A DNA stretch of 24,166 bases, from positions 1 to 24,166 of the IMG/VR virus record IMGVR_UViG_3300046008_000856; one strand, given 5' to 3'. The translations under genes and the position numbers were made by a program. The first letter of the stretch is position 1. The number at the start of each line of letters is the position of its first letter. This document shows, piece after piece, positions 1 to 24,166 of this stretch. Under the pieces are notes generated by a model that saw only the letters and a program-made list of their open reading frames with translations, did not search any database and had not been told where the DNA came from. The stretch comes from a virus.

Positions 1-1399
1 CTTCAACATGAAGTTTGTTGTAGCCAAAAACTTGAGTTTTATCAAGGATTTTACTATTGATGTTATTAAGATAATTGCCTTGATAATTAACAGGTGTAAA
101 TGTATTTGTTTCGCCTGCCATCACATCCAAATAAAACCAAACGTACAAAGGCTTCGGAAAATCAACTCTAATGCTGGTTTCAGCAATTACATTGGTATTA
201 AAAAATATATCCATGTAATTTGGCGCAACAACAATTTTCTTTAAGCCATAGACATACTTCAAATCAACTGCGTAATTGTGACCGTTCAACCTGAAACTAT
301 CATTGTCAATTGTTAGCATCCTAGTTTTTGAGCGATAAAATTTATGTGTTTTATTGCTTTTTATTTCCATTAGGTTTGACATGGATTCAATACCTGCCAA
401 TACTTCTGGTGTAACGGGAACTGCTTTTGTGGTTTCTGAAAAAAGGTTATCTTTCGGATAATTGACAACAGGAACATCTAATAAATGATACGTTGGAAGA
501 TTAAACGTGCCACTTATAAAAATTTGTGCAACAGGGACTTTGGGGGCTGCCATAACTACGCCATTTATCCAAAGCTCGAAATTCCCATCTACGCAAAGCA
601 GTTTTATAGCTGCAAATGAATCGACTATATCAATTTCTTTTTCGTACAAGTTCCAATAAAAGTAAAAATTTTTGTTAAGCAGAAAAAGATTATTGCCTTT
701 TCCTGTTTCTAACGTGATTGATGACAGCCTTTTATCCTCGGAGTTCAACCCTACCAATACCTTAATTTGCCAATTTGAAAATAACTGATACGAGCCGCCA
801 ACTTCGTCCAAATTTAATCCTTCGGGAAATTTCACTCTTGCTTCAAAACACCAATCATTACCGCGAACACTGAGATTTCTTCCAAAATCTTTGAATCTGA
901 ATCCAGTATATTCAGCTCCTTTTTCTTGGTGAACAAAGCCTTCAAATGCGTCATCGTTTGGCTTGTAAGAACTTAGTCTAGTATTTTGTATGCCATTAGT
1001 TACGCCGCCCGTATAAAAAATCCCTTTTTCATTATTCGCCTTGTTGCGAATCTCGATACCCGTTTCATCGCCTATGAAATGGCAAAGGAATTGCGTTTTA
1101 TCAAACAGCGTGTCGCCGTCACCTTTGTTGTGAACAACGTGAAATCCAATTGCGGGGACTATGGAAATAACATCTACAAATTCAGATTTAAAATGTGGCG
1201 TTGGATTTTCAAATTTACCATGTACATCAATTCCAATTGTGCTTTTGAAATTTCGCGCTGGCAATTTTTGAAAAACAGATTGCAGCTCAATACTAATTAC
1301 ACTGACGACTTTAAAATTGATGACATTATCAACAAAATTCAAATCAGCAACATTTGAAGCGGGTTGTGCGTAAGTGGTGTCGAAGATAATGTCATTCAT
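1..1399 (-). CDS. Partial virion or tail-fibre-like protein with a LamG-like stretch, cut by the left edge
   Basis: An uninterrupted minus-strand frame runs from ATG at 1399 to the left edge, at least 466 codons with no stop in the window. It starts MNDIIFDTTYAQPASN and follows the 202-aa gene by 10 bases. The middle (about residues 190-300) reads like a concanavalin/LamG-type beta sandwich: NDWCFEARVKFP, then a run of strands, then FELWINGVVM, which matches the usual 'W-x-NG' end of such domains. This is a fold impression, not a family match. As the last visible gene of a five-gene minus operon of virion-type proteins it is probably a fibre or receptor-binding component. The C-terminus is outside the window. 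Confidence is high that it is coding and low on function. Confidence 0.8.
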   Translation of the reverse strand, partial: MNDIIFDTTYAQPASNVADLNFVDNVINFKVVSVISIELQSVFQKLPARNFKSTIGIDVHGKFENPTPHFKSEFVDVISIVPAIGFHVVHNKGDGDTLFDKTQFLCHFIGDETGIEIRNKANNEKGIFYTGGVTNGIQNTRLSSYKPNDDAFEGFVHQEKGAEYTGFRFKDFGRNLSVRGNDWCFEARVKFPEGLNLDEVGGSYQLFSNWQIKVLVGLNSEDKRLSSITLETGKGNNLFLLNKNFYFYWNLYEKEIDIVDSFAAIKLLCVDGNFELWINGVVMAAPKVPVAQIFISGTFNLPTYHLLDVPVVNYPKDNLFSETTKAVPVTPEVLAGIESMSNLMEIKSNKTHKFYRSKTRMLTIDNDSFRLNGHNYAVDLKYVYGLKKIVVAPNYMDIFFNTNVIAETSIRVDFPKPLYVWFYLDVMAGETNTFTPVNYQGNYLNNINSKILDKTQVFGYNKLHVE

Positions 1400-1409
1400 T
1401 TTTTAAACT

Positions 1410-2018
1410 CTAAGCAGTGATATTGTCAGAAATGGCAGCGTTATAAATGCCATTGCTATCATGTGAAACAACAAAGAAATTGAACCCAGCAGGGAGATTT
1501 GCAAACTGATAACGACCGACCGCATCACTCTTAACTTCATCAACCAGTTTGCCGTTGTCTTTGCGATACAGGCGAACTTTGCGCGATACAGGTACTTTGC
1601 CTTCTTTTGTCGTACCCGATACGGTTGCATTCCCGCTTGGAACAATCAATTCAACAGGCGTAGCACCAATGCGTTGTGGCAGCTTCTTTTGGATTTCGCC
1701 AGTGTAGCCGCCATTAACAAGACAGATGTCTTGCGATGTCATCTTAAAGCGCATCGCGCCGTTATCGCCAAGAGAGAACATTGGTGATTTTGATGCCAGC
1801 AAAAAACGCATAGCAGGATTGCCGTTGTTTGCCTGTAATTGCAGCAAATTTTCTGAAAGCATTGGCTTCGTTATGGACAATGAACCGCACTTTATTTTTG
1901 CTGATGTAATGAGCTTGCCAAACTTGCCGACAATCGGGTTCAATGCGCCACCTGTTTTTTGGTAGCGCGTATTAAGGAGGCGTACCGAGTAATCGGCAAC
2001 AACAATCGCGGCAGGCAT
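1410..2018 (-). CDS. Virion protein with C-terminal carboxypeptidase-regulatory-like (Ig-like) domain, 202 aa
   Basis: The chosen start is the ATG at 2018, which overlaps the upstream stop as TAATG and has GAGGGG upstream; a TTG two codons earlier is less likely. The N-terminal part (about 1-130) is not recognised. The C-terminal 70 residues contain VRLYRKDNGKLVDEVKSDAVGRYQFANLPAG, a classic pattern of the carboxypeptidase-regulatory-like/beta-sandwich fold (charged turn, then G-x-Y-x-F-x-x-L), common as a surface or fibre module in phage virion proteins. It is translationally coupled to the 377-aa gene and followed by the LamG-like protein, which supports a role at the host-contact end of the virion. 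Function is inferred from fold resemblance and context only. Confidence 0.72.
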   Translation of the reverse strand: MPAAIVVADYSVRLLNTRYQKTGGALNPIVGKFGKLITSAKIKCGSLSITKPMLSENLLQLQANNGNPAMRFLLASKSPMFSLGDNGAMRFKMTSQDICLVNGGYTGEIQKKLPQRIGATPVELIVPSGNATVSGTTKEGKVPVSRKVRLYRKDNGKLVDEVKSDAVGRYQFANLPAGFNFFVVSHDSNGIYNAAISDNITA

Positions 2019-3151
2019 TACCAAAGCCCCTCGACGATGATGTGTAACTCGCCCGTGATTGCCGTGTTAGGTGAATCAGCCAAGCCAATTGATAAAATCG
2101 TTTGATTTGGGAACTCCGCCAAGCCCTTGTAATACGAGCCATGTCCTAATGGTCTATTGTGTAGCGGCTGCAAAATACCCTGCAAAATTCCTCGCGTGCC
2201 ACCTTGAAAGATATAAAGAGGCGATACATTAAGAGAGTTGTCAATCGGTGACGGGAAGATGTCGCCACCATTACCAAGCCCTGTTGTAATGCCGCTACCA
2301 AACAAGCTAAATTGAACAGACCCGCCAATTTGAGTGAACGAGCGAGCATACCAACCACCCGTCGTTGTTGTTCTAAAGCCCGTCCATATTGTGCTATTTG
2401 TACCGCTTGACGCAATCAAAATACAGCCAAATGTATCTTCAAGCGTCATTTTTGATTTTGGATAACCGAATGCAAAACCAAAATAGTTGTTCGTTGACGT
2501 TACTGATGGATTGACGAAGAAATAAAACATATCGCCGTCAGCAACCAAAATCCAATTTTTTGGATTTGCGTCAGACGATTTTGGAATGGTGCAGACCGCC
2601 TGCTGAACAGTTGTTGGAAACGCTCTTTCCCCTGTTGTCGCGCCTGTCATAGCTTCAAAGCCACGCACGTTTGCAATGCCATTGTTGATTGCCGTCAATG
2701 AATCATCGACAGACAAATAACAGCGATTTGCAGTGTTTAACGCTGGGCGATAAGCCGCTTTATTGGCTTCGGCAAATTCCTTTACCCATTTTGCGCCTGC
2801 AACCTTAACGAGTGAACTTGCGTCAGGCGTACAAGTTGCTGACGTGGGGATGCCATTAAGTTTTATCGTTAAGCTGTTTGCAGTAACACTGGTAACATCA
2901 AACACGCCTGTGTATTGTTCGTCAGGCAATACAACTTCCAAACGCTGCAATTCACGAAAGCCGTGAGCCATATTAAATGTGATTGTTGCAACGTCACTTA
3001 CAGATGTTACTGACGAGATTTTTGTACTGTCCCTTGTGCCATAACCATTGACTAGGCACGCATCGAAAACACCAATTAAGCTACCGATTGCATTAGTTAA
3101 TTGTGGTGCGCCCACGTCGTCTGAACGAAAAAGCTGAACTTTGTTAGCCAT
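2018..3151 (-). CDS. Phage structural protein of unknown function, 377 aa
   Basis: Starts MANKVQLFRSDDVGAPQLTN. The ATG at 3151 is preferred over the upstream in-frame TTG (3166) because TTGGAG, the ribosome site, lies eight bases before the ATG and would sit on top of the TTG. The protein is rich in Thr, Ser, Asn and Gly with alternating hydrophobic strands (for example VTSVSDVATITFNMAHGF), typical of beta-rich virion proteins. There is no signal peptide, membrane segment or catalytic motif. It sits 15 bases after the duplicated-domain protein's stop and overlaps the next gene by one base. I recognise the style from phage virion loci but not a named family. A tail or appendage component is the best guess. 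Confidence 0.75.
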   Translation of the reverse strand: MANKVQLFRSDDVGAPQLTNAIGSLIGVFDACLVNGYGTRDSTKISSVTSVSDVATITFNMAHGFRELQRLEVVLPDEQYTGVFDVTSVTANSLTIKLNGIPTSATCTPDASSLVKVAGAKWVKEFAEANKAAYRPALNTANRCYLSVDDSLTAINNGIANVRGFEAMTGATTGERAFPTTVQQAVCTIPKSSDANPKNWILVADGDMFYFFVNPSVTSTNNYFGFAFGYPKSKMTLEDTFGCILIASSGTNSTIWTGFRTTTTGGWYARSFTQIGGSVQFSLFGSGITTGLGNGGDIFPSPIDNSLNVSPLYIFQGGTRGILQGILQPLHNRPLGHGSYYKGLAEFPNQTILSIGLADSPNTAITGELHIIVEGLW

Positions 3152-3166
3152 TTTGAAAAACTCCAA

Positions 3167-3982
3167 TTACATGATTTTGATTGACGGCGTAATGATATAC
3201 GGCGTGTTTAGTGGTAATGCGACAGGCGATGCTGGGTCAGCTTCAATGCTTACAACATAATTAGGTGCTGTCTTTGTCGTGATTGCATACCCTACAATTT
3301 CAGCCGAAAACAACGCGCCTGTTGGTGTAAAGGTAATAGCAGGGCAATTTGCGACGGCATCCCCCGTTGTTGTAACAATCGACCAAGCACTGTCCAAAAT
3401 ATCTTCTGCCAAATAACCGCCCACGCTTGTTGGTTGCGATAAATCGGCTAAAACTTTGGCTGTTATATTGTCAGGATTTGTAAATAAGACCGCCTGTAAT
3501 CCAGTTCCACGCGATGACATTTCATTTTTCAAAAGTAAATTCAAGAAAAATTCGGTGTTGCCTTTTGTTACTGGGTTGCAGGCTACATTTGCCGCCACAA
3601 TGTAAGGTGTACCAGCCGTTAAGGTAACTGGTGCTACAGGGTCAGTTACAATGAAAAGAACTTTAGGGCTTGCACCTTTTGTCACAATTGCCGCGCCTTG
3701 AATTGCGCCCGTGTAACTCGCGCCGATTGGCGTAAAGGTTTGTTGAGGATAAGAAAAAACGCCATTTGCAACCGTCCAGTTCGCATCAACTAATGTTTTG
3801 CGAGCGTAGCTACCGCCTGTTGGTTCGGTTAAATCGACATACTTTGTTGCTTCACTTACAGTTAAATTTGTAAATAAAAGCAATTCTAAATTTGCAGGGC
3901 GAATAGAGCTGTCATTTTTGAATAACATTGAGGCAAACAAAGCCTCACCTTCATTTGTGAAAAACGCTTGTTGGACAGCCAT
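3167..3982 (-). CDS. Virion protein made of two tandem copies of a ~130-aa beta-rich domain, 271 aa
   Basis: The two halves align along their length. Half 1 (about 5-135) has LLLFTN, DLTEPTGGSYARKTLVDANWTV, TFTPIGASYTGAIQGAAIVTK and TDPVAPVTLTAGTPYIVAANV. Half 2 (about 140-271) has AVLFTN, DLSQPTSVGGYLAEDILDSAWSI, TFTPTGALFSAEIVGYAITTK and ADPASPVALPLNTPYIITPSI. Domains with 'LFTN...GGYA...L...W...TFTP' are known in phage appendage-type proteins. The ATG at 3982 follows the previous stop after a single base. A duplicated appendage or baseplate-like domain is likely; the biochemical role is unknown. The duplication is seen directly; the appendage role is inference. Confidence 0.78.
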   Translation of the reverse strand: MAVQQAFFTNEGEALFASMLFKNDSSIRPANLELLLFTNLTVSEATKYVDLTEPTGGSYARKTLVDANWTVANGVFSYPQQTFTPIGASYTGAIQGAAIVTKGASPKVLFIVTDPVAPVTLTAGTPYIVAANVACNPVTKGNTEFFLNLLLKNEMSSRGTGLQAVLFTNPDNITAKVLADLSQPTSVGGYLAEDILDSAWSIVTTTGDAVANCPAITFTPTGALFSAEIVGYAITTKTAPNYVVSIEADPASPVALPLNTPYIITPSIKIM

Positions 3983-3983
3983 G

Positions 3984-4442
3984 TTACACCGCCCAATTTA
4001 TTGTGCATTTGTTGAGGGTGTAAATCTTGTCCTTTTCAATGTTTGCGCTGCCTTCAATCGTGGCATCACCACCGAATGCGGCAATTGAGCCGTCAATTCT
4101 TAGTGCCTCAGTTGAATTTCCACCAGCGTCAACCGCATTTGATTTAACACGCAACCATCCAGCAACGCCTGTTTCAAGTGCTTTGAATTGCCAAACTTGC
4201 GAACTGTCTTTATCGATTGTTTTGTCAGCAGCAACGGTTGCGAACTTCAAGCCGTTTGTCTGGCTGCCTGCTGTGAAAGGTAGTCCGCCAACTGTAACAA
4301 CGCCTAATAGCGTCCCCTTAATGGGTGAATCTGCATTTGTTGGGCGTGAGCCTGTATAGATTTCAATGCAGCCATAATTTAATTCAGCGGCAATTGATTC
4401 GAGGGCTTTATTGATAAACCCTGTCGAGTAGTTGTAAGCCAT
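3984..4442 (-). CDS. First gene of the minus structural operon, small virion-type protein, 152 aa
   Basis: The start is the ATG at 4442 (MAYNYSTGFINKALESIAAELNYG), preceded by AAGAGGT. Upstream in-frame start codons would begin inside the 5' hairpin at 4457-4471 and lack a ribosome site. The protein has a short helical N-terminus followed by a Gly/Thr/Val-rich beta-type body (LLGVVTVGGLPFTAGSQTNG, VWQFKALETGVAGWLRV) and ends NKCTINWAV. Its C-terminal part looks like a compact beta domain. It is the promoter-proximal gene of the leftward virion operon, with an untranslated leader holding a hairpin shared with the capsid gene leader. No family is recognised. Confidence 0.74.
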   Translation of the reverse strand: MAYNYSTGFINKALESIAAELNYGCIEIYTGSRPTNADSPIKGTLLGVVTVGGLPFTAGSQTNGLKFATVAADKTIDKDSSQVWQFKALETGVAGWLRVKSNAVDAGGNSTEALRIDGSIAAFGGDATIEGSANIEKDKIYTLNKCTINWAV

Positions 4443-4456
4443 TTGTAACCTCTTGT

Positions 4457-4471
4457 ACGTCATCACGACGT
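4457..4471 (-). promoter_or_regulatory. 5'-leader hairpin with GUGAU loop before the minus structural operon
   Basis: On the minus strand the leader reads ACGTC-GTGAT-GACGT, a 5-bp perfect stem with a 5-base loop, 14 bases before the ATG at 4442 and just ahead of its AAGAGG ribosome site. The 18-mer AGAACGTCGTGATGACGT (4474 to 4457) is repeated exactly on the plus strand at 7715-7732 before the capsid gene. The position relative to the ribosome site suggests a translational operator, an mRNA 5' protector or a boxB-like antitermination element. The structure and repeat are seen directly; the role is inference. Confidence 0.6.
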
Positions 4472-4490
4472 TCTGTTTTTTGGAGGCTAT

Positions 4491-4575
4491 AAGTTACATA
4501 GGGTTGAAGGCTCTTTTTTTTAAACGAAATTACTAAAATAGTTTAAAAAAACAATGTGACTAAACCCAATAAGAT
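4491..4575. promoter_or_regulatory. Divergent late-type promoter region with 29-bp dyad (4519-4547)
   Basis: The dyad has arms TTTAAAC and GTTTAAA around an AT-rich centre containing ACTAAAATAGT. The same 29 bases, with one difference, recur at 9563-9591. In the plus direction TAAGAT (4570-4575) starts 51 bases after the dyad's first base, and at the second copy TACAAT starts at the same distance. In the minus direction the same spacing lands on TAACTT (4496-4491), only a weak -10. There is no good -35 box, as expected for an activator-dependent promoter. The Mor-like protein encoded at 16020-16403 is the obvious candidate activator. This is inferred from geometry, not demonstrated. Confidence 0.55.
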
Positions 4576-4606
4576 TGCGGCATATTATTTTTTTAGGAGT
4601 TTAGGC

Positions 4607-6565
4607 GTGGACTACTTGTCTAACATGGGAAACCAAAGAAAAAAACTTTCTAGCGGGGCGAATTCGTCAGTGCAAGGCGAGTTGGTCACACCTGCGCCTA
4701 CGAATTACACAAAACCTAAAGCATTGCCTAACGAAACATTTATTGATGGTCAAAAGGCAAGTACCGCCGTTGGCAGACCAAATCCGCAGATTGGACAAAC
4801 ACAACAGGCATTACCCAAACCAAGTGCATTGAATGGTGAATTATTTACACAATCGCCTGCTAACTTTAAGCCAACGCCAGCTATTCAAAATCCCGCTATT
4901 GATGGTCAGGTTTCACGCCCTCTCGCAACGGTAAATAATCAAATAAAGACTACGCCACTAAATATAGGCTCTAGTTCGGCAATAAATGGCGAGCTGGTTA
5001 CTTCAACGCCAACGGCATTTAAGCCAAGCCCTATGGGTCAAGGCTCTATTATTGATGGTCAGGTTTCACGTCAGCCATTAGCGGGAACTCAATCACTTAC
5101 GCAGGCGGTTCAAAAACCACCAATGCCGCCGTATCAACCCACCGCGAATCCTGTTAATCAATATGGCGGAATGCCGCCTAATGGCAATGCAGGCAATGTA
5201 GGTAATGTAGGTGCATCGTCACCACCGCCGCCAGCTCAAAGTATCACAAGCAGATTAGCAGGCGGAATGAGTAGATTGTCTGCTGCAATGCCAGCGATTC
5301 AAGCAGGAATGAATGCCAGCAACATGATGAATCAAGAGGCTAATTTTGCTAAAAACATTCATGCGGGTTCAATTGCTGACCCGAATTTTGGAAATGAATT
5401 GATGGGTACTGCCCCGAAAAAAAGTTTTTCACGAACAAGCACACCTGCATCTAATCCAACAACAGAGAATGCAGCTATCGGTCGTGGAGGAATTCCAGTT
5501 GTACCAGAGCAATATATCAATTCACGCGCTGGAAAAATTGAGAATCCTGCTTACAGGCAATATATGGCAAGCCATCCACAACAAGCTGCTACACCTGCTA
5601 AAGCGGCAGTTCCACCAGCAAATCAAGCGGCAGTAAATCAAGCGACAGCACCGCAACAAGCTGTAAATCATACGCCGCCAAATTACAGCTTATCTGACCC
5701 CAAAAAAGCATTAGCAACCCACGCTGAAATTTTATTGAACGGTCAAACGCCAACACAACCTGACAACAGACCTAAGATGCCGACATCAATGAATGATGTT
5801 ACAAGCGGTACTGGCTACATCAAGGGTGGCAATGGCGCATTCAAAAATGGAATGGGATTTATCCAAAATGAAAATGGCATGATGGGAAGTGACGGCAAGC
5901 AGCGTACACCGCAACGCGGTTTATCAATGCCTACTTCTGATAATCGCATGGACATTAACGTATTAGACAGATTAGAGGCGCAGCGTGCGTCAGGTGCAAT
6001 TACTGCTGCACAAGCAGGAAAAATCTACACGCAATATCAAGAGCAAGCACAGGCAGATGCAATTCAAAAACTACCACTTGAGCAACGCGCACAAGCCGCA
6101 ATGCAATTATCGGCGGGTCGCGGGAACGTTCAAGCCGCACAGGAATTGACGAATCAGCAACAAATTGAAGGGCAAAACGCCGTACAAAATCGCCAGCTTG
6201 CCAACACTGAAAAAACAACTGACCACACAATCAATAATCCAGTTCAGCAACTAGCCGAGCATAAGGCAGTACTTGAAATGATGGCAGCAAGCAAAGACCC
6301 CGCCGAAGCAGAACAGGGGAAACAAGGATTGGCGCAACTTGCCGCGCTTACTCCAACGCCGCTTGAAAAATTAAAAACAAAACAGTTTGACCCAACAACA
6401 GGATTACCGCTTGCTGAACAAGAAGAATTCGGCAATCCACTTACAGGTCAAATTTATAGTCGCGGCGAAAAAAGAAGCGTTGGTGGTGCGCCGCCAGAAG
6501 GTACAGAGGGAGTGCTAGATGGAAAGCGAGTAAGGGTAGTTCGCGGTCAACCTGTACCAATTTAA
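4607..6565 (+). CDS. Low-complexity repeat-bearing phage protein, 652 aa (possible internal or ejected virion protein)
   Basis: The chosen start is the GTG at 4607, which has AGGAG seven bases upstream. An earlier in-frame GTG at 4556 would lie upstream of the predicted transcript start near 4582. The N-terminal 170 residues hold three degenerate repeats of about 51 aa, each with GEL(V/F)T...(A/S)PT/AN(F/Y)...IDGQ; the DNA ATTGATGGTCAGGTTTCACG occurs exactly at 4898-4917 and 5051-5070. The rest is rich in Gln, Asn, Pro and Ala, with a helical Gln-rich part (about 470-560). There is no enzyme motif. It is the first gene of the rightward head operon, upstream of the scaffold and capsid genes, where N4-gp56-type phages can carry internal proteins. 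Function is unknown; coding status is secure. Confidence 0.72.
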   Translation: MDYLSNMGNQRKKLSSGANSSVQGELVTPAPTNYTKPKALPNETFIDGQKASTAVGRPNPQIGQTQQALPKPSALNGELFTQSPANFKPTPAIQNPAIDGQVSRPLATVNNQIKTTPLNIGSSSAINGELVTSTPTAFKPSPMGQGSIIDGQVSRQPLAGTQSLTQAVQKPPMPPYQPTANPVNQYGGMPPNGNAGNVGNVGASSPPPPAQSITSRLAGGMSRLSAAMPAIQAGMNASNMMNQEANFAKNIHAGSIADPNFGNELMGTAPKKSFSRTSTPASNPTTENAAIGRGGIPVVPEQYINSRAGKIENPAYRQYMASHPQQAATPAKAAVPPANQAAVNQATAPQQAVNHTPPNYSLSDPKKALATHAEILLNGQTPTQPDNRPKMPTSMNDVTSGTGYIKGGNGAFKNGMGFIQNENGMMGSDGKQRTPQRGLSMPTSDNRMDINVLDRLEAQRASGAITAAQAGKIYTQYQEQAQADAIQKLPLEQRAQAAMQLSAGRGNVQAAQELTNQQQIEGQNAVQNRQLANTEKTTDHTINNPVQQLAEHKAVLEMMAASKDPAEAEQGKQGLAQLAALTPTPLEKLKTKQFDPTTGLPLAEQEEFGNPLTGQIYSRGEKRSVGGAPPEGTEGVLDGKRVRVVRGQPVPI

Positions 6566-6586
6566 CCAGTTACGCAGCCATGCGTT

Positions 6587-6628
6587 AAAAACAAAAAGCC
6601 CACATCGAATTAACAACGTGAGCTTTTT
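6587..6628. terminator. Bidirectional intrinsic terminator, stronger on the minus strand
   Basis: The arms 6593-6603 (AAAAAGCCCAC) and 6618-6628 (GTGAGCTTTTT) pair over 11 bases with one C/A mismatch around a 14-base loop. On the minus strand the stem ends in CTTTTTGTTTTT, a strong U-tract ending the crRNA-like transcript. On the plus strand it follows the 652-aa gene by 27 bases with only five T residues. The A-run of the second CRISPR-like repeat's handle is part of the stem. Confidence 0.75.
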
Positions 6629-6717
6629 AGCTGCCTATTCGGCAGTGAACTTTAACGCTAGGGTTTTGAAAGCATCGCAACCACTGATTTTCTAAGCTGC
6701 TTATTCAGCAGATAACG
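6588..6717 (-). ncRNA. Predicted ~130-nt crRNA-like small RNA (repeat-spacer-repeat-terminator)
   Basis: A minus-strand transcript is predicted to begin at 6717/6716, seven to eight bases after a perfect TATAAT (6729-6724), and to end in the U-tract near 6588. Its 5' end is exactly the first base of a type I-F-like repeat (6716-6689). A 38-base spacer (6688-6651), a second repeat (6650-6623) and the terminator hairpin follow. If cleaved by a host Cas6f it would give one crRNA with the 5' handle CUUAGAAA and a 3' hairpin with stem CUGCC/GGCAG. There is no open reading frame of note in this stretch. The locus is antisense to plus-strand read-through from the 652-aa gene into the scaffold gene. 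Function (RNA anti-CRISPR or phage-targeting guide) is inference. Confidence 0.7.
6623..6716 (-). CRISPR. Two type I-F-like CRISPR repeats with one 38-base spacer (orphan mini-array)
   Basis: On the minus strand, repeat 1 (6716-6689) begins GTTATCTGCTGAATAAGCAG and ends CTTAGAAA. Repeat 2 (6650-6623) begins GTTCACTGCCGAATAGGCAG and ends CTAAAAAG. The well-known I-F repeat of Pseudomonas and Escherichia, recalled from memory, is 28 bases, begins GTTCACTGCCGTATAGGCAG and ends in a CTAAGAAA-type handle. Repeat 2 matches its first 20 bases at all but one loop base. Between the two repeats the stem pair C-G becomes T-A on both sides (CTGCC/GGCAG versus CTGCT/AGCAG) and the GAATA loop is unchanged, so pairing is conserved. 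The canonical I-F spacer is 32 bases; here it is 38. No cas gene, leader or further repeats are seen. Confidence 0.72.
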
Positions 6718-6723
6718 GTTGTG

Positions 6724-6752
6724 ATTATAACAGATTCGCAGTCATGCGTTAA
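6724..6752 (-). promoter_or_regulatory. Promoter of the crRNA-like RNA (TTAACG-17-TATAAT)
   Basis: On the minus strand TTAACG (6752-6747, 4 of 6 to consensus) is followed by 17 bases and a perfect TATAAT (6729-6724). The expected start at 6717 coincides with the first repeat's 5' end. The CGCA-N4-TGCG palindrome (6737-6748) lies across the spacer, suggesting repression or activation by a dimeric regulator. Confidence 0.65.
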
Positions 6753-6806
6753 ATGACAAAACTTTTTTAACTTTCGCACCTATGCGTCAAATAGAAACAG
6801 GAAATT

Positions 6807-7667
6807 ATGAGCGAAGAAATCAGCGATTACGATTTATTGATTCAAGACCACGAAGAAGCCGTGACACCACCAGACGATTCGGCAGTCGTCAAACCACCAG
6901 CGGAGAGTGTAATTCAGTCAACTGATACCACTGTCCCTAAGAGTGAATTTGAAGGTTTTGACGGTATCGCAACACCCGATGGAAAGCGCGTAATTCCATT
7001 TTCGCATCTTGACGAGAAAAACAAACAACTCGCGGAGGCGAATCAACGGTATCAAGATTTAGTTAATCAAATTGAAGCATTCAAGCAACAAGGACAGGGT
7101 GTAGCTACCCCTATCATTTCGCAAGATGCTTTAGACAAGTTAGCTGAACTTAGAGAGTACGACGAGGAAGCGGCAAATGTTTTTGAAAAAACGTTGCAAG
7201 ACTTAGCCGCTGCCGCGCAACGTGCAAATCAACTTGAGCAGGCGGAACTTGCTAAACAGCAACAAACCGCCGCGCAAGAAGAAGCACAGCAACAGGCAAT
7301 CATTGAAAGTTATCCGAATTTAAAGGCAATGCAACAAAACCCAGAGGCATGGGCGCAAGCTGGGAAAATTTACGATTCTTTTTATGAAAACCCTGTGACA
7401 GCGCAATTACCAGAAACGGAAAAAATTGCGAAGTTGAACGATGTTATGACTGCCATGTTAGGTGTGCCAGCGCAGCCGCAGGCAAAAGTAGCACCGCCAG
7501 CCGTAACTCCACAAGCTCAAATGCCGTTTAGTTTGAGCGACTTAGGCAGCGGCGTTATCCCGCCTGCAACAACAGGCTCAAAATCTGTTGAAGAAATGTC
7601 ATCGTTTGAATTGCAAAAGTGGTTTGAAACGCATGATTACGATGATTTGCCAAACGCTTTTGGCTAA
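6807..7667 (+). CDS. Probable head scaffolding protein, 286 aa
   Basis: The ATG at 6807 has AGGA five bases upstream. The sequence has an acidic N-terminus (SEEISDYDLLIQDHEEAV), a Pro/Ser/Thr-rich linker, a long Gln/Glu/Ala-rich coiled-coil region (about 70-170), and a C-terminal part ending EEMSSFELQKWFETHDYDDLPNAFG. An acidic, highly helical protein directly before the major capsid gene is the usual signature of a phage scaffold. No protease motif is seen. The stop is followed by the two leader hairpins and, 85 bases on, the capsid start. The plus-strand terminator after the 652-aa gene and the lack of a clear promoter here leave its transcription source unclear; read-through is likely. Function is inferred from composition and order. 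Confidence 0.75.
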   Translation: MSEEISDYDLLIQDHEEAVTPPDDSAVVKPPAESVIQSTDTTVPKSEFEGFDGIATPDGKRVIPFSHLDEKNKQLAEANQRYQDLVNQIEAFKQQGQGVATPIISQDALDKLAELREYDEEAANVFEKTLQDLAAAAQRANQLEQAELAKQQQTAAQEEAQQQAIIESYPNLKAMQQNPEAWAQAGKIYDSFYENPVTAQLPETEKIAKLNDVMTAMLGVPAQPQAKVAPPAVTPQAQMPFSLSDLGSGVIPPATTGSKSVEEMSSFELQKWFETHDYDDLPNAFG

Positions 7668-7682
7668 GAAGTAACAAGAATC

Positions 7683-7732
7683 GCACTGTCGTGATGACGG
7701 TGCTTAATCCCATTAGAACGTCGTGATGACGT
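7683..7732 (+). promoter_or_regulatory. Two leader hairpins with conserved GUGAU loops before the capsid gene
   Basis: Hairpin 1 (7683-7703) is GCACTGTC-GTGAT-GACGGTGC, eight pairs including one wobble. Hairpin 2 (7718-7732) is ACGTC-GTGAT-GACGT. The loop and the closing GTC/GAC are constant while the outer stem changes with pairing kept, which points to RNA structure rather than a DNA operator. Hairpin 2 lies 20 bases before the capsid ATG, just ahead of its ribosome site, and is also found before the minus structural operon (4457-4471). Possible roles are translational control, mRNA stability or antitermination. Confidence 0.62.
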
Positions 7733-7752
7733 GCGTAGAAGGAATTTTATTT

Positions 7753-9030
7753 ATGGCTGTAATTATCCCAGCAGGTGATAAGGCGGCGACGAAAGTCTAT
7801 TCGCCTTATTTGTTTAAGGGGGTGCAATCTGATTTAGGGTTCATGAAAATGAACACAGGAACACCGCCCAAAATTTCTGACCAAAATCAAACCGCGCAAT
7901 CAAATTCTGGTGCGCCGATTGTAGTCAGTACCGATTTAGGTAAAGGCATTGCCGATACCATCCGATTCTCACTTGTCGATATTTTTGAAGGCAATCCGAT
8001 TATGGGTGATGAGAACTTGCAAGGTAAGTTCATGTCAACAACCCAAAGCCATCAAGAAGTCCGAATTGACCAATCACGCTTTGCGATTGAATCAACAAAA
8101 ATGACAGGCTTTAGAACGCCGCATGACTTACGCAAAATTGGCTTAGATGGCTTGTCTGCAATTTCGGCACGCCTTGAAAATCAACGTTGCTTAATTCACA
8201 TGGCTGGTGCGCGTGGCTCGCAAGATTTGGCTGATTGGGCTGTACCGTTTCAAACGTCGCCAAAATTTAATCAAATTATGGTGAATCCTGTTTTAGCCCC
8301 CACTAAAAACCGTCATTTTTTTGCAGGCGGAAAATCAAAATTATCTGACTTAACAATCACTGATGTTCTGGGCTTGGATGACATTGGTACGCTTGGTGCA
8401 ATGCTTATGGAATCTGAGATTCCTATGCGTTCTGCAACGTTTGAAGCTGATATGTGGGCTGCTAACAAGCCGCTTTATATCCTTTGGGTTTCGCGTCGTC
8501 AGTGGGAACTTATCAAACGTCCTACTGCGGCTATCGATTGGAATACCGCTGTCACTAATGCGATGAAGCGTTATGAAGGCGCAAAAGCCCACCCATTATT
8601 TACAGGTGAAGGTATCGTTTGGAACGGTATTTTAGTCAAGCCAATGGACAGATACGCAATTCGTTTCTTGCCTAATGACAAAGTTATCGTTGATGACGGC
8701 GGCATTGATGGCAAAAGCTACAATGAAGTATTTGATACGATTCCTAACATCAACAACTTCCACGTTGACCGTGCAATTTTAGTCGGCGCATCGGCGTTGA
8801 TGAAAGCCTACGGCTCAGGTGGCAGTGGCGCGGCGCAATCGTGGAAGTATTTTGAAACATTAGGCGACCATGACAACAGACTTGAGCAATCAATGTCAGT
8901 CGTTGAAGGCGCGTCAAAAATTCGCTTCAAAATGAAAGGTGCTGACACCGATTTCGGTGTTGCTGTTATTGATAGCTACGCTCCACCGATGAATTCGGCT
9001 GAGTGGAATGCTGCTAAAAAGTTGGCATAA
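7753..9030 (+). CDS. Major capsid protein, N4-gp56 family, 425 aa
   Basis: Forms the icosahedral head shell. The start is the ATG at 7753 (MAVIIPAGDKAATKVYSPYLFKG) with GAAGGA upstream; an earlier in-frame ATG at 7723 lies inside a leader hairpin. Features that recall the N4-gp56/DUF4043 family are the N-terminal 'KVYSPYLFKG', the following GTPPKISDQ and DLGKGIADTIRFSLVDIFEGNPIMGDENLQG, and the later GSGGSGAAQSWKYFETLGDHDNRLEQSMSVVEGASKIRFK. The length is within the family's usual range. It follows the scaffold-like gene and precedes a probable decoration protein, the expected order. Assignment rests on recalled family sequence patterns; I am fairly sure of it. Confidence 0.88.
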   Translation: MAVIIPAGDKAATKVYSPYLFKGVQSDLGFMKMNTGTPPKISDQNQTAQSNSGAPIVVSTDLGKGIADTIRFSLVDIFEGNPIMGDENLQGKFMSTTQSHQEVRIDQSRFAIESTKMTGFRTPHDLRKIGLDGLSAISARLENQRCLIHMAGARGSQDLADWAVPFQTSPKFNQIMVNPVLAPTKNRHFFAGGKSKLSDLTITDVLGLDDIGTLGAMLMESEIPMRSATFEADMWAANKPLYILWVSRRQWELIKRPTAAIDWNTAVTNAMKRYEGAKAHPLFTGEGIVWNGILVKPMDRYAIRFLPNDKVIVDDGGIDGKSYNEVFDTIPNINNFHVDRAILVGASALMKAYGSGGSGAAQSWKYFETLGDHDNRLEQSMSVVEGASKIRFKMKGADTDFGVAVIDSYAPPMNSAEWNAAKKLA

Positions 9031-9042
9031 GGAGAATTGGAA

Positions 9043-9516
9043 ATGGCTAATTTAACTTATCGCTCACCCACCATGAAAGATATGCAACACGGTGGTCAAT
9101 ACGGCAACACAGCGATTTGGGATGCAAAACTCCCTGTCGGCGGTGCAATCGGCTTAACATCAAAAACAGGCGATGTTGTTATCGTTGACTTTATGCGCTT
9201 GCCAGCAGGCACGACTGTTAATCAGGTTTCGTTTGTGAACACAGCCTATGGTGCTGGTACAAAAATCGACGTTGGCTTTCGATATGAAGATACAACGCAA
9301 ACGATTCCAGCGAATAGTGCAACACCATCTGCAACCGCATTTATTTCGGCGCAAGATGTGAGCGCGGCAACAAGTGGATTAAAACCCATTATGCCATTGC
9401 ATTTTTCAATTCCAGCAGTGGTTCAAGTTCGCTTTAGTGGTGCAACAGGTGAACAGATTAAAAAAGTTTCATCTGAGCTTTATATCGCTTTACAAGGAAA
9501 ATCGGACGGTGCTTAA
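9043..9516 (+). CDS. Probable capsid decoration or head-associated protein, 157 aa
   Basis: The start is the ATG at 9043 (MANLTYRSPTMKDMQHGGQYGN), eight bases after AAGGAG; the in-frame TTG at 9037 is only two bases from that site and is rejected. The protein is beta-rich and Gly/Ala/Thr-rich (VGGAIGLTSKTGDVVIVDFMRLPAGTTV; FISAQDVSAATSGLKPIMPLHFSIP). It begins 12 bases after the capsid stop and is followed by a terminator, so it closes the head operon. Small beta-rich proteins in this position in N4-gp56-type phages are usually head decoration or accessory proteins. No motif proves it. Confidence 0.68.
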   Translation: MANLTYRSPTMKDMQHGGQYGNTAIWDAKLPVGGAIGLTSKTGDVVIVDFMRLPAGTTVNQVSFVNTAYGAGTKIDVGFRYEDTTQTIPANSATPSATAFISAQDVSAATSGLKPIMPLHFSIPAVVQVRFSGATGEQIKKVSSELYIALQGKSDGA

Positions 9517-9532
9517 CCTGTTGTGAAAACTC

Positions 9533-9565
9533 CCCGCGCTGATTCATTTTAGTGCGGGAATTTTT
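9533..9565 (+). terminator. Intrinsic terminator after the head operon
   Basis: CCCGCGCT (9533-9540) pairs with AGTGCGGG (9551-9558), one G-T wobble, with a 10-base loop. AATTTTT follows. It lies 16 bases after the decoration-type gene, and the second copy of the 29-bp dyad begins in its T-tract. Confidence 0.72.
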
Positions 9566-9619
9566 AAACAAAATTACTAAAATAGTTTAAAAATACGTTG
9601 TCATTTTAGTCATTACAAT
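9563..9619 (+). promoter_or_regulatory. Second copy of the 29-bp dyad with TACAAT at fixed spacing (late-type promoter)
   Basis: The dyad at 9563-9591 matches 4519-4547 at 28 of 29 bases. TACAAT (9614-9619, 5 of 6 to the -10 consensus) starts 51 bases after the dyad's first base, as TAAGAT does at the first copy, and no -35 box is evident. The predicted start is near 9626, 23 bases before the GTG of the 76-aa gene. It directly follows a terminator, so it should drive the connector and tail block. The likely activator is the Mor-like protein; this is inferred. Confidence 0.58.
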
Positions 9620-9648
9620 TTGCAAAAATTTACGGGTAAGGCTGAAAA

Positions 9649-9879
9649 GTGGCGACTAAAACTAAAAAAGAAGTTGAACAAGAAGTGATGCCGCAAGGCA
9701 CGGCTTATTCTCACCTAACGCCAGAAGGATTGCACGATGAGTACATCCGCGTCATGGGAAAGTCAGCACAAGATTTGACCTTGCATCAAATGATTAACGA
9801 ATTGATTTTTCAATTTGAATTACAAAAAACACTTACTTATCAAGATGAAGTTTATCAAGACCTTAATCCGCAAACATGA
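9649..9879 (+). CDS. Small phage protein of unknown function, 76 aa
   Basis: Starts with GTG at 9649, with AAGG about nine bases upstream, and overlaps the next gene as ATGA. The sequence is MATKTKKEVEQEVMPQGTAY..., with a lysine/glutamate-rich N-terminus and a helical C-terminal half (HQMINELIFQFELQKTLTYQDEVYQDL). No membrane segment or known motif is seen. It is the first gene of the connector block under the second dyad promoter. Its size and position are consistent with a head-completion or chaperone-like helper, but nothing in the sequence decides this. Confidence 0.65.
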   Translation: MATKTKKEVEQEVMPQGTAYSHLTPEGLHDEYIRVMGKSAQDLTLHQMINELIFQFELQKTLTYQDEVYQDLNPQT

Positions 9880-10487
9880 TTGATTTAGTTAAATTCTCGC
9901 CATTCATATATCCTGCCTTGCCCGAAGTATCGGACATGGAATTTATATCGCATACGCGCCGTGCCTGTGTTGATTTTTGTCGCAATACATTTGTTTGGCA
10001 AGCCGACTTAGAGCCGATGGATTTATTAGATAAGCAAAATACTTATGCTTTATCGATTCCTGATAATTCTGAATTGGTGCGTATTATGCGCGTTGTTGTT
10101 GATAATGATGAATACACAGCAATCAACGATACGGTAGGCACATCATTTGGTTATGCGCCTTATTACGTTTCACATATTGCTGCAAAAGAAATTGACCTTG
10201 TTAAAACACCAATGCAAAACGTGGCGGCTGGGCTTCAAATCCGTGTTGCTCTAATGCCTAGTTACACGGCAATGGAAGTCCCAGAAATCCTATTTACGCG
10301 CTATGCAGAAGCGATTAGCTACGGTGCGCTAGGCAATTTGTGTGCAATGGCAGGTAGACCATTTAGTAATTTTGAAATGGCGAAACAATATCGTGAAGAT
10401 TTTAGACACGCTATAAATTGCGCTACGTCAGAAGCCGCACATGGCTTTTCGCGTGCAACTTTCAACACGCAATCAGCTTACATCTAA
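9876..10487 (+). CDS. Phage head-tail adaptor-like protein, 203 aa
   Basis: Begins at ATG 9876, overlapping the previous stop by four bases. The N-terminal pattern IYPALPEVSDMEFISHTRRACVDFCRNTFVWQAD (helix with R-x-A-x-x-FC-x-x-T-x-x-W) is typical of connector/adaptor proteins that dock under the portal. A beta stretch (LVRIMRVVVDNDEYTAINDT) follows, then a helical C-terminus with two Ala-rich helices (AEAISYGALGNLCAMAGRPF). The next gene has a related architecture, suggesting two connector rings or an adaptor plus stopper pair. Family membership is from pattern recall, not a search. It ends TAATG with the following gene. Confidence 0.68.
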   Translation: MIDLVKFSPFIYPALPEVSDMEFISHTRRACVDFCRNTFVWQADLEPMDLLDKQNTYALSIPDNSELVRIMRVVVDNDEYTAINDTVGTSFGYAPYYVSHIAAKEIDLVKTPMQNVAAGLQIRVALMPSYTAMEVPEILFTRYAEAISYGALGNLCAMAGRPFSNFEMAKQYREDFRHAINCATSEAAHGFSRATFNTQSAYI

Positions 10488-11143
10488 TGAGTATCGAAAC
10501 GTTAGTTGAACACATCCGATTTCAAACAGACGATGTAGTTGTGCCATTCTTATTCAATGAATGGGTTATTGTTTCTTACATTGAAGAAGCTGAAAGGGAG
10601 GCGTGCCGTCGTCAAGCGTTACTTGTTGATATGCTTGAATTAGATGTTAAAAATCTTGATTGCAAAATTGAATTGCCGAAAAATATCGTTGCGATTACGC
10701 GGGTAAAAGTACGCTCTCAAAATAATTCGCTTTATCAAACAACGATTCGTGAGCTTGATATTTATAACGCTGGCTGGGAAAACCAATTGCCAGCAGAGCC
10801 GACCTACTATTTTGTAGACCAGCAAACGGCGCATTTGTCGGTTTATCCAAAATTCAGTCACGACGATAAACTTCAAATCACTGCATCACGAACACCTGCA
10901 TCACTTTTGGAAATTAACGAGCGTTATCATTTGGCATTATGTGATTGGGCGTTATATCGTCTTTACAGTAAAAAGGATTCGATTATTTATGATTCTGTTA
11001 AAGCGGAAAATTTCTTAGCTTCATTTATCGGTAGCTTTGGCACACGCGCAGACCTTGAGAATGAAGCAGCAATGCAAAAAGGCGCGATGCAAAAGTATGA
11101 ATTTGGACAAGTTAATCGCCCTGCGGGAACACCTAAAAAATGA
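10487..11143 (+). CDS. Second adaptor-like connector protein, 218 aa
   Basis: The start is the ATG at 10487, overlapping the upstream stop as TAATG (MSIETLVEHIRFQTDDVVVPFLFNE). An upstream extension in this frame would lie wholly inside the previous gene. The layout mirrors the preceding protein: helical N-terminus (WVIVSYIEEAEREACRRQALLVD), beta-rich middle (KLDCKIELP-type strands, 'IVAITRVKV', YFVDQQTAHLSVYPKF) and a helical C-terminal third ('YHLALCDWALYRLYSKKDSIIYDSVKAENF'). Such proteins occur in tail-connector regions of phages with N4-gp56-type capsids. It is followed by a four-base ATGA overlap with the 106-aa gene. Function is inferred. Confidence 0.66.
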   Translation: MSIETLVEHIRFQTDDVVVPFLFNEWVIVSYIEEAEREACRRQALLVDMLELDVKNLDCKIELPKNIVAITRVKVRSQNNSLYQTTIRELDIYNAGWENQLPAEPTYYFVDQQTAHLSVYPKFSHDDKLQITASRTPASLLEINERYHLALCDWALYRLYSKKDSIIYDSVKAENFLASFIGSFGTRADLENEAAMQKGAMQKYEFGQVNRPAGTPKK

Positions 11144-11460
11144 AACGTAATTTATTTGCAACACCTGCGTTACAGCAAGATGTAACAAAAGTAGAAAAAG
11201 AAATAGATTTTTTACGTCAAGCCGAACTTTTTACAACTGAAAAAATTTTAATTGAAAGCTGCAAAATGTTATTGCCGAATAAACCAGATGGCGCGTTAGT
11301 TTTAAATATCGCTATGGTTTATGACGCTGATAATGTTGCTGAAATTTATGATGCAAATGCGATTGAAGAAGATGGAAAATTTTACGCTTATTTTGGTGAA
11401 TGCGAAGAAGTTAATGGCTGTCATGGTGTTGTTTCTTACTTATCGCAGGTAACAGAATGA
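11140..11460 (+). CDS. Small phage protein of unknown function, 106 aa
   Basis: Overlaps the previous and next genes by four bases (ATGA at both ends), so it is translated with the connector operon. It begins MKRNLFATPALQQDVTKVEKEIDFLRQAELFTTEKILIESCK, a helical stretch, and continues with a beta-type part (GALVLNIAMVYDADNVAEIYDAN, HGVVSYLSQVTE). No signal peptide, membrane segment or enzymatic motif is visible. I do not recognise it. Confidence 0.62.
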   Translation: MKRNLFATPALQQDVTKVEKEIDFLRQAELFTTEKILIESCKMLLPNKPDGALVLNIAMVYDADNVAEIYDANAIEEDGKFYAYFGECEEVNGCHGVVSYLSQVTE

Positions 11461-11681
11461 TAGTTAGAAATTTTGCTTTTGCTGCATGGGCTATTGAAGA
11501 AAAAACACCTTTTTCAATATCAAATGGAATTCTTCACTTAGATGTTGATACGCAAACATTAGATAAATTATTGAAAGAATATAGAAAAACAACGTTTGCC
11601 ACAGTGGCAAATCGTGTAAAAAAATTAAACCGCCTAGTCGCTGATTCAGCGAATGCTACTCTCAGTTGTCGGACTAAGTAA
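11457..11681 (+). CDS. Small phage protein of unknown function, 74 aa
   Basis: Begins with ATG at 11457 overlapping the prior stop (ATGA). The sequence is MIVRNFAFAAWAIEEKTPFSISNGILHLDV..., with a basic helical second half (KLLKEYRKTTFATVANRVKKLNRLVADS). A perfect 17-bp palindrome, TTTGCCACAGTGGCAAA (11595-11611), lies inside it. It is the last gene before a 35-base gap and the fibre-like gene. Not recognised. Confidence 0.58.
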   Translation: MIVRNFAFAAWAIEEKTPFSISNGILHLDVDTQTLDKLLKEYRKTTFATVANRVKKLNRLVADSANATLSCRTK

Positions 11682-11716
11682 CACCGTCATTTTATTATAT
11701 TTTTGGAGTTCTCCTC

Positions 11717-12478
11717 ATGTCACAAATTAAATTTAGTCAAAAAACCATTGCAGGCTTACCAGAAGCGTTAGAGGCATTATTATTACAAATCAACGCACAA
11801 GGTTCTGCTGGTTCAAGTGCTTTAACCGCTGCAATCAATGCTGAAATTGCAGCTCGTACTGCTGCTGATACAACTATCAGCAACTTGTTGGACACCGTAA
11901 ATGGTGCATCAACCGTTGAAGGTTCATTTCGTAAAGCAATCGCTGACGTAATTGGTTCTGCACCAGAAGCGTTAAACACGTTAAAAGAAATTGCGGATTA
12001 CATTGCTGTTAATCCTTCTGCAACGGTTGCTGATGCAATTAACGCGGCGATTGCAGCGGCAAATACAGCCGTTACAGATTTGACGGCTGCGTTTGAACGC
12101 GAAAAACAAACCTGCAATTATATGTTGGAAATGGCAACGTTGATGAATGATGTTAAATTCACCAGCACAGCCCCAATTACAGGCAGCACCTTTACATTTA
12201 CTGCTGATGCAAAAATTACATCACAAGCGCATCTTAACATCCTAAATTTCGGAAAAACCCGCATTATCGATTTACTCAATGGTGTTGGTTATGATTTAGA
12301 CACAACGCTTGATTTTGTTTACAGCGGCGATGACACTACTTCAAGCGTTATTACTTTCACAGCTTCAATCCCATCATATTTTGCAAGTGATATTGCTGCA
12401 ATTACGAGTTATGGCGTTGAACTTCAATATACTCGCTCTTTATCCCCAGTAGCTTTGCGTGCTGAATTTAACTCGTAA
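11717..12478 (+). CDS. Fibre-like virion protein with helical Ala-rich stalk, 253 aa
   Basis: The ATG at 11717 is preceded by TTTTTGGAGTTCTCCTC, giving a GGAG site. Residues about 25-130 are an Ala/Thr-rich helical stalk, including SALTAAINAEIAARTAADTTISNLL and IGSAPEALNTLKEIADYIAVNPSATVADAINAAIAAANTAVTDL. The 'APEALNTLKEIADY...NP' motif is widespread in phage tail-fibre and side-fibre proteins. The C-terminal 120 residues are beta-rich (TSTAPITGSTFTFTADAKITS, LDFVYSGDDTTSSVITFTASIPSYF), suggesting a C-terminal trimeric or lectin-like head. A terminator follows its stop. It is probably a tail-fibre or appendage component; the assignment is from motif memory. Confidence 0.68.
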   Translation: MSQIKFSQKTIAGLPEALEALLLQINAQGSAGSSALTAAINAEIAARTAADTTISNLLDTVNGASTVEGSFRKAIADVIGSAPEALNTLKEIADYIAVNPSATVADAINAAIAAANTAVTDLTAAFEREKQTCNYMLEMATLMNDVKFTSTAPITGSTFTFTADAKITSQAHLNILNFGKTRIIDLLNGVGYDLDTTLDFVYSGDDTTSSVITFTASIPSYFASDIAAITSYGVELQYTRSLSPVALRAEFNS

Positions 12479-12490
12479 TAAAAACTAACT

Positions 12491-12526
12491 AGCCGCCTTG
12501 TCATTGAATGGCGAGGCGGCTTTTTT
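12491..12526 (+). terminator. Intrinsic terminator after the fibre-like gene
   Basis: AGCCGCCT (12491-12498) pairs perfectly with AGGCGGCT (12514-12521) around a 15-base loop, followed by a T-run. It lies 12 bases after the fibre-like gene's stop. The next gene starts at 12541 without an obvious new promoter, so some read-through is expected. Confidence 0.82.
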
Positions 12527-12540
12527 ATAGGTAACTTGTT

Positions 12541-14178
12541 ATGCAACACATCATTTCAAACACTGGCGTACCGTCCATGTCGCGCAATCACGCGCGGCAT
12601 GACAGCACTTGGGTATCGTTTGACGGTAAAAGTCGCACTTGCAAAATTGGCAAATTTACTTACGATTGGACATACGATTCCATTGCAAGTGGAAAGTCAT
12701 TTTTAGGAATTCAATCCCCTACCCCCGAATTCGCTTATAAAGATTATGCTGCTGGAGAATGTGAGTATTTTGGCGTTCAGTTCGGCAATGCTGAAACAAA
12801 AAGCAAATTGGTATCACCTGAGCCTGATTTACCTGACCCAATGCGCTTTAACGCAAACTGGCAAGGCGTTGATGGGAGCATGATTAGCTGGATTTCAAAT
12901 GAAAACAACACAGGCGTTTCGAGTTCTACATTCGTGATGGTAGGCGGTCAATTTTATGATTTAGGAAAGCCGATATTAGGAGCAGCATTAAATCAGGGCT
13001 TTATATTAGCCATTCATTGTGAAGATGGCGTTGCGGTTTTTTGTGAGTACCAAATCAACAACGATGACAGCGTTACGAAACGCAAAGAAATTCCAATAAC
13101 TTTGCCTGTGGACAGCGAACAGATAAGCGAATTAGAAGCGCAAAGACAAGCCATAGAAAATGAAACCGCGACAACAGAGGGTACGGCATTCGATGCCATT
13201 TACGCTCAAAACAAGGCGGCAACAGATAATTATGAAAAAGCGATGGCAGAATCAAGTATTTTCCAAGCGTTTAGGGCAGAGGGGCAGTATTCCATTGTCA
13301 ACGGCAAGGTACATTTTTTTGAACTAGGTATATCAATGACGCTTGAGGAGGCAGATGCAGAGGTCGATTCAGTTATTGCAAAAATAAAATCAGGTGGCGG
13401 CGGATTGGAAAACATTGACAAGGTTTTCAACTGGTATGCCAATGCGCCAGCAGACGAACCGCTTGCAATTGGCAACATCATTAAAAGCCTAGACAGGACT
13501 GTTCAAGATAATGCCATTAGGGGAATGTCTGATGACGCTCTACGGGAGCATGATTTGGCTATTATCGCAAAGAACGGCTGCACTAGCTGGCAACACTCTT
13601 ATAAAAAAAATGGATTTAGACGCTATTTAAACTCCAAGATAGAGGGGATTAAATCAGGGTATTTCATGCCAAACTACAGGGCTAGTTTTTCATTTGACTT
13701 AACAAAAGTGTTACTACACATAGGCTTTGAGGCGCGAACAATTCAATATAAAAACCAATTGTATTTTAATGTCAAAACATTATTGCCGTCTTGCTTTGGA
13801 TTTGCGACATTTAGCCTTACTGGCGTAGAAAATTTTTCTTATTCGCTTTCACACGAAACATCAAAGTATTTTCCAGCGTGCGAAATGATTTTGTGGCGCG
13901 GAGCTGATGACGACGGTTCGGGTGATGAGGGGGGCAGATATGGCGACTTGCGATTATTCGAGGATGTTACATGGTTTGGGTCTTTGCACGGTATCCGCAC
14001 GGAAATCTATGTAAATAGAGGCAGACTAAAAACAGACAACGCCTTTTTGTTTGCGGAATTGGTCGGCGACAAGCCAATGTGGTTATCAGCAAAGATTGAC
14101 AGCGAAACCGTGTACGGATTTACGTTTAGAGAAGCATTCGACTACAGAACGCAAATAAATTGGAAGGAGGTGGTTTAA
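12541..14178 (+). CDS. Phage virion protein of unknown function, 545 aa
   Basis: Starts at ATG 12541 with AGG nine bases upstream. The N-terminal part (MSRNHARHDSTWVSFDGKSRTCKIGKFTYDWTYDS) and following Trp/Gly-rich beta segments suggest a beta-rich domain. Residues about 185-260 are helical and charged (SEQISELEAQRQAIENETATTEGTAFDAIYAQNKAATDNYEKAMAES). The C-terminal 200 residues are again Trp/Tyr/Phe-rich strands, with an acidic glycine loop (GADDDGSGDEGGRYGD). No enzyme motif is recognised. The ribosome site of the next gene (AAGGAGGTGG) is embedded in its last codons, so the two are translationally coupled. Likely a large tail or tail-hub component. Confidence 0.7.
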   Translation: MQHIISNTGVPSMSRNHARHDSTWVSFDGKSRTCKIGKFTYDWTYDSIASGKSFLGIQSPTPEFAYKDYAAGECEYFGVQFGNAETKSKLVSPEPDLPDPMRFNANWQGVDGSMISWISNENNTGVSSSTFVMVGGQFYDLGKPILGAALNQGFILAIHCEDGVAVFCEYQINNDDSVTKRKEIPITLPVDSEQISELEAQRQAIENETATTEGTAFDAIYAQNKAATDNYEKAMAESSIFQAFRAEGQYSIVNGKVHFFELGISMTLEEADAEVDSVIAKIKSGGGGLENIDKVFNWYANAPADEPLAIGNIIKSLDRTVQDNAIRGMSDDALREHDLAIIAKNGCTSWQHSYKKNGFRRYLNSKIEGIKSGYFMPNYRASFSFDLTKVLLHIGFEARTIQYKNQLYFNVKTLLPSCFGFATFSLTGVENFSYSLSHETSKYFPACEMILWRGADDDGSGDEGGRYGDLRLFEDVTWFGSLHGIRTEIYVNRGRLKTDNAFLFAELVGDKPMWLSAKIDSETVYGFTFREAFDYRTQINWKEVV

Positions 14179-14858
14179 TGCTATCAATAAAAAGCGATAT
14201 GTCGGACAAGACCATCTTGTTTGGGTGGTCAAAATCAGATATTACACTAATGCTTTGCAGTGAAGATGGCGAAATGGAGATTAGCCAAAAAGTTCATCAC
14301 GAATCAAAGCTCTCTAATTTTAAAGTCGCCATAAAGCCCTCCGCAGGATTGATTAACAAAGGCGAGGGTGTGTTATCCCAGCTATCAATCCACATTGACT
14401 ACGTTGATTTGCGATGCAATTTTTCGGCTATTAGCGTATTTGAGTTTGATTACCACCACTTTTTGAGAAGGGAAGAAAAGAAGGTGCAAAGACAGGTGTT
14501 TTATTTAGGGATGCAAAAATCCGAGAGATACCTACCGTTTTTTAGTATGCTCACAGACAGTTACGAAACCGACAACTCGATTGCAAAGTTCACCAAGCCG
14601 CCAGCAGGGTCGGTCAGCTTTAGATTCGAGGGTTACATAGTTGGTATCGTGCAGGATATTTTTATCACACCGTCATTAGAACCTAGCCCTATATTCAACC
14701 ATCGCCAATCAAGCTGCGCTTATGATGCCGCGTCAAGCAAAATGGTTTATTACATCAAGGGTGGATATGCGGGGACGTACAACGGGGACAGCTTAGTTAG
14801 CTTTTTTCCTGAAATATCAAATCAAATCGCTTTTTACTACATAGACATGGGCGGCTAA
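14178..14858 (+). CDS. Phage protein of unknown function, 226 aa
   Basis: The start is the ATG at 14178, sharing bases with the upstream stop (TAATG) and preceded by a very strong AAGGAGGTGG; the in-frame ATG at 14160 has no ribosome site. It begins MLSIKSDMSDKTILFGWSKSDITLML, and is beta-rich with aromatic residues throughout (EFDYHHFLRREEKKVQRQVFYLGMQ, RFEGYIVGIVQDIFITPSLEPSPIF). The next gene follows its stop directly with no gap. Sequence style and coupling to the 545-aa protein suggest partner proteins in the tail. No family is recognised. Confidence 0.68.
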   Translation: MLSIKSDMSDKTILFGWSKSDITLMLCSEDGEMEISQKVHHESKLSNFKVAIKPSAGLINKGEGVLSQLSIHIDYVDLRCNFSAISVFEFDYHHFLRREEKKVQRQVFYLGMQKSERYLPFFSMLTDSYETDNSIAKFTKPPAGSVSFRFEGYIVGIVQDIFITPSLEPSPIFNHRQSSCAYDAASSKMVYYIKGGYAGTYNGDSLVSFFPEISNQIAFYYIDMGG

Positions 14859-16034
14859 ATGCAACCGATAGAGATTCAGAAATTTTTAGGCTTGCGAAAT
14901 ACAGTAAGCGAAGAACGTCAGCCGCTAGGCGCATTGACACACGCAGACAACATTCTAATTGATAACAGCGGCACAATTATTCGACGCAAGGGCAATGTGA
15001 AAATTGCGAGCGGTCAAATTAGTAGCAGCTACGGAACGCGCGACAATAGCGGGATTTATATTGTTGATGGCGGGAGCTTGTATTTATTTGACGGCGAAAA
15101 ATTTACATTTCTTTGTGACGGAATGGGTGATGGCGTTGTACTTTGGTGTGAAGAATCAGCGAGCTTGGTTTTTGCACAATCAGAACAGCGTTTTGTTGCA
15201 GTATCAAATGGCACTGAAATTATCGACTTGGACATTCCTGTTGTGGATAACTCGACGATTGAAATAAAGGTTGGCGCGTTGCCGAAAATGAAAATTGGAT
15301 TAGCAGCACAGTATGTCAGCAAAAAAACAGGATTACGGGGCGCATTATCAACCCCGCAAATCGTTGATGTTGATGACAATTCAAGCCTGCTGATAACTGT
15401 TCCACCGATTACTGATTACTACGTCAACTTGTATGGATTTTTTGAAAACAGTGGCGCGTGGTCGTTAATTGGTGAGTTCGACAACATCATTGTTATTTCG
15501 GACTATCCGCAAACCAACGAACCTGCTGACGATGCCTATTTTGATGTAGCAGGTATTCCAAGCGACGTTGTAGCGATGACATTTCACTTGGGTAAAATTG
15601 CTGTTGCAACGATTACAGAAAACAAAACGTCACTGATAACATTTAGCTCACCTAGCCTTTATCACTTATTCGATACAATAAACGTAATTGAAATTCCTGA
15701 TTTAATCACGTCAATTGCATCGACAAAAGGGCATTTGTTAATCACTTGTATGCGTTCAATTTTTGCTTTTGACGGCGATAATTTACAGCGTATCGCTAAC
15801 TATGGAACACCCGTTGGGCGACCGATTTGTTTATTGCCTGATGATTCGGCGTTAATTTGGACAAATCGCGGCGTGTGCAAATATCCTGAGTTTCAAAATA
15901 TCACTGAAAACGTTTTTTCAGTCCCCGCAGGTTTTGGCTGCAATACGTCAATGATGGAAGTAGAAGGTAACAAGTTTTTAACCATTGCGACTGATGACTT
16001 GGGGTCGGCTTACAATGCGTCATTTAACGTTTAG
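14859..16034 (+). CDS. Beta-propeller-like tail/neck protein, 391 aa (P22 gp10-like in style)
   Basis: Begins MQPIEIQKFLGLRNTVSEERQPLGALTHADNILIDNSGTIIRRKGNVKI. The pattern 'GL-N-...L-x-A-x-N-...-G-x-I-x-R-R-x-G' is characteristic of a large set of podophage neck/tail proteins, of which P22 gp10 (packaged-DNA stabilisation) is a relative in architecture. The body consists of repeating blade-like units (GIYIVDGGSLYLFDGEKFTFLCDG; SLVFAQSEQRFVAVSNGTEIIDLD; GHLLITCMRSIFAFDGDNLQRIANYGTPVG; PDDSALIWTNRGVCKYPEF), consistent with a beta-propeller. It is the last gene of the rightward structural block, and its 3' end overlaps the convergent Mor-like gene by 15 bases. I am confident about fold style and less about exact function. 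Confidence 0.68.
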   Translation: MQPIEIQKFLGLRNTVSEERQPLGALTHADNILIDNSGTIIRRKGNVKIASGQISSSYGTRDNSGIYIVDGGSLYLFDGEKFTFLCDGMGDGVVLWCEESASLVFAQSEQRFVAVSNGTEIIDLDIPVVDNSTIEIKVGALPKMKIGLAAQYVSKKTGLRGALSTPQIVDVDDNSSLLITVPPITDYYVNLYGFFENSGAWSLIGEFDNIIVISDYPQTNEPADDAYFDVAGIPSDVVAMTFHLGKIAVATITENKTSLITFSSPSLYHLFDTINVIEIPDLITSIASTKGHLLITCMRSIFAFDGDNLQRIANYGTPVGRPICLLPDDSALIWTNRGVCKYPEFQNITENVFSVPAGFGCNTSMMEVEGNKFLTIATDDLGSAYNASFNV

Positions 16035-16403
16035 GTGAGCAACCCAATCATAATTATCATCTTGCTTGCTACTGACATTGGTAGCTTTGCTGTGAGCATC
16101 GACAGGAAGCGCACCTTCATTGTCGCTCAAAAGGCTATAAATAAACGGCTGCGAAACGCCGTATTTTTGTGCTAAAAATCTAACATTCCCGCCGTTGTAT
16201 TCGCTCAAAATAGCGTTGTTTCGCGCTGGCTTATCGCTAAATTCGGATAATTTAAAATAGATAGTTAGCCCCCTCCAACGCTTCAATAAATTTACCGTCA
16301 ACAAACTAATTATACGCCCTGATATTTCTTCATTTAATCCAACGGCTTTTAACGTGCGTTCAATTTCTTGTTCAAGCTCTAAGATGTATTCTGATTTCGA
16401 CAT
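16020..16403 (-). CDS. Mor-family transcription activator, 127 aa (probable late-gene activator)
   Basis: Matches the Mu Mor/C pattern: WRGLTIYF (43-50) standing for the usual 'GG-x-x-IYI', conserved R61, YNGGNVRFLAQKYGVSQPFIYSLL (69-92) as the C-terminal helix-turn-helix (N-G-x-N-x-x-x-LA-x-x-YG-x-S-x-x-x-IY). In Mu, Mor binds a dyad upstream of the middle promoter as a dimer and recruits sigma70 RNA polymerase. Here it is the last gene of the early operon, as expected for a switch to late transcription. Its likely targets are the two 29-bp dyads at 4519-4547 and 9563-9591 (inference). The start at ATG 16403 has no good ribosome site and probably relies on coupling to the gene that ends at 16407. 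The 3' end overlaps the convergent propeller-like gene by 15 bases. Confidence 0.85.
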   Translation of the reverse strand: MSKSEYILELEQEIERTLKAVGLNEEISGRIISLLTVNLLKRWRGLTIYFKLSEFSDKPARNNAILSEYNGGNVRFLAQKYGVSQPFIYSLLSDNEGALPVDAHSKATNVSSKQDDNYDWVAHLNVK

Positions 16404-16406
16404 TTT

Positions 16407-16700
16407 TTATTTCACACTTAATAGGATTTCGTTATTGTTGAATGCGTTGCGGATAAAATTCACAAATAGCTGTAATTGGTCATGCTTGTTTATGTCATGG
16501 TGAACCTCGCTGTGGTGTGTGTGACAAAGTGGAATTGTTAAGCCGTCGCATTCTTTTGACCCCATGATTCCATTTCCAACCCCAATCAAATGATGAGCGT
16601 GATTTGGAGCTGGCATCATGCAAACGCAGCACGGTTTTGAGCGTACAAAATTAAGATATTTTTCACTGCGAAATGATTTAGGTTTTTTAATTTCAAACAT
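16407..16700 (-). CDS. Small HNH-type / DUF968 (Ref-like) nuclease-like protein, 97 aa
   Basis: The start is the ATG at 16700, with AGGA six bases upstream and an eight-base overlap with ninB; longer versions would begin well inside ninB. Key residues are C24, C25 and C27 (KPCCVCM), A35-H36-H37 (HAHHLIG), IPLC59-H60-T-H62-H63, and H67-H68. The pattern 'KPCxVC...AHHxxGxGxGxMGxK...PLCxxHHxxxH' is that of the DUF968/Ref family; phage P1 Ref is a RecA-dependent HNH endonuclease. It is adjacent to ninB and rusA, so it likely belongs to a recombination and DNA-processing cluster. At 97 aa it is shorter than P1 Ref, and activity is not shown. Confidence 0.78.
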   Translation of the reverse strand: MFEIKKPKSFRSEKYLNFVRSKPCCVCMMPAPNHAHHLIGVGNGIMGSKECDGLTIPLCHTHHSEVHHDINKHDQLQLFVNFIRNAFNNNEILLSVK

Positions 16701-17127
16701 CAAAATCCTTTTGATTTGGAAATGGGATTGCGATAAACATATTTTCTGCTGCGTATTGGCAAATCCATTCGCAGTATTCAAAAAAGCTAGGTACTTCTGG
16801 TCTTAATGGGTCGCGGTGAAAAGATGGCAATTTAGTTGTGCTTATTTTTTTCTTTAGCGTTAAGCCATGTAAATCTTTTGTTTCGATAACTAAAAACGTA
16901 TCACCAAATGCTTCATGTAATTCTTCGTCCCCCGCTTGGTCAAGCCCCTGCTCATCGACAATCGTTTTTAATACAACTCCCCAATAATAATTATTTTGTG
17001 CAAGCGTTCTTAGCTTTGAAAACTTGTCGATATTAACCATCATGATAGGCTTTTTGGAAACATCGACATTCAAAATATGTTCAACACAGGCAGCTCTAAC
17101 TTTTGAATCGTTTAGGACGAATTTCAT
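16693..17127 (-). CDS. ninB: NinB/Orf-like recombination mediator, 144 aa
   Basis: Lambda Orf (NinB) helps load the recombinase onto single-stranded DNA in place of RecFOR. The NinB signature is visible as 'R-T-L-A-Q-N-N-Y-Y-W' at 40-49, followed by a helix (GVVLKTIVDEQGLDQAGDEELHEAFGDTF) with the conserved H71, and the C-terminal 'FFEYCEWICQYAAENMFIAIPFPNQ'. The length fits the family (about 140-150 aa). It overlaps rusA's stop as ATGA and has GAGGGAAC upstream. Together with RusA and the HNH protein it forms a lambda-nin-type recombination cluster. The recombinase itself (beta- or RecT-like) is not in the window. Confidence 0.86.
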   Translation of the reverse strand: MKFVLNDSKVRAACVEHILNVDVSKKPIMMVNIDKFSKLRTLAQNNYYWGVVLKTIVDEQGLDQAGDEELHEAFGDTFLVIETKDLHGLTLKKKISTTKLPSFHRDPLRPEVPSFFEYCEWICQYAAENMFIAIPFPNQKDFDV

Positions 17128-17492
17128 AGTTCCCTCACTAAAACGTGCATCAATCCACCTTTAATAATTCCACAACGAACAACGGTTAAAATATCAATCT
17201 GAGAATCATCGACCCACAAACCAGCGTGGGTTATGGCATCGAGTGTTGACTTAATTCGATTATCAATATCGACACGTCGTTTATCACGCATAAGCAACTC
17301 AATTTTGACTTGTAAGCGACTTTCGAGCTTGAGATTGTGCAACTGCTTTTCTTTTACGATTTGAACGATTTTTTTGCGAAATTCAACGCCTTCTTTGGAC
17401 ATATAAACCATTGCCAGACGACCAACAACGCGATGTTTCCAAACATGATTCACTGACGGGGCGAGAGGTAGATTTTCTAAAAAAATATCCAT
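17124..17492 (-). CDS. rusA: RusA-family Holliday-junction resolvase, 122 aa
   Basis: RusA cuts four-way DNA junctions symmetrically as a homodimer. The diagnostic acidic motif is present: RRVDIDNRIKSTLDAITHAG (73-91) followed by LWVDDSQI (92-99). D75, D77 and D95/D96 correspond to the metal-binding aspartates of the family. The N-terminal 'PLAPSVNHVWKH' also matches the usual 'P-x-x-x-N-x-x-W' start. At 122 aa it is about normal size. ATG 17492 lies directly after the stop of a 31-aa membrane peptide, so translation is coupled. The next gene is ninB. Confidence 0.92.
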   Translation of the reverse strand: MDIFLENLPLAPSVNHVWKHRVVGRLAMVYMSKEGVEFRKKIVQIVKEKQLHNLKLESRLQVKIELLMRDKRRVDIDNRIKSTLDAITHAGLWVDDSQIDILTVVRCGIIKGGLMHVLVREL

Positions 17493-17588
17493 TTAAAGCT
17501 CTTTTGCTGTCCAATAACCAGCAATAAAACCAACTATTAAAATCAGCATTCCAAACAAAGCACCGCCGATAAAATCATGAATACTCAT
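17493..17588 (-). CDS. 31-aa single-pass membrane peptide
   Basis: The sequence starts MSIHDFIGGALFGMLILIVG and continues through a hydrophobic helix to a short charged tail (TAKEL). The start at 17588 overlaps the 53-aa gene's 3' end by 14 bases, and its stop directly abuts the rusA start. A moderate GAGAG site lies upstream. Tiny single-pass proteins are common in phage early operons. The function is unknown, but gene-to-gene packing and the clean membrane segment argue for real translation. Confidence 0.6.
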   Translation of the reverse strand: MSIHDFIGGALFGMLILIVGFIAGYWTAKEL

Positions 17589-17736
17589 ATTTTTTACTCT
17601 CATAAATTGCCAGTGCTTCATTCCAAGCCTCTTTTTCAGATAATCCGCCGTCGAAGCGCATGATTGCTACGCGCTCCAAAAACTCGTAGTCATTGTCGTG
17701 TTCTTCGGGAATCGGTGTGTAGTGTTCTTCGTTCAT
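17575..17736 (-). CDS. Small acidic early protein, 53 aa
   Basis: ATG 17736 is preceded by a perfect TAGGAGGTGG. The peptide begins MNEEHYTPIPEEHDNDYEFL and continues ERVAIMRFDGGLSEKEAWNEALAIYESKKYEYS. The segment 'ERVAIM-x-DGGLS-x-x-EA-x-x-EA' resembles a short helical motif found in many phage and plasmid proteins, often near replication genes. No function is known to me. It is directly downstream of a 19-codon peptide reading frame and overlaps the membrane peptide gene. Confidence 0.66.
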   Translation of the reverse strand: MNEEHYTPIPEEHDNDYEFLERVAIMRFDGGLSEKEAWNEALAIYESKKYEYS

Positions 17737-17796
17737 TCACCACCTCCTACGCCTAAAAGTTTCAAAATTCCATCTGCTAATTTCTTCTGGCATCAT
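17737..17796 (-). CDS. Possible 19-aa peptide (MMPEEISRWNFETFRRRRW)
   Basis: A reading frame starts at ATG-ATG (17796/17793) with AAGGAGTTGG upstream, runs 19 codons and stops directly before the next ATG (TGG TGA ATG). The last codons (RRRRW) are simply the following gene's AGGAGG ribosome site read in this frame, which may be its reason for existing: ribosomes would be delivered onto that site. It overlaps the 49-aa gene's end by 20 bases. It may be a coupling leader rather than a functional peptide. Confidence 0.35.
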   Translation of the reverse strand: MMPEEISRWNFETFRRRRW

Positions 17797-17926
17797 CCAA
17801 CTCCTTAGCGTCAGCTAATTCTTTTTGCAATGCTCGTTTTTTGAAATACTCTGCCTGAACTTTTCTTTTTCTATCTTCTTCTTCACTCAAATCAGATAAA
17901 TATCCGCATTTTCCATAGTCATTCAT
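17777..17926 (-). CDS. Small charged helical protein, 49 aa
   Basis: The start at 17926 overlaps the previous stop as ATGA and has AGGAGGT upstream. It begins MNDYGKCGYLSDLSEEEDRK and continues with a highly charged helix (RKVQAEYFKKRALQKELADAKELDDARRN). No domain is recognised. Strong ribosome site and stop/start overlap support translation as part of the early operon. Confidence 0.62.
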   Translation of the reverse strand: MNDYGKCGYLSDLSEEEDRKRKVQAEYFKKRALQKELADAKELDDARRN

Positions 17927-18501
17927 TCCGAACCTCCTGCGAGTTCAAATTTTGCGAGGAAATGGTCGAGTTTGTTAAATTCTTCCTCATTGTGTCGCAT
18001 AACAATCCCAACAGACTGTTCTGATACAAAGATTATTTTTACATCCTCGTCAAACTCTTTGTATTTCCAAACCTGCCCAACCTCAACTTTCGGTGCGGGG
18101 CGTTGTTCTTCAAAAATCAAGTCGCCTCTAACGGTCTGATGTTCTTTATTGCACCAGTCTAAAATTAAGCGACAATGAGTTGCCGATTTTGGAGCATCAT
18201 TCCAATTAGGCGTAAGTTGCTGTGTTTTATACCATTCCTTGTAATCCTCAATGTCGTTTAGCTGTTGATTACTAAAGGGAAGCACAATGTTTTGAGTTTT
18301 GAGCCAGTCTTGAATCTTTTTGTGCCACCAACCACCTTCCAACTCTAATTCAATCTGTAACCGTTCAACCTGCTCATCACTAAGCCCTACAACTACAAGC
18401 TCTTGTGGGTTTTGCTCAAAAAATTCGGTAATTAACTTTTCAGTTCCACCAAAATTTGTGTGTAAATATCGAGCTAAATCACGCACTTTTTCTTTGTTCA
18501 T
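17923..18501 (-). CDS. Early phage protein of unknown function, 192 aa
   Basis: The chosen start is the ATG at 18501, which overlaps the loader-like gene's stop (TGATG); a TTG one codon earlier is a less likely start. The N-terminal half is helical and acidic (NKEKVRDLARYLHTNFGGTEKLITEFFEQNPQELVVVGLSDEQVERLQIELELEGGWW). The middle has NWNDAPKSATHCRLILDWCNKEHQ. The C-terminal part, VEVGQVWKYKEFDEDVKIIFVSEQSVGIVMRHNEEEF, reads like a small SH3-type beta barrel seen in many phage proteins of unknown role. No catalytic residues are evident. It may be a fusion of a phage-specific N-terminal part with a modular C-terminal domain. Confidence 0.66.
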   Translation of the reverse strand: MNKEKVRDLARYLHTNFGGTEKLITEFFEQNPQELVVVGLSDEQVERLQIELELEGGWWHKKIQDWLKTQNIVLPFSNQQLNDIEDYKEWYKTQQLTPNWNDAPKSATHCRLILDWCNKEHQTVRGDLIFEEQRPAPKVEVGQVWKYKEFDEDVKIIFVSEQSVGIVMRHNEEEFNKLDHFLAKFELAGGSE

Positions 18502-19331
18502 CAATGCAAAACCTCATTCCCGTGTCGTTCAAAATGCGCTTGTTTAAGCAGTGCTTGTTCCTCTTGTGACAATTCCATCAACGCATCTTGAATCATCGCG
18601 TCACGGCGATTTCTTTCAGCTTCACGCGCTTGTTGTCGAGCAATTTCAATTTGCTTGTCTGCTTCATCAAAGTTTTGAAGGATTTCACTAATGCACTGCT
18701 TAGCAATACTTGATAAGCCGTTTGTATTCTTAGGTGCTTTTCCTGCAATTAAGCCTGTAACTGGATTATTGATTGAAGCGGGCGCAGGTAGCGATGCCAA
18801 AACATCTTTAGCATAACTTTGTGTTAATTCGCCACGCGCAACCGCTTCTTTAACAACTCGTTGCAAAATCAGTTGGTCAGTGCCTTTAGAGAGTGTTTTT
18901 ACTACGGGAGTACCTCTAAGATTGCTTTCTGAAATCAATCGTGTGTAGGCAGCAATAAATGCCTTTTCTGCGGCAAAAAATTGTTTTTTAACATACAAAT
19001 CCTCGGCAACATCCCATGCCGCTAACATTTCAGGCGTTACCATTGCGCTATCAGAACCTGTTTTTGGAAAACGCCCCCATGCCTCGGCAGGTTCTAGGTG
19101 CTTGTTTCCTGTGCCTTCGTTAATTATTTCGATAATGTCTGGGACTGTTGGGGCGAATCGTTGACGTTTCCCGTGCGCGGTTATTGCCGATAAAACAAGC
19201 TGAATTTTGTACTCGATTAGCATATCGAACGCGCGGCTTACGATTCTGTCGCTCGGAGTTTTATTACCTGCCGACATTTCACAAACATCAACCCATGCAG
19301 CATAAAAATCATCAAAGTCATTCGGTGTCAT
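18501..19331 (-). CDS. Probable phage replication protein, helicase-loader-like, 276 aa
   Basis: ATG 19331 has GGAGG eight bases upstream and follows the O-like gene by two bases. The N-terminal domain (MTPNDFDDFYAAWVDVCEMSAGNKTPSDRIVSRAFDMLIEYKIQLVLSAITAHGKRQRFAPTVPDIIEII, 1-70) has the helical layout of phage helicase-loader N-domains: 'P-S-D...F..L..Y....V..AI..H...FAPT..DI.E', a pattern shared with G39P- and P-type loaders. A helical middle (PAEAWGRFP..., about 80-160) and a charged C-terminal coiled coil (about 220-270) follow. Being paired with a lambda O-like initiator strongly suggests the O/P-type arrangement. There is no Walker ATPase motif. Assignment is by context plus partial pattern. 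Confidence 0.65.
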   Translation of the reverse strand: MTPNDFDDFYAAWVDVCEMSAGNKTPSDRIVSRAFDMLIEYKIQLVLSAITAHGKRQRFAPTVPDIIEIINEGTGNKHLEPAEAWGRFPKTGSDSAMVTPEMLAAWDVAEDLYVKKQFFAAEKAFIAAYTRLISESNLRGTPVVKTLSKGTDQLILQRVVKEAVARGELTQSYAKDVLASLPAPASINNPVTGLIAGKAPKNTNGLSSIAKQCISEILQNFDEADKQIEIARQQAREAERNRRDAMIQDALMELSQEEQALLKQAHFERHGNEVLH

Positions 19332-19333
19332 TT

Positions 19334-20155
19334 TTAGCCTCCGAGTAATGTTTTATTTGTGTTCACGACAAATGAATCAATTGCAGCTCCAGTATCCATG
19401 CTCGAATTTCTGGGTGGAACGTAAGTGGCTTTCTTTCTTTCGCTTGTCGCATTTGTAGTTGCATTGCTTCGTGTTGTCTTTTTAGCCATGTCGCGTAATT
19501 CAAATTTTTGATTGTTCTTTGCCCACGTTCTCGCTTTTGAATACCAGTCAACGATTTGCGTATTGCCTAATTTCCAGCCTGTAGCGGTGTAGTAATCTAC
19601 GAAAGCTTCGGCTTCATCCATTGACAACATCAAACACATTGCTGCCCAGTAATTGAAAACGTCTTGCGCCAAAGGTGGCACGAAATCCGCTACGCACGCG
19701 CCCGCGTTATTCACGGCTTTTTGTTGTTTATTATTTTTGTTTATTATTTCTGTTTTGTAAGCATTTGGTGCAGACGGTTCTATTTCTGGTGCAGACGGTT
19801 CAGCATCTTGTGCAACAGGCACAGAAATAGGCGATTCGTCTTTTAAAACTTCCTCCTCATTGGGCAAATCTCGAAACTTGATTTCTTTTTCAAATTTCAA
19901 AATGTAGGAGTTGCTTGTTTGCCCACCATCTTTTCTAAATTGATTTTCAACCTCAATTAAACCAGCCGCTTTTAACAAAGTAATTTGATTTGTGGCGGCA
20001 CGAATTGACATCCCACATTCTTTTGCCAATGTTTTAACAGAAGGGAAGCACGCGCCAGTTTCGGGACTAGAACGGTTTGCCATCATCAATAAAACGATTT
20101 TTTGCATTGCTGGCAATTCTTGTTTAACTGCCCATGTCATAGCTTGAAAGCTCAT
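19334..20155 (-). CDS. Lambda O-like replication initiator with N-terminal helix-turn-helix, 273 aa
   Basis: Residues 1-95 form a winged helix of the HTH_36/replication-protein type: MSFQAMTWAVKQELPAMQKIVLLMMANRSSPETGACFPSVKTLAKECGMSIRAATNQITLLKAAGLIEVENQ. The combination 'FPSVKTLA-x-x-CGMS-x-R-x-x-x-x-x-I-x-x-L-x-x-AGLI' is standard in phage O and Rep-organiser proteins. A Pro/Glu-rich linker (about 100-150) and a C-terminal domain with YWAAMCLMLSMDEAEAFVDYYTATGWKLGNTQIVDWYSKARTWAKN (about 165-215) follow; this C-terminal pattern ('F..YY...GW..G...I.DW...A..W') is common in these proteins. Lambda O carries its origin iterons within its own gene; I saw no obvious iterons here. Confidence 0.82.
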   Translation of the reverse strand: MSFQAMTWAVKQELPAMQKIVLLMMANRSSPETGACFPSVKTLAKECGMSIRAATNQITLLKAAGLIEVENQFRKDGGQTSNSYILKFEKEIKFRDLPNEEEVLKDESPISVPVAQDAEPSAPEIEPSAPNAYKTEIINKNNKQQKAVNNAGACVADFVPPLAQDVFNYWAAMCLMLSMDEAEAFVDYYTATGWKLGNTQIVDWYSKARTWAKNNQKFELRDMAKKTTRSNATTNATSERKKATYVPPRNSSMDTGAAIDSFVVNTNKTLLGG

Positions 20156-20189
20156 CTTTAAATTCCTGTTCGTTGCGGTTATAATTTCC

Positions 20190-20246
20190 GCGTATTAAAA
20201 AAACTGCTCTTAGCCCGAAGGTGTCCAATCACCAACGGGCTTTTTT
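20190..20246. terminator. Hairpin terminator between the DUF3102-like and O-like genes
   Basis: AGCCCG (20212-20217) pairs with CGGGCT (20236-20241), with an inner GGTG/CACC stem and short internal bulge. On the plus strand TTTTTT follows directly. On the minus strand, the direction of the flanking genes, a T-run follows after about eight bases (20200-20193). Placed in a 92-base gap of the leftward operon, it may attenuate or be antiterminated in transcription of the replication genes. Confidence 0.6.
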
Positions 20247-20247
20247 A

Positions 20248-20787
20248 TTACTTACGATTTTTAGCATTGGCGATGACTTTGTTAATGTCATCTAATGCGT
20301 CGCTTACATCATCACGAATGTTCAACCATTGTTTGTAGTCGATTTCTTCATTTTCTTTTCCTGCCATAACAAATTTACGCAAGCTGACAACTTTGTTACT
20401 AATACGTTTTGCCGTTGGAATTTTGGCGAGTAATCGTTTAATTTCCATTTCAGTAACCGTTTCGCCTAATTGCTCACGTTCTTTGACAATTAGCTTTACT
20501 TCTTCTGAGGCATTCAAAATTCTGATAGCTGCACTCAAACTAGAGCTTGCAGGATATTCACCTGTGGTAAGAAAGTAGCGTGCAAGTGCCATGTAGTTTT
20601 TTCTGACCGTGCTAGATAATTCGCAATTTTCAGTTGACCACCTTCCCCATTCGCCTTCGGGAATTTGTTTTTTTGCGTCAATCAAACGCATACCAACTTT
20701 AACTGCGCTTTCTAATGCAACGCGGTGTGTTCTCTCATGTTCTGCGACCAAAGACTTAATTTCATTGTTTAAACTTTCAAAATCCAT
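20248..20787 (-). CDS. DUF3102-like early phage protein, 179 aa
   Basis: The N-terminal 100 residues show the pattern I associate with DUF3102: SLVAEHERTHRVALESAVKVGMRLIDAKKQIPEGEWGRWSTENCELSSTVRKNYMALARYF ('A-x-x-x-G-x-x-L-x-x-A-K...G-x-W-x-x-W...S-x-x-T-x-x-x-Y-M-x-x-A'). This domain is widespread in phages and plasmids and its biochemical role is not established. The C-terminal part is helical and charged (EREQLGETVTEMEIKRLLAKIPTAKRISNKVV). ATG 20787 follows the 58-aa gene with AAAGGGTG as ribosome site. It lies early in the leftward operon, between the Cro-like and replication genes. Function is unknown. Confidence 0.75.
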   Translation of the reverse strand: MDFESLNNEIKSLVAEHERTHRVALESAVKVGMRLIDAKKQIPEGEWGRWSTENCELSSTVRKNYMALARYFLTTGEYPASSSLSAAIRILNASEEVKLIVKEREQLGETVTEMEIKRLLAKIPTAKRISNKVVSLRKFVMAGKENEEIDYKQWLNIRDDVSDALDDINKVIANAKNRK

Positions 20788-20790
20788 ATA

Positions 20791-20967
20791 TCACCCTTTT
20801 AATTGCTCATTTGCGCCGTCACCGAAAGCCGCGCATGACAAAACAATGTCATATTCATTTTGTAAGCGTTCTGTACCGATGCTTTCAAAAAGTTCGCCTA
20901 AATCAGCTAATGGAATCCCACCAACTGGCAGCGACACTTTGAAAACTATTTTTTTCTTATCACCCAT
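20791..20967 (-). CDS. Small early protein of unknown function, 58 aa
   Basis: ATG 20967 is preceded by a strong GAGGGGGAG. It begins MGDKKKIVFKVSLPVGGIPL and continues ADLGELFESIGTERLQNEYDIVLSCAAFGDGANEQLKG. A basic N-terminus is followed by a beta strand and a helix; it is not recognised. It sits between the Cro-like and DUF3102-like genes with good ribosome sites before and after. Its mRNA around the codons for FESI has a 14-base stretch complementary to part of the crRNA-like RNA's spacer (20878-20891), probably by chance. Confidence 0.66.
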   Translation of the reverse strand: MGDKKKIVFKVSLPVGGIPLADLGELFESIGTERLQNEYDIVLSCAAFGDGANEQLKG

Positions 20968-21020
20968 CACTCCCCCTCAATTCGGTCTTAGTTGTTGCGG
21001 CGTTATTTCGCCGTTTTCTG

Positions 21021-21218
21021 TTACAAAAATATATCTGGGCGGATTTCATGCCGTGTTACCGCGCCATCGGTTGCCTTTTCAATTTTTACTGCCGATGAAG
21101 CACTAATTGGCATCTCTTTATTTACCCATTTACATACAGCTTGTTGTGTAACCCCTATTTTTTTAGCTGCTTTTTTTTGACCACCCAGCAAATCAACTAC
21201 CAATGCAATTATATCCAT
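21021..21218 (-). CDS. Cro/YdaS-like helix-turn-helix repressor, 65 aa
   Basis: Starts at ATG 21218: MDIIALVVDLLGGQKKAAKKIGVTQQAVCKWVNKEMPISASSAVKIEKATDGAVTRHEIRPDIFL. The helix-turn-helix is QKKAAKKIGVTQQAVCKWVN (14-33), with the 'G-G-Q-x-x-A-A-x-x-x-G-V-x-Q-x-x-V-x-x-W' pattern of the YdaS/Cro group, and the 'EKAT-x-G-x-VTRHE-RPDIF' ending typical of it. It is divergent from the CI-like gene, and so fits the lytic-side switch repressor. There is no real ribosome site and a predicted leader of only about 24 bases. Immediately after the stop, another frame reads VTENGEITPQQLRPN, so a longer product by frameshift or a sequence slip in the T-run is possible. Confidence 0.8.
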   Translation of the reverse strand: MDIIALVVDLLGGQKKAAKKIGVTQQAVCKWVNKEMPISASSAVKIEKATDGAVTRHEIRPDIFL

Positions 21219-21222
21219 AATA

Positions 21223-21318
21223 AAAACCAAAAGTTAAAAACTTTAAATATATTACAACTCTTAGTTGTTCATTGCAAACTAAACGATGTTTGAGAATTAC
21301 AACTAATGGTTGTAGTAT
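21223..21318. promoter_or_regulatory. Divergent cro/cI promoters with three operators
   Basis: Operators (15 bp) lie at 21223-21237 (weak, AAAACCAAAAGTTAA), 21254-21268 (perfect palindrome ACAACT-CTT-AGTTGT) and 21299-21313 (ACAACTAATGGTTGT). The leftward promoter is TTGCAA (21277-21272), 17 bases, TAATAT (21254-21249), for the Cro-like gene. The rightward promoter is TTGAGA (21290-21295), 17 bases, TAGTAT (21313-21318), for the CI-like gene. The palindromic operators fall between -35 and -10, or overlap the first -10 base, so repressor binding should block polymerase. Confidence 0.75.
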
Positions 21319-21372
21319 TTTGTCAAAGGTGTATATTTCAAATGAACCATATTTTTTAATGGAGTTACTAAC

Positions 21373-21801
21373 ATGACTATGGGAAAAAGAATTGAATCGG
21401 CTCGTGAAAGTCTTGGTTACAAGCAACATGATTTGGCTGAAAAAATGGGGATTTCGCAACAGGCAATAGAAAAAATAGAAAATGGAAAAACTAAAATGCC
21501 GCGCGATATTGACAAAATGGCAAAGATTTTAAAAGTTAGTGTTGAGTGGTTAATTACAGGTGAATCCATGCCAATAAATCCATTGCAAAACGAAAAAGAA
21601 AGCAAGGAGAATAAATCAGTAATTGAGCTAATGAATTTTTTAACCGAATCACAAAAGCAATCTGCTATTGATTTTATTAAGCGTTTGAAAGAGCAAAACG
21701 ACCAAGTTTTTAATGAATTAAGCGATAAAATGACAACACAGAGAAGAATTGAAAATCTTTATTCTAATAATAAAGGCAATGGTAACCACGCGCACGTTTG
21801 A
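21373..21801 (+). CDS. CI-like XRE-family repressor, 142 aa, without an S24 peptidase domain
   Basis: The ATG at 21373 has GGAG eight bases upstream. Residues 4-62 are a typical XRE helix-turn-helix: MGKRIESARESLGYKQHDLAEKMGISQQAIEKIENGKTKMPRDIDKMAKILKVSVEWLITGE, with recognition helix near SQQAIEKIEN and the 'V-x-x-x-W-L-x-x-G' end. The C-terminal 80 residues are helical and charged, with ESQKQSAIDFIKRLKEQNDQVFNELSD, probably a dimerisation helix. Lambda CI has an S24/LexA-type self-cleaving domain; none is present, so induction by RecA-driven self-cleavage is unlikely. It is transcribed from the promoter at 21290-21318 and faces the Cro-like gene, which defines the lysogeny switch. Confidence 0.85.
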   Translation: MTMGKRIESARESLGYKQHDLAEKMGISQQAIEKIENGKTKMPRDIDKMAKILKVSVEWLITGESMPINPLQNEKESKENKSVIELMNFLTESQKQSAIDFIKRLKEQNDQVFNELSDKMTTQRRIENLYSNNKGNGNHAHV

Positions 21802-22277
21802 GAATTTAAAATGAATGTAAAACCAGAACAAGCGGCGGAATGGCTTTATAACTTGATGGCAGAAAAGCGGTGGTTAATTTCTGAAAAAGCGATTGAGCCG
21901 ACGTTAATCACTGAGCCAATGTTTCAAGAAATGGTCGAATTTTTCAGGGTATTTGAAAAGCACGGCGCGGATGACTGGCAAGGTGTTAGTCAATCCGCGC
22001 GTGCAACAACGGCAACGATACTAGGTGATTTTATGATTAAACTGACTGGGGGATATTTTGAAGGTCAGGCGTGGAAGGTGAAGCGTTCTTTGTCTGACAA
22101 TCAGAAGATTTTGCAGATAATTTTGCAAGAAATTCAGGAAACGAATCACCCATCTGTAGCGATTCATTGATGGCATTTAGGGTGGCGTTAATTTTTTCGA
22201 TGTTGTTCATGATGATGTCCAAAAAAGCGAGTGTTTAATTATGACAGAAAACTTTAAAACAACACCCACGCGCACGT
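21786..22277 (+). repeat. 12-bp direct repeat CCACGCGCACGT flanking the 119-aa gene
   Basis: CCACGCGCACGT occurs at 21786-21797 (end of the CI-like gene) and 22266-22277 (just before the TPR-like gene). Both are followed by a purine-rich ribosome-site region and a start codon. The 468 bases between the repeats contain the 119-aa gene. This arrangement suggests insertion or excision of a gene cassette by short-homology recombination. It is GC-rich against an AT-rich background. Confidence 0.5.
21811..22170 (+). CDS. Accessory phage protein of unknown function, 119 aa
   Basis: ATG 21811, nine bases after the CI-like stop, has GAGA nearby as a weak ribosome site. It begins MNVKPEQAAEWLYNLMAEKRWLISEKAIEPTLITEPMFQEMVEFFRVFEKHGADDWQGVSQSARATTATILGDFMIKLTGGYFEGQAWKVKRSLSD and is mainly helical. 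No membrane segment or known motif is seen. It lies between 12-bp direct repeats, so it may be a cassette gained independently (moron-like). Not recognised. Confidence 0.62.
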   Translation: MNVKPEQAAEWLYNLMAEKRWLISEKAIEPTLITEPMFQEMVEFFRVFEKHGADDWQGVSQSARATTATILGDFMIKLTGGYFEGQAWKVKRSLSDNQKILQIILQEIQETNHPSVAIH

Positions 22278-22288
22278 CTAGGAAATGA
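22241..22288 (+). CDS. Possible 15-aa leader peptide (MTENFKTTPTRTSRK)
   Basis: The frame starts at ATG 22241 and its TGA overlaps the ATG of the TPR-like gene at 22288 (TGATG), so translating it would couple to that gene. GAG lies about eight bases upstream. The 70 bases before it (22171-22240) hold no plus-strand gene. It includes the second copy of the 12-bp repeat. It may be a coupling leader or a remnant of a longer gene. Confidence 0.3.
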   Translation: MTENFKTTPTRTSRK

Positions 22289-23043
22289 TGACAGCGATAC
22301 CATTAACAAAAAGAGATAGCATTACAGCAGAAATTAACGCTATTGCTAAAAAGTTTGGTGTGATTGATGATTTTTCAATGACAAGAATTGGAAATCAAAT
22401 AGAATCGCTGTCAATAACAAATTATGCCGCTTCTTGTTTTTGTTGGATGATGCTTTATGGCGCGAAAGGTGATAAAGAAAACTTTCTGAACTATCAAAAG
22501 TTATCTGAGCAGCATGGATTCACTAATGTTGAAGATTTTTTAAATTATGCAGTTGGATTTGCAAATGTTGGACTTGTGTTTGATGCTCTGAACTATGCCA
22601 AGAATGCACATAACTGTTTGCAAACATTAGATTCTTTGATTTTTCTTAGGTCTTTGACTTATGATGCAGGTAGATTCATAGAATCGCTTGATTATTTTGC
22701 CGAGATAAAGAAAATGAAAGCAACTAATGGTATTGAAATAAAAAAGACAGAAGAAATTGTTGTTTTTATGAAAGAAAACAACCTTTCTGACGATGACGTT
22801 TCATCTATTGTAATGATTGCAGAAGATATTTTGCAAAAAAATGATATAAAAATACAGTTATCGTCATGCTATCCGTTCCGTGAATACGATGAAGAATGCC
22901 TTGTGATTGATTATGCGGTCAATTCAACACCTAAAAAAGCTGCTTATTTAAACGTGGAATTGGCTGATAAAATGGCGAGAACCATAACGAATGCGAATAT
23001 CATCAGCAAGGTTTCATGCAGTTTTATTGGAGCAGTTCATTGA
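22288..23043 (+). CDS. TPR-like helical-repeat protein, 251 aa, partner of the HEPN-type protein
   Basis: The preferred start is the ATG at 22288 with AGGA five bases upstream; an ATG just before it is too close to that site. Residues about 45-150 read like helical hairpin repeats (VEDFLNYAVGFANVGLVFDALNYAKNAHNCLQTLDSLIFLRSLTYDAGRFIESLDYFAEIKKM), with the Ala/Tyr/Gly spacing of TPR-type units. The C-terminal 60 residues are different: an alpha/beta part with DIKIQLSSCYPFREYDEECLVIDYAVNSTPKKAAYLNVELADKMARTI. It is tightly coupled to the downstream HEPN-type gene (TTGA overlap). Such a two-gene arrangement next to a phage repressor suggests a toxin-antitoxin or superinfection-exclusion pair. 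Function is inferred. Confidence 0.68.
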   Translation: MTAIPLTKRDSITAEINAIAKKFGVIDDFSMTRIGNQIESLSITNYAASCFCWMMLYGAKGDKENFLNYQKLSEQHGFTNVEDFLNYAVGFANVGLVFDALNYAKNAHNCLQTLDSLIFLRSLTYDAGRFIESLDYFAEIKKMKATNGIEIKKTEEIVVFMKENNLSDDDVSSIVMIAEDILQKNDIKIQLSSCYPFREYDEECLVIDYAVNSTPKKAAYLNVELADKMARTITNANIISKVSCSFIGAVH

Positions 23044-23417
23044 ATCCGATTGATTTTCTTGGTTCTGCAAAACAAGAAATAACGCTTGGCGATGAAGTGA
23101 ATTTTAGAAATTCAATTAGTCGAGCCTATTACGCCGCGTACCATCATGCCTTGTCGCTTGATAAGTTAATTCAAAATCATAGTGGAATTGAAGCAGGCGG
23201 CGTACACAAACAATTCATTTCAAAATTATATAACTGCCCATCATCAGCAACGAATTTTGACCAATCGGAAATAGTTTCAATTGGGATTCTGCTTAAAATG
23301 TCGCATCGACGACGAATTACGGCAGATTACAAACTTAAAGAATCTGTTGGTAAAAATGTTGCAGAAACGCAATTGTGCGAAACAGAAGAAATTATTGAAA
23401 AGATAGGAAATTTATAA
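23040..23417 (+). CDS. HEPN-domain (UPF0332-like) protein, 125 aa
   Basis: The preferred start is a TTG at 23040 that overlaps the TPR-like stop (TTGA) and has GGAG seven bases upstream, giving MNPIDFLGSAKQEITLG, the usual beginning of this family. An in-frame ATG at 23016 lacks this spacing. The core is NFRNSISRAYYAAYHHALSL (21-40): 'SRAYYAAxH' is the hallmark helix of HEPN/UPF0332 proteins, and R28-x6-H35 fits the Rx4-6H ribonuclease motif range. The C-terminal part carries HRRRITADY (89-97), with the conserved R-x-x-ADY. HEPN proteins are often RNases in toxin-antitoxin or abortive-infection systems. Whether this one cuts RNA is not shown. A terminator follows at once. Confidence 0.75.
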   Translation: MNPIDFLGSAKQEITLGDEVNFRNSISRAYYAAYHHALSLDKLIQNHSGIEAGGVHKQFISKLYNCPSSATNFDQSEIVSIGILLKMSHRRRITADYKLKESVGKNVAETQLCETEEIIEKIGNL

Positions 23418-23446
23418 ACCCGAAACCTAACGGAATCGGGTTTTTT
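23416..23446 (+). terminator. Intrinsic terminator after the TPR/HEPN operon
   Basis: AAACCCGA (23416-23423) pairs perfectly with TCGGGTTT (23436-23443) with a 12-base loop and a T-run to 23446. The stem begins within the HEPN gene's TAA. It closes the repressor/accessory operon and separates it from the DUF2513 gene. Confidence 0.82.
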
Positions 23447-23458
23447 AATGCTATTATT

Positions 23459-23486
23459 TTGAAAAATTCACTCACTTAACTATAGA
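23459..23486 (+). promoter_or_regulatory. Promoter of the DUF2513 gene, possibly leaderless
   Basis: TTGAAA (23459-23464), 16 bases, TATAGA (23481-23486). The expected start is at or within a few bases of the ATG at 23490, and no ribosome site is present before that ATG, so the transcript may be leaderless. The promoter follows a strong terminator, so the gene is an independent unit. Confidence 0.5.
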
Positions 23487-23489
23487 AAA

Positions 23490-23849
23490 ATGAAAAGAGA
23501 TTGGGAAGTTATCCGAAAAATTTTACTCAAAATTGAAGAATTACCGACCGAAGATAGCACGTTTAGTTCGCATGAATTAGAAGGCATAGACAATGCAATT
23601 GTTGCCTTTCAAATGCGCTTAATGCTGGATTCGGGATTGATTGAAGGCAGTTGTCGTGATGCCATTGGAGGCGCACCTTATTGCCATGCGTTCCGTTTAA
23701 CGTGGGCAGGATGTGAATTTTTAGACGCAATTCGCCGTGATACGGTTTGGAATGAAATCAAAAAACAGGCAAAAACAAAAACAGTAGATTTGCCTATCGG
23801 TATTATCAATTCTGTTGCAAAAGTGTTGATTGAAGGTCTTATGACCTAA
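23490..23849 (+). CDS. DUF2513-family protein, 119 aa
   Basis: MKRDWEVIRKILLKIEELP is the characteristic N-terminus of DUF2513 ('MKRDWDL-x-R-x-IL-x-x-IE'). Then comes a likely winged-helix layout: FSSHELEGIDNAIVAFQMRLMLDSGLIEG, then AFRLTWAGCEFLDAIRRDTVWNEIKKQ, with the family's 'L-T-W-x-G-x-E-FLD-x-I-R-x-x-x-x-W'. DUF2513 proteins are common in phages and islands and their role is unknown. It is a single-gene unit between terminators, expressed from its own promoter and probably in the lysogen, so a moron-type accessory function is likely. Confidence 0.8.
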   Translation: MKRDWEVIRKILLKIEELPTEDSTFSSHELEGIDNAIVAFQMRLMLDSGLIEGSCRDAIGGAPYCHAFRLTWAGCEFLDAIRRDTVWNEIKKQAKTKTVDLPIGIINSVAKVLIEGLMT

Positions 23850-23868
23850 AACTAAATCCTACTCTCTG

Positions 23869-23929
23869 ACCCGCCCTAATCTAGCGGGTTTTTTAATGCC
23901 TACTACCAAGCCGCGAAAGCGGTTTTTTT
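23869..23929 (+). terminator. Two tandem intrinsic terminators
   Basis: The first hairpin is ACCCGC (23869-23874) with GCGGGT (23884-23889) followed by T6. The second is CCGC-GAAA-GCGG (23911-23922), a GNRA-type tetraloop, followed by T7. Together they insulate the rightward promoter at 23992-24020 from upstream transcription. Confidence 0.82.
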
Positions 23930-23969
23930 GTGCCTGAAATTCGGGTGGGGATTTTTTTTAGGAAAAATA

Positions 23970-24020
23970 ACAACTAAAAGTTAAGTTTTTTTTGACTTTA
24001 CAACTTTTGGTTGTTATCAT
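23970..24020 (+). promoter_or_regulatory. Rightward repressor-controlled promoter with two operators
   Basis: TTGACT (23992-23997), 17 bases, TATCAT (24015-24020). Operator ACAACTTTTGGTTGT (24000-24014) lies within the spacer and ACAACTAAAAGTTAA (23970-23984) lies 30 bases upstream, centre to centre. Both match the 15-bp sites at the cI/cro region. The predicted start is near 24027. The promoter probably drives a lytic or recombination operon beyond the right edge. Confidence 0.75.
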
Positions 24021-24026
24021 TTAACC

Positions 24027-24166
24027 CATCGAAGCAACCCGCTTCAAAGTTCTTTAAAAACTAAATTTCAAAGTTTCAATCGGTTGGTTCATTGGTTTGC
24101 TCCGCTAAAAAAGTTGCTGCTTGCATACAGTGAATACTTTTTCCAGTGAATCAAACCGATTGGAAT
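24027..24166 (+). other. Untranslated leader with boxB-like and boxA-like elements and a long inverted repeat
   Basis: No gene is seen in this stretch. It holds a 15-base hairpin GAAGC-AACCC-GCTTC (24031-24045), a boxA-like AGTTCTTTAAAAA (24048-24060, compare the E. coli rrn boxA CTCTTTAACA recalled from memory), and an inverted repeat, CAATCGGTTGGTTCA (24077-24091) against TGAATCAAACCGATTG (24147-24162), with one bulge and a ~55-base loop. This could be an antitermination (nut/put-type) leader or an mRNA-stability element. The role is inference. Confidence 0.45.

Follow-up and report, generated by a model that had tools for sequence, protein, structure and literature searches.

What is the function of a 29-bp dyad that recurs before the late genes of a phage? 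The window analyzed here, the entire IMG/VR record IMGVR_UViG_3300046008_000856 (24,166 bases), carries two copies, each followed by a -10 hexamer. The original prediction took them for activator-dependent late promoters, with a Mor-like protein as the putative activator. Our analysis agrees with this, and the -10 offset of 51 recurs in a relative of the phage. We conclude with considerable confidence, from sequence comparison, that the dyads are Mor-dependent sigma70 late promoter sites, which are doubled and sometimes bidirectional.

The dyads, their -10 hexamers and the late units

Copy 1 of the dyad is TTTAAACGAAATTACTAAAATAGTTTAAA and copy 2 is TTTAAACAAAATTACTAAAATAGTTTAAA (Table 1). As had been predicted, the two are nearly identical (28 of 29 bases match), and TAAGAT and TACAAT both begin at offset 51. 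The consensus, TTTAAACTAAATTA-S-TAATTTAGTTTAAA, is made of two TAA-N6-TTA boxes 13 bp apart that face opposite ways, and 22 nt separate each box from the -10 position that it faces. In both the window and the relative, the boxes of the divergent copy each stand 22 nt from the -10 of their own promoter; the leftward TAACTT is a poor -10 (3 of 6 matches). No TAnnnT was present at the mirror position, 22 nt from the outer side, at the one-sided copies. No convincing -35 was seen at either window copy (0-3 of 6 matches; 0-2 of 6 at copy 2, with spacers of 15-19), and a standard sigma70 promoter scan of these copies found no promoter. GTG 4607 (AGGAG at 4595-4599) is the probable start of the gene behind copy 1, in place of GTG 4556, because the latter precedes the expected transcript start; late transcripts are predicted to begin near 9626 (+), 4582 (+) and 4484 (-). 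A repeat of about 20 bp, TnCGCAnnnATGCGTnAAA, occurs three times at 6560-6797 of the window, between the 4607-6565 gene and the gene at 6807, and is found again at the matching place in the relative (about 26.95 kb) and in the sister phage G004.

Table 1. Positions of the dyads, promoter elements and genes in the window and in the relative G001.
Genome	Feature	Position	Strand	Remark
Window	Leftward tail/fiber genes, other side of copy 1	2..4466	-	PHROG 3758 virion structural
Window	Candidate leftward -10, TAACTT	4491..4496	-	22 nt off the other side of the dyad; conserved in G001
Window	Dyad copy 1, between divergent late (structural) operons	4519..4547	.	Ortholog G001 28976-29004
Window	Mor-type box TAA-TTTCGT-TTA, read on the minus strand; position fits the leftward promoter	4521..4532	-	
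Window	Mor-type box TAA-AATAGT-TTA, rightward promoter	4534..4545	+	
Window	-10 hexamer TAAGAT, rightward	4570..4575	+	
Window	Late gene behind copy 1	4607..6565	+	Start revised to GTG 4607 (probable)
Window	Scaffold-side and capsid genes after the 4607..6565 gene	to 9516	+	
Window	Intrinsic terminator of the capsid operon	9533..9558	+	Directly 5' of the copy-2 promoter
Window	Dyad copy 2, predicted connector-operon promoter	9563..9591	+	Ortholog G001 24127-24155
Window	Distal Mor-type box, TAA-ACAAAA-TTA	9565..9576	+	13 bp upstream of the proximal box
Window	Proximal Mor-type box, TAA-AATAGT-TTA	9578..9589	+	16-mer 9576-9591; -10 22 nt beyond
Window	-10 hexamer TACAAT	9614..9619	+	Conserved in G001, G003 and G004
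Window	Connector/head-completion genes behind copy 2	9649..11143	+	PHROG 437, PHROG 399, SU10_adaptor
Window	Mor-family putative late activator, proposed binder; last early-operon gene	16020..16403	-	PF08765
G001	Late unit: polyvalent protein (4,902 aa), own predicted Mor-type promoter	2430->53297	-	Across the contig junction
G001	Late unit: connectors	24070->17003		
G001	Late unit: scaffold side, capsid	28914->24200		
G001	Late unit: fibers, tail genes	29057->42759		Opposite side of the divergent copy
G001	Late unit: endolysin (lysis), terminase, portal	48332->42804		

The relative, IMGVR_UViG_3300046005_001569 (G001; 65,728 bases), aligns with the window at 82-89% DNA identity over long stretches. 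It is probably a complete genome, since its ends share 125 bases, and is classed as linear in IMG/VR. Four dyads are present in G001, and two of them are orthologous to the window copies. Further copies before other late genes had been proposed as a check, and the other two are of this kind: non-orthologous dyads at 2491-2519 and 48363-48391, each with TAAAAT at offset 51. The distance from dyad to -10 is thus 22 nt in each of the six copies (TAAGAT, TACAAT, TAAGAT, TACAAT, TAAAAT and TAAAAT). TAnnAT has a background of about 0.003 per position in G001, and by rough arithmetic the chance of both new -10s at the fixed offset, in either orientation, is about 5 in 100,000. All six copies were found at gene boundaries before late genes, one of them abutting and slightly overlapping the end of the preceding gene; dyads outside promoter regions, which would have spoken against the original prediction, were not seen. 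The four copies in G001 head five late units, every late unit being covered, and all structural, packaging and lysis genes identified in this genome fall within them. The polyvalent protein of one unit has DarB-like, Strawberry-notch helicase, MuF_C and LPD38 domains.

Searches with the capsid, Mor and head-closure proteins recovered no relatives other than G001, G002 (a near-identical fragment of G001) and two sister phages, G003 and G004, which are fragments with a capsid 77% identical. A 20-mer dyad search of viral contigs gave five chance matches, all unrelated. In genome contigs, a search for the dyad followed by 22 nt and TANNAT turned up two unrelated matches and hence no prophage host. 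By family, the capsid is Phage_capsid_3 / PHROG 334, with its best phage matches in Achromobacter, Aeromonas, Vibrio and Stx-type phages. The head genes of this phage appear unrelated to those of Mu.

The Mu Pm core and the Mor-family protein

The binding site was originally taken to be unlike those of Mu Mor and C, and the comparison with Mor does not bear this out. The Mor site of Mu Pm, located at -51 to -36 (PMC4287176, PMC4390567), was read from AF083977 using the coordinates of these papers. There, AGTAAAGCCGGTTAAT is followed after 22 nt by TATCCT, and the site, AGTAA-AGCCGG-TTAAT, has the same TAA-N6-TTA core and the same spacing as the phage dyads. The 16-bp site is ACTAA-AATAGT-TTAAA in both window copies, AGTAA-AACAGT-TTAAA in G001 and TTTAATnnnnATTAAA in G003 and G004, the last also with TAA/TTA arms and a 6-bp spacer. 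The phage promoters therefore have the elements of Pm in a 16-bp TAA/TTA dyad with a 6-bp spacer centered near -43, 22 nt to a recognizable -10, and no -35. They depart from Pm in not having a single Mor site: a second box lies 13 bp upstream in five of the six copies, and no second matching box was found 13 bp from the Mu site.

Core and spacing were noticed in these phages before Pm was read, and Pm is therefore an independent match and not the source of the pattern. TAA-N6-TTA-N24-TAnnnT matches three times in the window, always at these promoters (rightward twice and leftward once, from copy 1; shuffle mean 0.4), and six times in G001, five of them at these promoters (shuffle mean 0.9; six matches reached in 0 of 200 shuffles), but these counts describe a pattern derived from the same phages and are no test on their own. 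In a scan of spacings from 14 to 35, 24 alone stood out. The half-sites are AT-rich and a match to the short core is weak by itself; the weight lies on the exact spacing. Among viral contigs bearing the doubled box and a -10, only G001 had more than one match, and a Mor protein was encoded in none of the 50 others tested, many of which are fragments.

The 29-bp dyad is absent from G003 and G004. Both the -10 and the leader of their connector promoter (TAGAATTTGCAAAAATTT) are retained, and a single 16-bp dyad, TTTAAT-N4-ATTAAA (TTTAATTCATATTAAA or TTTAATCCACATTAAA), lies 22 nt before this -10. The register is thus conserved while the upstream element differs. A second 16-bp dyad precedes the copy-1 gene in G004, with TACCTT 22 nt away. 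Capsid, Mor and head-closure searches found no Mor gene for either fragment, and because both are fragmentary no sister phage with both a Mor gene and the single 16-bp site was found. The reverse complement of G004 also holds an extra TTTAATGCCAATTAAA dyad before the scaffold-side gene (5198-5213; no good -10 at 22 nt) and a GIY-YIG-like homing endonuclease gene recognized by eye (8196-8906), which is inserted immediately before the connector promoter.

The Mor-family protein predicted at the end of the early operon was borne out by PF08765 (44.8 bits; cut-off 24.9). One such protein is encoded in the window and one in G001 (44.3 bits, same cut-off); the two are 63% identical, and part of the helix-turn-helix region, RFLAQKYGVSQ, is strongly conserved. 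The alignment with Mu Mor covers 55-73 residues, at a low identity (29% over 55 aa). Foldseek ranked Mu C and Mor structures 1-3, at E 0.2-0.4 and with a low-confidence query model (pLDDT 67), and a PDB search with a two-sequence Mor profile gave nothing useful. The early region closed by the Mor gene is lambdoid, with O-like, RusA, NinB and HNH genes. The end of such a region is the usual place of Q; no Q-like gene was seen among the genes tested. In the Achromobacter phage CF418P1 (OQ817832), a distant capsid relative, a weak partial Mor-domain match (27 bits) lies at 43997-44149, and no Mor box was found within the stretch scanned. For phiARM81mr and for an Acinetobacter phage-plasmid, the scanned stretches held no box, and neither gave a Mor match.

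The window Mor protein is the putative binder of the dyad. Made last in the early operon, it would bind the TAA-N6-TTA box centered near -43 and, like Mor at Mu Pm, bring the sigma70 RNA polymerase of the host to a promoter with a -10 and without a -35. The late promoters would be off without Mor. At the divergent copy both sides would be used, and two opposed late operons would be read from one site.

Alternative explanations and the doubled site

As regards the doubled half of the site, a plain UP element is the strongest rival: a Mor dimer would occupy the proximal box only, and the distal half would offer AT-rich DNA to the alpha subunit, the palindrome being incidental. In Mu Pm, a partial UP element does lie at -57 to -52, immediately 5' of the single Mor site (PMC4390567), and one 16-bp site suffices in G003 and G004. 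However, the TAA-N6-TTA core is intact in the distal box of five of the six copies in the window and G001, the halves stay palindromic across copies while the middle bases drift, and the distal box of the divergent copy is correctly placed for the opposite promoter. The Mu activator-polymerase structures also argue against it, and on balance we regard an UP element as rather unlikely. The E. coli initiation complexes with Mu C (PDB 9l0x and 9vw8) each contain four activator chains, which we read, from the chain counts, as two dimers per promoter; for Mor, five chains are found in 1rr7 and 9l0y together. If two dimers act at each Mu promoter, the 29-bp palindrome would be an explicit two-dimer site. 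Two dimers may then bind each dyad, the outer box at one-sided copies most likely holding the second. We know of no precedent for two dimers at a 13-bp spacing.

Because G001 carries ParA, the strongest rival for the reading as a whole is that the palindromes are dispersed centromere (parS-like) sites for the partition partner of ParA, as in N15. In that phage-plasmid, scattered partition sites have been reported to affect late gene expression. ParA (PHROG 164) and its downstream partner (48391-49131) are encoded in G001, where one dyad abuts the end of the partner gene, and a single palindrome repeated at four scattered places in a ParA genome resembles the N15 arrangement. A centromere, however, needs no set distance to a -10, and here, unlike in N15, all six copies have the 22-nt spacing and are aimed at a late gene. 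Moreover, another dyad stands in the same promoter register in G003 and G004, the core and the spacing are those of Mu Pm, and no ParB domain is recognized in the partner. The fixed -10 geometry in particular makes partition sites improbable. ParA and its partner together span 48391-49838 of G001, adjoining the dyad, and this lineage may live as a phage-plasmid. The dyad might instead be an operator at which a CI-type lysogeny repressor, or another phage helix-turn-helix protein, silences the late genes. Both phages encode CI/Cro-type regulators, and palindromes next to promoters are typical operators. This candidate was rejected as very improbable because the dyad is missing from the CI-Cro divergent regions (window 21231-21372, G001 11919-12045), where the repressor must bind; none was found in the early region of G001 either, and late promoters without a -35 would need an activator anyway. 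The almost purely A+T arms could also suggest a functionless chance repeat, to which we attach practically no weight: the dyad pattern (up to three mismatches) occurred in 0 of 100 shuffled windows and twice in the real one, position and sequence are conserved in G001, which is 82-89% identical in DNA, and the new G001 copies stand at new late genes with the -10 spacing unchanged.

Comparison with Mu and lambdoid late control

To our knowledge, mapped Mor/C-type promoters have come only from Mu and its close kin. The Mor-dependent reading places the box and spacing of Mu in a phage with unrelated head genes, and this yields a predictive rule for late promoters of phages with Mor proteins: TAA-N6-TTA, with TAnnnT 22 nt after the 16-mer. 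It further suggests that a single site can be enough for two operons facing opposite ways. The use of two activator dimers at each promoter may be general, and a naturally doubled site makes this testable.

As in the Q control of lambdoid, 24B/Stx-like podoviruses, the activator gene comes at the end of an O-like/RusA/NinB early region; unlike Q, which antiterminates at one promoter, the Mor-like protein would activate several. We tentatively propose, as a possibility still open to doubt, that in a lambdoid, podovirus-like lineage with ParA a Mor-family protein took over from Q as the sole late switch, and that its site became a symmetric two-dimer box firing divergent late operons. If this is true, the four-chain state of the Mu activator-polymerase structures would be made explicit in DNA.

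The late promoters of Mu (lys, I, P and mom) with C offer the same plan of several late promoters and one Mor-family activator, but C sites have ATAAC-type half-sites and not AGTAA-N6-TTAAT (oligos, PMC4461284). Mu uses a relay from Mor to C, whereas one Mor-family gene was found in G001. Mu also differs from this phage in that the latter combines a 24B-like head module with lambdoid early genes and, in G001, with ParA. The likeness to Pm and Mor lies in the core, the 22 nt to the -10, the lack of a -35 and a Mor-family gene closing the early region. The spacer is A+T-rich in these phages and G/C-rich in Mu, and Pm drives one middle operon from one box. What goes beyond Mu is that in the window and G001 two opposed boxes are joined in a 29-bp palindrome, which heads all late operons of a non-Mu phage.
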